Shown here in pieces: positions 1 to 46,239 of a stretch of 46,239 nt of DNA. Positions within the stretch are counted from its first letter, which is position 1; each line of letters starts with the position of its first letter. Made by a program: the position numbers and the translations under genes. Source of the stretch: Comamonadaceae bacterium (GTDB taxonomy: Bacteria; Pseudomonadota; Gammaproteobacteria; Burkholderiales; Burkholderiaceae_C); NCBI GenBank assembly GCA_947450255.1, contig CANFVA010000005.1, positions 1 to 46,239 of the forward strand. Direction: 5' to 3'. The notes beneath the pieces are model-generated. The model was not told the origin of the DNA. It saw only the letters and a list, made by a program, of their open reading frames with translations, and did not search any database.

Positions 1-284
1 GCAGAGCGCAGCGGGAAGAAGCCGTCACCGGTAATCGCCAAGTCCAGCGCATTGGACGAGAAAGAAATATTACCCTGGCTGAACTCCTGGCTCACTTGTT
101 TCAGCGACACACCCTGACCGACGGTACTGGATGATTTCTGCAGTGGTGAAGTCGCAAAAATGTCACCGAAGTCAGCGCGCGAGCGCTTGAAACCTGTGGT
201 ACCCACGTTAGAGATGTTATTGGCTGTCACGCCCAACATGGCGGTGGCAGCATTCAGTCCGGTTAGCGAGGTATAAAAAGACAT
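1..284 (-). CDS. flgE: Flagellar hook protein FlgE, N-terminal part (partial)
   Basis: The first 94 residues of FlgE, which polymerises outside the cell into the flagellar hook; the 3' end lies beyond the window edge. The N-terminus MSFYTSLTGLNAATAMLG is the D0 helix of rod/hook axial proteins, followed by the ANNISNVGTTGFKRSR signature (about residues 21-36) shared by FlgB/C/E/F/G. The start ATG (A at 284) has GGAG about nine bases upstream. It is fourth in the minus-strand flgB-flgC-flgD-flgE operon, 54 bases after flgD. FlgE over the other rod proteins is favoured by its place directly after flgD and by the GDGFF segment. Confidence 0.93.
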   Translation of the reverse strand, partial: MSFYTSLTGLNAATAMLGVTANNISNVGTTGFKRSRADFGDIFATSPLQKSSSTVGQGVSLKQVSQEFSQGNISFSSNALDLAITGDGFFPLRS

Positions 285-338
285 GGTGGGTTTCTCCGGG
301 TGTTGCTAGGGTTATTGGTTTGTTAATGGTTTGGTCTT

Positions 339-1064
339 TTAGCCGTAGATGCGCAGGGCGTCTGCCAGCTTCATGGTTTTGCCGCCGTTAAATTGCAGCA
401 AGACGGTTTTGTCCGGCTGCTGGCTCACGCCAATGACGCTGGCCATGGTGCTGACAGTCGGTTTGATTTCGACGCCCTGGCTGACAGCCGTGGCTTTGAA
501 GCTGTAAATGCCGTCGGGCAGGGGGTTGCCGGCCTGGTCTTTGCCGTCCCAGGCCCAGGTCATATCGCCCGCGGTTTGGGGGCCGGCGGTGACGGTGCTG
601 ACCAAGATGCCTTTGGCGTCGTACACATTCATAGTGATACCGCTGGCGCCATCGGGCAGGCTGATCACGCCTTGCACGGGCTGGCCGCTGGTCAATTGTG
701 CCGGGCCATCGGCGACCGACACTTTTTTGCCGATCAGATTGGCACCGCTGAGCATTTGGCTGCTGGACATGCTATTGACAAAATTGCCCAGCGACTGCGA
801 CATATTGGTCGTCGCTTCCAACTGTGAAAACTGCGCCAACTGGGCCACAAAGGCTTCGTTCTTTACCGGATCGAGCGGATCCTGGTTTTTTAACTGGGTG
901 GTAAACAGCGTCAGGAAATCTTTTTGGCCCATGGCGCCTTGGCCGGTTTGGGCGGTCAGCTTGGCCTGTGCGTCTTGCGCGGTGGTGCGAATGCTGCTGG
1001 GCACCGCAGAGGCCCAGGCACTGTCCGTCGCAGCCGAGGTGTTGAGCAGGTTCAGATTGGACAT
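339..1064 (-). CDS. flgD: Flagellar hook assembly scaffold FlgD
   Basis: 241 residues, normal for FlgD, the hook cap that guides FlgE polymerisation and is itself exported by the flagellar type III apparatus. The conserved segment KDFLTLFTTQLKNQDPLDPV (about residues 48-67) followed by FVAQLAQFSQLE is diagnostic. The middle holds the FlgD Ig-like/tudor region, including DGASGITMNVYDAKGILV and the W-DGKDQAGNPLPDGIY stretch. ATG at 1064 has GAAGG five bases upstream. It lies between flgC and flgE in one minus-strand operon driven from the sigma-54 site ahead of flgB. Confidence 0.96.
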   Translation of the reverse strand: MSNLNLLNTSAATDSAWASAVPSSIRTTAQDAQAKLTAQTGQGAMGQKDFLTLFTTQLKNQDPLDPVKNEAFVAQLAQFSQLEATTNMSQSLGNFVNSMSSSQMLSGANLIGKKVSVADGPAQLTSGQPVQGVISLPDGASGITMNVYDAKGILVSTVTAGPQTAGDMTWAWDGKDQAGNPLPDGIYSFKATAVSQGVEIKPTVSTMASVIGVSQQPDKTVLLQFNGGKTMKLADALRIYG

Positions 1065-1083
1065 GGTGGCCTTCGCGGGTTAA

Positions 1084-1506
1084 TCAGTTTTTGATGATGT
1101 CCAGCGTGCGCAGCGTGAGCTGGCGCGCGGTATTGACCACTTCAACGTTGTTTTGGTAAGAGCGGGCCGCGGCCATCATCTCCACCATCTCGGTCATTTC
1201 ATTGACGTTGGCCAGGTACACATAGCCGTCTTTGTCGGCCGCTGGATTGCCGGGGTCGGACATGCGGGAGATGGGTTTGGGGTCATCGGTAATCGCCGCT
1301 ACTTTGACGCCGCCTTTGTTCACCTCGGGCGAGTTGAGCTGCTGCTCCATGATGGTTTTGAAGGTGGTGCGCTTAGCCCGAAACGCACCGGCTTCGGTGC
1401 TGGCGACCGCCCCGGCGTTGGCCAGGTTGGACGCGGTGGCATTCATACGCGCAGTTTGCGCATTGAGCGCCGAGCCTGCTATTCCAAAGATGTTGTCCAA
1501 TGCCAT
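1084..1506 (-). CDS. flgC: Flagellar basal-body proximal rod protein FlgC
   Basis: 140 residues, the usual size for FlgC, a proximal rod subunit in the periplasm. The N-terminal rod signature MALDNIFGIAGSALNAQT..MNATASNLANAGA and the C-terminal EMVEMMAAARSYQNNVEVVNTARQLTLRTLDI are both present; these pair as coiled helices in the rod. GGGGAGAG lies just upstream of the ATG. Its start is three bases after the flgB stop, so the two are translationally coupled. Confidence 0.96.
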   Translation of the reverse strand: MALDNIFGIAGSALNAQTARMNATASNLANAGAVASTEAGAFRAKRTTFKTIMEQQLNSPEVNKGGVKVAAITDDPKPISRMSDPGNPAADKDGYVYLANVNEMTEMVEMMAAARSYQNNVEVVNTARQLTLRTLDIIKN

Positions 1507-1508
1507 GC

Positions 1509-1892
1509 TTACTCTCCCCGCAATGCTTTGCGAATGCCGCTGATGCGGTTTTCCAGAATGCTCAATGTGGTCTGGTACTCGGCAGCGTACTGACCGAATT
1601 TGGCCTGTTCCACTGGCAATTCCACCGTGTTTCCGTCAAAGGAGACGTTAAAAGGCACGCGGTATTTCAGTCCGTCAGCGGTCTGGTCCGGCCCTTCGGA
1701 AAGGTGTCTGGCATTGGTGGTTACCACCGCCGCGTCGCTGGCGCTTTTCATCACCGCCTTGAAGTCGATGTCTTGTGCTTTAAAGTGTGGCGTGTCCGCA
1801 TTGGCAATATTGCGCGACAGCACTTCCATGCGCTGTGCGCGCACGTTCAACGACTTCTCGTTGAGGCTAAATGCTTTGTCAATAAAGTTCAT
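1509..1892 (-). CDS. flgB: Flagellar basal-body rod protein FlgB
   Basis: 127 residues from ATG at 1892 (MNFIDKAFSLNEKSLNVRAQRME), the first gene of the flgBCDE operon. FlgB is the innermost proximal rod protein. The motif VLSRNIANADTPHFKAQDIDFK (roughly residues 23-44) is the rod-protein signature. The frame is open a further 29 codons upstream, but GGAG 11 bases ahead of this ATG and the family N-terminus favour it. The sigma-54 site at 1974-1990 would put transcription start about 70 bases upstream, inside that longer frame, which also argues against the long start. Confidence 0.94.
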   Translation of the reverse strand: MNFIDKAFSLNEKSLNVRAQRMEVLSRNIANADTPHFKAQDIDFKAVMKSASDAAVVTTNARHLSEGPDQTADGLKYRVPFNVSFDGNTVELPVEQAKFGQYAAEYQTTLSILENRISGIRKALRGE

Positions 1893-1973
1893 GCCACTGG
1901 CTCCAATTGGATTCAAGTTTTCCGCCGGAATGCCGACACTCAAGGGCGAAGGTATGCCGTTCAGAATCTTGAC

Positions 1974-1990
1974 TCGCAAACTTCATGCCA
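1974..1990 (-). promoter_or_regulatory. Sigma-54 promoter of the flgBCDE operon
   Basis: On the minus strand reads TGGCATGAAGTTTGCGA: the -24 GG and -12 GC are exactly ten bases apart, close to the consensus TGGCAC-N5-TTGC. Predicted transcription start near 1964, about 70 bases before flgB. Sigma-54 control of rod/hook genes is known in Pseudomonas and Vibrio (FleQ/FleR, FlrA/FlrC). Confidence 0.75.
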
Positions 1991-2153
1991 TCGCTTGCTT
2001 GCCGCTGCGGCTCTACTAGCTCCACCCTGCGACGGCCTCCGCCCAGGGGTGGCGGGGTCGCCTTCAGCGGCAATACATTGCCGTTTTCTAGCCCACCAAT
2101 GGCCCGGGCAGTCGGGCGTTCGACGGCTCAGCTGTTTTTTCCCCACTTCCCCC

Positions 2154-2186
2154 CGCCCCTTCACCCCCTCGGGGGGTGAAGGGGCG
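2154..2186. repeat. Perfect 15-bp GC-rich inverted repeat
   Basis: The arms CGCCCCTTCACCCCC (2154-2168) and GGGGGTGAAGGGGCG (2172-2186) are perfectly complementary around a three-base centre. No T tract follows on either strand, so it is not a standard intrinsic terminator. A repetitive extragenic palindrome is the likeliest reading. Confidence 0.7.
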
Positions 2187-2321
2187 CCTGAACAGCCAAT
2201 TTGGTTTTTTTGGGCCGGAGAGGGGTGTCGATTCGGGACGTTGCGTTGCGGGTTTGATTGCCACCGTTGGTAAACGATGCGGTCGCAGTCAATGGATCAG
2301 TGCTTGGCCCGCCTTTTCTTT

Positions 2322-2371
2322 TTACTTTCTTTGGGCCAAGCAACAGAAAGTAACTCGGCCTTCAAGGCCGA
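2322..2371. repeat. Inverted repeat TTACTTTCT...AGAAAGTAA with adjoining hairpin
   Basis: The arms TTACTTTCT (2322-2330) and AGAAAGTAA (2345-2353) flank TTGGGCCAAG. The hairpin TCGGCCTT-C-AAGGCCGA (2355-2371) follows. From memory, AGAAAGTAA-type palindromes are scattered in intergenic DNA of many Burkholderiales. Placed 23 bases after the stop of the minus-strand gene at 2394, it may also act as its transcript end, although no long T run follows. Confidence 0.55.
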
Positions 2372-2393
2372 AACCTGCACCGCACGCCTTGGT

Positions 2394-3566
2394 CTACGGC
2401 AAACTATCTTCTACATACTGTTGCACCCGCTGCGCTTGCTGGCGCAAGGAGGGTGGCAGCATCTGCCCGAGTCGGGCCGCTGCGTTTTGCAGCAAGCCTT
2501 GGCGAATCGATTGACGCGTGATCGGGGCCGAGGTGTCACTGCCCACATGCAGGCTACGGGCCTGCTGGCCAGGGATGTTCAGCGGCGCATTGGGTTGGTT
2601 TTCGGCGCGTGAGGCCGGGTTGAGGACCGAAAGGTACAAATCCTCCAGTCCGGCCGGGCCCTGGTTTTTCAGGCCCACGTCTTCAAAATACTTGTCCACC
2701 AAGCCCAGCTGCTTGTGCACGCTTAAATCCAGTATCGCTTTGGGATTGGCGGCATAACCGGCCGAAGCGGCGCCACGCGCCGGCCCGTCACAAAATTGGA
2801 TGATGCCGTGGCAACGCTGGTTGCTGGCGCGCGGATTCATGCCGTCGCTCTCCATCAAGGTCATGCGGGCGAAATCATCGGGCGCGAAGCCATGGTTTTT
2901 GGCCATGTCCAAAATCTTGTCGTACACCGCCACTTTTTCAGTGGGTGGGATAAAGCCCTTGGCCACGGCGCGGTCCAGGGTTTTAATGAGTACCGGATGC
3001 TCCAGGCCTGCCCCGGGGCTGTATGCGGCGGGAACGGTACCTTGTACCGGACGCGTTACGCTGGCCTGGGCATTGCGGCTCCATGCCATTTGCGCGGGAG
3101 TCTGTAGACGGACGGAGTTTTGCAACACGGCGGCTGCCGTGGCGCGTGCCGGGGAGGCCAGCGGTGTACTGGCTGTCTGCACCGGGGTCGGACCGCGTCC
3201 GGCGCCGGCACTGCCCAGGGCCGCCAAAGCCGGTTCTAGAACGGAAAGGTCAATTTTCTGACCGGTATAAATGCGGTTGGCATTTTCAATTCCGTTGGCC
3301 TGTGCCACCTGCTGGGCGAATTGAAACTCCTGCCCTGACGTCAAGGACTGGCCTTTGGACTTGGCGACGTCGCGCACCATACCGATCAGCGTATCGCCCG
3401 CGTCTACGGTGGTGCTGGCTGCGCCTTGGACGCGTTGCAAGGTTTGCGAAAACCCGCCGCCTTGCGTTTTTTGGCCCGCAGGCACCCCTGGGCCAGGACG
3501 GCCGGCGGCCGCAGGCACCACGCCGGCGGGGCCGGCTTGGGAGCTAAGGGTGTTATGGGCAAGCAT
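2394..3566 (-). CDS. LysM plus lysozyme-like (transglycosylase fold) protein
   Basis: 390 residues, not a standard flagellar gene. Residues 53-110 form a LysM-like module (VDAGDTLIGMVRDVAKSKG...NRIYTGQKIDL). Residues about 205-320 resemble lysozyme/SLT domains: FARMTLMESDGMNPRAS with a candidate catalytic Glu239, then GIIQFCDG and LEDLYLSVLNPASR, closest in feel to phage virion muramidases. The N-terminus (Ala/Gly/Pro rich) lacks a Sec signal, so if exported it may use the flagellar export apparatus, as FlgJ does. It is divergent from flgA with 142 bases between. A role in opening peptidoglycan for the rod is inference. A weak sigma-28-like -10 (CCCGATTA, minus strand, 3604-3611) lies upstream. 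Confidence 0.72.
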   Translation of the reverse strand: MLAHNTLSSQAGPAGVVPAAAGRPGPGVPAGQKTQGGGFSQTLQRVQGAASTTVDAGDTLIGMVRDVAKSKGQSLTSGQEFQFAQQVAQANGIENANRIYTGQKIDLSVLEPALAALGSAGAGRGPTPVQTASTPLASPARATAAAVLQNSVRLQTPAQMAWSRNAQASVTRPVQGTVPAAYSPGAGLEHPVLIKTLDRAVAKGFIPPTEKVAVYDKILDMAKNHGFAPDDFARMTLMESDGMNPRASNQRCHGIIQFCDGPARGAASAGYAANPKAILDLSVHKQLGLVDKYFEDVGLKNQGPAGLEDLYLSVLNPASRAENQPNAPLNIPGQQARSLHVGSDTSAPITRQSIRQGLLQNAAARLGQMLPPSLRQQAQRVQQYVEDSLP

Positions 3567-3638
3567 CGTTGTGGTCCGTCGGTTTTGCTGCGGTGGTAGT
3601 TGCTAATCGGGGTGTCCGTGTGTAACGTCTGTAACAGG

Positions 3639-3654
3639 TGGCACTTTTCTTGCG
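3639..3654 (+). promoter_or_regulatory. Sigma-54 promoter of flgA
   Basis: TGGCACTTTTCTTGCG is a near-perfect match to TGGCAC-N5-TTGC, with GG and GC separated by ten bases. Predicted start near 3665, leaving a leader of about 44 bases before the chosen flgA start at 3709. Confidence 0.85.
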
Positions 3655-3708
3655 CGTACCTGGTTCACTATGCACGCTGTCGTAAAACCAACACCTTCAG
3701 AGCAGTTC

Positions 3709-4557
3709 ATGCAATTGCTGTGCCATTGGACAGTGGGCGGGCTTACGGCGTGGGCCGGGCTCGGGCGGACGTTCCTGCGGACGCTTGCAGGCCTGTTGTT
3801 GTTGGGCAGCGCCTTCGCGCAAGCCGAGGCACCAGGCGCGCTGCAAAGCAAATTGCTCGGCGAGGTGGGCCAATGGGCGCAGAAAACCCACCAGCTCGAG
3901 GCCGACCAGTTCAATTTCGCCCCCCTGGACCCCCGGGTGCAAGTGCAAACCTGCGACCGGCCCTTGGTGATGGACCTGCCTTTTGCCACCCGCGAGACAG
4001 TACGCGTGCGTTGCCTGGGCAACCCCGCCTGGCAGTTGTATATGCGCTTGGTGCTCAAGCCTGGCGTGAACCTGGCGGGCGCGCCCCCTCTGGTGCCGCC
4101 GCCGGTAGTGCCGGCTGCCCCGGCCAATGTGGCAGCGGCTACGCCCAAAGCGGTGGCCAGTGCGGCGCCGGTGCAGCGCAAGGTGGTGGTGGCCAAACAG
4201 CTGCTGCGCAGCGGTACCACGGTCAACCCGGACATGCTGGAGGAACAGGAAGTGCCCGCGCTGGGGGTGGATTTGCAGGCGGTTACGTCTGTGAAGGACT
4301 TAGAAAATGGCGAAATGGTGCGCGATGTGCAAGCGGGCGTTCCGCTGCGCAGCCATGATGTGCGCCGCGCAGTATTGGTCAAACAGGGCCAGATCGTCAT
4401 CCTGACCGTAGGCCAAAACGGCGGATTTGCGATATCGGCGCGGGTCGAAGCGCTGCAAGATGGCAAAATGGGTGAACAAATCCGCTTAAAAAATCCCGAG
4501 TCGGGCCGAATACTAAGTGGGGTGGTTACCGGGCCCAATGCCGCACGCGGTTTATGA
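3709..4557 (+). CDS. flgA: Flagellar P-ring assembly chaperone FlgA
   Basis: 282 residues from ATG at 3709. FlgA is a periplasmic chaperone for FlgI polymerisation into the P ring. The N-terminus carries a Sec signal peptide (hydrophobic LRTLAGLLLLGSAFAQA). The C-terminal half has the SAF/FlgA domain: VVAKQLLRSGTTVNPDMLEEQEV, then KDLENGEMVRDVQAGVPLRSHDV and VKQGQIVILTVGQNGGFAISA. The frame is open upstream to 3670, but that codon is only about five bases after the predicted sigma-54 start, so the inner ATG is preferred. The central Ala/Pro-rich linker is long. flgM follows after 99 bases with its own promoter. Confidence 0.93.
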   Translation: MQLLCHWTVGGLTAWAGLGRTFLRTLAGLLLLGSAFAQAEAPGALQSKLLGEVGQWAQKTHQLEADQFNFAPLDPRVQVQTCDRPLVMDLPFATRETVRVRCLGNPAWQLYMRLVLKPGVNLAGAPPLVPPPVVPAAPANVAAATPKAVASAAPVQRKVVVAKQLLRSGTTVNPDMLEEQEVPALGVDLQAVTSVKDLENGEMVRDVQAGVPLRSHDVRRAVLVKQGQIVILTVGQNGGFAISARVEALQDGKMGEQIRLKNPESGRILSGVVTGPNAARGL

Positions 4558-4578
4558 AAAAATAATCTCGAAAAGGCC

Positions 4579-4605
4579 TCAAGTTTTGTTTTGTACGTCC
4601 GATTC
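4579..4605 (+). promoter_or_regulatory. Sigma-28 (FliA) promoter of flgM
   Basis: TCAAGTTT, 11 bases, TCCGATTC, compared with the enterobacterial consensus TAAAGTTT-N11-GCCGATAA. Predicted start near 4612, about 45 bases before flgM. This gives flgM a late promoter in addition to read-through from flgA, as in Salmonella. Confidence 0.75.
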
Positions 4606-4656
4606 ACCTGTGAGAGAAGCGCCGTAAACGACTTCCGAACATGAAGCGAGCCCACT

Positions 4657-4992
4657 ATGACTGATCCGATATCCAATAATTCCCGCCCGGTACAGACCGA
4701 TGCGTCCTTACGTAAAACCCTGGACAAGGCCAAGGGCAGCGGCTTCGTGGGTGCGGTGGCTACGGCGCCGACGTCGGAATCGGAGATTGCAGCCAGCAAA
4801 TCGGCGGCTGCGCAGCGAGGAGCCGAGGTGCCTGGATTCAAGAAAATCACCGAGCGTCTGAAAAAAGAGCCGGAATTTGACCGTGCCAAGGTCGATTCCA
4901 TCAAACAAGCGATTCAAAACGGCCAGTACCCACTGAACCCGCGCCGTATCGCCGAGAGTTTTGTGGCATTGGAAAATCTGATCACCCAGTGA
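4657..4992 (+). CDS. flgM: Anti-sigma-28 factor FlgM
   Basis: 111 residues, the family size. FlgM holds FliA inactive in the cytoplasm until the hook is complete, then is exported through the hook. The C-terminal sigma-binding helices are visible: ITERLKKEPEFDRAKVDSIKQAIQNGQYPLNPRRIAESFVALE (about residues 64-106), typical of FlgM. The N-terminal half is Ser/Ala rich and probably disordered, as expected for an exported protein. It is followed by flgN after 34 bases, and its target FliA is encoded at 33550. Confidence 0.95.
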   Translation: MTDPISNNSRPVQTDASLRKTLDKAKGSGFVGAVATAPTSESEIAASKSAAAQRGAEVPGFKKITERLKKEPEFDRAKVDSIKQAIQNGQYPLNPRRIAESFVALENLITQ

Positions 4993-5026
4993 TCGGGGTG
5001 TCCGCAACAAGCCCGCAGAGCCCCGA

Positions 5027-5416
5027 TTGACCGAACCCACCGACCAAGCCAAGGAACTGGCCAACCAGCTCGCGGAAATCCTGGAGCTGGAGTTTGACGC
5101 CCTGCGCGTGCAAGACCTGGATAAATTCGAGACACTGCAACCGATCAAAAACGAGTTACTTACCGAGCTAACGCGCTTGGCGCCTCCGGCCCATGAGGTG
5201 CAGACCTTGCCCCAATGGCAGGGATTTCGCGAAACCATGATCGCTTGCCGCGATGCCCACCGGCGCAATGCGGTGCTGATGGAGCGTAAATTAGAAGCTA
5301 TCCGCGGTACCTTGCAAAGCCTGCGCTTAGAAGACCCCAGCAGCTCGGTAGAGGTCTATGACCGGCTCGGGCACATCTCCCGCTTTTCCCGCAATACCGG
5401 CTACAGCGACGCCTGA
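5027..5416 (+). CDS. flgN: Flagellar export chaperone FlgN
   Basis: 129 residues from a TTG codon at 5027, 34 bases after flgM. FlgN is the cytoplasmic chaperone for the hook-filament junction proteins FlgK and FlgL. The sequence is almost all amphipathic helix (LANQLAEILELEFDALRVQDLDKFETLQPIKNELL), matching the FlgN fold, with the usual C-terminal segment VEVYDRLGHISRFSR. No better ATG occurs upstream in frame. It faces the minus-strand fhlB-like gene with a 16-base gap. Confidence 0.9.
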   Translation: MTEPTDQAKELANQLAEILELEFDALRVQDLDKFETLQPIKNELLTELTRLAPPAHEVQTLPQWQGFRETMIACRDAHRRNAVLMERKLEAIRGTLQSLRLEDPSSSVEVYDRLGHISRFSRNTGYSDA

Positions 5417-5432
5417 GCGGCTCGCACGGGGC

Positions 5433-5837
5433 TCAAGCCTGTGGACTGCCCGCAGCGCCGATGCCGTCCAAACCATCCAAACCACGCGACAGGTCGTCAA
5501 ACAGGGCCGCTGCATCGGCAGGCATGGCCTCGTTGGCAGCCGGGCCGTCGGCGGCGCTTCCAGGGGCGGTTTTTTCATCGCCTGGGCGCATGCCTTTGAG
5601 CCAATAGACCCACGACAAGATGACCGACACGGCCGTAAACAACTCGGTCGGAATTTCCTGGTCCACTTTCAGGCGGCTGAGCAGCGCCAGCAGCTTGGGG
5701 TCCTCGGTCACGTACACGCCGTATTCGCGCGCCTGGGCAATCATTGCCAGCGCAGCCTCTTCTTCGCCTTTGGCGGTCACGATGGGCGCCCGGTTCTTGC
5801 CGTACTCCAGCGCGATGGCTTTTTTAATCGTCCTCAT
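5433..5837 (-). CDS. FlhB cytoplasmic-domain homolog (FhlB-like export switch protein)
   Basis: 134 residues corresponding only to the cytoplasmic C-terminal domain of FlhB/YscU: KKAIALEYGKNRAPIVTAKGEEEAALAMIAQAREYGVYVTEDPKLLALLSRL and QEIPTELFTAVSVILSWVYWL. No transmembrane part is present and the NPTH autocleavage site lies outside the conserved stretch. In Salmonella a similar short protein can partly substitute for the cleaved FlhB C-terminal fragment. The C-terminal 45 residues are Ala/Asp-rich and unique. Its start overlaps the fliK-like stop by four bases (ATGA), so the two are coupled. The full flhB is at 21242. Confidence 0.88.
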   Translation of the reverse strand: MRTIKKAIALEYGKNRAPIVTAKGEEEAALAMIAQAREYGVYVTEDPKLLALLSRLKVDQEIPTELFTAVSVILSWVYWLKGMRPGDEKTAPGSAADGPAANEAMPADAAALFDDLSRGLDGLDGIGAAGSPQA

Positions 5838-7135
5838 GCGCGCATATCCACCACTTCGCCGGGCAAGGCCAGCGGTTGGATCAAGGGTTCGGGCGCAGGC
5901 CGCTCGCCCAGGTGCGCCGCAAATGAGCGCAGCGTCAGGCCCGCCTCTCCCAGTGTTTTACGCAGCTCGGCTTGGCCCTGGCGGGCGAAGTCCACCACGG
6001 CGGGCCGTACCGCCCACATGGACAAGGCCACGGTGTCGCCGCCCAGCAAATCCGCTTGCAGCCACAGCTCGCCGTAGTCGCGGCTGTTGGAATGCATGTT
6101 GACGGTGTAGCGGGATTCCTCATCGTCGCTCGTGCGCTTGCGCTCGAACGCCAGTTCGACCGGGGCATGGTCCACGAAGGGCAGGACCACCGACATCGAC
6201 ATTTCGCCCATGTGCTGCGCTTGCATGGCGGCCAGTTGGGCCGCATCGAGGTCCGCCAATGCGCGTTTGACCTGGTGCATGCCGGCAGTGTCTTCTTCGG
6301 TCTTGTCCTCCATCAGCGACAAAAGCTTGTGCAACAGCGGCTTGAGGTCGTTGGGTGCCGGGTTGCGGATGCGAGGCAGGCTGGTCTCGGAGCCCAGTGC
6401 GGCGCGCAAAGCCGCGCTAATTTCCTCGGGGCTGAGCTTTTGCATGGTCAGGCGCATGGCCTGTAATTGGTTTTGCAACTGCGCTTGCACCTCGGGCTGC
6501 TTGGCGACTTTGGCCAGCAAGGCATCGAGGCCGCCGGGCTGGAGCAGGTCGCGCAACTCGGGCATACCGGGATTGCGGTACATCAGGCTGCCCAGGCGGG
6601 AAAACTTACCTTCACTGGGATTGACCGGCGCCCAAGCCAGGCCTGACAGGGCGCTGGTCTGGATATTTTGTACCGCCACCACCGGGTTGCTCGGCGGCGT
6701 CGCCGGCGCGGCCAGGCTCGGGGGATTGCGCTCCTGGCTTTGCTCGTTATGCGGGTTGGGATTGGCCTGGGGCTGTTGGGGGACGGTACGCGCCTGCGCG
6801 TCTATCAGGGTGGGAAGGCCGGGGTTGCTGTAAGCGCTGGCCTTGCCATTGATCAGCACCAAGGCGATGCTGCCGTCCGGGTTGGCCTGGGTTTTAAAGC
6901 TCAGGCGTTGGCCCACTTCCCAGCCGGGCACGCGGGCAATGCCCACTTGGCGGCCGCGCAGCATCAGCACCATCTCGTCACCGCGCGATTGCACCGTGGC
7001 TTGCACGATTTGCCCGTCACGCAGGTTCAGGGCCCGCGCCGTCACGGCCTCTACCAGCGTGGGTGAAGCCGCCCCTTGAGGAAATACCGGGTTGATGCGA
7101 GCCGACGGGGCCGTCGCATCGCTAACGGGGATCAC
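5834..7135 (-). CDS. Second FliK-like hook-length control domain protein
   Basis: 433 residues. The C-terminal region (about residues 300-415) matches the FliK/Flg_hook domain: MSMSVVLPFVDHAPVELAFE, YGELWLQADLLGGDTVALSMWAVRPAVVDFARQGQAELRKTLGEAGLTLRSFAAHL. The N-terminal 95 residues form a compact beta-rich segment (LVEAVTARALNLRDGQIVQATVQSRGDEMVLMLRGRQVGI) unlike the disordered ruler of canonical FliK, and the middle is Pro/Gln/Asn rich. The canonical fliK is at 26660. Pairing with an FhlB-like gene, overlapping by four bases, suggests a joint role in export switching. It may instead be a regulator that does not measure the hook. Confidence 0.85.
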   Translation of the reverse strand: MIPVSDATAPSARINPVFPQGAASPTLVEAVTARALNLRDGQIVQATVQSRGDEMVLMLRGRQVGIARVPGWEVGQRLSFKTQANPDGSIALVLINGKASAYSNPGLPTLIDAQARTVPQQPQANPNPHNEQSQERNPPSLAAPATPPSNPVVAVQNIQTSALSGLAWAPVNPSEGKFSRLGSLMYRNPGMPELRDLLQPGGLDALLAKVAKQPEVQAQLQNQLQAMRLTMQKLSPEEISAALRAALGSETSLPRIRNPAPNDLKPLLHKLLSLMEDKTEEDTAGMHQVKRALADLDAAQLAAMQAQHMGEMSMSVVLPFVDHAPVELAFERKRTSDDEESRYTVNMHSNSRDYGELWLQADLLGGDTVALSMWAVRPAVVDFARQGQAELRKTLGEAGLTLRSFAAHLGERPAPEPLIQPLALPGEVVDMRA

Positions 7136-7572
7136 GGGAAGTGCACCCAGCGCTTTCGCTCGTCGGGTGTGGACGGTGCAGGGCGGGGCACGACTTCGCT
7201 GGGCGCTGCGACCGGCGCAACACTGGCCAACACGCCGCGCAGCAGCAGATCGTGGTTCGGCACGACCAGGGTCACGCCTTTGCGCAGTTTAGGCACTTTG
7301 CCGGGCACGATGGCTTGGGGATTTTGGTCGATGAAAGCCTGGCGCAAAATCGTCAGGCTAAGCGGGCTGGCACCCATGGTTTTGGCGATCACCTGGTCCA
7401 GCGTCTCGCCGCTCTTGGGTTTGTAGGTAGGCCCATTCGGGGCCACGCTGCTGGACGTCGCTTTGGCCGCAGCGGCATCATTGCTGGCCCATGCCCCAGG
7501 CGCGCAAGCGCATACGGCCAGCACACAGGCCAGCGGCACGCGCAGGGTTCGCGGAGACAGAGTAAAGATCAT
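7132..7572 (-). CDS. Small exported LysM/FimV-like protein
   Basis: 146 residues from ATG at 7572. The N-terminus (MIFTLSPRTLRVPLACVLAVCACAPGAWAS) is a Sec signal peptide. Residues about 50-105 (KSGETLDQVIAKTMGASPLSLTILRQAFIDQNPQAI...LRKGVTLVVPN) resemble the FimV N-terminal LysM variant, which binds peptidoglycan in FimV. The C-terminus is Pro/Ser rich. A TTG six codons upstream is an alternative start; neither has a strong ribosome site. It overlaps the fliK-like start by four bases and sits below flgP and flgT in one presumed operon, so a periplasmic role near the basal body is plausible. The exact function is unknown. Confidence 0.7.
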   Translation of the reverse strand: MIFTLSPRTLRVPLACVLAVCACAPGAWASNDAAAAKATSSSVAPNGPTYKPKSGETLDQVIAKTMGASPLSLTILRQAFIDQNPQAIVPGKVPKLRKGVTLVVPNHDLLLRGVLASVAPVAAPSEVVPRPAPSTPDERKRWVHFP

Positions 7573-7625
7573 CGGTGGGGCGATTCGCAAATCGGCGCAA
7601 AGCTTAGCACGAAGGCCCTTGGGGC

Positions 7626-8825
7626 TCAGTGGGCGTCTTCGGCCGACCAGGCGGCCCAGCGGGCCTGCACATTGTGGGCGGGTCCGGCCACCGGCGTCAG
7701 CTGCGCGTAGTGCTCTGTGACGTATTGCACTTTGGCCATGACCGTATTGGCTGCATTACCTGGTTCTAGCGCCCGTTGCGGCAATTTGCCCGCGTCGGCC
7801 AGCACCCAGGTATCGCCAACGCGCACGCCGGATGCGCTGCCCAGGTTGATGCGAAATTGTTTGCCCAGCGCCTGTGTGACTTCGCCCACTACGGTTTGAC
7901 AGGCCATGGTCTTGTACAAGGCCATGGCATTGCTCTGCGCCATTTGCAGCACTTGGTCGCGCACGCTGTTACTCAACTGCGTGATGCCCCAGTTGCTGTC
8001 TTGCGCGATCAAGGTCAGCGGTGTGCTCAACTGCAGCGTCGGTTTGGCCTGGTTGCGTGCATACAGGCGCATTTGTACTTCAATGCGGGCCATGGCGGGC
8101 ATATTGAAAGCCCAATTGACGCGTGGTGAACTGCGGGCGGCCTCTTCGGGTAATACGGGAGCGCGTTCGCCGGGATTGGTCCAGGGCGGGCTGGGCTCAT
8201 TGGAGCGCGGCAGCCCCACCACGGTCACATCCAATAACCATGGTAGATCGTCGATGCCTGCACCGAGCAAGGCCTGTTCGTAGGCACTGCGGCCGGCGTT
8301 GCGTGGCTTGGGGGTGATACGCCAGATATCCGCAGTTTCACCGGCTTCGCGCAACTGGCCGGTCCAGTGGCCACGCAATTCATCGAGCATATTGAGTTCT
8401 TCGGCAGAGAAGCGGCCACTGGTATTCCATTGCAGACCGAGCAAATGCTGCAAGCGTTTGCCGCTGGCCGGTTTGCATGCCGGCCCGGCGCTATTGGCAT
8501 CGGCGGCAGCTTTGCCTGCCACGGGGGTGTTGCGTTCCTGCCATTGCAATTTGGCGCTGGACTCCCCGTCACTGTCGGTGGTGTAGCCCACGATGCGTAC
8601 ACCGCGCACCTGTACATCCGAGCGAAAGCTGCTGCTCTCGCGCAATACGCCCTGCGCATCGATCCATTGGGTCGAGGTGACTTTGGTCGGGCCTTCCAAG
8701 GCGGTTTCCACCAGGCTTTTGCGGATGGCAGCCAACTTTTCTTCCAAAGTCAGGCTTTGTGCCCACGCCCCCCCACCGCTGGTCCACAGCAGGAGTGCAA
8801 TCAGCAAAGCGGGTAAGCGGAGCAT
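7626..8825 (-). CDS. FlgT-like flagellar H-ring/T-ring assembly protein
   Basis: 399 residues with an N-terminal Sec signal (MLRLPALLIALLLWTSGGGAWAQS). The first domain contains an NQ-type repeat of YVRGVRIVGYT-like strands (VQVRGVRIVGYTTDSDGES). The C-terminal 80 residues (QFRINLGSASGVRVGDTWVLADAG...VMAKVQYVTEHYAQLTPV) match the FlgT C-terminal beta-barrel pattern of G-x-x-G-hydrophobic-x-x-G-D. In Vibrio, FlgT with FlgO/FlgP forms the outer H ring of the polar flagellum. The FlgP-like gene is directly upstream, 18 bases away, which supports the call. Similarity is to the overall pattern, so I keep this below certainty. Confidence 0.72.
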   Translation of the reverse strand: MLRLPALLIALLLWTSGGGAWAQSLTLEEKLAAIRKSLVETALEGPTKVTSTQWIDAQGVLRESSSFRSDVQVRGVRIVGYTTDSDGESSAKLQWQERNTPVAGKAAADANSAGPACKPASGKRLQHLLGLQWNTSGRFSAEELNMLDELRGHWTGQLREAGETADIWRITPKPRNAGRSAYEQALLGAGIDDLPWLLDVTVVGLPRSNEPSPPWTNPGERAPVLPEEAARSSPRVNWAFNMPAMARIEVQMRLYARNQAKPTLQLSTPLTLIAQDSNWGITQLSNSVRDQVLQMAQSNAMALYKTMACQTVVGEVTQALGKQFRINLGSASGVRVGDTWVLADAGKLPQRALEPGNAANTVMAKVQYVTEHYAQLTPVAGPAHNVQARWAAWSAEDAH

Positions 8826-8843
8826 GGCGATGGGTGCAATGGT

Positions 8844-9404
8844 TTAACGGCTCTTGGCAGTCAGTTGGGTCAGGTACAACATGCGCAGGTCCTGCACCGT
8901 GCTCTTGTCCAGCGTCAGCGTGGTCTCGTAGGTATCGTCCCCACTGGGTGTGATGCTGACCAAGGTGGCGCCGTAAATGACGCCTTCGACTTTGCTGCGG
9001 AAGGTATCGTTTTGCACCACCATGTCGGCCACCGTGGCTGTGGCATCTAGACGCAGTCCGTATACCTGCTCGGCTAGCGAGCGGTAGGCATCGAGCTTGG
9101 CGGCACGGATTGCCATCAGGCGCTGTTGCGCCGGGGTTTTGTGGTTCTGGACGCTGATAACGGCGTAGCCGGTAGCGGTCAGGCTTTCACGCTTTTCGAC
9201 CAAAGGCAGATTGGGTACCAGCAGCTCACTGGGCACTTTGACCATGGCCGGGCGTTCGCTGGTGGCTTTGTCAGACGTGCCTTTGTCGGCCTCGGCGTCG
9301 TAGTTGAGGCTGATGCCGTCCATCCATTTTTGCAATGGCGCGGTTTGGCAGGCGCTCAGGGCGACGGCGGTTAACAGAATGGTGATCAATTTAGTAGCTT
9401 GCAT
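8844..9404 (-). CDS. flgP: FlgP-like outer-membrane lipoprotein (LPP20 family)
   Basis: 186 residues from ATG at 9404, with AAGGA seven bases ahead. MQATKLITILLTAVALSAC is a lipoprotein signal peptide with a lipobox at Cys19. The core ATGYAVISVQNHKTPAQQRLMAIRAAKLDAYRSLAEQVYGLRL is the LPP20/FlgP signature, followed by a beta-rich GVIYGATLVSITPSGDDTYETTLTL. In Vibrio and Campylobacter FlgP builds a basal disk or H-ring part at the outer membrane. It is the first gene of the flgP-flgT-LysM-fliK2-fhlB run and is preceded by a strong sigma-28 element. Confidence 0.85.
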   Translation of the reverse strand: MQATKLITILLTAVALSACQTAPLQKWMDGISLNYDAEADKGTSDKATSERPAMVKVPSELLVPNLPLVEKRESLTATGYAVISVQNHKTPAQQRLMAIRAAKLDAYRSLAEQVYGLRLDATATVADMVVQNDTFRSKVEGVIYGATLVSITPSGDDTYETTLTLDKSTVQDLRMLYLTQLTAKSR

Positions 9405-9432
9405 GCTCAATCCTTGAAGATAGTCCTTACAA

Positions 9433-9459
9433 ATATCGGCACCAAGGTACAAAGCTTGA
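9433..9459 (-). promoter_or_regulatory. Sigma-28 (FliA) promoter of flgP
   Basis: Minus strand TCAAGCTT, 11 bases, GCCGATAT: the best sigma-28 match in the window. Predicted start near 9426, only about 22 bases before the flgP ATG and just covering its AAGGA. It places flgP, flgT and probably the three genes after them in the late class. Confidence 0.8.
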
Positions 9460-9505
9460 GCCTGCGGGTCCTCCGCAGCGCAAGCGACCGGTGTGCCGGG
9501 GTGTC

Positions 9506-12139
9506 TCATGCCGCCCGCCGTAGTGGATCGCCCTGCGATGCAGCCGCGGATGCGGGGTCTGCGTCGGGGGTGCGGGTGGGCAGGGCGGTGACCTGTGGTG
9601 CACTGAGCGCTGGTGCGCTGGCAGGGGCTGGCGCCTGCCCTGCGGCGGCGCGGTACCACTGCAAAGCCAGCGCATAGTCTTGCGCTGTGCCCTGGGCGTT
9701 GGCGTACATAGAGCCCAGGTTAAATTGCGCGGCACCATCGCCCAACATAGCAGCGCGCTGGTACCAGGCCAGGGCTTGCGCGGCATCGGCGGGCAGGCCT
9801 TGGCCGAAAAACTGCATCCGTCCCAAGGTGTAAAGCGCGTCGGCATCGTCTTGCTCGGCGGCTTGGTGCAACCAGGGCAGGGCTTGGGTGAAGCTGGCAA
9901 TCGCTTGATCGCCAAACGCCAATTGCCAGCCGAGGTTGAACTGGGCTTTTGCCAGGCCGCTCGCCGCCGCTTGGCGCAGCCAGTCCAGCGCTTGCGCCGG
10001 TTGTCCTTGGTGGCCTTGGTACAACGCCAGGTTGAAACAGGCCAGCGGGTAATGCTGCGCCGCAGCCTCGCGCAGCCATTGGCCCGCTTGTGCCACTTGG
10101 GTCTCGTTGTGTACACCGCCTTCCGGGGTAAGCAACAGGCTGACGGCCAGGTTGTTTTGCGCTGGGGCCAGGCCCGCTTGCGCGGCGCGCAGGTAGTGTT
10201 CTTGCGCCAGGGCGCTATCCTTTTCGCAGCCCAAACCACCTGCATAAAGCAGGCCCAGGTTGAAGTCGGCCAGCGCATCGCCCTGGGCACTGGCCTGCAG
10301 GTAGTTTTCCAGCAGGCGTGCGTAGTCGGTGGTGCTGGTGCCTTGCTCGGATGATTGGAGGTTCAAGCGCTCTTGCGCTGCCGGGTGGCCTTGTGCGGCG
10401 GCCAGTTCTAAGTAGGCCAATGCCGCCGTATCGTCGCGCAGCGCTGGTGGCCCTTCGGCCAGTAACACGGCCGCGGCGTATTGCGCGGCCACATCACCGC
10501 GTTGCGCCGCTTCGCGATAGAAGTGCAAGGCTTGCACAGGGTCTTGCGCAAGCCCAGTGCCGGTGGCGTACATCACGCCCAGGTTGTGCAGCGCGGCGGC
10601 GTTTTCCAGATCGGCGCTGGCCTGGTAGAGCGCGCGCACCTGCGGGTCGGCGCTGTCTTGGCTGGCGCGCAGCACAGCCAGATTGAACATGGCTTCGCTC
10701 ATGCCCTGGTCGGCCGCGTGTTGCCAGCAACTTTGTGCCGCTGGCAGGTCTTGCGCCACTCCCTGGCCTTGCGCCAGCGCTACGCCCTGGTTGAACAAGG
10801 CGCCGGCATGGCCTTGCGCGGCGGCCAGCGCGAAATAGTGGTGGGCCCGGGCTGCATCGTGCGCGCCGCCCTTGCCTTGGCTGAACAAAATGCCCAGGTT
10901 GTATTGCGCCAAGGTGTCGCCTTGGTCGGCCGCTAATTGGTACCACTGGCGGGCTAAGGTGAAGTCCTGGCTCACGCCTTGGCCCTGGCTGTACATCGCG
11001 CCCAAATTGCACTGCGCCAGCGCATGGCCCTGGTCAGCCGCCAGGTGCATCCATTGGCGCGCCTGGGTGCTGTTTTGGCTGACACCTTGGCCGATCAGGT
11101 ACATCAGCCCGACCTGAAACTGCGCTTGCGCCATGCCGCGCTCGGCGGCCATTTGGTACCACTGCAAGGCCTCGGCATAGTCTTGGGCCACGCCATAGCC
11201 GTTGGCGCTGAGCGTGCCCAGGTTGTATTGCGCTTGTGCATGGCCTAGGGCCGCGGCGGTGCGGTAGTGCACCAGGGCTTGCGCCATCGGGCCGGGGTTG
11301 TCTTCATCGTCTTCGCTGGCTTGGCCCTGGGCGAGGCCGCGGCCTGCATGGTCCACTTGGGCGCTAAGCACCGCCAGGTTGTAATGCGCATCGCCGTGAC
11401 CCTGTTCGGCCGCCAAGGTGAAATAGGACATGGCCAGTGACAAGTCCGGGGCAATGCCCTGGCCGTGGGCATACATCAGCCCCAGGTTGTATTGCGCCGG
11501 GGCATCGCCCTGGTCGGCAGCTTTGTGGTACCACTTGGCGGCCAGTTCGGCATCGGCTGGAAGTTCCGTGCCTTGTGATAGCAACAGACCCAATTGAAAT
11601 TGCGCATAGCTATGGCCTTGCACTGCCGCAGACTCCAGCCACTTGCGGGCAGCCACTAGGTCTTTGGCCACCCCCTCGCCTTGGAGCAACATGCTGGCCA
11701 GGTTGAATTGGGCAGTGGCATGGCCTTGCACCGCAGCGCGTTCAAACCAATAGGCCGCTTGCGCCGGGTCAGGTTCCACGCCTTGGCCGTTGGCGAACAT
11801 AAAAGCCAGATTGGTTTGCACATCGGGCAAGCCTTGGGCGGCGGCCAATTGGTACCAGTGCAGCGCCTGTGCGTGGTCTTGCTCCACACCCTGGCCATTG
11901 GCATACATATAGCCCAGGTTGTATTGCGCCGGCGCATAGTCTTGCGCTGCCGCCAAACGGTACCACTTCAAAGCTTCAGCGTAGTCTTGCACCACGCCCT
12001 GGCCGTTGGCATACATAAATCCCAGGTTGTTTTGCGCGGCGGCGTATTCCAGCGAGGCCAGCGGCCGCGAAATGCGCAAGGCATTGGCAAAGTCGCCGCG
12101 GCGGTAGGCGGCGTCGGCGTCGGCCAGCAGATTTTTCAT
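9506..12139 (-). CDS. Large Sel1-like repeat protein, about 22 repeats
   Basis: 877 residues, almost entirely Sel1-like repeats (TPR-type helix pairs) of mostly 36 residues, with the pattern AxAQYNLGxMYANGQGVxQDxxxALxWYxxAAxQG. I count about 22 units; a few are stretched or shortened, for example an acidic insertion near residue 270 (ASEDDEDNPGP). No signal peptide or membrane segment, so it is probably a cytoplasmic scaffold. The C-terminal 45 residues are Ala/Pro rich. ATG at 12139 has GGAG seven bases upstream. It lies between a small ORF and the flgP operon. Sel1 proteins generally mediate protein-protein contacts; partner and function here are unknown. Confidence 0.9.
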   Translation of the reverse strand: MKNLLADADAAYRRGDFANALRISRPLASLEYAAAQNNLGFMYANGQGVVQDYAEALKWYRLAAAQDYAPAQYNLGYMYANGQGVEQDHAQALHWYQLAAAQGLPDVQTNLAFMFANGQGVEPDPAQAAYWFERAAVQGHATAQFNLASMLLQGEGVAKDLVAARKWLESAAVQGHSYAQFQLGLLLSQGTELPADAELAAKWYHKAADQGDAPAQYNLGLMYAHGQGIAPDLSLAMSYFTLAAEQGHGDAHYNLAVLSAQVDHAGRGLAQGQASEDDEDNPGPMAQALVHYRTAAALGHAQAQYNLGTLSANGYGVAQDYAEALQWYQMAAERGMAQAQFQVGLMYLIGQGVSQNSTQARQWMHLAADQGHALAQCNLGAMYSQGQGVSQDFTLARQWYQLAADQGDTLAQYNLGILFSQGKGGAHDAARAHHYFALAAAQGHAGALFNQGVALAQGQGVAQDLPAAQSCWQHAADQGMSEAMFNLAVLRASQDSADPQVRALYQASADLENAAALHNLGVMYATGTGLAQDPVQALHFYREAAQRGDVAAQYAAAVLLAEGPPALRDDTAALAYLELAAAQGHPAAQERLNLQSSEQGTSTTDYARLLENYLQASAQGDALADFNLGLLYAGGLGCEKDSALAQEHYLRAAQAGLAPAQNNLAVSLLLTPEGGVHNETQVAQAGQWLREAAAQHYPLACFNLALYQGHQGQPAQALDWLRQAAASGLAKAQFNLGWQLAFGDQAIASFTQALPWLHQAAEQDDADALYTLGRMQFFGQGLPADAAQALAWYQRAAMLGDGAAQFNLGSMYANAQGTAQDYALALQWYRAAAGQAPAPASAPALSAPQVTALPTRTPDADPASAAASQGDPLRRAA

Positions 12140-12200
12140 GCGCGCACTCCGGCACGGTGCGCCAGCAGCGCGCGGTCTTGGGAGCGTTTGCGGACCAAGA

Positions 12201-12416
12201 TCATTCCTGGTGTTGGCTCAGCAAAGGCAAGGCCTGGTGCTGCACCGGGTGCGCCTGGTGTTCGACCGCATAGAGCTTTTGCCCGTGCGGCACATGCGCT
12301 TGGCGCGAAACGACCAGCTTGGTTTCGGCCAACCATTGGGCAGACGGTCCGCGCGCGGGATGGGCGGCGGCCTCCAAATGCTGGGCTTGGCTGGGTTGGT
12401 GTTTCACCTCGGTCAT
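12201..12416 (-). CDS. Small hypothetical protein (71 aa)
   Basis: ATG at 12416 is preceded by a strong GAGGAAA about five bases away, which is the main reason to call it. The sequence (MTEVKHQPSQAQHLEAAAH...LVVSRQAHVPHGQKLYAVEHQAHPVQHQALPLLSQ) is rich in His and Gln and has no membrane segment or known motif. It is 61 bases upstream of the large Sel1 gene and 155 bases downstream of the Trp-repeat gene. Not recognised. Confidence 0.5.
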   Translation of the reverse strand: MTEVKHQPSQAQHLEAAAHPARGPSAQWLAETKLVVSRQAHVPHGQKLYAVEHQAHPVQHQALPLLSQHQE

Positions 12417-12497
12417 GGCAGTTTCCTCATGCGGCACGGTGCAGGGCCTTGGCGCGGGTCCGTGATTTTTTTGACGCCTTCGGGCGTGGCAGGCAAT

Positions 12498-12523
12498 GCA
12501 TCGGTAGGGTAATGCAAGTTTTA
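12498..12523 (-). promoter_or_regulatory. Possible sigma-28 promoter ahead of the small ORF and large Sel1 gene
   Basis: Minus strand TAAAACTT, 10 bases, ACCGATGC. The spacer is one base shorter than at flgM, fliS and flgP and the -10 is imperfect. Predicted start near 12491, about 75 bases before the small ORF. Confidence 0.4.
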
Positions 12524-12571
12524 TGCCGTCGATAAGGCGGCTTTTTGCTTTTTTGAAGCGCTACCAGGCGG

Positions 12572-14047
12572 CTAGCTTGACGGCTTTTCCTGCAACAGTG
12601 TCGTAATGTCGGCGCTGTTTAAGTGGTGGATATTGAGCCCCTGGTGTTGCGCCACCAGGCTGGGATACCAGTGGGCGTCCAACTGCAAGTAAAACGCCGT
12701 GCTCCAAGGCAGCTGGGTCTGCGCGCTCAGGGTGGCCCAGTTCAGCCGATCGGCATAGGCGGCCAATAAGGCTTGGGACCAGGCAATGTGTGCGTTGGCG
12801 CTCAGGCGTTCCCAGTCCCAATCGTTGGCATGGCGCTCCAGTAAGGCGTCGCTCCAGGGCAGGGCGGCGCTGCTGCTGGGGCCGCTCCAGTCCCAATTGC
12901 GGGCAAATTGCGCCAGCAGTTCGCCGTCCCAGGGCAGGCCGCAATTCCAGCTCAGGCGGTCCCAGTCCCAGTAGTCTTGCAGTGCTTGCAACAGCGCTGT
13001 GCTCCAGGGCAGGGCCGGGTTTTCGCTCAAGGCGTCCCAATCCCAGGCTTGCAGCGGCAAGGGCAGCGCAGCCAGCGCAGGTGCTTGCAGCCAGGTCGGG
13101 TCGCTCCATTGCGGCAGCAATGCAGACCACGGCAGCGCCGGGTTGCGGCACAAAGCGGCGCTGTCCCAGCGCGCGGCCCAGGCGCTCAGCAGTTCTACGG
13201 TCCAGGGCAACTGGGTATTGGCGCTCAAGGCGGGCCAGTCCCAATAGTCGGCATAGGCAGCAATCAGTGCCTCGCTCCAGGGCAAGTTGGCTTGCTGGCT
13301 CAAGGCCTGCCAGTCCCAGCGTTGGGCATAGGCGGCGACCAGCGCTTCGCTCCAGCGCAGGCCGGGGTTGGCGCTGAGCCAGGTCCATTGCCAGCGGCTG
13401 GCGAAGCGCTCCACCAGCGCCGCATCGCCGGGTAAGGCGGTGTTGGCGCTCAGGCCGGTCCAGTCCCAGCGCTCCTGGTAATTTTCCAAGAGGCCTACGG
13501 TCCAGGGTAGGCCGGTGTTCCAACTCAGTGCGGTCCAGTCCCAGCGGTGCGCATTGGCCTGCACAAACGCCGCCGTCCAAGGCAGCTCGGCATTGCGGCT
13601 GAGCACCGCCCAGTTCCAGCGATAGACAAATTGTTCCAGCAAGGCCTGGCTCCAGGGCAGGCCGGGGTTGGTACATAAAGACTGCCAGTTCCAGCGGTCG
13701 CTATAGCGCTCTAGCAACGCGCCGGACCAGGGCAGAGCCGGGTTTTTGCTCAGCAGCTCCCAGTCCCATTGGTCGGCATAGGCGGCGATGTGTTCGTCCG
13801 TCCACAACAGCAGGCGGCTGGCGCTGAGCATGCGCCAGTCTTTGCGCGCACCCAGCGCTTCCAAGAGCGCGCCGTCGAGCGGGTAGTGCTGTTGCAGGCA
13901 GGCGGCAAACAGCGCAGGCCGGTCGCGGAAAAATTGCTGCGCCTGGCTTTCATGCAAGCCCGCCAGCGTGTGCGCGACCAGCTCCCCACGCTGACGCTCG
14001 AAAGCGCTGAGCGCGCCAGCTGCCGGTAGCACTTGTAACTGTCCCAT
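12572..14047 (-). CDS. Trp-rich 25-residue tandem-repeat protein
   Basis: 491 residues of unknown function. Residues 70-460 are fifteen tandem units, fourteen of exactly 25 residues and one of 41 (residues 295-335). Consensus: [DN]W-x2-LS-x-N-x2-LPW-[ST]-x2-LL-x2-[YAF]-x2-RW. Trp recurs at positions 2, 13 and 25, giving WDW or WNW at each junction; about one residue in ten is Trp. The N-terminal 69 residues look helical, and no signal or membrane segment is visible. ATG at 14047 has AAGGA five bases upstream and is two bases after the preceding stop. From memory, WDW-LS-NPN-type repeats occur in giant-virus proteins; I know no characterised bacterial member. Confidence 0.88.
   Translation of the reverse strand: MGQLQVLPAAGALSAFERQRGELVAHTLAGLHESQAQQFFRDRPALFAACLQQHYPLDGALLEALGARKDWRMLSASRLLLWTDEHIAAYADQWDWELLSKNPALPWSGALLERYSDRWNWQSLCTNPGLPWSQALLEQFVYRWNWAVLSRNAELPWTAAFVQANAHRWDWTALSWNTGLPWTVGLLENYQERWDWTGLSANTALPGDAALVERFASRWQWTWLSANPGLRWSEALVAAYAQRWDWQALSQQANLPWSEALIAAYADYWDWPALSANTQLPWTVELLSAWAARWDSAALCRNPALPWSALLPQWSDPTWLQAPALAALPLPLQAWDWDALSENPALPWSTALLQALQDYWDWDRLSWNCGLPWDGELLAQFARNWDWSGPSSSAALPWSDALLERHANDWDWERLSANAHIAWSQALLAAYADRLNWATLSAQTQLPWSTAFYLQLDAHWYPSLVAQHQGLNIHHLNSADITTLLQEKPSS
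12668..13840 (-). repeat. Tandem 75-bp coding repeats (15 units) of the Trp-rich protein
   Basis: Encodes residues 70-460 of the protein at 12572-14047. The repeats are imperfect at the DNA level, but phrases such as 'ccagtcccag' and 'ctccagggcag' recur every 75 bases. One unit (about 13041-13163) is 48 bases longer. Divergence between units implies old duplication, not recent expansion. Confidence 0.9.
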
Positions 14048-14049
14048 GC

Positions 14050-15381
14050 TTATCCTTGGACCAGCGGCGGCGCGCCCGCGTCCAGGGCCTCTTGCAGCGC
14101 TTGGCGGTAGCGTTCAATCTCGGTTTGCAAGTGGGCAGCTTGCTGGGCAAACCACACATCCCAGCGGCTTTGGGTGACCAGGGTGCGCCAGGTGGCACTT
14201 TGCAAGAGCCCTTGACGTTGCGCCTGCTGCTGCGTCAGCGTGTTTTGCAGGGCGCTTAGCTGCAGGGCCCATTGCGCTGGCGCGCGACTGGCGCCGCCGC
14301 TGCGGCCCGGGGGATTGGGGCCCTGTTCCAATTGCGCTTGCAGGTTTTGCAGGCCCCGCAAATCACTGGCCTGGTAACTGCGCTGCAAGCGCTGGAACAA
14401 GGCCTGCGCCAGGTGCTTGTCCTGCTCCGAGTCCATGCGGTCCGGGTGGCATTGCATGGCCAGTTTGCGGTACATGCGCTTGAGTTCTTGTTGCGCTGGT
14501 GCATCGAGCTCGGGCGGCGCATCCAGGCCCTGTGCGTCTGCGTGGCTATCGGTATAGCGGCTGAAACTTTCATCGGCTTGCTGCGCTTTGGCGGCGCGCT
14601 CGGCGCCACCAAAGCGCGCATGCATCTGCGCCAGGTACTGGCGTTTGAGGTCTAAAAAATCGCGCAGCAAAGTACCGATCGCCGCGTCCTGCTGGCGGTC
14701 AAAGCTTTGGATGGTGCGCTGCATTTCATCCAACTCCGCTTGGAGCGCCAGGCTGTGGCAGTGCAGGAGTTCGCTTTGCCAGGCGGCGGTGCGCGCCTGC
14801 ACATCCGCGCTGAGCAGCAGCGCCTGTGCGCTTGCGGGGGCCACCACGGCGTGCGCTGCCTCGGTCGGTGCCGCTGGCGCTGCGGCGCAGTCCGGCGCAA
14901 TCGGGTTTGTTGTGCCTGGGGTCACGCCTTCGGTGGTCTGCGCGGCCAACGCGGTGATGCCTTGCAAGCAACGTGCAGCCAAGTCCAAATCGCTTTGGCG
15001 CACGACACCGGCAAAGTCGTCGCGCAGCAGGGTACTCAATTCGGCAAGGGCACCACTGAGTACCGTGTGGCCATCGACCACGCAGACGCTGGTTTGCAGA
15101 ATCGGCGCCGTCGCGTCCATCCATCGCAGTTCGCCCCCGGCCGCGCTGAGGCGCTCCCAGGCGATGGCCGATTGGCGGTTGATCGCGGTATCCGGCACTA
15201 GCAGGCACAGCGGCACACCGCGCCGGGCCACTTGCAGCAGCATTTCAAACCATGGGCGGCCGCAGTCGCGCGCCAGCGCGCAGACGACGCGGTGGCGGGC
15301 GGCGGCCAGCAGCGACTGCACGGCGCTGGGTGCATCGGCAAAGTAGGCCTGGTAGTCGGGGTCCGGGGAGGGAGAGAGCAT
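14050..15381 (-). CDS. Degenerate PLD-like domain, coiled coil and J-domain fusion
   Basis: 443 residues. Residues 1-125 resemble half a phospholipase-D-like fold (QSLLAAARHRVVCALA...VARRGVPLCLLVPD...LQTSVCVVDGHTVLSGALAEL), but where an active enzyme has HxKxxxxD this has LQTSVCVVD, so His and Lys are lost. Residues about 185-270 are a coiled-coil-like helix. Residues 298-345 are a J-domain with the HPD motif at 312-314 (YRKLAMQCHPDRMDSEQD), which in this family stimulates DnaK ATPase. The C-terminal 80 residues are helical and Gln rich. It is two bases from the Trp-repeat gene and 47 after the Sel1 gene, suggesting one operon. An adaptor role is inferred. Confidence 0.8.
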   Translation of the reverse strand: MLSPSPDPDYQAYFADAPSAVQSLLAAARHRVVCALARDCGRPWFEMLLQVARRGVPLCLLVPDTAINRQSAIAWERLSAAGGELRWMDATAPILQTSVCVVDGHTVLSGALAELSTLLRDDFAGVVRQSDLDLAARCLQGITALAAQTTEGVTPGTTNPIAPDCAAAPAAPTEAAHAVVAPASAQALLLSADVQARTAAWQSELLHCHSLALQAELDEMQRTIQSFDRQQDAAIGTLLRDFLDLKRQYLAQMHARFGGAERAAKAQQADESFSRYTDSHADAQGLDAPPELDAPAQQELKRMYRKLAMQCHPDRMDSEQDKHLAQALFQRLQRSYQASDLRGLQNLQAQLEQGPNPPGRSGGASRAPAQWALQLSALQNTLTQQQAQRQGLLQSATWRTLVTQSRWDVWFAQQAAHLQTEIERYRQALQEALDAGAPPLVQG

Positions 15382-15428
15382 GGGCGGGGCGCTAGCGCAA
15401 AGGCGGTTCTGCGGGACCGGCAGGCAGC

Positions 15429-16784
15429 TTAGTCAAAGCCGTTGAATTGATCCTGTATGCATTTGCGCGCCAGGTCTTGCGCTTGCGCGATTTGCGACGG
15501 TGTCATTTGCTGGGCCACAAATTCGCGGCCGCTGGCGGCCTGCGCGTGGCCGCTGACCGCGCCTACGTTAAACCACATATGGGCGCGCACATAGTCTTGC
15601 AACACGCCCATGCCATTGGCGTACAGCCAGCCCAGCGCCGCCTGGGCGTCGGCCTGTCCGCCCTGTGCTGCTTTGCGGTAACACTGCAAAGCACGCTGGT
15701 AATCGGGTGCCTGGTCCGCGCCTTCCTGGTAGAGCGCGCCCAGGTTGTACCAAGCCAGCACATCGCCCTGGTCGGCGGCCAGTTGCAACCACTGCATTGC
15801 GACCGTACGGCTGGCCAAGGTGCCTTGGCCGTTGGCAATCATCACGCCGAGGTTGTACTGCGCCTGCGCATCGCCCTGGTCAGCGGCCAGTTGGTACCAG
15901 GCCAGCGCGGCGGCATCGTCCTGGGCCACGCCCTGGCCGGTGGCATACATCAGGCCGAGGTTGAACTGGGCTGCCGCGTCGCCCTGTTCAGCGGCTTTTT
16001 GGTACCAGAACAGGGCTTTGTCGGTATTCCCATCGGCGCCTTGGCCGCTGCTATAGAGCACGCCCAGGTTGTATTGCGCAGCGGCATCGCCCAGCGCAGC
16101 GGCACGTTCGTAGCAGTCCAGGGCTTTGTCCCGGTCCACCGGCATGCCTTGGCCGTTGGAATACAAAAATCCCAGGTTGAACAAGGCGTGTAAATGGTTT
16201 TGGGCTGCGGCCAGCTGGTACCAGTGACAGGCTTGTTGCAAGTCTTGCGGCACGCCGTGGCCGTTGGCATACATCACGCCCATGCCGTACTGGGCTGCGG
16301 CATCTCCGGCGGCTGCGCCGTTTTGGTAGCACTGCAAGGCCAGCCCGAAGTCTTGCGGCACGCCCTGGCCGTTGGCGTACATCACGCCTAGGCCGCGCTG
16401 GGCGCTGGTGTCGCCTTGCTCGGCAGCAGCTTGGTACCACTGAAGCGCTTGCTGGTAGTCGCGCGCCGTGCCCTGGCCATTGGCGTACATCACCGCCAGA
16501 TTGGTTTGGGCATAGGACAAGCCTTGTTCAGCGGCAGCGCGGTACCACTTATGGGCTTGCGCAAAATCTTGCGGCACACCCTGGCCGTGCGCGTACATGA
16601 CCGCCAAATTGGACTGGGCCTGGGGCACGCCATGTTCAGCCGCTTGGCGGTAGCAGTCCAGCGCACGCGCGAAATCCTGCTCCACCCCCAGGCCTTGGGC
16701 GTACATCTGGCCCATATTGGTGAGCGCGGCAAGTTGCAAGTCGGGAGCGAGTTCGGTCACACCAGTGTTCTTCGGGTTGTGCAC
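15429..16784 (-). CDS. Sel1-like repeat protein, about 11 repeats; first gene of the island operon
   Basis: 451 residues from GTG at 16784, with AAGG five bases upstream; a nearby ATG is out of frame. About eleven 36-residue Sel1-like repeats (QAQSNLAVMYAHGQGVPQDFAQAHKWYRAAAEQGL and variants) fill residues 18-415. The last repeat ends in RAHMWFNVGAVSGH and the tail REFVAQQMTPSQIAQAQDLARKC, the common C-terminal cap of this family. No signal peptide is visible. The sigma-54 element at 16833-16848 lies about 50 bases upstream. It heads the Sel1, PLD/J-domain and Trp-repeat genes. Likely a protein-interaction scaffold; partners unknown. Confidence 0.9.
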   Translation of the reverse strand: MHNPKNTGVTELAPDLQLAALTNMGQMYAQGLGVEQDFARALDCYRQAAEHGVPQAQSNLAVMYAHGQGVPQDFAQAHKWYRAAAEQGLSYAQTNLAVMYANGQGTARDYQQALQWYQAAAEQGDTSAQRGLGVMYANGQGVPQDFGLALQCYQNGAAAGDAAAQYGMGVMYANGHGVPQDLQQACHWYQLAAAQNHLHALFNLGFLYSNGQGMPVDRDKALDCYERAAALGDAAAQYNLGVLYSSGQGADGNTDKALFWYQKAAEQGDAAAQFNLGLMYATGQGVAQDDAAALAWYQLAADQGDAQAQYNLGVMIANGQGTLASRTVAMQWLQLAADQGDVLAWYNLGALYQEGADQAPDYQRALQCYRKAAQGGQADAQAALGWLYANGMGVLQDYVRAHMWFNVGAVSGHAQAASGREFVAQQMTPSQIAQAQDLARKCIQDQFNGFD

Positions 16785-16832
16785 CCATGCCTTATCGGGG
16801 AAAGCCTGCGGCGAGGTGCTGTGCTGGGATTA

Positions 16833-16848
16833 TGCAGTTTGCGTACCA
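16833..16848 (-). promoter_or_regulatory. Sigma-54 promoter of the Sel1/J-domain/Trp-repeat operon
   Basis: Minus strand TGGTACGCAAACTGCA keeps GG and GC exactly ten bases apart, with the -24 TGGTAC and -12 CTGCA close to consensus. Predicted start near 16822, giving a 38-base leader to the GTG at 16784. It is divergent from the FleQ-like activator gene. Confidence 0.7.
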
Positions 16849-16896
16849 ACTCGCGGGAATCGGTGAAAACACGAGCGACACGCCAGTAATTCGTGT

Positions 16897-16913
16897 AATT
16901 TGTGAAACAAATT
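16897..16913. promoter_or_regulatory. Perfect dyad AATTTGT-GAA-ACAAATT in the divergent region
   Basis: AATTTGTGAAACAAATT has seven-base arms around a three-base centre. It lies about 65 bases upstream of the predicted -24 of the island operon and about 55 bases upstream of the -10 of the activator gene, a fitting place for an enhancer or operator site. The binding protein is unknown. Confidence 0.5.
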
Positions 16914-16932
16914 ATGAAAATTGCAAAAAAAC

Positions 16933-16967
16933 ACCAGTGAACTGTCTGAAAAATGACACTTACTGGT
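16933..16967. promoter_or_regulatory. Long imperfect palindrome overlapping the activator promoter
   Basis: The left arm ACCAGTGAACTGTC and right arm GACACTTACTGGT are nearly complementary around TGAAAAAT. The right end touches the -10 box at 16967, so a protein bound here would block transcription of the FleQ-like gene. Autoregulation or another repressor is possible. Confidence 0.55.
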
Positions 16968-16972
16968 ATGAT
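16964..16972 (+). promoter_or_regulatory. Extended -10 sigma-70 promoter of the FleQ-like gene
   Basis: TGGTATGAT is an extended -10 (TG-N-TATGAT); no good -35 is visible 17-18 bases upstream. Predicted start near 16979, 59 bases before the ATG at 17038. Confidence 0.5.
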
Positions 16973-17037
16973 TTTAAGGACCAAGCCCATCTGTAGGCGC
17001 ACTCTTCGAGGCGCGGGGCCGTCCCACACAAGGTTCC

Positions 17038-18177
17038 ATGTCGCGAAACGCTATCAATTTTATTGGTGAAAGTGATGCCATCCGGGCCATCCGGGACCTG
17101 CTCCCTGTGGTGGCGGCATCGAGTTCCACCGTGCTGATTACGGGGGAGAGCGGCACCGGCAAAGAGATTGTGGCGCGTTCGCTACACGACTTGTCCCACC
17201 GCGCCAACGCCAATTTTGTGCCCATCAATTGCGCGGCGATTCCCAAGGACCTGATCGAAAGCGAGTTGTTCGGCCACCGCAAAGGCGCCTTTACCGGCGC
17301 AGTGACGGACCGGGTAGGGCGCTTCGAACTGGCGCACAACGGTTCCATCTTCCTGGACGAGATCGGCGACCTGCCGCTGGAGTTGCAGGTCAAGCTGCTG
17401 CGGGTCTTGCAAGAGCGGGTGATTGACCCGGTGGGCGGCACCAAGCCGATACCGATCGATGTGCGCGTCATTGCCGCCACGCACCGCGACTTGGAGGCCG
17501 AAATCGCCGCCGGGCGCTTTCGCGAGGACTTGTATTACCGCCTCAATGTGCTGCCCCTTAATACACCGCCTTTGCGCGAACGCGCCTCGGATGTGCCTTT
17601 GTTGCTGCAGTTTTTTGCCAAGCACCACGCCGGCGCCGGCGAGAAGCCGATTACGTTTGCGCCGGATTTCACCTATGCCATGCAGGCCTACCAATGGCCG
17701 GGCAATGTGCGCGAGCTGTCCAATTTGATCGACCGCTTCAGCACCTTGTTTGCCGGTCAGTGCCTGGAGCTGAAAGATTTTTCTAAGAGCCTGTTGCCCA
17801 AGGGCATGCTGGCTTACAAGGCCTTGGCCGATTCGGGCGAGTTGCCGCAGATGGATCCGGCGCTGGCTTCCGGCCTATTTTCAGATGGCCCCACTTCTGG
17901 TGGTTTGTTCGATGAGGTGTCAGACGATGACGAGGCGCTGGTCCAAGACGAGCCCAACCAGGTCGAGCAAATGACGTTTATGTCGCAGGCGCTTCCGGTC
18001 TTGCCGCCCGAAGGCTTGTCGCTCAAGCACCGCCTGGCCGAAATCGAGCGCGATTTGATTGCCCAGGCGCTGAGCCGCACCAATGGCAATGTGTCGCAGA
18101 CGGCGCGCATCCTGAACGTACAGCGCACTACCCTGATCGAAAAAATCCAAAAATTCGGCCTGCGCGAAGGCGTTTAA
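17038..18177 (+). CDS. Sigma-54-dependent flagellar activator, FleQ-like, no receiver domain
   Basis: 379 residues. It starts directly with the AAA+ domain: Walker A GESGTGKE (36-43), the sigma-54 contact loop GAFTGA (83-88), Walker [10 protein letters not shown] (103-111), sensor/arginine region [13 protein letters not shown] (162-174) and PGNVREL. A long acidic linker (about 255-335) precedes a Fis-type helix-turn-helix ([25 protein letters not shown], about 350-375). There is no phosphorylatable receiver, so activity should depend on level, ligand or partner. FleQ of Pseudomonas binds c-di-GMP partly through an Arg-Asn pair after Walker A; here that site reads ARSLH. Its likely targets are the sigma-54 promoters at flgB, flgA, flhA and the divergent island. 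Confidence 0.9.
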
Positions 18178-18185
18178 ACGCCTTG

Positions 18186-18206
18186 GGCGCCTGGCCGGCC
18201 AGCGCC
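18186..18206. terminator. Hairpin between convergent fleQ-like and minus-strand operon ends
   Basis: GGCG-C-CTGGCC / GGCCAG-CGCC forms a ten-pair stem with one bulged C and almost no loop. It sits exactly between the two convergent stop codons. No T tract follows on either strand, so efficiency as an intrinsic terminator is doubtful. Confidence 0.35.
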
Positions 18207-19247
18207 TTACTGGCCGTCGGGTGACTTGCCGGTGTTTTGGATACGCGGGTACTGCACCATTTTTTCGACAGGTTTTTCCGGCGCTTTAGGCGCTGCAGCG
18301 GGTGCGGAGCCGGGTGGGGCTACCGGCATGGCAGGTTTCACGCTGGCCTCGGCCGCTTTGAGCTGGCGTACCAAGGCCTCGGCTTCTTTGCGCACCGCTG
18401 CCGGGTCCGGCCGCGCGGGCGCCGGGCTGCCGACAGCGCGCACCTGATTGCTCAGATTACTAATCGCGCTGGCCTGGGCTTGCAATTTGCCATCCAGGTC
18501 TTTGATCAGCTTGGCCACATCCGGCGCCTTGTCTTTATCCTTGTCATGGCTTGGCTTGGCGATCGAGTCCGCGGCCGTTTGCACGCCGCGCATGACTTCA
18601 TCGAGGCGCAGTTCGATCTTGGTTTGCGCGCTGACGATGGCGTCTTGCTTGCTCGCGATCTCGCGCAGCGCCTCGCCATGCCCGCTGAATAATTCCAGCG
18701 ATTCATCCATGGCGATCACCCGTTTACCCACCGCGATCAGCATGGCATCAGCCTGGGCGACCCGCTGCTGCAAGCGAAAGGACATGAATGCAAACACACT
18801 CATGGACAAGACCATCAGCAGGCCGAACACTGCCAGGACGATGATGAGGTACATCTTTTGCCCGGCATAGCTTTCGATCAGCTGGGTGGATGCGCCATGC
18901 ATATCGCCCGCTGCTTTGGCCGCCATGCCAGCGGCCCGGTTGGCTAGCTGGGCGGAGTCCAACATCGTGGAACGCATTTCCGCCATTTCCGCATCTTCCA
19001 CCGGTGGCACGTGGTGTTCGGGGGCGTGTTGCGATTCCTCGGGGTCCGTGCCGCCGTGCAGCGCGCCGCCTTCGTTGCCATGTTCGCTGTCGGCATGGTC
19101 TGGCTCTGCGTGCACTTCTTCGTGCAGCACCGGTTCGTTGGGGCCCTCGTGCGCAGTTGCTTCGCTGGCAGCGGCGGGCGCAGCGCCGCCAATGGCTTCG
19201 ATGGCGGAAGCTTCGTCCGGTGTGAGTGCAGTGGGGGTATCGGCCAT
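18207..19247 (-). CDS. Acidic single-span membrane protein with coiled coil, unknown function
   Basis: 346 residues, not recognised. Residues 1-90 are acidic and rich in Ala, Glu and His (HEGPNEPVLHEEVHAEPDHADSEHG). One transmembrane helix spans about 132-156 (MYLIIVLAVFGLLMVLSMSVFAFMSF). A helical, probably coiled-coil region follows (about 158-290), then a Pro/Ala-rich tail. It is the last gene of the operon that begins with fliK and runs through flhB, 34 bases after the 149-aa gene. The position suggests a flagellar or polar-placement accessory role, but no domain supports a specific one. Confidence 0.75.
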   Translation of the reverse strand: MADTPTALTPDEASAIEAIGGAAPAAASEATAHEGPNEPVLHEEVHAEPDHADSEHGNEGGALHGGTDPEESQHAPEHHVPPVEDAEMAEMRSTMLDSAQLANRAAGMAAKAAGDMHGASTQLIESYAGQKMYLIIVLAVFGLLMVLSMSVFAFMSFRLQQRVAQADAMLIAVGKRVIAMDESLELFSGHGEALREIASKQDAIVSAQTKIELRLDEVMRGVQTAADSIAKPSHDKDKDKAPDVAKLIKDLDGKLQAQASAISNLSNQVRAVGSPAPARPDPAAVRKEAEALVRQLKAAEASVKPAMPVAPPGSAPAAAPKAPEKPVEKMVQYPRIQNTGKSPDGQ

Positions 19248-19281
19248 AGTTACTTACCTCTTGGTGGCAGGGGGCTGGCGT

Positions 19282-19731
19282 TTAGCCGCCCTTCATCAGC
19301 GCATCAAGCGCCTTGAGTTGTTCGCGGATCGTGTCGTTCTCAATTTTGAGTTGGATCACGCGGGCAGGGAAATCCATTTCGACCATTTCTTCGGTTTCAA
19401 ACTCCGCTTCCTGTGGGACGGGCTGTGCCGCGGCGTTCGCACTGGCGGCGGAGGAACCTGCCGCTACAGACGGCGCGATGGCGACGGTCTTGAGTTCTTT
19501 TTTTTCAGCCGGTGGCACCTTGATGATATTGCTCGCCGGTGCGCTTGGACGTTGTAACAGCACCGTATTTTCCGGGGCGATTTCCAACTCTTCTTCGGCA
19601 ATGTTTTCGTCTTTGGCAACGCGCCGGATGTCGGTGCCTACATGCGCCGACTTGCTTTTGGCCACATTGCTGCCCTCGGGCATTTCGACATGGTGCGGCG
19701 CGTGGCTAGGGAAAAATTCGGGTTCACTCAT
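19282..19731 (-). CDS. Hypothetical soluble acidic protein downstream of flhB
   Basis: 149 residues, not recognised. Acidic and Ala/Pro rich with low complexity in the middle, and a C-terminal helix (VEMDFPARVIQLKIENDTIREQLKALDALMKGG, about 117-149) that looks like a short coiled coil. No signal or membrane segment. Its start overlaps the stop of the 505-aa gene by four bases, so the two are translationally coupled. It may be a partner of its membrane-anchored neighbours. Confidence 0.7.
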   Translation of the reverse strand: MSEPEFFPSHAPHHVEMPEGSNVAKSKSAHVGTDIRRVAKDENIAEEELEIAPENTVLLQRPSAPASNIIKVPPAEKKELKTVAIAPSVAAGSSAASANAAAQPVPQEAEFETEEMVEMDFPARVIQLKIENDTIREQLKALDALMKGG

Positions 19732-21245
19732 CGCTTGTTCTCTCCACGCCGTTGCCCGGTGCCTACCAGATTGTCTTGCGAAAACTGCTCTTTCATGAAG
19801 CGCGCCGAGCGGATCTGCGGGTCTTTGGGTACCCCCGGGCTATCGGCATAGGCGCTGGCATCGCCCAGGGACCCAAAGGGACCGGACACCACGGAAAACT
19901 GCAAGCTGGACACATTGGGCAGGTAATTGGCCACGATGCGCGCGCGCTTGAGATTGGGATGCGCTTGCAGCCAGGCGTTGGCCTCGGCATAGCTCGGGAC
20001 AATGGTGTGCTGGACCAGGAAGGTACCCGCCGGCATTTGGCGCACCCAGGCCTGACCGGCTTGGTTTTGCGCGATCGTGGTCTCATCGGGCGCTTTGACG
20101 GCTTCTTTGACTTCCTTGGCCACCGGTGCGGGCTCGGGGACCGGCGCTGGCGCTGGCGCTTTGTTGCGCAAGCCTGAGGTGGGAACAATAGTCTCCACTT
20201 CCTCGGGCGCTTTGGGCGCCGCGCTGATGGCCGCTGGGGTGGGCGTGGCCGCTGGTGTAGTCGCGCTGGCGCCACTTGGTGCCGCGGCTTGGGCGGGCGC
20301 AGGTAACGCGGCAGAGGCCGGCGTAGCCGTTGCACTGCTGGCAACGGGGCTGTCGGCGGGTGCGGTGTGGGCGTTGTCGCCGCGCAGCAAACTGCGCAAG
20401 TCCTGCACGGCTTTATCGCCGGTGGGGATGACCCCGTAGAGCAGGGCGACGCCAAAGCCGCACAGCAACAAAAGTACCGCGGCGATAGCAGCCCAAAGCC
20501 CTATTTTGCGGACCGGTTGGCGGGTAGCTTCCTCGCTGGCTTGTGCGGCATCTGCGGGCTTGCTCTGGGCAGGCGGTGCGCTGGGTGCAGGTTCGGCCAC
20601 CAGCTCGGGCAGGGACATGGGGTGGGGCGTTGGTTTTTTCTGGGGCGTAATCTGGCGCAGCAGCGCGCCCACGACGCCTTCGCGGCCCTGTGCTCGCGCT
20701 TGCTCCAACAAGACCTCGGCCTGCTCAGGCGTCGGCGGCTCGATGTCCCAACTCAGGATGCGCCGGCCAAAGGCGGCCAGCAATTTTTGCTTTTGGCTGG
20801 ATGCGTTAAACAGCATCACGACCCGGATGTTGGCACCAGGGAAATGTTGCACCAGGCGCGCCAACAGTTGGATTTCGTTATCTGGCAGCGCGCCGGCGTC
20901 GTGCACGATCCAGATTTTGGGCGGCGCGTTGTGGAACTTGGCACCCATCGCGTCTTCAATCGAATAGTCTTGCAGCACCTCGTTAAAGCGCGTGATCAGC
21001 GCATCGGCGCTGGCAGGAAAGCACACTTCCAGGCCGATATGCGGCGCCGCTTCGCGCAAGCGGGCGACCAGTAGTTTGCCGTAATGGTCCAAGATGGCAT
21101 CAAAACCGCTGACCAGTGACAGGCTCATATTGTCCTGCACCAGCGCCGACACGTAGCCCTCTAGGCGCATGCGGTCGGCTACGCGGAACAACAGCGGTTG
21201 TACGCCTGCAATGCTGTCATCGCCAGGAAATTGATGTTCGGTCAT
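19728..21245 (-). CDS. Membrane-anchored protein with degenerate ATPase-like N-domain and SPOR-like C-domain
   Basis: 505 residues. Residues about 1-200 resemble an AAA-type domain of the ExeA/DamX sort (PKIWIVHDAGALPDNEIQLLARLVQHFPGANIRVVMLFNAS, Walker-B-like) but no Walker A loop is visible. A transmembrane helix spans about 248-272, followed by a long Ala/Pro-rich stretch. The C-terminus (about 410-475) is SPOR-like (AGTFLVQHTIVPSYAEANAWLQAHPNL...FSVVSGPFGSLGDASAYA). SPOR domains bind denuded septal or polar peptidoglycan, which would suit positioning of a polar flagellum. It overlaps flhB by four bases. The architecture resembles DamX; the function here is inferred. Confidence 0.72.
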   Translation of the reverse strand: MTEHQFPGDDSIAGVQPLLFRVADRMRLEGYVSALVQDNMSLSLVSGFDAILDHYGKLLVARLREAAPHIGLEVCFPASADALITRFNEVLQDYSIEDAMGAKFHNAPPKIWIVHDAGALPDNEIQLLARLVQHFPGANIRVVMLFNASSQKQKLLAAFGRRILSWDIEPPTPEQAEVLLEQARAQGREGVVGALLRQITPQKKPTPHPMSLPELVAEPAPSAPPAQSKPADAAQASEEATRQPVRKIGLWAAIAAVLLLLCGFGVALLYGVIPTGDKAVQDLRSLLRGDNAHTAPADSPVASSATATPASAALPAPAQAAAPSGASATTPAATPTPAAISAAPKAPEEVETIVPTSGLRNKAPAPAPVPEPAPVAKEVKEAVKAPDETTIAQNQAGQAWVRQMPAGTFLVQHTIVPSYAEANAWLQAHPNLKRARIVANYLPNVSSLQFSVVSGPFGSLGDASAYADSPGVPKDPQIRSARFMKEQFSQDNLVGTGQRRGENKR

Positions 21246-22402
21246 GCGGGTGCGGCCTCAGGGTGCAAAGGCTTGCCGTTGGTATCAAACAGCATGGATG
21301 GCGGTAGTTTGGGCGCAGGCCGTGCCATCGGGTCCACGCCGGGCTGCACCTGGGCCAGGCTGAACACATAGGCGATCACCTGGGCTACTGCGAAATACAA
21401 GGACTCGGGGATGGGCTGGTCCAGTTCGGTGGTGAAGTACAGCGCACGCGCCAGTTCGGGCGCGGCAAATATTTCGATGCTGTGCGCCTTGCCCTCTTCA
21501 CGGATGCGTGCAGCGGTATGGTCCACCCCTTTGGCCAATAGCAGCGGCGCGCCGTCGGAGGTCGGGTCGTACGAAAGCGCCACGGCAAAGTGCTCCGGGT
21601 TGGTAATGATGACGTCGGCTTCTTTAACTTTTTGCATCATGCGTGCGGTGGCCACCTCGCGTTGGCGGCGTCTGATTTGCGCCTTCACTTCGGGGCGGCC
21701 TTCCATGTCTTTATGCTCGTCCTTGATCTCCTGCTTGGTCATGCGCATACGCTTCATGAAGCTGTATTTTTGGTAGGGCACGTCGATCATGGCGATCAGC
21801 ACCAGACATAGCGTGAGCCACATCACCGATTCAGAGATCAGGCTGCCAGCCTTGGCCAGGGCCGGCTCCACCGCCATGGCACCTAAGGACAGCAGTTCGG
21901 CGAAATGGTGGCTGAGCAGGTTGACCAATACGGTACCGATCAAAACCATTTTGAGAATAGATTTGATCAGCTGTACACCGGCATCAATTCCGACGATTTT
22001 TTTCATCCCGTTGATCGGGTCGAGTTTGGAAAAGTCGGGCAATATGGATTTGACGGAAAACAGAAAGCCGCCGGTTGCCCCCGAGGCCAAAATCGCCACC
22101 ACCATGGTCACCAGCATCAGCGGCAAGATCAGCAGCAACCCGTGCAGCATCTGGCTGCCAAAGGCGGCGGGCAGCAGCATGGGCGATTCGAGTAATTTGC
22201 GGTCAAAGGTAAAACCGGCACCAAAGTACACAGACAGTTGTTTGAACCAGACCTCGCCCATCATCAGCAGCATAAAGACGCTGCAAATCATGACCGCGGC
22301 CGCCGGCAGTTCGCTGGAGCGGGCAACCTGGCCGTCATCGCGCGCGCGCTTGAGGCGCCGCGCGGTCGGGTCTTCGGTGCGATCGCCGCTGTCGTCCGCC
22401 AT
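21242..22402 (-). CDS. flhB: Flagellar export switch protein FlhB
   Basis: 386 residues, full length. FlhB is an inner-membrane part of the flagellar export gate; its cytoplasmic domain autocleaves to switch export from hook to filament substrates. Visible are the N-terminal DRTEDPTARRLKRARDDGQVARSSEL signature, four membrane segments, and MTKQEIKDEHKDMEGRPEVKAQIR. The cleavage site reads NPEH (residues 268-271) instead of NPTH, keeping the Asn-Pro bond where cleavage occurs. It follows fliR by three bases and overlaps the 505-aa gene. A separate FhlB-like protein is at 5433. Confidence 0.97.
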   Translation of the reverse strand: MADDSGDRTEDPTARRLKRARDDGQVARSSELPAAAVMICSVFMLLMMGEVWFKQLSVYFGAGFTFDRKLLESPMLLPAAFGSQMLHGLLLILPLMLVTMVVAILASGATGGFLFSVKSILPDFSKLDPINGMKKIVGIDAGVQLIKSILKMVLIGTVLVNLLSHHFAELLSLGAMAVEPALAKAGSLISESVMWLTLCLVLIAMIDVPYQKYSFMKRMRMTKQEIKDEHKDMEGRPEVKAQIRRRQREVATARMMQKVKEADVIITNPEHFAVALSYDPTSDGAPLLLAKGVDHTAARIREEGKAHSIEIFAAPELARALYFTTELDQPIPESLYFAVAQVIAYVFSLAQVQPGVDPMARPAPKLPPSMLFDTNGKPLHPEAAPA

Positions 22403-22405
22403 GGC

Positions 22406-23182
22406 TTAGCCTCCGGCCGGGGTAATCTGGCCCCGTATTTCCATAAAGCCCTGCAGCCAGAGCCACTCGATACGCGCGCCCATGCTGGGCAGGGCCACCA
22501 TCAAGACAGCAAAGCCGGCCACGATCATGACCGGCAGCCCGAGCGAAAAAAGATTCAGGCTGGGCGCTGCACGCGTGGCCACACCCAAGCCGATATTGAT
22601 AAACAACATGGTCACCATCACCGGCAGCGCGGTTAACAGGGCGCCTAGAAAAATCATTGAACTCCATTTGACAAAGTGCATCCACGCCGTAGCAGTGAGC
22701 AGTCCTTTGCCGATGGGCAAGCTGTTAAAGCTGTCCACCACCAGCGCCAACAGCATGGTGTGGCCGCCTAGGCCCACAAAAATAAGCGTCGAGAGGATCA
22801 GCACAAATTGCGCAATCACCGGCACATTGCCCAGATTGGGGTCCATCAACATCGCCATCGACAGGCCGATCGCCGTCGAAATCGATTGCCCTGCCAGCAA
22901 GATGGCGGCAGTGATCACTTGCAGCGACATGCCCATGACCAAACCGATGGAGACTTGGTTAAAAATTTCCACCAAACCGCTGGGCGAGACCGGATCGATC
23001 TTGGGCCAGTCAAACAGCGGGTAGACCATCCAGGTCAAGGCCACGCCCAGCAACACCCGCATGCGCACATTGAGCGAGCGCAATGAAAAAATAGGCGCTG
23101 ACAACAGCAGCGCCGAAATGCGCAGCATAGGCCACAAAAAGGTATAAAACCTTTCAATGATGTCGGCGGCCAAGAGATTCAT
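22406..23182 (-). CDS. fliR: Flagellar export gate protein FliR
   Basis: 258 residues with about six hydrophobic helices, the normal FliR form; it builds the export channel with FliP and FliQ. Family marks include RISALLLSAPIFSLRSLNVRMRVLLGVALTWMVYP, ITAAILLAGQSISTAIGLSMAMLMDPNLG and PVMVTMLFINIGLGVATRAAPSLNLFSLGLP. Between fliQ and flhB in the standard order. Confidence 0.96.
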   Translation of the reverse strand: MNLLAADIIERFYTFLWPMLRISALLLSAPIFSLRSLNVRMRVLLGVALTWMVYPLFDWPKIDPVSPSGLVEIFNQVSIGLVMGMSLQVITAAILLAGQSISTAIGLSMAMLMDPNLGNVPVIAQFVLILSTLIFVGLGGHTMLLALVVDSFNSLPIGKGLLTATAWMHFVKWSSMIFLGALLTALPVMVTMLFINIGLGVATRAAPSLNLFSLGLPVMIVAGFAVLMVALPSMGARIEWLWLQGFMEIRGQITPAGG

Positions 23183-23209
23183 AGGACACTCGTTTGCAAG
23201 GCAGTGCGC

Positions 23210-23479
23210 TTAGACAAACAGCGTGGGTATGCGTTGAAAAATACCGCGTGTGTAATCGATCAGCGTGGCCAGTTGCCAACCACCGACCAGCGCCAGTGTG
23301 ATTGCCAATGCTGCCAGCTTGGGGATGAAACTGAGGGTTTGTTCATTGATCGAAGTCGCTGCCTGGATGATGCCAATAAACAAGCCTACGCCCAGCGACA
23401 CGCCCAGAAGCGGCGAAGAAATCAGCACGACCATCCACAAAGCCTGATGGCCTAAATCCACAACGGTTGAGATATCCAT
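23210..23479 (-). CDS. fliQ: Flagellar export gate protein FliQ
   Basis: 89 residues with two transmembrane helices, standard for FliQ (ALWMVVLISSPLLGVSLGVGLFIGIIQAATSINEQTLSFIPKLAAL is diagnostic). AGGAG lies seven bases upstream of the ATG. It is 20 bases after fliP and 27 before fliR. Confidence 0.96.
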   Translation of the reverse strand: MDISTVVDLGHQALWMVVLISSPLLGVSLGVGLFIGIIQAATSINEQTLSFIPKLAALAITLALVGGWQLATLIDYTRGIFQRIPTLFV

Positions 23480-23499
23480 GCTATTTCTCCTGCAGCAAA

Positions 23500-24243
23500 T
23501 TAGGTGACAAAACTGGCAGCCAGCGAACCCATGATCAGGCTCCAGCCATCGACCAGCACAAACAACATCAGTTTGAAGGGCATAGAAATCATCATCGGCG
23601 ACAACATGGCCATACCCATGGACATCAGCACGCTGGCCACAATCAGGTCAATCACCACAAAGGGGATGTAAATCAGAAAACCGATGGTGAAGGCGCTTTT
23701 CAGTTCGGAGGTGATAAAGGCGGGTACCAGCGTGGTGAAGGGCACGGCATCGGCGCTGGCTACGTCTTTATTACGCGCCATTTGCATGAACATAGCGATA
23801 TCGTCTTCGCGGGTTTGTTTGGTCATAAAGCTGCGCATCGGCGCTTCGGCAGCGGCCAGCGCTTTGTCAAATTTCATGCCCTGCTCCATATAGGGCACGG
23901 CCGCGTTCTGGTACACCGCTTCGAGCGTGGGCGCCATGATGAAGAGAGTTAAAAACAAAGCAATGCCCACCAGCACGTTATTGGGTGGCGTTTGGCCGGT
24001 ACCCAGGGCTTGGCGCAGGATGGACATAACGATGATGATGCGCACAAACGAGGTCATCATCAACAAGAGCGAGGGCAGCAGCGTGAGCACTGTCATCAGT
24101 GCCAGCAGCTGCAGCGACAGGCTGTACTGCGTATCTTTGCCCGTGCCGCTCACATTGACCATGGGCAGGCCTTGCGCCCAAGAAAAGGCCGGCACTGCCA
24201 GCAATAGCAGCAGTACCAGGCCTGCGCCGTATTTAGCTTTCAC
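23500..24243 (-). CDS. fliP: Flagellar export gate protein FliP
   Basis: 247 residues from GTG at 24243 (MKAKYGAGLVLLLLLAVPAFSWAQG), which has AAGGA seven bases upstream; a TTG eight codons earlier lacks such a site. The signal peptide and four membrane helices are typical. Signatures include SFVRIIIVMSILRQALGTGQTPPNNVLVGIALFLTLFIM and PAFITSELKSAFTIGFLIYIPFVVIDLIVASVLMSMGM. The start lies inside the end of fliO (11-base overlap), implying translational coupling. Confidence 0.96.
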   Translation of the reverse strand: MKAKYGAGLVLLLLLAVPAFSWAQGLPMVNVSGTGKDTQYSLSLQLLALMTVLTLLPSLLLMMTSFVRIIIVMSILRQALGTGQTPPNNVLVGIALFLTLFIMAPTLEAVYQNAAVPYMEQGMKFDKALAAAEAPMRSFMTKQTREDDIAMFMQMARNKDVASADAVPFTTLVPAFITSELKSAFTIGFLIYIPFVVIDLIVASVLMSMGMAMLSPMMISMPFKLMLFVLVDGWSLIMGSLAASFVT

Positions 24244-24535
24244 TGGGCGTTCCTTCCAAAGGGCCAAAAGGCTGCACTTCCCCCAGCGCCACCAGTTGTT
24301 GCGGGCTGATACCCACTAAGACATGTTTGTCACCCACGCGCAGCAAAGCCACTTTTTGGCGTGGGCCGACGTGGATGGTTTCGCGCAGTTCCAAAAGGGC
24401 CGGGCCTTTGTGGCGCACTTGCAAGTCTTTCATGCGGCGCAATAGCCACAGCATGCCGCCCAAGAGCAGCAATACCAATACAAAGCTGCCGCTGACCCTT
24501 AGCCAATCGACTCCGCTCGCGCCGGCCGTGCCCAT
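24233..24535 (-). CDS. fliO: Flagellar assembly protein FliO
   Basis: 100 residues: one transmembrane helix (WLRVSGSFVLVLLLLGGMLWLLRRM), then a basic cytoplasmic domain with the FliO pattern LLELRETIHVGPRQKVALLRVGDKHVLVGISPQQL. FliO helps assemble the FliP ring. It lies seven bases after fliN and overlaps fliP. Confidence 0.94.
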   Translation of the reverse strand: MGTAGASGVDWLRVSGSFVLVLLLLGGMLWLLRRMKDLQVRHKGPALLELRETIHVGPRQKVALLRVGDKHVLVGISPQQLVALGEVQPFGPLEGTPSES

Positions 24536-24542
24536 GCTGCGC

Positions 24543-24851
24543 CTACAGGTTCTTCATCCGCTCGGAAGCGGGCACCACGCGCGTCAGGCGGATGCCATAG
24601 CGTTCGTTGACCAGCACGACTTCGCCTTGTGCGACCACGGTGTTATTGATTAACAAATCCAGCGGTTCACCGGCAATGCGGTCGAGCTCGACCACGCTGC
24701 CTTGGGTCAGGCGCATCAGGTCTTTGATTTTGATCATGGCGCGACCCACTTCAATGCTCAGCGTGACGCTGATGTTTTGCAGGACTTCAGGGTTGATCTG
24801 GTTTTCCGCGTCGTGGCTGGAGGTGCTCTCGTCGGTTAGTGCTTCGGTCAT
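24543..24851 (-). CDS. fliN: Flagellar motor switch protein FliN
   Basis: 102 residues from ATG at 24851, with GAGGA eight bases upstream; the frame extends five codons further to a TTG. The C-terminal SpoA domain is clear: NISVTLSIEVGRAMIKIKDLMRLTQGSVVELDRIAGEPLDLLINNTVVAQGEVVLVNERYGIRLTRVV. FliN forms the lower C ring with FliM and binds FliH. Standard place after fliM. Confidence 0.96.
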   Translation of the reverse strand: MTEALTDESTSSHDAENQINPEVLQNISVTLSIEVGRAMIKIKDLMRLTQGSVVELDRIAGEPLDLLINNTVVAQGEVVLVNERYGIRLTRVVPASERMKNL

Positions 24852-24869
24852 GGGATGTTTCCTCAAACG

Positions 24870-25862
24870 TTAGGATTTGCCTGGGATAACGGCACGTTCG
24901 ACCTGAACTGCCACCTGGGCGCCCAGCGTGCCCACATGCACGTCAAAGGCCGGAATTTCGTTGGCTTCCAACACCGCGAATTCGGGTTTCTTGAAATACA
25001 AGATATCGCCTGCTTGCATGGACTCGACCACGCGCAGGGTGGAATTGATATAGCCCAGCACCACGCGCGCTTCCATGCAGGCGCCGCCCACGGCCTCTTC
25101 GAGTTCGCCACGCCATTGGCGGTCGGAGTCTTCGTTGCCATCCCCCGACTGCACCCGGCTACGCAATAGTTCGCGTACCGGTTTGAGCGAGGTATAGGGA
25201 TGCACGACGTCAAAAAAGCCGACGTTCTGGGTGGCGGTTTCGGTCTCGAAACGGCTCAAAATCACCAGATCGTTTTCGTCGGCAATTTGCGCAAATTGCG
25301 GGTTGATTTCGGAGCTGACAAACTCAAAGTCCACCGGCATCAGCGGGCTCCAGGCTTCTTTGAGGTTGCGAAAGGTCACGTCCAAAATCATATTGATGAT
25401 GCGCGTCTCCATGGGGGTGAAGAGGCGGCCCGGGGAGAGTTGTCCCAACGTGCCTTTGCCAAAGCCGCCAAAGAAACTGTCCAGCGAGCTAAATACGATC
25501 GTTGGGTCCATCACCACCAGCGTGAAGCCGCGCAGCGGATTCATGCGAATCACGTTCACCGACAAGGGGGCACGCAAGTCTTTGACATAGTCACCGAACT
25601 TGACGATTTGCACCTTGGTGGGATTGATACGCGGGCTGCTGCGCAGCACATCCATCAGCTGCGGGCGGAACAAGCGGATAAAGCGCTCGTTGATCATGTC
25701 GATGGAGGCGACATTGACGCCCAAGCTGCTGTCTTCGCTGGCCAGGTCGTGCTTTTTGACGCGCGCGGCCGTGTTAAAGCCGGTGTCCACCGCGATGGAG
25801 CCGTCGTTGACTCCTTCGGCCAGGGCGGAAAGTTCGTCGGCAGAGAGCAGGTTATCGGCCAT
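24870..25862 (-). CDS. fliM: Flagellar motor switch protein FliM
   Basis: 330 residues. The N-terminus MADNLLSADELSALAEGV is a variant of the CheY-P-binding LSQ.EIDALL motif. The CheC-like middle domain contains the family phrase FIRLFRPQLMDVLRSSPRI and GRLFTPMETRIINMILDV. The C-terminal SpoA domain (AQVAVQVERAVIPGKS end) contacts FliN. FliM is the C-ring protein that sets rotation sense. Between fliL and fliN. Confidence 0.97.
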   Translation of the reverse strand: MADNLLSADELSALAEGVNDGSIAVDTGFNTAARVKKHDLASEDSSLGVNVASIDMINERFIRLFRPQLMDVLRSSPRINPTKVQIVKFGDYVKDLRAPLSVNVIRMNPLRGFTLVVMDPTIVFSSLDSFFGGFGKGTLGQLSPGRLFTPMETRIINMILDVTFRNLKEAWSPLMPVDFEFVSSEINPQFAQIADENDLVILSRFETETATQNVGFFDVVHPYTSLKPVRELLRSRVQSGDGNEDSDRQWRGELEEAVGGACMEARVVLGYINSTLRVVESMQAGDILYFKKPEFAVLEANEIPAFDVHVGTLGAQVAVQVERAVIPGKS

Positions 25863-25894
25863 AGTGCGCTATGCGTTCTGGTGCTACGAAGGGC

Positions 25895-26608
25895 TTACTG
25901 GACGATAAAGGAGGTGAAATTGATTTCTTCGACGCCGCCGAAGTCCTCGTATTTCTCCAACAGCGTGTTCATCACGTCGGCCACTTTCTTGGCTAAATCG
26001 CGGCGGAAATCGGGCTTGGCCAGATCCGCCTCCGTGGTCATACGCATGGCGTCCATGATGGCCGAGCGCAGTGCAAATTCATGCTTTTTCACGTTTTCGA
26101 TCACGCGCTCGTCGTAGCGGGTCATGAGGGCGATCTGCACCGACATGACTTTTTTCGAGCCCGACAGGTTCACCAAAAACTCGCGTTCCAGCTGGAAATA
26201 GGTGTATTCAAAGCGCGGGCTGTCCGGCGATTTTTTGTTCAGTTTGGGCGGGCCGCCGGCGTCTTTGGCGTCGCCCTTTTTGTCACCATGGCCACCGCCA
26301 CCCCCATGCGCATCGGCAGGCGCTCCATGGGCGTCGGCTTTCTTCTCACCGTGGCCGTCAGCCGCTGGTGCACCGTGACCATCGGCTGCTTTTTCTCCAT
26401 GCCCATCGCCGCCTTCTCCTTCGAGCATGGCGTCAGGGTTGGGTGGCGGTGCAAAGAAACCGGTCTGCTTGGCCAGCAGCAAGGTGCCCACCACCGTGCC
26501 CGCGATGAGCACGATGATGCCCACTACCACGCCAATAATCAGTGCAATCGGCTTCTTGGGCTTGGCTTCTACTTCCGCTTCCGCTTCCGCTGGTGCTGCG
26601 TCTGCCAT
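25895..26608 (-). CDS. fliL: Flagellar basal-body protein FliL with His/Gly-rich linker
   Basis: 237 residues, longer than the usual 150-180. Transmembrane helix at about 20-45 (PIALIIGVVVGIIVLIAGTVVGTLLL), then the periplasmic FliL domain from about residue 130 (YTYFQLEREFLVNL...SVQIALMTRYDERVIENVKKHEFALRSAIMDAM). Between them, residues 67-115 are a repeat-like linker with six DGHG/DAHG/GGHG units and many Asp, Ala and Lys. FliL supports stator function around MotA/B. GAGG lies eight bases before the ATG. fliM follows after 32 bases. Confidence 0.95.
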   Translation of the reverse strand: MADAAPAEAEAEVEAKPKKPIALIIGVVVGIIVLIAGTVVGTLLLAKQTGFFAPPPNPDAMLEGEGGDGHGEKAADGHGAPAADGHGEKKADAHGAPADAHGGGGGHGDKKGDAKDAGGPPKLNKKSPDSPRFEYTYFQLEREFLVNLSGSKKVMSVQIALMTRYDERVIENVKKHEFALRSAIMDAMRMTTEADLAKPDFRRDLAKKVADVMNTLLEKYEDFGGVEEINFTSFIVQ

Positions 26609-26659
26609 AAGGTACCTCTCAATCTGGGTTCTTCAATTGCAATCGTTCTCGGGGAGGCT

Positions 26660-29035
26660 TTACGCCAATACATTCAGACCATCACCCGAGGCAGTCGGCG
26701 GCATTGCCGCCACCGGCGCTTGAATTTGGGCGGCGGCTTTTTTACCGTTGGCATTTTGCTCGCCCTTGGGTTTTTGTCCGGGTGTCGAATTTCCGCCGGA
26801 TTGACGGCCTGAATCCCCATTCACAACCACTGAAGCAACTGTTGTGCCAGTTTGTGCCAAAGTATCGCGTAAACGGGCGGATCCTTGTGCCATCAGCTCA
26901 CGGGTCACGGCGTTATCCGAACTAAAGGTGGCGTCCAAGCCTTTGGCATGCATATCCAGTTGCACATCAATGCGGCCTAACGAGGCGGGCTGCATACGCA
27001 TTTGCATCTTCCATTGGCCGCGTTCGATTTGGGCCATCAGGCGCCGGGCCATGGCTTCGCCCAGTTGGTCTGCCACTTGTTGGTACTGCGCTGCCCTTTG
27101 CTCGGCCAGCGCCTGTGGTGTGGCTGCCTCGGCTTTGGCGGTCATCGGGCCGGTATTGGTACCGACCGCTGGTGCGGCGGGTGCCGCGATGCCTTCGGGC
27201 AGAGTGGGCTCCGCGTCCGATAACAGCGCCTTGCGTGCTTGCAGTGCCTCGAGCGCCAGGCCGGAGGGGATTTCGATGCGCAGGCTTTCCCATGGCGTGA
27301 GGGCGGGCGCCGGCTGCAGCGGCTGCCCGGTGTTGGCAGCGCTTGCCAGCAAGGCGGGGTTCAAGGCGCGGGCCGTGCCGGTCGCTGGGTTCAGGGTGTC
27401 GGCCAGGTTCTGGCTGCTGGCAACGGGTGCCGCAAGAGCGCTGCCGCTGAGGCTGACGCCCGCAGCAGGGGAGGGCGTGGCGCTTGCGGCCTTGGAGGTG
27501 TCCGCGCTGCCTTCACCCAAGCGGCTGGCTTGGGCCTGCAGCTTGGCCAGCAGGGCGTTGCGCGCTTCATCACCGGAGGCGGGCAACTGCGCGTTGGCTT
27601 GCATCTGGGCGACCAGCGCGGCTTGGGCGTCGCTCAGGGCGGGTGCGGGGCTTTTTGCCAAACCGGCCAGGGTGTCAGATACTTTTTGTCCGGCCAACAG
27701 CGCTGACCAATCGATGGGCTTGGACTGACCGGCCAGTTGGGCCAGGCGGCGGGTAATGTTTTGGTCTGGTGGGACCAGCAGGATTTGCAGATCCGCTGGC
27801 GCTACCGGGTCTGCAGCTGCTGCGTCCTCGGCAGCTGTCATTTCACGCGCGGCGCTGAGGTGCGCCAGCACCTGGGCCGCCGCTTGGGTGGCGGCGCCTG
27901 CTACCAGCGTCTCGGCGAGTTTGGAGCGGCCTGATTTTTCTACCGACAGGCTGGTGACCGTGACCTGCGCCTCGCTTGCCTGGCCGGTTGCCGACAGCGG
28001 CGCAAGGCCCAGTCCGGCTTGCATGGCGGCGTCAATCGCTGCCGCAGCATCCTGGGTAGCGGCTGCGTCCCGCTTGCTGTCTTGCTGTGATTGGGCGCGT
28101 ATCGCACCGGCTGGGTCTGCGGGCTTTGCAGGGCCCACCACTGCGTTTTGCATCGCTAGCCAGGCGTTGACCGCTGGTTGTGCGTCGCCGCGCAGGGCAG
28201 CTTGATCCAAGGCGTCCGCATCCAGTGCTTGGTTTTGCGTATCGGCTTGGGCTTGGGCGCTCGCAGCGGCAGCGTCCTGGGCGACGCCATTTTTTCCGCT
28301 GCGCTCTGCGCTCAGAGCAAGGCTTGCGGCTGCAGCACTCTGCGCCCGCAAGTTCAACCAGTTTTGACTGGCCATCGCCGCCACGCCGTCTTGGGACGCA
28401 GCCGTCTCCACCAGAGCCTTGGCGCTAGCTTGTGCCAGGGCGAGGGCCGCTTGCGCGGTGTTGACCTGTGCCGGGCTCTGCCCAACGGCCAAGGCCGGGC
28501 TTGGGGCAGTCAGGGTGGGGATAGGCGCTAGCGGGTTCTGGCCATTGCCGGGTAGCCAGGCCGCGAGCGCTTGGGGCATGCCTGCTTGCGCCGGGTCCGA
28601 GGCCAGCAGTTGCACCGCTGGGGTGTTGCCTCCAACGAAGGCGGCACCGGCAGTGGCGTTTGGCGCGGCGAGGTTGAGCTGCGCGCCCAGGGCCTGCGTC
28701 GCGCTGGCGGCTAGGGGTGCACCGAACAGCGCTTGCACCGCAGATTCCCCCAGGCCTTGGGCGCGGGCAAAGTCAGCCAGGCTGGCAACGTCGGGCAAGG
28801 GAGCGTCGGTGGTGATCACATTGAGCTTGTTGCCAAGGCGTAACACCTGTAAATCGGCGGATTCCTGCTGCGATGAGGCAAGGGCTTGCCGTTCGAGCCG
28901 CAGCATTTGCCCATTCAGCACCCCGGCAAATTGCGCTCCCGAGGGGCTGATTTCGCCATTGGCGGCACCACCCGAAGCCTCATTTCCCCTCGGAGAGGAG
29001 GCTGGAGCGGTCAAAAAATTAGTCGTTGCGTCCAT
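26660..29035 (-). CDS. fliK: Flagellar hook-length control protein FliK
   Basis: 791 residues from ATG at 29035 (four codons inside a longer frame; GGA sits seven bases upstream). Most of the protein is Ala/Gln/Ser-rich and disordered, as expected for the exported molecular ruler. The C-terminal switch domain is clear: ADQLGEAMARRLMAQIERGQWKMQMRMQPASLGRIDVQLDMHAKGLDATFSSDNAVTRELMAQGSARLRDTLAQTG. It heads the minus-strand fliK-fliL-M-N-O-P-Q-R-flhB operon. A shorter FliK-domain protein is at 5834. Only a degenerate sigma-54-like sequence (CGTCACGTTTCTTGCG, minus strand, 29087-29102) precedes it. Confidence 0.93.
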   Translation of the reverse strand: MDATTNFLTAPASSPRGNEASGGAANGEISPSGAQFAGVLNGQMLRLERQALASSQQESADLQVLRLGNKLNVITTDAPLPDVASLADFARAQGLGESAVQALFGAPLAASATQALGAQLNLAAPNATAGAAFVGGNTPAVQLLASDPAQAGMPQALAAWLPGNGQNPLAPIPTLTAPSPALAVGQSPAQVNTAQAALALAQASAKALVETAASQDGVAAMASQNWLNLRAQSAAAASLALSAERSGKNGVAQDAAAASAQAQADTQNQALDADALDQAALRGDAQPAVNAWLAMQNAVVGPAKPADPAGAIRAQSQQDSKRDAAATQDAAAAIDAAMQAGLGLAPLSATGQASEAQVTVTSLSVEKSGRSKLAETLVAGAATQAAAQVLAHLSAAREMTAAEDAAAADPVAPADLQILLVPPDQNITRRLAQLAGQSKPIDWSALLAGQKVSDTLAGLAKSPAPALSDAQAALVAQMQANAQLPASGDEARNALLAKLQAQASRLGEGSADTSKAASATPSPAAGVSLSGSALAAPVASSQNLADTLNPATGTARALNPALLASAANTGQPLQPAPALTPWESLRIEIPSGLALEALQARKALLSDAEPTLPEGIAAPAAPAVGTNTGPMTAKAEAATPQALAEQRAAQYQQVADQLGEAMARRLMAQIERGQWKMQMRMQPASLGRIDVQLDMHAKGLDATFSSDNAVTRELMAQGSARLRDTLAQTGTTVASVVVNGDSGRQSGGNSTPGQKPKGEQNANGKKAAAQIQAPVAAMPPTASGDGLNVLA

Positions 29036-29151
29036 GGAACTTTCCATCCTTCAGCGCGCCACTGGATGTGGCAATGCCATGTGTAACGCAAGAAACGTGA
29101 CGGGTAAGGGTTTGCCGCATGCCAGCACCATCGAATAACGCCCGGGATCTG

Positions 29152-29167
29152 TGGCACAAAGCTTGCT
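29152..29167 (+). promoter_or_regulatory. Sigma-54 promoter of the flhA operon
   Basis: TGGCACAAAGCTTGCT matches TGGCAC-N5-TTGC exactly. Predicted start near 29178, 64 bases before flhA. It should serve flhA, flhF, flhG and fliA. Confidence 0.88.
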
Positions 29168-29241
29168 TCAACCCTTTGAAAGCCCCGAAATACCAAGCCT
29201 GCACACCACTTTAAACCGCTGATTCCTACCGAATACTGACT

Positions 29242-31350
29242 ATGAGCACGCTGACCCTGTCGACTATCCGACAAAATTTGTCCAAGTTCAATTTCAATGA
29301 CCTGAGCATTCCTGGCTTGGTGTTGTTGATCATGGGCATGTTGGTCATTCCCCTGCACCCCATGGTGCTGGACGTGCTGTTCACCTTCAACATCGCGTCT
29401 GCGCTCTTGATCATCATGATCGCCATCAAGGTGCGCAAGCCGCTGGAATTTTCCTCCTTTCCCTCGGTGCTGCTGTTTGCCACCATGCTGCGGTTGGCGC
29501 TCAACGTGGCCTCGACCCGGGTGATTTTGGTCAACGGCCACGAAGGCCATGAGGCGGCGGGCAAAGTCGTGGCCGCCTTTGGAGAGTTTGTGATTGGCGG
29601 CAATTACGTCGTCGGTTTCATTATTTTTGCGATCTTGATGATCGTGAACTTCTTTGTCGTGACCAAGGGCGCAGGCCGCGTCTCCGAGGTCAATGCCCGC
29701 TTTACCTTGGACGCCATGCCCGGCAAGCAAATGGCGATCGATGCCGACCTGAACGCCGGCGTGATCGACCAGGATACGGCCCGCGTGCGGCGTGCTGAAC
29801 TCGGCCAGGAGTCGGACTTTTTCGGCTCCATGGACGGTGCCTCTAAGTTCGTCAGTGGCGACGCCATGGCCGGGCTGTTGATTTTGATCATCAACCTGGT
29901 CGGCGGCCTGGCCATCGGTATTGGCCAGCACGGCTTGTCGCTGAGCGAAGCCGGTCGGATTTATTCCTTGCTCACTATCGGTGACGGCCTGGTCGCCCAG
30001 ATTCCCTCCTTGTTGCTGTCGCTGGCCACTGCCATCGTGGTGACCCGGGTGACCACCACCGAGTCCATGACCGAGCAGGCCTCCACCCAATTGGGCAACC
30101 CTACGGCCTTGTTCGTGACCTCCTGCATCATGGCCGTCTTGGGCATGGTGCCGGGCATGCCGCATTTGGTATTTATCTTTTTGTCTGCGGGCAGCGCCGG
30201 TCTGGGCTGGATGTTGCTGCGCCGCGATGCGGCTGCCGATTCGCCCGAAAAAGTCGCCGAGGCCGCCGCCGTGGCGGCTGCCGAACAGCCTAAAGAACTT
30301 GATTGGGAAGATCTGGACCAGGTCGATCTGGTGGGCCTGGAAATCGGCTACGGTTTGATTCCGCTGGTCAATGCCGAAACCGGCGGCCAGTTGATGACGC
30401 GCGTCAAAGGCGTACGCAAGAAATTGTCGGCCGAACTGGGCTTTTTGATCCAGCCGGTGCGCATCCGCGACGCCTTGAGCATCGACCCGGACAGCTACCA
30501 CATTGTCCTCAAAGGCGTGGTGCGCGGACGCGGCAAAGTCAAAGTCGGCCGCGAGATGGCCATTAACCCCGGCCAGGTCTACGGCAGCCTCGAGGGCACG
30601 CCCACCACCGAACCGGCCTTTGGCTTGGAAGCGGTTTGGATCGAGCCCTCACAGCGCGACCACGCCCGTGCCCTGGGCTACACCGTGGTCGATGCGGCCA
30701 CCGCTGTCGCCACCCATTTGAATAAAGTCCTGCGCGACAACGCCGCCGATCTGCTCAGCCACGATGAAGTGCAGCAGTTGCTCGACAAGCTGACGGCCAA
30801 GTCGCCCAAGCTGGTGGAAGACCTGGTGCCGTCCAAGCTCTCGCTGGGCGTGCTCACCCGCACACTGCAAGGCCTGCTCAATGACTCGGTGTCCATCCGC
30901 GATATGCGCACGATTGTGGAAACCCTGTCCGAAGTGAGTGCCCGCACCCAAGAGCCCGAACAATTGACCGCCTTGCTGCGCCCGCGCCTAGGCCGCATGA
31001 TTGTGCAAAACTTGCTCGACGAAAAAGAAACCCTCTCGGTAATGACACTGGATCCTGGCCTGGAGCAATTGCTGCACAACGTGCTGCAACAACAAAGCCA
31101 GAATCAGAACGTCGTCATGGAGCCCGGTCTGGCCGAACGTTTGTTTGGCGCTTTGCGGCAAGGATCGAAAGAAGTGGAAGAACAGGGCCAGGCCGCGGTT
31201 TTGGTGGTCTCGCCGGCGATTCGCCCCTGGCTGGCCAAAGCCGTACGCCACCGCGTCAGCGAATTGGTGGTTCTGTCTTACGCCGAAATTCCGGATGACC
31301 AATCGATCCAGGTCATTCACACGGTGAACGCGGAAACCCAGCAGGCCTGA
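29242..31350 (+). CDS. flhA: Flagellar export gate protein FlhA
   Basis: 702 residues, full length. The N-terminal half carries about eight membrane helices with the FHIPEP signature region (LLFATMLRLALNVASTRVILVNGHEG, VVTKGAGRVSEVNARFTLDAMPGKQMAIDADLNAGVID). The C-terminal cytoplasmic domain (from about 350) is the substrate- and chaperone-docking part, with LIQPVRIRDALSIDPDSYHIVLKGV and the ending ELVVLSYAEIPDDQSIQVI. FlhA is the major gate of the flagellar type III system. First gene of the plus-strand flhA-flhF-flhG-fliA run. Confidence 0.98.
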   Translation: MSTLTLSTIRQNLSKFNFNDLSIPGLVLLIMGMLVIPLHPMVLDVLFTFNIASALLIIMIAIKVRKPLEFSSFPSVLLFATMLRLALNVASTRVILVNGHEGHEAAGKVVAAFGEFVIGGNYVVGFIIFAILMIVNFFVVTKGAGRVSEVNARFTLDAMPGKQMAIDADLNAGVIDQDTARVRRAELGQESDFFGSMDGASKFVSGDAMAGLLILIINLVGGLAIGIGQHGLSLSEAGRIYSLLTIGDGLVAQIPSLLLSLATAIVVTRVTTTESMTEQASTQLGNPTALFVTSCIMAVLGMVPGMPHLVFIFLSAGSAGLGWMLLRRDAAADSPEKVAEAAAVAAAEQPKELDWEDLDQVDLVGLEIGYGLIPLVNAETGGQLMTRVKGVRKKLSAELGFLIQPVRIRDALSIDPDSYHIVLKGVVRGRGKVKVGREMAINPGQVYGSLEGTPTTEPAFGLEAVWIEPSQRDHARALGYTVVDAATAVATHLNKVLRDNAADLLSHDEVQQLLDKLTAKSPKLVEDLVPSKLSLGVLTRTLQGLLNDSVSIRDMRTIVETLSEVSARTQEPEQLTALLRPRLGRMIVQNLLDEKETLSVMTLDPGLEQLLHNVLQQQSQNQNVVMEPGLAERLFGALRQGSKEVEEQGQAAVLVVSPAIRPWLAKAVRHRVSELVVLSYAEIPDDQSIQVIHTVNAETQQA

Positions 31351-31402
31351 TCCCCTACGGGCGCGCTCAATCCCCTCTATTATTTATTGCGGAACCTCTA
31401 CC

Positions 31403-32707
31403 ATGGAACTCAAACGCATACTCGCCCATGACACCAAAAGTGCCACCGACAAGGCCATGGCCTTGTACGGTCGCAACGTCCTGGTGATTTCCAACCACAC
31501 GGTAGGTGGTCAAACTGAGTTGGTGGTCGCGATCGATATTGAAGAGTCTCCCGAGCCGCTGGCCGTCTCCAAGCCCAGCGAAGCGGCGACCGACTTCAAA
31601 CGCCATTTCGCCCAGGCCCAGACCCAACCCAAAGGACCTGCGCAAGCGGCCAAAGCACCGGCGCCCGGCCCCTCGCTACCCCTGGTACAGCGCAAAGCAG
31701 CTACGGGCGAAGACTTTGCCAGCCGTGAAATGATGGATTTGATCCGCGAGGAACTGGCCGCATTGCGCCGTGAGTTCCAGCAAACCCAGCAGGCACCGGC
31801 TTGGAACCATAGCCAGCAGATGTCGCCCGAAGTGGAAGAGCTGATCGCATCCTTCACCCGCGCGGGCATGCCCGGCGGCTTGCGTACCCTGCTGCTCGAT
31901 ACCGTCAAAGATATGCGCAGCGAGCATGAGGCCCTGATGGCCGTGCGCAACCAGTTAGAACAAGTATCACACCGTCCGAGCATGGATTTGCCGCAAACCG
32001 GCATCCACTTGGTCGCCGGGCCATCTGGCTCCGGCAAAACCACCATGGTGGTGCGCTTGGCGCGCGAAGCAGCGGCCCAGCAAGCGGCGGCCAAAGTGGC
32101 CATCATCAGTTACCGGGACGAGCGCGTTGGCGCTTGGGCTCAGACCCAGGCCTTGGCCAACCAGGCCGGTATTGAATGTTTTCGCGCTGACAGCGGCGCC
32201 GCCTTGAGCGTACTGCTGGCGCAGTTGGCAGGGCGCAGCCTGATCCTGATCGATACCTGCGGCACGCATATGCCCGAGCGGGTTATGGAAATCCAGGCGG
32301 TGTGCCCCACCTGCTCCACCCATGCCTTGGTGGCGGCGGACGCTTCCACAGCGACTTTGCGCCGCGCTTTGCGCAGCTCGGGCATCCGCTGGAACAGCTT
32401 GATGGTGAGTAAATTAGACGAATCAGTCCAGCCCTGGCCCTTGGTAGAGTTTCTCTGCGATAATTTTCTGCCGCTATCCGCAGCGAGCGATGGAGCCCAG
32501 TTGGGGGCTTTGAGGCGGGATTTGAGTGCAGCTTCGTTGGTAGAAATGGCCCTTGCCCAGCTTTCGCGGGCGCCCGAGACCATTGGCCCGATTACAGCCA
32601 TCGCCCCGATCCAGGTTTCCAAACCCCTCTCGGTTAAATTGCCGCCGCCGTCGCCACGCCTGTTTTCGCCTGCAAGCCCTCGGGGTATGCGTGGGCCCTT
32701 CAATTGA
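31403..32707 (+). CDS. flhF: SRP-type GTPase FlhF (flagellar placement)
   Basis: 434 residues. An N-terminal basic/disordered B domain, the NVLVISNHTVGG strand near residue 30, then the N-G GTPase: P-loop GPSGSGKTT (206-214), DTCG at 284-287 where SRP GTPases usually have DTAG, and SKLDE at 336-340. FlhF marks the cell pole for flagellum assembly in Vibrio and Pseudomonas, so it argues for polar flagellation. It sits 52 bases after flhA and 18 before its regulator flhG. Confidence 0.94.
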   Translation: MELKRILAHDTKSATDKAMALYGRNVLVISNHTVGGQTELVVAIDIEESPEPLAVSKPSEAATDFKRHFAQAQTQPKGPAQAAKAPAPGPSLPLVQRKAATGEDFASREMMDLIREELAALRREFQQTQQAPAWNHSQQMSPEVEELIASFTRAGMPGGLRTLLLDTVKDMRSEHEALMAVRNQLEQVSHRPSMDLPQTGIHLVAGPSGSGKTTMVVRLAREAAAQQAAAKVAIISYRDERVGAWAQTQALANQAGIECFRADSGAALSVLLAQLAGRSLILIDTCGTHMPERVMEIQAVCPTCSTHALVAADASTATLRRALRSSGIRWNSLMVSKLDESVQPWPLVEFLCDNFLPLSAASDGAQLGALRRDLSAASLVEMALAQLSRAPETIGPITAIAPIQVSKPLSVKLPPPSPRLFSPASPRGMRGPFN

Positions 32708-32725
32708 GAATTTCGCTAGTAAAGA

Positions 32726-33544
32726 ATGAATAAAACTGCTCGTACCGAGGTGATCGGCATCGCCAGCGGCAAAGGCGGCGTCGGCAAGACGACCGTGGCC
32801 GTCAATCTGGCGATCGCGCTGCGCATGATGGGCCACCGCGTCATGCTGTTCGATGCCGATATGGGTCTGGCCAACGCCCAGATCGCTTTGGGATGCGTCT
32901 GCCCCTTCAATTTGAGCCACTTTATGAGTGGGCAAAAGACCCTGCAAGAGATCATCGTCACCTCGCGCCACGGCGTCATGCTGGTGCCCGGTGCCTCGGG
33001 CGTCAAAGAACTGGCCTCGCTGACCCGGGTGCAGGCTTCGCGCATTGTGCAGTCCTTTAGCGCGCTAGAAGACGAGATCGACTACCTGATCGTGGACATG
33101 GCCGCAGGCATTTCGCCTACGGTGCTCACCTTTATGGGCGCTTGCCAGCGCCGCTACATCGTGGTGCGGGACGATCCATCCTCAATCGCCGACGCCTATG
33201 GCACTATCAAAGTGCTGATCCAGGACTACGACCTGAACGAGATTTATATCGTGCCCAATGCGGTCAACAGCCAGGCCGATGGGCAGAATCTGTACCGCCG
33301 CATCAACCAGGTGTGCGCCCAGTTCCTCAATTTCACCACCCGTTACCTGGGCTCGATTGAAAACGACGACGCCATATTGGCGGCGCACAAAAAATACGAG
33401 CCCGTGCTCGAATTTGCGCCGCGCAGCAACAGCGCCCGTGATTTCAAGCGCCTGGCCAAGTCCATCACCCAAATGCCGCCGATTGCCAATTTCTCGGGTG
33501 GTATGCAGTTTTTCGTCGAGCGCCTGGTACGGCACCAAGGCTAA
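32726..33544 (+). CDS. flhG: MinD-like ATPase FlhG/FleN (flagellar number)
   Basis: 272 residues. Deviant Walker A GKGGVGKTT at 15-23, VMLFDADMGLANAQIALG, and DYLIVDMAAGISPTVLTF are MinD/FlhG marks. The N-terminus starts almost at the P-loop and lacks the DQAxxLR helix with which many FlhG proteins activate FlhF. In Pseudomonas FleN also restrains FleQ; here both homologs are encoded. It ends five bases before fliA. Confidence 0.94.
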   Translation: MNKTARTEVIGIASGKGGVGKTTVAVNLAIALRMMGHRVMLFDADMGLANAQIALGCVCPFNLSHFMSGQKTLQEIIVTSRHGVMLVPGASGVKELASLTRVQASRIVQSFSALEDEIDYLIVDMAAGISPTVLTFMGACQRRYIVVRDDPSSIADAYGTIKVLIQDYDLNEIYIVPNAVNSQADGQNLYRRINQVCAQFLNFTTRYLGSIENDDAILAAHKKYEPVLEFAPRSNSARDFKRLAKSITQMPPIANFSGGMQFFVERLVRHQG

Positions 33545-33549
33545 GTTCG

Positions 33550-34293
33550 ATGGCCATCGCCACCAAGCTCTACGATGAGGTACATGACGCCAGTGAGGCG
33601 CTGGTCATGGCCCATCTGGGTATGGTCAAGCGGGTAGCCTTGCACCTCAAGGCCCGCATTCCGCCCTTTATGGAGCTTGACGAGCTGATGCAAGTGGGCA
33701 TGATTGGCCTGTTGGAGGCTGCGCGCTCTTATGACCCGACCAAGGGTATCGAATTTGAGAGTTTTGCCCTGAGCCGGGTGCGCGGCGCCATCCTGGACGA
33801 GGTGCGCCAGCTGTCGTACTTGCCACGCTCGGCGGTAGCATTTAACAAGTCCGAGAATGAGGCCATCCATTTTCTGGCCAGCGAATTGGGCCGCACGCCC
33901 ACGCAAAGCGAGCTGGCCGAGCATATGGGCGACGATTTGGAGGAATTTCAGAAAAAGCGCGGCAATGCCAAGCGCTTTGAGACACTCTCCATGGAAGTTA
34001 TCAACGACGAGGTGCTGGGCATTGCCGACGAGCACTCGCGCCAGCCCGACGCCATTGTGGAGCACGAGGATTTCATGCGGGCAGTCACTAAGGCGATTGC
34101 CGAACTGCCCGAGCGAGACCAGCTGCTGATGTCTCTCTACTATGTGGAAGAGCTCAATTTGAAGGAAATTGGCGAGGTGTTGGACGTCACCGAGTCCCGG
34201 GTCAGCCAATTGCTCACTGCCATTGTGAAGAAGCTACGGCTGTCGCTGGGGATTGCGGAGAAGCCCAAATCTCCGGCCAAAGCCAAGTCCTGA
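33550..34293 (+). CDS. fliA: Flagellar sigma factor FliA (sigma-28)
   Basis: 247 residues, the family length. Regions 2 to 4 are clear: HLGMVKRVALHLKARIPPFMELDELMQVGMIGLLEAARSYDPTKGIEFESFALSRVRGAILDEVRQLSYLPRS and the region 4 helix-turn-helix LNLKEIGEVLDVTESRVSQLLTAIVKKLR. It directs late flagellar genes and is blocked by FlgM (4657). AAGG lies nine bases upstream. Candidate targets here are the promoters at flgM, fliS and flgP. Confidence 0.97.
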   Translation: MAIATKLYDEVHDASEALVMAHLGMVKRVALHLKARIPPFMELDELMQVGMIGLLEAARSYDPTKGIEFESFALSRVRGAILDEVRQLSYLPRSAVAFNKSENEAIHFLASELGRTPTQSELAEHMGDDLEEFQKKRGNAKRFETLSMEVINDEVLGIADEHSRQPDAIVEHEDFMRAVTKAIAELPERDQLLMSLYYVEELNLKEIGEVLDVTESRVSQLLTAIVKKLRLSLGIAEKPKSPAKAKS

Positions 34294-34325
34294 GGCACGT
34301 TGCATGTCCGATCAAGCCCCAAGCC

Positions 34326-34352
34326 TCAAGTTTTTGCGCAACTCGTCGATGT
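34326..34352 (+). promoter_or_regulatory. Sigma-28 (FliA) promoter of fliS
   Basis: TCAAGTTT, 11 bases, GTCGATGT. The -35 is identical to that at flgM. Predicted start near 34359, 29 bases before the fliS ATG, which rules out longer upstream starts. Confidence 0.7.
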
Positions 34353-34387
34353 CTACTGTGTACAGCAACCCAGTAGGAGATTCAGTT

Positions 34388-34798
34388 ATGCGAGTTCACT
34401 TTAAAGCGATGGAGTCTTACGGCTCTGACAACCTGGCTTCCCAGGCTTCCGTGGCCAATAACGTGGCCCTGATACAGATGCTGTTTGACGGCCTGGTCGA
34501 TAGCGTGGCACAGGCCCAAGGCCATCTGACCCACGGCAAGATCCAGGAAAAAGGCAAGGCCATTGCCCGCGCCAGCCGGATCGTGGTGGGCCTCCAAGGC
34601 GCTTTGGACTTTACCCGTGGCGGCGAGTTGGCACAAAACTTGAATGATCTTTACAACTACGTCACCAGGCGTCTGATTTTCGCCAATGCGCACAATGATA
34701 TGGACGCATTGAAAGAAGTGCAGCACCTGATGTCGGAAATCCGGTCAGCCTGGGCGCAGTTGCCCACGCTTTTGCCCCAGCAAGCCCAGTTGCACTGA
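34388..34798 (+). CDS. fliS: Flagellin export chaperone FliS
   Basis: 136 residues from ATG at 34388, with AGGAG eight bases upstream. FliS binds the C-terminus of flagellin in the cytoplasm. Typical segments are ANNVALIQMLFDGLVDSVAQAQGHLTHGKIQEKGKAIARASRIVVGLQGALDFTRGGELAQNLNDLYNYVTRRLIFANAHND. The frame is open upstream and overlaps fliA, but the ribosome site and the sigma-28 promoter decide for this start. It stands apart from fliC and fliD, which are not in the window. Confidence 0.95.
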   Translation: MRVHFKAMESYGSDNLASQASVANNVALIQMLFDGLVDSVAQAQGHLTHGKIQEKGKAIARASRIVVGLQGALDFTRGGELAQNLNDLYNYVTRRLIFANAHNDMDALKEVQHLMSEIRSAWAQLPTLLPQQAQLH

Positions 34799-34809
34799 GC
34801 GGGGGTGTT

Positions 34810-34847
34810 GGCGGGCCGACAGGGTCGGCCGCCGGTTAGTTTTTTTA
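34810..34847 (+). terminator. Intrinsic terminator after fliS
   Basis: GC-rich stem GGCGGGCCGAC / GTCGGCCGCC with an AGG loop and one bulge, followed after a short gap by a run of seven to eight T. A second small hairpin (GGCCAC...GTGGCC, 34850-34867) follows at once. Confidence 0.8.
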
Positions 34848-34867
34848 TGGGCCACCTTTGTGTGGCC

Positions 34868-34896
34868 TTTACAGGTTTGTGGTTAATCGGTTTAGT
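34868..34896 (+). promoter_or_regulatory. Possible sigma-70 promoter of motA
   Basis: TTTACA, 17 bases, TTTAGT. Predicted start near 34903, 20 bases before the motA ATG. No sigma-28 or sigma-54 element is visible here, so motAB may be constitutive or under an unrecognised control. Confidence 0.4.
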
Positions 34897-34922
34897 CACA
34901 ATCCGTCCTTTTGGGAACGACT

Positions 34923-35786
34923 ATGTTTGGCATCTTCGGGGTTGTTTTCTTGAATGTCTGCGTGTTTGCCAGCTTCATCGTGGGCGGCGGCAGCATGGCG
35001 CCCTTTATCCACGCGGCGCCTATTGAAGGTTGGTGTATTTTCGGTTCCGCGCTGGGCGGCATGTTTTTGGGTAACAGCCCGGACGTGGTCAAAGCGGTGT
35101 TTGCCGGCATCGCACGGTGCTTTAAGGGCTCCAAGTACCACAAAGACGACTACCTGAACACGATTTTTTGCGTTTCCAAGGTGATGAAGACCCTCAAAAC
35201 CGAGGGCGCTGTAGCTCTGGAAGCCCACATCGAGAACCCTGAATCGAGCGCCATCTTCGGCGAATACCCCAAAATCATTGCCGACCATGCCCTGCTGCAC
35301 CTGATTTGTGACACCGTGCGCTTGATGGTTGTGTCCCAGGGCACGATCAGCACCATGGCGGTCGAAGAGATCATGGACAGCGCCATCAAAACCCACCACC
35401 ATGACGAATTGAAGGCCTCGGCCGCCATTGCCACTTTGGCGGGCGCATTGCCCGCGCTGGGCATTGTGTCTTGCGTGATGGGTGTGGTCAAAACCATGGA
35501 CAACATCGACCAACCGCCCGCGGTTTTGGGTGGCTTGGTGGGTGCGGCGCTGGTGGGAACGTTTATTGGCGTGTTTTTGGCCTACGGATTTTTTGAGCCC
35601 TTTGCCAAGCGCCTGGAACAAATTATTGAAGACGAAGCCTGTATGTACGGCGTCGTCAAGCAAATCATTGTCGGCACCTTGCACGGTCACCCCATGCCGC
35701 TGATTTTGGAAGCCGCGCGCGTTTGTATCAGCCACCACAACCAACCCAGTTTTGCCGAAGTATTTGACGGGTTGCGCGGGAAGTAA
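34923..35786 (+). CDS. motA: Flagellar stator protein MotA
   Basis: 287 residues from ATG at 34923, with GGGA about seven bases upstream. Four membrane helices and the large cytoplasmic loop of MotA are visible (HIENPESSAIFGEYPKIIADHALLHLICDTVRLMVV; then MKTHHHDELKASAAIATLAGALPALGIVSCVMGVVKTM). MotA with MotB forms the proton channel that turns the rotor. It overlaps no gene and is two bases from motB. Confidence 0.96.
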   Translation: MFGIFGVVFLNVCVFASFIVGGGSMAPFIHAAPIEGWCIFGSALGGMFLGNSPDVVKAVFAGIARCFKGSKYHKDDYLNTIFCVSKVMKTLKTEGAVALEAHIENPESSAIFGEYPKIIADHALLHLICDTVRLMVVSQGTISTMAVEEIMDSAIKTHHHDELKASAAIATLAGALPALGIVSCVMGVVKTMDNIDQPPAVLGGLVGAALVGTFIGVFLAYGFFEPFAKRLEQIIEDEACMYGVVKQIIVGTLHGHPMPLILEAARVCISHHNQPSFAEVFDGLRGK

Positions 35787-35788
35787 GC

Positions 35789-36787
35789 ATGGCCACGGAA
35801 GCGCCGAAGGAAGAGGAAGTCCCCGCAGGTGCTGCGCCAGCGGGCGCCGAAGATGTTGCGGCGCCGGAAGAAGACGCGCCCCTTGCGCCGATTATTGTCA
35901 AGAAAATTGCGGCGGCCCACGCGGGCGCACACGGGGGCGGATGGAAGATCGCCCTGGCCGACATGATGACGGCCATGATGGCCTTCTTTTTGTTGATGTG
36001 GATTTTGGGCGCCACCAACGACTCGCAGCGCAAAAGCGTTGCCGACTATTTCAAACCGGCCTCCCAAAGCGTGATCACCATGGGCGCGCTGGCGGGCTCC
36101 AACGGCATCATGGGTGGACGCTCCATTATTGATCCCGACGGCTTCCCCTACACCGCCAAACAAACCGCACCTATGGAGCGGCTGACGCCCAAGTCCGAGG
36201 GCGGGCCTACCGAAAACGACCCTTCGCCCAATAGCGAAAACGCGCGCGATAACGACGCCAAAACGCAAAACCAGTCGCCCGGCACGGGCGAGGGGGATGG
36301 CGGTGGCAACGGTACGGCGCAAGGAAAAATGGACCAGATGGAAAAAGACGTCAAAGAAGCTTTGGCGTCCAACCCGGCGCTGGAGCAGTTGCAAGGGCAG
36401 GTGCAGTTTGTGCGTGACAAAGATGGCTTGCGCATCGAGGTCATCGACAAAGCCGATTTCTCCATGTTCCCGCTAGGCACTACCAAGTTGCAGCCCAAGG
36501 CACAGGCCTTGCTGGGCGAAATTGCCAAATCGTTAGCCGGCATGCCCAACAAAATTGCCGTGCGCGGCCATACCGATGCCACGCCTTTTGCCAACAAAGA
36601 GGGCCGCAACAACTGGTTGTTGTCGGTCGAACGGGCTGAGGCGACGCGTTCCGTACTCGAGAAAAACGGCATCAAACAGGACCGTTTTGTACAAATCGAG
36701 GGCGTAGCCGATACCGTACCGTATAACCCCAACGATCCCAAGGATGCGCGCAACCGGCGCATGAGTATCACCGTCAAAAAAGAGTGA
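35789..36787 (+). CDS. motB: Flagellar stator protein MotB
   Basis: 332 residues. An Ala/Pro/Glu-rich N-terminal extension (about 45 residues) precedes the single membrane helix with the proton-binding Asp58 (WKIALADMMTAMMAFFLLMWIL). A Gly/Asn-rich linker (about 120-180) and a C-terminal OmpA-type peptidoglycan-binding domain (VRGHTDATPFANKEGRNNWLLSVERAEATRSVLEKNGI) follow. It anchors the stator to the wall. Two bases after motA. The channel residues indicate a proton type, though ion choice cannot be proved from sequence. Confidence 0.96.
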   Translation: MATEAPKEEEVPAGAAPAGAEDVAAPEEDAPLAPIIVKKIAAAHAGAHGGGWKIALADMMTAMMAFFLLMWILGATNDSQRKSVADYFKPASQSVITMGALAGSNGIMGGRSIIDPDGFPYTAKQTAPMERLTPKSEGGPTENDPSPNSENARDNDAKTQNQSPGTGEGDGGGNGTAQGKMDQMEKDVKEALASNPALEQLQGQVQFVRDKDGLRIEVIDKADFSMFPLGTTKLQPKAQALLGEIAKSLAGMPNKIAVRGHTDATPFANKEGRNNWLLSVERAEATRSVLEKNGIKQDRFVQIEGVADTVPYNPNDPKDARNRRMSITVKKE

Positions 36788-36845
36788 CGCCAGCCGCTCT
36801 TGGGCGCTGCCATGCGCCCGCGCGAATGTGGGCCAGGCAAAGCGC

Positions 36846-37343
36846 TTATTCGCAGTTTTGAAATTCGCGCTTGATGCAGGTTTTGGCCCAGCGGCGGGCT
36901 ACAACCAAATCGCTTTCACTGATTTCGCCGCTGACTTTTTTCAGTGACTTACCCGCTTCCGGATGGCCCCCGGATTCAGCGATCAGGTACCACATGGCCG
37001 CCTTCTGGTAATCGCGCTCAAAGCCCTGGCCATTGGCATACATGCTGCCCAGTTTGAACTGCGCCTTAGGCTCGCCTTGCGCGGCCGCTTTGCGCAGCCA
37101 AATAATGGCTTTGGGGTAACTTTGCGGCGTGCCCTGGCCGGCGAAATGCATAAGCCCGAGCAAGGACTGGGCGTCGCGGTCCCCGGTATCGGCGACGATT
37201 TGCCATTTGGCCACTGCACCGGCGTAGTCCTTGCGCTGGTAGTCGGCGTAGCCGTCTTCCCAGAGCCCGGCATGCGCCGCGGTGCACACCAACAGGGCGC
37301 TAAGTGCTGCCCGGTACAACAGGTTTTGAATTCGCATGGACAT
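36846..37343 (-). CDS. Exported small Sel1-repeat protein
   Basis: 165 residues with a Sec signal (MRIQNLLYRAALSALLVCTAAHA) and about three Sel1-like repeats (DYQRKDYAGAVAKWQIVADTGDRDAQSLLGLMHFAGQGTPQSYPKAIIWLRKAAAQGE...), ending in SDLVVARRWAKTCIKREFQNCE. It would act in the periplasm, unlike the two large Sel1 proteins of the island. Its start shares one base with the stop of the upstream gene (TAATG), so the two form an operon. Function unknown; MotB lies tail-to-tail at 36787. Confidence 0.82.
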   Translation of the reverse strand: MSMRIQNLLYRAALSALLVCTAAHAGLWEDGYADYQRKDYAGAVAKWQIVADTGDRDAQSLLGLMHFAGQGTPQSYPKAIIWLRKAAAQGEPKAQFKLGSMYANGQGFERDYQKAAMWYLIAESGGHPEAGKSLKKVSGEISESDLVVARRWAKTCIKREFQNCE

Positions 37344-37951
37344 TAACCTCGCATCATATTTTTCATCGCCGCGGCCATGACTTTGGCATTTTCTTGCGGC
37401 ATAGCCATTGCTTGCCCGGGCGTACCGCTGGGCGCAAGCAGCGGGGAGGTATGCGCTTGTGACGCGGGTGCGCCGTTGGCAGTTGGTACTGGATTGCTGG
37501 GTGCCTCACCCGGGATGGGCGCAGTGCCCGTTTGCACCTCTTGCCGCAAAACGGTGCTGCGGTACAGATCGCGCACCTGGGGCAAGTTCCCCCACATGTC
37601 CTGCCAATCGAGATCAAAGGGCAGACCCATCCAGTTGCTGGATTTTTTCAGGGCATTGACACAGTTTTGGATTTCTTCGCGGTTGAGCTCCACCATGGCC
37701 GTCTCTTCGCTGCTCAGTGCGCTGCGCGGGCGGGCCTGGAGATCGGCTTCCAAAGCCAACAGCTGCTGGTAGCAACGCGCGCGCTCGTTACGTAACAGCG
37801 CGCTGGTACGGGCATCGTCGGCTTGGTCGCGCAGCTTGTCAACCTCGCGTTTGACGGCGGCCAGGTTTTGCAGCGTCAGGTAGTAGAACACGGCGGCGCC
37901 CAGCACCGCGGCGAGGAAGAAAAATATCAGCAATACCAGGGTAAGGTTCAT
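37343..37951 (-). CDS. Membrane-anchored helical protein, unknown function
   Basis: 202 residues, not recognised. One N-terminal transmembrane helix (LTLVLLIFFFLAAVLGAAVFYYL), a coiled-coil-like stretch (about 30-75) and a Pro/Ala/Gln-rich tail. Cys60 and Cys97 could form a disulfide if the domain is periplasmic. Coupled to the downstream exported Sel1 gene by a one-base overlap. A possible sigma-28 -10 box (GCCGATGT, minus strand, 38015-38022) lies upstream, so a late motility role is conceivable. Confidence 0.65.
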   Translation of the reverse strand: MNLTLVLLIFFFLAAVLGAAVFYYLTLQNLAAVKREVDKLRDQADDARTSALLRNERARCYQQLLALEADLQARPRSALSSEETAMVELNREEIQNCVNALKKSSNWMGLPFDLDWQDMWGNLPQVRDLYRSTVLRQEVQTGTAPIPGEAPSNPVPTANGAPASQAHTSPLLAPSGTPGQAMAMPQENAKVMAAAMKNMMRG

Positions 37952-37983
37952 GGCATGTGGCGTCCGGCGTAAGGATTACAAAC

Positions 37984-38003
37984 GTCTTGCAAAGTCGCAA
38001 GAC
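37984..38003. repeat. Perfect 7-bp hairpin in the leader of the 37343-37951 gene
   Basis: GTCTTGC-AAAGTC-GCAAGAC lies 33-52 bases upstream of the minus-strand ATG at 37951, inside the predicted 5' leader. It could be an RNA hairpin or a protein-binding dyad. Confidence 0.45.
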
Positions 38004-38132
38004 CGGTACCTCTGACATCGGCACGACGGGAGTTTAGTCAAGTGGCCCGCGCCTACTATTTGAAGGCCTTTGTGCAGGGCCCAGGCCAGCGCAAAGGCGC
38101 GTGGGTTACACGCCCAAGGCACAATAGCCGCC

Positions 38133-38942
38133 ATGCTGATCCATCCCGCCATCAATCCAGTCGCCTTGCAACTGGGCCCCGTCGCTGTGCACTGGTACGG
38201 CTTGACCTACCTGGCCGCCTTTGGCCTATTTATGCTGCTTGGCAAACAACGCTTAGGCCATGCGCCTTTCGCAGGGGATAGCCGTTGGTGTTTTCAGGAT
38301 GTCGAGGACGTACTTTTCCTGGGCGTGCTGGGCGTGGTTTTGGGCGGACGCTTTGGCTACTGTTTGTTTTACAACCCGGTGTATTACGCCGCCCACCCCC
38401 TGGAAATTTTGTACGCCTGGCGCGGCGGCATGAGCTTTCATGGCGGGTTGCTGGGGGTCATTTTGGCCATGGCCTGGTTTGCCTTCAGCCGCAAGCGCTC
38501 GTTTTGGGCGGTGGCTGATTTCGTGGCCCCGTGCGTACCGACCGGCCTGGCGTGCGGACGCATAGGCAATTTCATCAATGGCGAGTTGTGGGGCCGGGTG
38601 GCAGACTCTGCGTTGCCTTGGGGCATGGTGTTTCGTGGCGCGGGCGAACTGCCGCGCCACCCGTCGCAGATATACCAATTTTTGCTCGAAGGCCTGCTGC
38701 TGTTCGCGCTCTTGTGGCTGTACGCGCGCAGCGGACCGCGCCAGGGGCGGGTATCGGCGGCGTTTTTAATCGGGTATGGCGTATTGCGCTTTATCGTGGA
38801 GTTTTTCCGCGAACCCGATGCCCACCTCGGTCTCTTGCAAATGGGCTTGAGCATGGGCCAATGGCTGTGTGTTCCCATGGTGCTGGGCGGTGCCGCTGTG
38901 TGGTGGTGGTTGGGCACCCGTCCTGCGCCGGCGGCCAACTAA
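38133..38942 (+). CDS. lgt: Prolipoprotein diacylglyceryl transferase Lgt
   Basis: 269 residues from ATG at 38133. Lgt is the inner-membrane enzyme that adds diacylglycerol from phosphatidylglycerol to lipobox cysteines, the first lipoprotein maturation step. Typical are the start MLIHPAINPVALQLGPVAVHWYGLTYL, GGRFGYCLFYNP, the catalytic-region SFHGGLLGVI, the Lgt signature GRIGNFINGELWGR, and RHPSQIYQFLLEG. Seven membrane helices are expected. The frame is open upstream to 38070, but family alignment supports this ATG. The next gene starts 13 bases downstream. Confidence 0.96.
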   Translation: MLIHPAINPVALQLGPVAVHWYGLTYLAAFGLFMLLGKQRLGHAPFAGDSRWCFQDVEDVLFLGVLGVVLGGRFGYCLFYNPVYYAAHPLEILYAWRGGMSFHGGLLGVILAMAWFAFSRKRSFWAVADFVAPCVPTGLACGRIGNFINGELWGRVADSALPWGMVFRGAGELPRHPSQIYQFLLEGLLLFALLWLYARSGPRQGRVSAAFLIGYGVLRFIVEFFREPDAHLGLLQMGLSMGQWLCVPMVLGGAAVWWWLGTRPAPAAN

Positions 38943-38955
38943 GGTGGGGCAGGCG

Positions 38956-39717
38956 GTGAGCGCGACGGTGGCTTGGGAGCATAGCGGTGGCTTGGCTACG
39001 GTGACGCTGTCCAACGCGTCGCGCATGAACGCCATGACGCGTGCTATGTGGCGGCAACTGCGCGTGGTTTTTAGCGAGATTGCTTCACTTTCTGATGTGC
39101 GCTGTGTGCTGTTGCAGGGAGCTGGCGCGCATTTTTGCGCTGGGGGTGATATTTCCGAATACCCAGCCTTCCGCTTTGACCCGCAAAGCCTGCAGCACTT
39201 TCATGAAGTGGAGGTTTGGGGTGGCCTACAAGCCGTGCTCGATTGTCCGGTTCCGACGCTGGCTCTGGTACGCGGCAATTGCATGGGGGCGGGTTTGGAA
39301 ATTGCCAGTTGCTGCGACCTGCGCTTGGGCGCGCACAGCAGCATGTACGGCGCGCCGATTGCGCGCCTGGGTTTTCCCATGGCGCCGCGCGAGGCCGCTT
39401 TGGTGCAACAGGCCGTGGGCGCAGGTACCGCTGCGGCCATCTTGCTGGCGGCCGAAAGTGTGGATGCTACGTGGTTGCACCATCGTGGTTTCCTGACCTG
39501 GTGCGAGCCTGACGACGCTTTGCAAGCCCGGGCCGAGGCCTTGGTGGCACGCATGTTGGCCCTGTCGCCGCAGGCGGCGCGCCTGAACAAACAAGTGCTG
39601 CGCCCATCGAGCCCGACGCAGCAGGCCACCCCGGCGTCCGCCTACGCCTATGCCGACAGCGCGGAACACCGCGAAGGCATCTTGGCGTTTTTGGATAAAC
39701 GGCCTCCTGCATTTTGA
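38956..39717 (+). CDS. Enoyl-CoA hydratase/isomerase family protein
   Basis: 253 residues from a GTG at 38956; the exact start is uncertain (GTG at 38944 is an alternative). The crotonase fold is clear: VTLSNASRMNAMTRAMWRQL, the oxyanion-hole segment GAGAHFCAGGDISEYP (about 55-70), and RGNCMGAGLEIASCCDLRLGAHSSMYGAPIARLGFP. At the usual second catalytic Glu region it has the typical GxGLE pattern but a diverged helix after it. Substrate cannot be assigned. It lies just after lgt and may share its transcript. Confidence 0.85.
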   Translation: MSATVAWEHSGGLATVTLSNASRMNAMTRAMWRQLRVVFSEIASLSDVRCVLLQGAGAHFCAGGDISEYPAFRFDPQSLQHFHEVEVWGGLQAVLDCPVPTLALVRGNCMGAGLEIASCCDLRLGAHSSMYGAPIARLGFPMAPREAALVQQAVGAGTAAAILLAAESVDATWLHHRGFLTWCEPDDALQARAEALVARMLALSPQAARLNKQVLRPSSPTQQATPASAYAYADSAEHREGILAFLDKRPPAF

Positions 39718-39813
39718 AAAAAAGCACCCAGCCCAACCGCTTGCCGGATGCGCCAGCTTGTATGCTGGCGTTATGCGCAATTGCTACCTCTCTTGGAACT
39801 TGAAAGCGTACTG

Positions 39814-40899
39814 ATGCATAGTGTGCTGCTGTTGGACGACAACCCGGTCAACCTCAAGTGGCTGGAGTTGCTGGTGCAGCGCCTGGAGCAGGCGCAGTGC
39901 ACCAGTTTTACCGACCCGGCTGCGGCCTTGGATTTTGCGCGCACCCATCGCGTCGACCTGGTCGTTCTCGATTACCTGATGCCCGAGATGAACGGGCTGC
40001 AATTTATTGCAGCCTTGCGCACCTTGGAAGGGGCGCAGTCCATTCCCCTGTTGATGATTACTGCACATGACGAGAAAGACGTGCGCTACCGCGCCCTGGA
40101 GGCTGGCGCCTACGACTTCCTGCCCAAGCCGGTGGATGCGGCCGAGTTCTTGGCGCGTGCGCGCAATATGCTCAAGCTGCGCGAAGCCAGTTTGCGGCTG
40201 GCCGACCATGCCGCCTGGCTGACCCGCGAAGTGGAGCAAGCCACCCGAGAAATCCGCGAGCGCGAACGCGAAACTGTGATGTCCCTGGTCAAAGCGGCCG
40301 GTTACCGCGACTATGAAACCGGGGCACATATTTCCCGCGTAGGCCATTACGCGCAACTGATCGCCCAGGGCTTAGCGCTCCCGGCGCAGGAGCAGGCATT
40401 GGTGCTGGAGGCCGCCGCCATGCACGACATCGGCAAAGTCGGAATTCCCGACCACATCCTGCTCAAACCCGGGCGCTTGGATGATGCGGAAATGCAAATC
40501 ATGCGCGAGCACGCGCGCTTGGGCCATGAGTTACTCCAGGGCAGTAGCTCGCACTTGCTGCAAGCTGGCGCCACCATTGCCTTGAGCCACCATGAAAAAT
40601 ACGACGGCAGCGGCTACCCGCAAGGCTTGCAGGGCACCGATATTCCGCTGCTAGGCCGCATCGTGGCGGTGGCTGATGTGTTTGATGCGCTCACCTCGGA
40701 GCGGCCCTACAAAAAGCCCTGGTCGCTCGATGCGGCTGCGGCCTATTTGCAGGCGCAGCGCGGCCTGCATTTCGACCCGCACTGCGTGGATGTGTTTTTG
40801 GCGGCTTGGCCACAGGTGCTGGCCATCGGCCAGCGTTTTGCGGATGAACCCAAGGCGCTGCCGCCCTTGGCGGCGCAGTCCGGCGCTAACGCGCTCTGA
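39814..40899 (+). CDS. Response regulator with HD-GYP domain (c-di-GMP phosphodiesterase type)
   Basis: 361 residues from ATG at 39814. The N-terminal receiver (1-120) has acidic D8/D9, phospho-acceptor D53 (LVVLDYLMPEMNG) and the conserved Lys in YDFLPKPVD. A short helical linker leads to the HD-GYP domain with HDIGKVGIPDHIL and HHEKYDGSGYPQGLQG. This family degrades c-di-GMP and can affect motility; here all key metal residues appear present. No histidine kinase is adjacent. Its stop is two bases from the convergent uspA stop. A small hairpin (CGCCAGC...GCTGGCG, 39751-39770) lies upstream. Confidence 0.92.
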   Translation: MHSVLLLDDNPVNLKWLELLVQRLEQAQCTSFTDPAAALDFARTHRVDLVVLDYLMPEMNGLQFIAALRTLEGAQSIPLLMITAHDEKDVRYRALEAGAYDFLPKPVDAAEFLARARNMLKLREASLRLADHAAWLTREVEQATREIRERERETVMSLVKAAGYRDYETGAHISRVGHYAQLIAQGLALPAQEQALVLEAAAMHDIGKVGIPDHILLKPGRLDDAEMQIMREHARLGHELLQGSSSHLLQAGATIALSHHEKYDGSGYPQGLQGTDIPLLGRIVAVADVFDALTSERPYKKPWSLDAAAAYLQAQRGLHFDPHCVDVFLAAWPQVLAIGQRFADEPKALPPLAAQSGANAL

Positions 40900-40901
40900 T
40901 C

Positions 40902-41345
40902 TCAGCGCAAGACCAGCACCGGCGTGCTGCTGTGGGTCAGCACATGCTGGGTTTCGCTGCCAAGTAAGAGCCGCTTGATGCCGCGCCGGCCGTGCGAGGC
41001 CATGACGATCAGGTCGCAGTCATTTTTCTCGGCGGCCGTGATGATGGCGTGCGACACCATGTCGGACTTGCTGACCAGGGTCCGTACGACCACGCCTTTG
41101 GCGGTGGCCGCCTTTTTCACCTGGTCCAGCACCGCCTGCGCTTTGTGGATCCACAGGGCCTCGACGCGCTTGATTTCCTTGGAGTCGCTGGCCATGCCGC
41201 CCTCAAAGTAGGCGACCGGGTAGGGCGGCACCACTTGCATGGCCAATAACTCGGCCTGGCAGGTAGCGGCCAGGCTGATGGCGCTGGCCACGGCTTTTTT
41301 CGACAACTTGGAGCCATCGGTGGCGACCAGAATGCGGGTATACAT
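40902..41345 (-). CDS. Universal stress protein UspA family
   Basis: 147 residues from ATG at 41345, with AAGGA seven bases upstream. UspA fold: MYTRILVATDGSKLSKKAVASAISLA at the start, then the nucleotide-binding C-terminal stretch DLIVMASHGRRGIKRLLLGSETQHVLTHSSTPVLVLR. Members help survival under stress or low oxygen. An FNR-type box lies about 68 bases upstream in the shared spacer with ccoI, consistent with low-oxygen induction. Confidence 0.94.
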   Translation of the reverse strand: MYTRILVATDGSKLSKKAVASAISLAATCQAELLAMQVVPPYPVAYFEGGMASDSKEIKRVEALWIHKAQAVLDQVKKAATAKGVVVRTLVSKSDMVSHAIITAAEKNDCDLIVMASHGRRGIKRLLLGSETQHVLTHSSTPVLVLR

Positions 41346-41406
41346 GGTGTTTTCCTTTTGAAATCGCTTGGATCGGACGAGCTTAGCGTCCCGCCACCGT
41401 GTTCGT

Positions 41407-41420
41407 TTGACATGGATCAA
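41407..41420. promoter_or_regulatory. FNR/Anr-type box between uspA and ccoI
   Basis: TTGACATGGATCAA, one base off the perfect TTGAT-N4-ATCAA. Its centre is about 68 bases from the uspA start and about 42 from the ccoI start, so it could serve either or both. Confidence 0.75.
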
Positions 41421-41455
41421 GGAGATCCATTGGGGCACCCGTCACACTCTCCCCC

Positions 41456-43894
41456 ATGTCTCATGCGGTTGACTGCGCCTCCCTTTCTGTGAACGCTGCG
41501 GTATCCGCTGGTGTGCCGCCAGCGCCCAACCCGCCAAGCAGCTCCGCCTGGGCTGCCCTGGATGACCCGCTGGAGTGGCCGGCCTTTTCCCAAGCGCTTG
41601 CCACATCGCCTGGCCTGTGGGAGTCGCAGGTGGTAGTGCAAGGCATGCACTGCGCGGCCTGCGCCATGACGGTAGAGCAACTTTTGCAACAAGTGCCCGG
41701 CGTGCGCAGCGCGCGTGTCCATGCCGCGGCCCAACGCGCCAGCGTGGTATGGGACAGCGCCCGCGTGCGTCCCGCGCAGTGGATGGGACGCGCGCAGGCC
41801 CAGGGCTATACCTTGTTGCCGGCCAACGACGCCTTTGCGTTGGATGCACGTCGCAAAGAGCGGCGCGCAGCGCTGTGGCGCTGGCTGGTGGCCGGGCTGT
41901 GCATGATGCAGGTCATGATGTACGCCTACCCGGCTTACACCGCTGCGTCCGGCGATCTGAGCGGCGAGATGGAGCAGTTGCTGCGCTGGGCATCCTGGGT
42001 GCTGAGTCTGCCGGTGCTGCTGTTTTCCTGTGGCCCTTTTTTTTCCAGTGCCTGGCGCGATGTGGTGGCGTGGCGGGTGGGAATGGATCTGCCGGTGGCG
42101 CTGGGCATTGCCGTGACCTTTGCCGTGAGCAGCGCCGGCACCTTTGATCCCTCGGGCCCTTTCGGGCGCGAGGTGTATTTCGATTCACTCACCATGTTTG
42201 TGTTTTTCCTGCTCAGCGGACGCTGGCTGGAATTGCGCTTGCGCGACCGCACCGCCGGTGCGCTGGACGCGGTATTGAACCGCCTGCCCGATAGCGTGGA
42301 GCGACTGCGGCCCGATGGCAGCGCCGAGCGCGTCGCGGCCCGTCGGGTGCGCGTGGGCGATGTGCTGCGGGTGTACGCGGGCGAAACCTTTCCGGCCGAC
42401 TGCCTGGTGCTCGAGGGCCGCAGCGCGGTCGATGAGGCCATGCTCACAGGCGAATCGCGCCCACTGGCGCGCGCCCCGGGCGACGCGGTGCTAGCCGGTA
42501 GCCACAACCTGGCGGGCACTTTGCGCGTGCGCGTAGACCGTGCGGGTGCGGACACGCGCTTTGCCACCATCGTGGCCTTGATGCAAAGCGCGGCCACCGA
42601 GCAGCCCCAGGTAGCGCGCCTGGCCGACCGCTTGGCCAAGCCTTTTTTAATCGGCGTGCTGCTGGCCGCTGCGCTGGCCGCGCTCTGGTGGTGGCCGCGC
42701 GATCCGGCCCACGCCCTGATGTTGGCGGTGGCGGTGCTGGTAGTGACTTGCCCCTGCGCTTTGTCGCTGGCCACGCCGGCGGCTTTGCTCGCTGCCGCCG
42801 GCCGTTTGGCTAGCGGTGGCGTGTTGGTGCGCCGCCTGCACGCCTTGGAAACCTTGGCCCGGGTCGACACCGTGGTGTTCGACAAAACCGGCACCTTGAG
42901 CAGCGACGCGCAGCAGCTGGGCAGCACGCAGTGTCGCACTGGCGTGCACCCTGAGCACGCATTGGCCATGGCCGCCGCACTGGCAAGCCATTCAAGCCAC
43001 CCTGCGGCACGGGCCTTATGCGAGGCGGCGCGGCTGTCCGCGCAGGCGGCGCTAGCCGGGCCATGGCAGCTGCAAGACGTGCAAGAGATGGCGGGCCAGG
43101 GCTTGTCTGCTGCGTGGTTGCAGATGGGTGCCGACAGCGGCGTGAAGGATGCGGACGGCGCTACAAGCGCAGCCTCTGGTGGAGACGTCAACGCACCGAG
43201 GATGGCGATCCGGCTGGGCTCGGCGCAGTTTTGCGGCTTGTCCGAAGTGCAGGCGCAGGACGCCGGTAGCAGCGTCTACATGTGCGATGCGCAAGGCTGG
43301 CTGGCTACCTTCAGCTTGCGCGAAGTGCTGCGGTCCGATGCACCTGCATGCGTGCGCGAGCTGCAAGCCATGGGCCTGGCGGTGCATGTTTTTTCCGGTG
43401 ACGCGCCCGCGCCGGTGGCGCTGGCCGCCGCCCAACTGGGCATCGCCCCCCAATGCGCCCATGCCCGTTGTACGCCCGATGACAAGCTGGCACGCCTGCG
43501 CCAATTACAGGCCCAGGGTGCTACGGTGGCCATGGTGGGCGATGGCATGAACGACGCGCCCGTGTTGGCCGGTGCGCAGGTGGCTTTTGCGTTCGGCCAG
43601 GCCTCTGCGCTGGCGCAGTCGCAAGCGGATCTGGTGGTGCTCGGTTCTGAGCTGGGCGCCGTCACCGAGACCGTGGTGCTGGCGCGCAATACCATGCGCG
43701 TGGTGCGGCAAAACCTGCTCTGGGCGCTGCTGTACAACGCAGCCTGCGTGCCGCTGGCCGTGGCTGGCTATTTGCCCGCCTGGCTGGCCGGTCTGGGCAT
43801 GGCCAGCAGTTCTTTGCTGGTGGTAGCCAACGCCGCCCGCCTGGCGCTGCCAGCGGCCAGCCCCAGGCCAACGCTTGCCGCCGCCCTGATGTGA
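41456..43894 (+). CDS. ccoI: Copper-type P1B ATPase for cbb3 oxidase assembly (CcoI-like)
   Basis: 812 residues. The N-terminal metal-binding domain has GMHCAAC (Cys66, Cys69). Next come membrane helices, the TGES phosphatase loop, the membrane metal site TCPCALSLATP, the phosphorylation motif DKTGT and the hinge GDGMNDAPVL. CcoI exports copper across the inner membrane to supply the cbb3 oxidase CuB site. ccoS follows after seven bases and then ccoN, which supports this over a general copper exporter. The N-terminal 55 residues are a Ser/Pro-rich extension without a good ribosome site, so the true start may be further inside. Confidence 0.92.
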   Translation: MSHAVDCASLSVNAAVSAGVPPAPNPPSSSAWAALDDPLEWPAFSQALATSPGLWESQVVVQGMHCAACAMTVEQLLQQVPGVRSARVHAAAQRASVVWDSARVRPAQWMGRAQAQGYTLLPANDAFALDARRKERRAALWRWLVAGLCMMQVMMYAYPAYTAASGDLSGEMEQLLRWASWVLSLPVLLFSCGPFFSSAWRDVVAWRVGMDLPVALGIAVTFAVSSAGTFDPSGPFGREVYFDSLTMFVFFLLSGRWLELRLRDRTAGALDAVLNRLPDSVERLRPDGSAERVAARRVRVGDVLRVYAGETFPADCLVLEGRSAVDEAMLTGESRPLARAPGDAVLAGSHNLAGTLRVRVDRAGADTRFATIVALMQSAATEQPQVARLADRLAKPFLIGVLLAAALAALWWWPRDPAHALMLAVAVLVVTCPCALSLATPAALLAAAGRLASGGVLVRRLHALETLARVDTVVFDKTGTLSSDAQQLGSTQCRTGVHPEHALAMAAALASHSSHPAARALCEAARLSAQAALAGPWQLQDVQEMAGQGLSAAWLQMGADSGVKDADGATSAASGGDVNAPRMAIRLGSAQFCGLSEVQAQDAGSSVYMCDAQGWLATFSLREVLRSDAPACVRELQAMGLAVHVFSGDAPAPVALAAAQLGIAPQCAHARCTPDDKLARLRQLQAQGATVAMVGDGMNDAPVLAGAQVAFAFGQASALAQSQADLVVLGSELGAVTETVVLARNTMRVVRQNLLWALLYNAACVPLAVAGYLPAWLAGLGMASSSLLVVANAARLALPAASPRPTLAAALM

Positions 43895-43901
43895 GCCTGC
43901 C

Positions 43902-44045
43902 ATGGACATTTTGTATTTACTCATTCCCCTGTCGGTCAGCCTGGTGTTTTTCATTCTGGGGGGGCTGTGGTGGGCGATTGACCGCGGGCAGTTCGACGAC
44001 ATCGAGTCTGAGGGCGCGCGGATTTTGGACGACCCCGAGTCCTGA
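43902..44045 (+). CDS. ccoS: cbb3 oxidase maturation protein CcoS
   Basis: 47 residues, short even for the family. MDILYLLIPLSVSLVF and ILGGLWWAIDRGQFDDIE form one membrane helix followed by the diagnostic W-A-x-x-x-G-Q-F-D-D. CcoS is needed for cofactor insertion into the cbb3 oxidase. It lies seven bases after ccoI and 104 before ccoN. Confidence 0.93.
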   Translation: MDILYLLIPLSVSLVFFILGGLWWAIDRGQFDDIESEGARILDDPES

Positions 44046-44076
44046 ATCGTCTTTTTAGGCCTTGTTTGCGCAGCCC

Positions 44077-44090
44077 TTGACATGTATCAA
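44077..44090. promoter_or_regulatory. FNR/Anr-type box upstream of ccoN
   Basis: TTGACATGTATCAA, centred 66 bases before the ccoN ATG; with a transcription start near 44125 this is the class II position of about -41.5. ccoNO operons are a classic FNR/Anr target. Confidence 0.8.
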
Positions 44091-44149
44091 GGCGCTTTTC
44101 CGTCCGACGCGGCAGACTGTGCCTAACGCATTTATTGAGAGAGGTTTTT

Positions 44150-45586
44150 ATGGCATTTGCAAACCAGCAGGCGGCAACTTATAACGACACCGTCGTGCGC
44201 CAGTTTGCGATCATGACCGTGGTCTGGGGTGTGGTGGGTATGTTGGTCGGCGTCATCATCGCCGCCCAACTCGCTTGGCCTGAGTTGAACTTTGGCATTC
44301 CCTGGCTCAGCTACGGGCGCTTGCGGCCCTTGCACACCAACGCGGTGATTTTTGCCTTTGGTGGCTGCGGATTGTTTGCATCGTCCTACTACGTGGTGCA
44401 ACGTACCAGCCAGGTACGTTTGTTTTCGGACAAGTTAGCCGCCTTCACGTTTTGGGGTTGGCAGGCGGTGATTGTGGCGGCAGCGATTTCCCTGCCGCTG
44501 GGCTATACCCAGGGTAAGGAATACGCCGAACTCGAATGGCCGATTGATATTTTGATTACCCTGGTTTGGGTCAGTTTTGCGGTGGTGTTCTTTGGCACCT
44601 TGGGCACGCGCAAGGTCAAACATATTTATGTGGCCAATTGGTTTTTTGGCGCCTTCATTCTGGCCGTTGCAATATTGCATTTGGTCAATAGCGCAGCCGT
44701 GCCTGCCGGTTGGATGAAGTCGTATTCAGCCTACGCGGGGGTGCAGGACGCGATGATTCAATGGTGGTACGGCCACAACGCGGTAGGCTTTTTCCTGACC
44801 GCGGGTTTTCTGGGCATGATGTATTACTTCATCCCCAAACAGGCCGAGCGTCCTGTCTACAGCTACCGGCTGTCTATCGTCCACTTTTGGGCGCTGATCT
44901 TCACCTATATGTGGGCCGGCCCGCACCATTTGCACTACACCGCGCTGCCGGACTGGACGCAATCGGTGGGTATGGTGTTTTCGCTGATTTTGCTGGCACC
45001 TAGCTGGGGCGGCATGATCAATGGCGTGATGACCTTGTCGGGCGCCTGGCACAAGCTGCGCGACGATCCGATTTTGCGCTTCCTGATCGTCTCCCTGTCC
45101 TTTTATGGCATGAGCACGTTTGAAGGTCCGATGATGTCGATCAAAACCGTCAATTCGCTGAGCCACTACACCGACTGGACGATTGGCCATGTGCACTCCG
45201 GCGCTTTAGGCTGGGTGGGCTTGGTGACTATGGGCAGCATGTATTACCTGATCCCGCGCCTGTTTGGTCAGAAAAAAATGTACAGCGTGCCCGCCATCGA
45301 GCTGCATTTTTGGGTAGCCACCATCGGCATCGTGGTCTATATCGCGGCGATGTGGATTGCCGGGGTGATGCAAGGCCTGATGTGGCGCGCCGTCAACCCC
45401 GATGGCACCTTGACGTACACCTTTGTGGAAGCCGTCAAAGCCACCTACCCGTTTTATGTCTTGCGCCTGCTCGGCGGTCTGCTCTACCTGGGGGGCATGC
45501 TGATCATGCTGTGGAACACCTTGAAAACGGCATTCGCCGGCAATGCGGTCGCGGTGCAAGTGCCGCCACTGCTGGCCCACGCATGA
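44150..45586 (+). CDS. ccoN: cbb3-type cytochrome c oxidase subunit I (CcoN)
   Basis: 478 residues from ATG at 44150 (AGAGAGG upstream). Catalytic heme-copper subunit with about 12 helices. Heme and CuB His ligands lie in [48 protein letters not shown] and [16 protein letters not shown]. It reduces O2 with high affinity in the inner membrane. First structural gene of the ccoNO(QP) operon; ccoQ and ccoP lie beyond the window. Confidence 0.98.
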
Positions 45587-45601
45587 GCAAAGGAAACTGA
45601 T

Positions 45602-46228
45602 ATGGCAAACCCCACTCCCAATACCGGCTTCACGCACGAGAAGATCGAGACGAACAATTTTTTGATGATCGTGCTGATCTTGCTGGTGCTGCTGGCCGGC
45701 GGCATGGTCGAAATCGTGCCCCTGTTCTTCCAGAAATCTACCACCGAGCCGCTGGCCGGCGTCAAGCCCTATACCGCACTGCAATTGGCGGGCCGGGATA
45801 TTTACACCCGCGAAGGCTGCTTTGGCTGCCACTCGCAAATGATCCGCCCTTTGCGCGCCGAGACGCTGCGCTATGGCCATTATTCGGTAGCGGGCGAGTC
45901 GGTGTATGACCATCCGTTTCAATGGGGCAGTAAGCGCACCGGGCCGGACCTGGCGCGCGTGGGCGGCCGCTACAGCGACGAGTGGCACAGCATCCACCTG
46001 AACAACCCGCGCGACCTGGTGCCTGAGTCCAATATGCCGGCTTATCCCTGGCTCGCCAAAACGCCAGTGGACGCGCAAAGCATGCCTGCACATATGCGCG
46101 CTTTGCGCAGCGTGGGCGTGCCCTATACCGATGCGCAAATTGCCGCCGCTAGCGAGGAATTGCAAGGCAAAACCGAGCTGGACGCGACCATTGCGTATTT
46201 GCAAATGCTGGGCCTGGCGCTCAAGTAA
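45602..46228 (+). CDS. ccoO: cbb3-type cytochrome c oxidase subunit II (CcoO)
   Basis: 208 residues. One N-terminal membrane helix ([26 protein letters not shown]) anchors a mono-heme c domain with CFGCH at residues 73-77 and candidate axial Met80 or the later NMPAYPW. It passes electrons to CcoN. Typical phrases are [26 protein letters not shown] and [20 protein letters not shown]. It starts 15 bases after ccoN; the window ends 11 bases after its stop. Confidence 0.97.
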
Positions 46229-46239
46229 GGCAGGGAATA

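Follow-up and report, generated by a model that had tools for sequence, protein, structure and literature searches.

Our analysis of a 46,239-nt stretch of Comamonadaceae DNA (hereafter the window) shows that five genes lying between a FleQ-like activator gene and flgP form a unit maintained by selection, which points to a flagellar helper so far undescribed. Two of the products are Sel1-repeat proteins, one joins a PLD-like N-terminus to a J-domain (PLD/J), one is built of tryptophan-containing repeats (W) and one is a small His-rich protein. These products may form a complex with a flagellar function, and the explanation we favour, about as apt to hold as to fail, is a cytoplasmic scaffold of J-protein and solenoids that would recruit DnaK to flagellar clients.

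The sequence-only reading had placed five open reading frames in this interval, and we recovered all of them in the window, on the minus strand and, counted from the FleQ-like gene, in the order Sel1-A, PLD/J, W, small His-rich ORF and Sel1-B. The divergent neighbour on the plus strand (17038–18177) encodes a FleQ-like sigma-54 activator with an AAA+ domain and a Fis-type HTH (Sigma54_activat, E 2.7e-71). At the other end lies flgP (8844–9434, minus strand), which encodes an LPP20-family flagellar protein (LPP20, E 7e-9) and served as our marker for the window's type of flagellum; a FlgT_C match falls slightly under the Pfam cut-off, and flhF-like and flhG-like genes are present in the same window. 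Sel1-A (451 aa, 15429–16784, minus strand) and Sel1-B (877 aa, 9506–12139, minus strand), the last gene before flgP, encode Sel1-repeat solenoids (Pfam Sel1, E 3e-102 in 11 stretches and E 1e-135 in 18 stretches, respectively). The small His-rich protein (71 aa, 12201–12416, minus strand) has a conserved ATG and the core QAQHLEAAAH ... HVPHGQ; its gene lies between W and Sel1-B in 28 of the 29 intervals compared (one contig double-counted), across all four clades, the one interval without a gene call (L072) containing a separate BLAST hit. Omega values of 0.02–0.29 across relatives (eight pairs; five for the small gene) indicate that the cassette genes are not spurious, a range that leaves out the Sel1-B pair L056/L065 (0.31), a mispairing with a truncated locus. 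Purifying selection acts on all five genes, with omega at 0.05–0.09 for Sel1-A (eight pairs) and 0.02–0.08 for the small gene (five pairs). In a simple hydropathy scan, none of the five window proteins has a stretch resembling a signal peptide or a membrane segment (Kyte-Doolittle maximum at most 1.22 per 19-residue window, and 1.05 within the first 40 residues). This fits the cytoplasmic location of the single assembly proposed from the sequence; that the products act together, the other half of that proposal, is something we infer.

Sampling 100 genomes of the genus, we detected the cassette in 31, with W identity down to 40%, and its order and neighbours are conserved in these 31 genomes, bearing out the repeated co-occurrence that the sequence-only reading had named as its check. 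The FleQ-like gene shares a contig with the cassette in 31/31 cassette genomes, and is followed by Sel1-A, PLD/J and W in 31 of 32 loci. Sel1-B comes next after W in 27 of the 32, the remaining five contigs ending in or near W, and flgP lies downstream of Sel1-B in 23 loci. Spacing is tight, with 47 bp between Sel1-A and PLD/J in the window, 2 bp between PLD/J and W in the window (median −4, a 4-bp overlap, across 33 rows) and 20–141 bp between Sel1-B and flgP (median 58, 24 loci). Two loci that are not the flagellar cassette (L061 and L067) were excluded from the cassette counts, while one contig (L003 = L068) entered the promoter, dyad, spacing and omega sets twice.

Where the site is complete, a genome has either the entire cassette or none of it. 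Two flagellum types occur in this sample and the cassette accompanies one of them, as 51 genus genomes with a divergent FlhA (39–57% identical) have no cassette. Three further genus genomes, together with seven from five other genera, carry FleQ directly beside flgP; at these empty sites the distance from the first aligned FleQ residue to the first aligned FlgP residue is 269–387 bp, which leaves no room for the cassette. Having the same flagellar cluster in genomes that carry the block and in genomes that lack it amounts to a natural experiment. A single gain with one loss of the entire block is the history favoured by a rooted tree, based on 11 to 41 sequences per gene with many partial rows and an odd grouping of L058 with L065; the fixed position is accompanied by tree-like descent over the whole clade. 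Three genomes retain the flagellar cluster but not the cassette, which is thus dispensable for having the cluster, and the genes might be operon passengers, retained by linkage while serving an unrelated cytoplasmic process. The lack of any function for tryptophan-repeat proteins in the match annotations or among the open-licence PMC papers listed suits such a reading, which we nevertheless rank as the least probable of those weighed here, against the purifying selection on every gene, even the 71-aa one, the inheritance as a block and the association with one flagellum type.

A sigma-54-like −24/−12 site precedes Sel1-A (16833–16848, minus strand, TTGGTACGCAAACTGCA, 11/13 positions); among the 33 orthologous regions it scores in 10, all in close relatives, where base shuffles gave a mean of 2.7 and a maximum of 11. 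A second such site, upstream of the small gene and Sel1-B (12513–12528, minus strand, CGGCATAAAACTTGCA, 3 mismatches), is better conserved: the aligned site scores highest in 18 of 29 regions, and 21 of 29 intervals hold a site with at least 10/13 positions somewhere along their length (shuffles: mean 1.2, maximum 5). In the window's own W/small-gene interval another place scores at least as high as the aligned site, and both controls are simple base shuffles per region, not dinucleotide shuffles. A plain scan of the whole window was uninformative as promoter evidence, its 81 matches with at most three mismatches not exceeding the 91.7 expected by chance. Three closely spaced genes behind one sigma-54 promoter had been proposed from the sequence; the spacing and the site exist, while the single promoter is upheld only in part, the site being poorly conserved, and two transcription units are more likely.

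The intergenic region that separates Sel1-A from the divergent FleQ-like gene contains a dyad, TGTC-N8-GACA (16943–16958). It recurs in 31 of the 33 orthologous regions (one contig double-counted) and, by eye, in the three empty sites. The two loci without it, L062 and L064, also lack the second sigma-54-like site. This dyad is a candidate enhancer site of the FleQ-like activator. A regulon-wide role for the motif is not supported, with 12 window matches at up to one mismatch against 11.55 expected; the window has two exact copies, the second of them within the start of flhA (29258). With a candidate activator site beside it and its last gene close to flgP, the cassette may be co-transcribed with flagellar genes.

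The PLD/J protein (443 aa, 14050–15381, minus strand) consists of a PLD-like N-terminus, a helical middle, a J-domain with an HPD motif and C-terminal helices. In the window copy, DnaJ passes the Pfam cut-off (E 5e-7), the match spanning positions 14–51 of the 63-position profile and leaving helix I of the Pfam model uncovered, while PLDc_2 remains under its cut-off (E 8e-4). Among aligned relatives at E ≤ 0.01, DnaJ was recognised in 26/26 and PLDc_2 in 16/26, and the HPD motif is present in 26/26. The DnaJ profile and HPD together mark the protein as a putative J-domain co-chaperone. Of the PLD motif HxKx4D, the Asp is retained in all 26 aligned relatives and the full motif is intact in L061; the cassette copies retain the Asp in 25/25 and the His in 10/25, and have lost the Lys in 25/25. 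By motif, the cassette protein would therefore not be an active PLD/HKD enzyme, and the retained HPD beside the lost Lys suggests that binding, rather than catalysis, seems to have been kept. Its profile matches the Nuc endonuclease 1byr (E 2.5e-10) and FAM83B (E 5e-4); the fold prediction was of unusable quality (pLDDT 46). We know of no J-domain in FAM83 anchors. The pseudo-PLD domain of FAM83 proteins is a non-catalytic PLD-like domain that holds a partner, a likeness to PLD/J, although those proteins are vertebrate kinase anchors and the profile match is weak. In the family, 120 of 299 genomes matched PLD/J; among the matches listed, and the window aside, none spans PLD and J, each covering the J region only, the PLD region only or the stretch between.

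W (491 aa, 12572–14047, minus strand) is built of some 16 units, most of them 25 aa long, and is predicted to form an alpha-solenoid. It had no significant match in Pfam, NCBIfam or the PDB. Its structure model (pLDDT 80, pTM 0.64, from an alignment of two sequences) found nothing in the PDB at E ≤ 0.001 with Foldseek, and 45 viral models at that threshold (best 1.4e-17), seven of them named 'tryptophan repeat gene family' (best E 2.5e-15), with modest full-length TM-scores of 0.2–0.6. PHROG 3532 also matches (E 8e-12), and a phage match is annotated as a tryptophan repeat protein. By its 25-aa period, the viral models and the phage annotation, W is a tandem W-containing solenoid repeat protein. 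It resembles the tryptophan repeat family of entomopoxviruses and a Bacillus phage, with giant-virus relatives, in fold comparison and phage annotation, but differs from them in having a fixed J-protein neighbour within a flagellar cluster. A single-sequence search of 300 genomes of the order and a profile search of 299 genomes of the family (up to five candidates per genome scored) returned W from the window only.

Relatives of both proteins occur outside flagella. A PLD/J and W pair with intact HxKx4D follows an SSB-like gene in a same-genus genome (G610), its PLD/J matching PLDc_2 at E 2.8e-18; in another family, a remnant pair adjoins a transposase-like gene; and W proteins are found on plasmids, on phages and near a recombinase-like gene, one Salinibacter plasmid W gene adjoining PD-(D/E)XK nuclease and UvrD helicase genes. 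No PLD/J annotation adjoined the plasmid W genes in the three plasmid regions examined. Searches of the class and phylum with the non-flagellar W and PLD/J gave 2/369 and 16/249, the window included in each, and no match spanning PLD and J except the window's two pieces. Plasmids and phages returned PLD-only matches for the non-flagellar PLD/J, and for its W the same records as before or fewer; of three scans of viral contigs, one turned up two PLD-only relatives, another a single W relative and the third nothing. The probable ancestor of the cassette pair is a mobile-type pair outside flagella whose PLD looked active. That a captured mobile PLD-J and W module lost its enzyme, gained the Sel1 pair and the His-rich protein and became a flagellum-dedicated Hsp70 recruiter with no described relative is a possible but doubtful history. 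The pair outside flagella and the W proteins on plasmids and phages argue against a purely flagellar module.

These settings speak for a rival reading, in which the cassette would be a protective module against phages or stress, domesticated from a mobile PLD-J and W pair and induced with motility, for example against flagellum-using phages, with no action on the flagellum itself. PADLOC models add to this, with PtuA1 matching Sel1-A (E 3e-7) and Sel1-B (E 2e-5) and MkoC (E 3e-6) and DrmC (E 4e-6) matching the non-flagellar PLD/J, yet these are partial matches rather than a system, short (about 50 residues for PtuA1) and possibly reflecting a shared repeat or PLD fold only, and the window PLD/J and W had no PADLOC match under E 0.06. 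Together with the fixed position, the tree-like descent and the Lys missing from every cassette copy, this makes a protective role unlikely.

The closest functional parallel to the scaffold we favour is SflA of Vibrio alginolyticus, which, according to the accessible part of PMC7226244, carries a TPR/Sel1-like fold together with a J-domain and acts as a repressor of lateral flagella when FlhF/FlhG are absent. The likeness, drawn from that description, lies in a solenoid and a J-domain acting in flagellation control, and by analogy the cassette would work like SflA without being SflA. In the same text SflA is one Vibrio-specific single-pass membrane protein with periplasmic repeats, encoded outside the flagellar cluster, whereas the cassette encodes five soluble-looking proteins inside it, has J-domain and Sel1 repeats on separate proteins, shows by hydropathy neither a signal sequence nor a transmembrane helix and includes PLD and W parts that this text does not describe for SflA. 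Because deleting sflA from wild-type Vibrio left flagellation and motility unchanged (PMC7226244), the precedent is weak in that respect. The flhF-like and flhG-like genes of the window also invite the idea of a brake of this kind, a negative or spatial regulator of flagellar number acting with FlhF/FlhG and split over several soluble proteins; the differences in membrane topology, species range and gene location make it quite improbable.

For the J-protein scaffold we count the conserved order, the link to one flagellum type, the empty sites and the tree, the purifying selection, the retained HPD beside the lost Lys, the FAM83B match, the PLD/J–W overlap and non-flagellar pairing, the dyad with the second sigma-54-like site, and the SflA precedent; location in a flagellar cluster alone is no proof of a flagellar target. 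The cassette would have entered a polar-type flagellar cluster, probably in a single insertion, and would provide a cytoplasmic scaffold centred on a dedicated J-domain co-chaperone. In PLD/J, the dead-PLD half together with the helical middle may serve as a platform for docking and dimerisation, with the W solenoid as direct partner; the Sel1-A and Sel1-B solenoids may hold flagellar clients or a landmark at the pole, and HPD would deliver DnaK to the Sel1-bound clients. Overall, the cassette would help or police the building of the flagellar base at about the same time as FlgP/FlgT. If so, some flagella own a cytoplasmic chaperone-scaffold unit, tryptophan-repeat proteins gain a first functional foothold, and flagellar control has a second case, unrelated to SflA, of a possible Hsp70 partner.

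MotX, FlgP and FlgT are exported envelope proteins. MotX is a flagellar protein with Sel1 repeats, flgP and flgT neighbour the cassette, and the NCBIfam MotX model matches Sel1-B (E 5e-38) and Sel1-A (E 7e-31); unlike these three proteins, Sel1-A and Sel1-B have no signal peptide-like stretch, and their MotX scores (130.7 bits for Sel1-B, 107.3 for Sel1-A) are far from the cut-off of 330. Papers on the five-gene set were not found in open-licence PMC literature. RcbA/RcbB of Vibrio vulnificus combine TPR with a diguanylate cyclase, and the available text of PMC12282931 describes no J-domain, PLD or W repeats in them, but like the cassette products they are predicted-cytoplasmic repeat proteins, in their case at the flagellar pole.

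The five genes between the FleQ-like activator gene and flgP form a block that is co-inherited and under selection within one flagellum type. In a sample of 100 genomes of the genus, a profile of the tryptophan-repeat (W) protein found matches in 33; 31 of these, including the window, carry the gene with the block, and in the other two (G610 and G599) the W proteins lie elsewhere. A divergent FleQ gene followed by Sel1-A, PLD/J and W was found in 31 of 32 fetched cassette loci, the exception being L063, whose contig starts within W; a second contig from the same genome, L065, ends in W. In 27 of the 32 loci the next gene after W is Sel1-B (the contigs of L059, L060, L065, L066 and L082 end in or near W), and FlgP follows Sel1-B in 23. 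The small gene is present in 28/29 intervals between W and Sel1-B, several copies having been overlooked by BLAST. The median overlap of PLD/J with W is 4 bp, and flgP lies 20–141 bp beyond the end of Sel1-B. Across cassette copies, W identity to the window ranges from 83% down to 40%, while omega from eight non-independent pairs of relatives was 0.05–0.09 for Sel1-A, 0.11–0.29 for PLD/J, 0.07–0.22 for W, 0.07–0.16 for Sel1-B (excluding one mispaired truncated copy at 0.31) and, in five of the pairs, 0.02–0.08 for the small gene. Four main clades, compared by eye, are common to the cassette and flagellar trees. The G593 draft has two window-type cassette loci (L056, L085) on different contigs, which could reflect contamination (estimated at 3%) or two flagella.

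The window is contig C5 in a draft assembly of 2.7 Mb (completeness 85.6%), and Pfam shows that it carries a polar-type flagellar cluster. On the flgP side are flgD, a rod gene, flgA, a gene with an FlhB C-terminal domain, a weak FliK-like gene, flgT (match slightly under the cut-off) and flgP; then come the five cassette genes, the FleQ-like activator gene, three genes without a Pfam match, and flhB, fliR, fliP, fliM, fliL and fliK. The opposite strand carries flhA, an SRP54-type (flhF-like) gene, a ParA-type (flhG-like) gene, a sigma-70 family gene that we take from its position to be FliA-like, and motB. Open reading frames and Pfam bear out how the sequence-only reading had described the five cassette genes, to which an NCBIfam search added nothing specific. 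The three unmatched genes between the FleQ-like gene and flhB (18207–21245, minus strand; 346, 149 and 505 aa) occur in many relatives at 31–89% identity, and partly in outgroup genera; two of them encode one strong hydrophobic stretch each.

FlgP was searched in 71 genomes, comprising 67 without W, G610, G599 and two W-positive drafts. It matched in seven of the 67, one match being distant (46%). Among the six with a near FlgP, three (G614, G627 and G604) have no cassette and FleQ directly adjoins flgP, in two Sel1-B is retained next to flgP where the contig ends, and in the last the contig stops at flgP. FlhA matched in 54 of the 63 genomes with neither cassette nor near FlgP, and not in the other nine. 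Three of the 54, drafts in which the cassette site was not found, have FlhA 95–96% identical to that of the window; the best match in the other 51 is 39–57% identical, indicating another flagellum type or, for the lowest, partial matches, perhaps another export system. None of these 51 has the cassette, G610 and G599 with their other W proteins being among them. The FlgP, FlhA and W counts therefore place a window-type flagellum in about 40 of the 100 genomes: W is present in 31 and Sel1-B in a further two, three have a truly empty site, and four are without a site call. The genus is divided by flagellum type, with FlhA identity between the types mostly no higher than 48–50%, and this divide suggests replacement of the flagellar system.

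Outside the genus, FlgP matched in 8 of 239 other genomes of the family search; seven matches, from five genera, are near, and in all seven FleQ is divergent and adjoins flgP. No W or PLD/J profile match was found in the 6.6–19.9 kb of these loci. Measured between the first aligned residues of FleQ and FlgP, the gap at the three in-group sites and the seven from the outgroup is 269–387 bp and leaves no room for the cassette; L145–L147, from the outgroup, have 3–4 kb of other sequence past FleQ, on its far side. A W profile search of 299 family genomes, with at most five candidates scored per genome, matched the window alone. In the outgroup-rooted tree the empty-site genomes are nested among those with the cassette: two cassette-bearing branches, L062/L064 and the L068 group, diverge below them, the separating split having support of 100 and their exact sister group being weakly supported (63). 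From this partial data matrix, the shortest history is one gain and one block loss.

A TGTC-N8-GACA motif lies between FleQ and Sel1-A in 31/33 regions (one contig counted twice) and can also be read in the three empty in-group sites; it is therefore part of the activator region, not of the cassette. A sigma-54-like site 5' of Sel1-A scores in 10/33 regions, with shuffles reaching 11. Upstream of the small gene and Sel1-B, the top sigma-54-like match falls at the aligned position in 18/29 regions, and a site with at least 10 of 13 positions occurs somewhere in 21/29, against a shuffle maximum of 5. The aligned site before the small gene is not top-scoring in the window, and L058, L062 and L064 have no good site there. 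We infer two putative transcription units, the second continuing into flgP.

Besides a J-domain and a non-catalytic PLD, the block encodes three repeat solenoids (W by prediction, the Sel1 proteins from their family). All 26 aligned PLD/J proteins, 25 cassette copies and one from G610, match the DnaJ profile (E ≤ 0.01) and carry HPD. Of the PLD catalytic residues, Lys is absent from all 25 cassette copies, His is kept in 10 and Asp in 25. Against structures, the family profile matched Nuc endonuclease (E = 2.5e-10) and FAM83B (E = 5e-4); the fold prediction was poor and was left aside. In the W model (pLDDT 80) the repeats, which are mostly 25 residues long, each form two short helices. No significant relative was found in the PDB, and 45 viral models matched at E ≤ 0.001 with modest TM-scores; seven of these carry the name tryptophan repeat gene family. 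Simple hydropathy revealed no signal peptide-like or membrane stretch in the five window proteins. The small protein (12201–12416, minus strand) has many histidines conserved in the alignment, which might bind metal.

The cassette products may form one cytoplasmic complex, which would bring DnaK to flagellar clients; we consider such a flagellar role about evenly balanced. According to PMC7226244, SflA is a membrane protein of Vibrio that combines a TPR/Sel1-like fold with a J-domain; it represses lateral flagella when FlhF and FlhG are missing, and its deletion alone causes no change. As described there, SflA is the nearest precedent, showing that TPR/Sel1-like and J-domain modules can act on flagella; however, the cassette is not SflA, whose one-protein architecture and membrane topology it does not share.

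Relatives also occur outside flagella. In G610, whose FlhA is of the other type, a PLD/J gene and a W gene overlap downstream of an SSB-like gene identified by reading (L061 6768–9678, G610:C255); the PLD/J protein has its HxKx4D intact and is 25% identical to that of the window (E = 1e-28), the W protein 40%. The W-repeat protein is very regular, and no flagellar reference genes were found in the 11-kb stretch. This pair is possibly an unrecognised mobile two-gene module. G800, from another family, has the C-terminus of a PLD/J protein and the N-terminus of a W protein adjoining a transposase-like gene, again by reading. We infer that the cassette PLD/J and W pair descends from a non-flagellar pair like these, in that direction because the catalytic residues have been lost. 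W proteins are also found on five plasmids and two phages (E ≤ 1e-5), and on a viral contig one adjoins a gene read as recombinase-like. Salinibacter ruber plasmid pSR116 (L088 7914–14226) has two open reading frames that match the W profile strongly, one of them with an ankyrin repeat annotation, adjoining PD-(D/E)XK nuclease and UvrD helicase genes.
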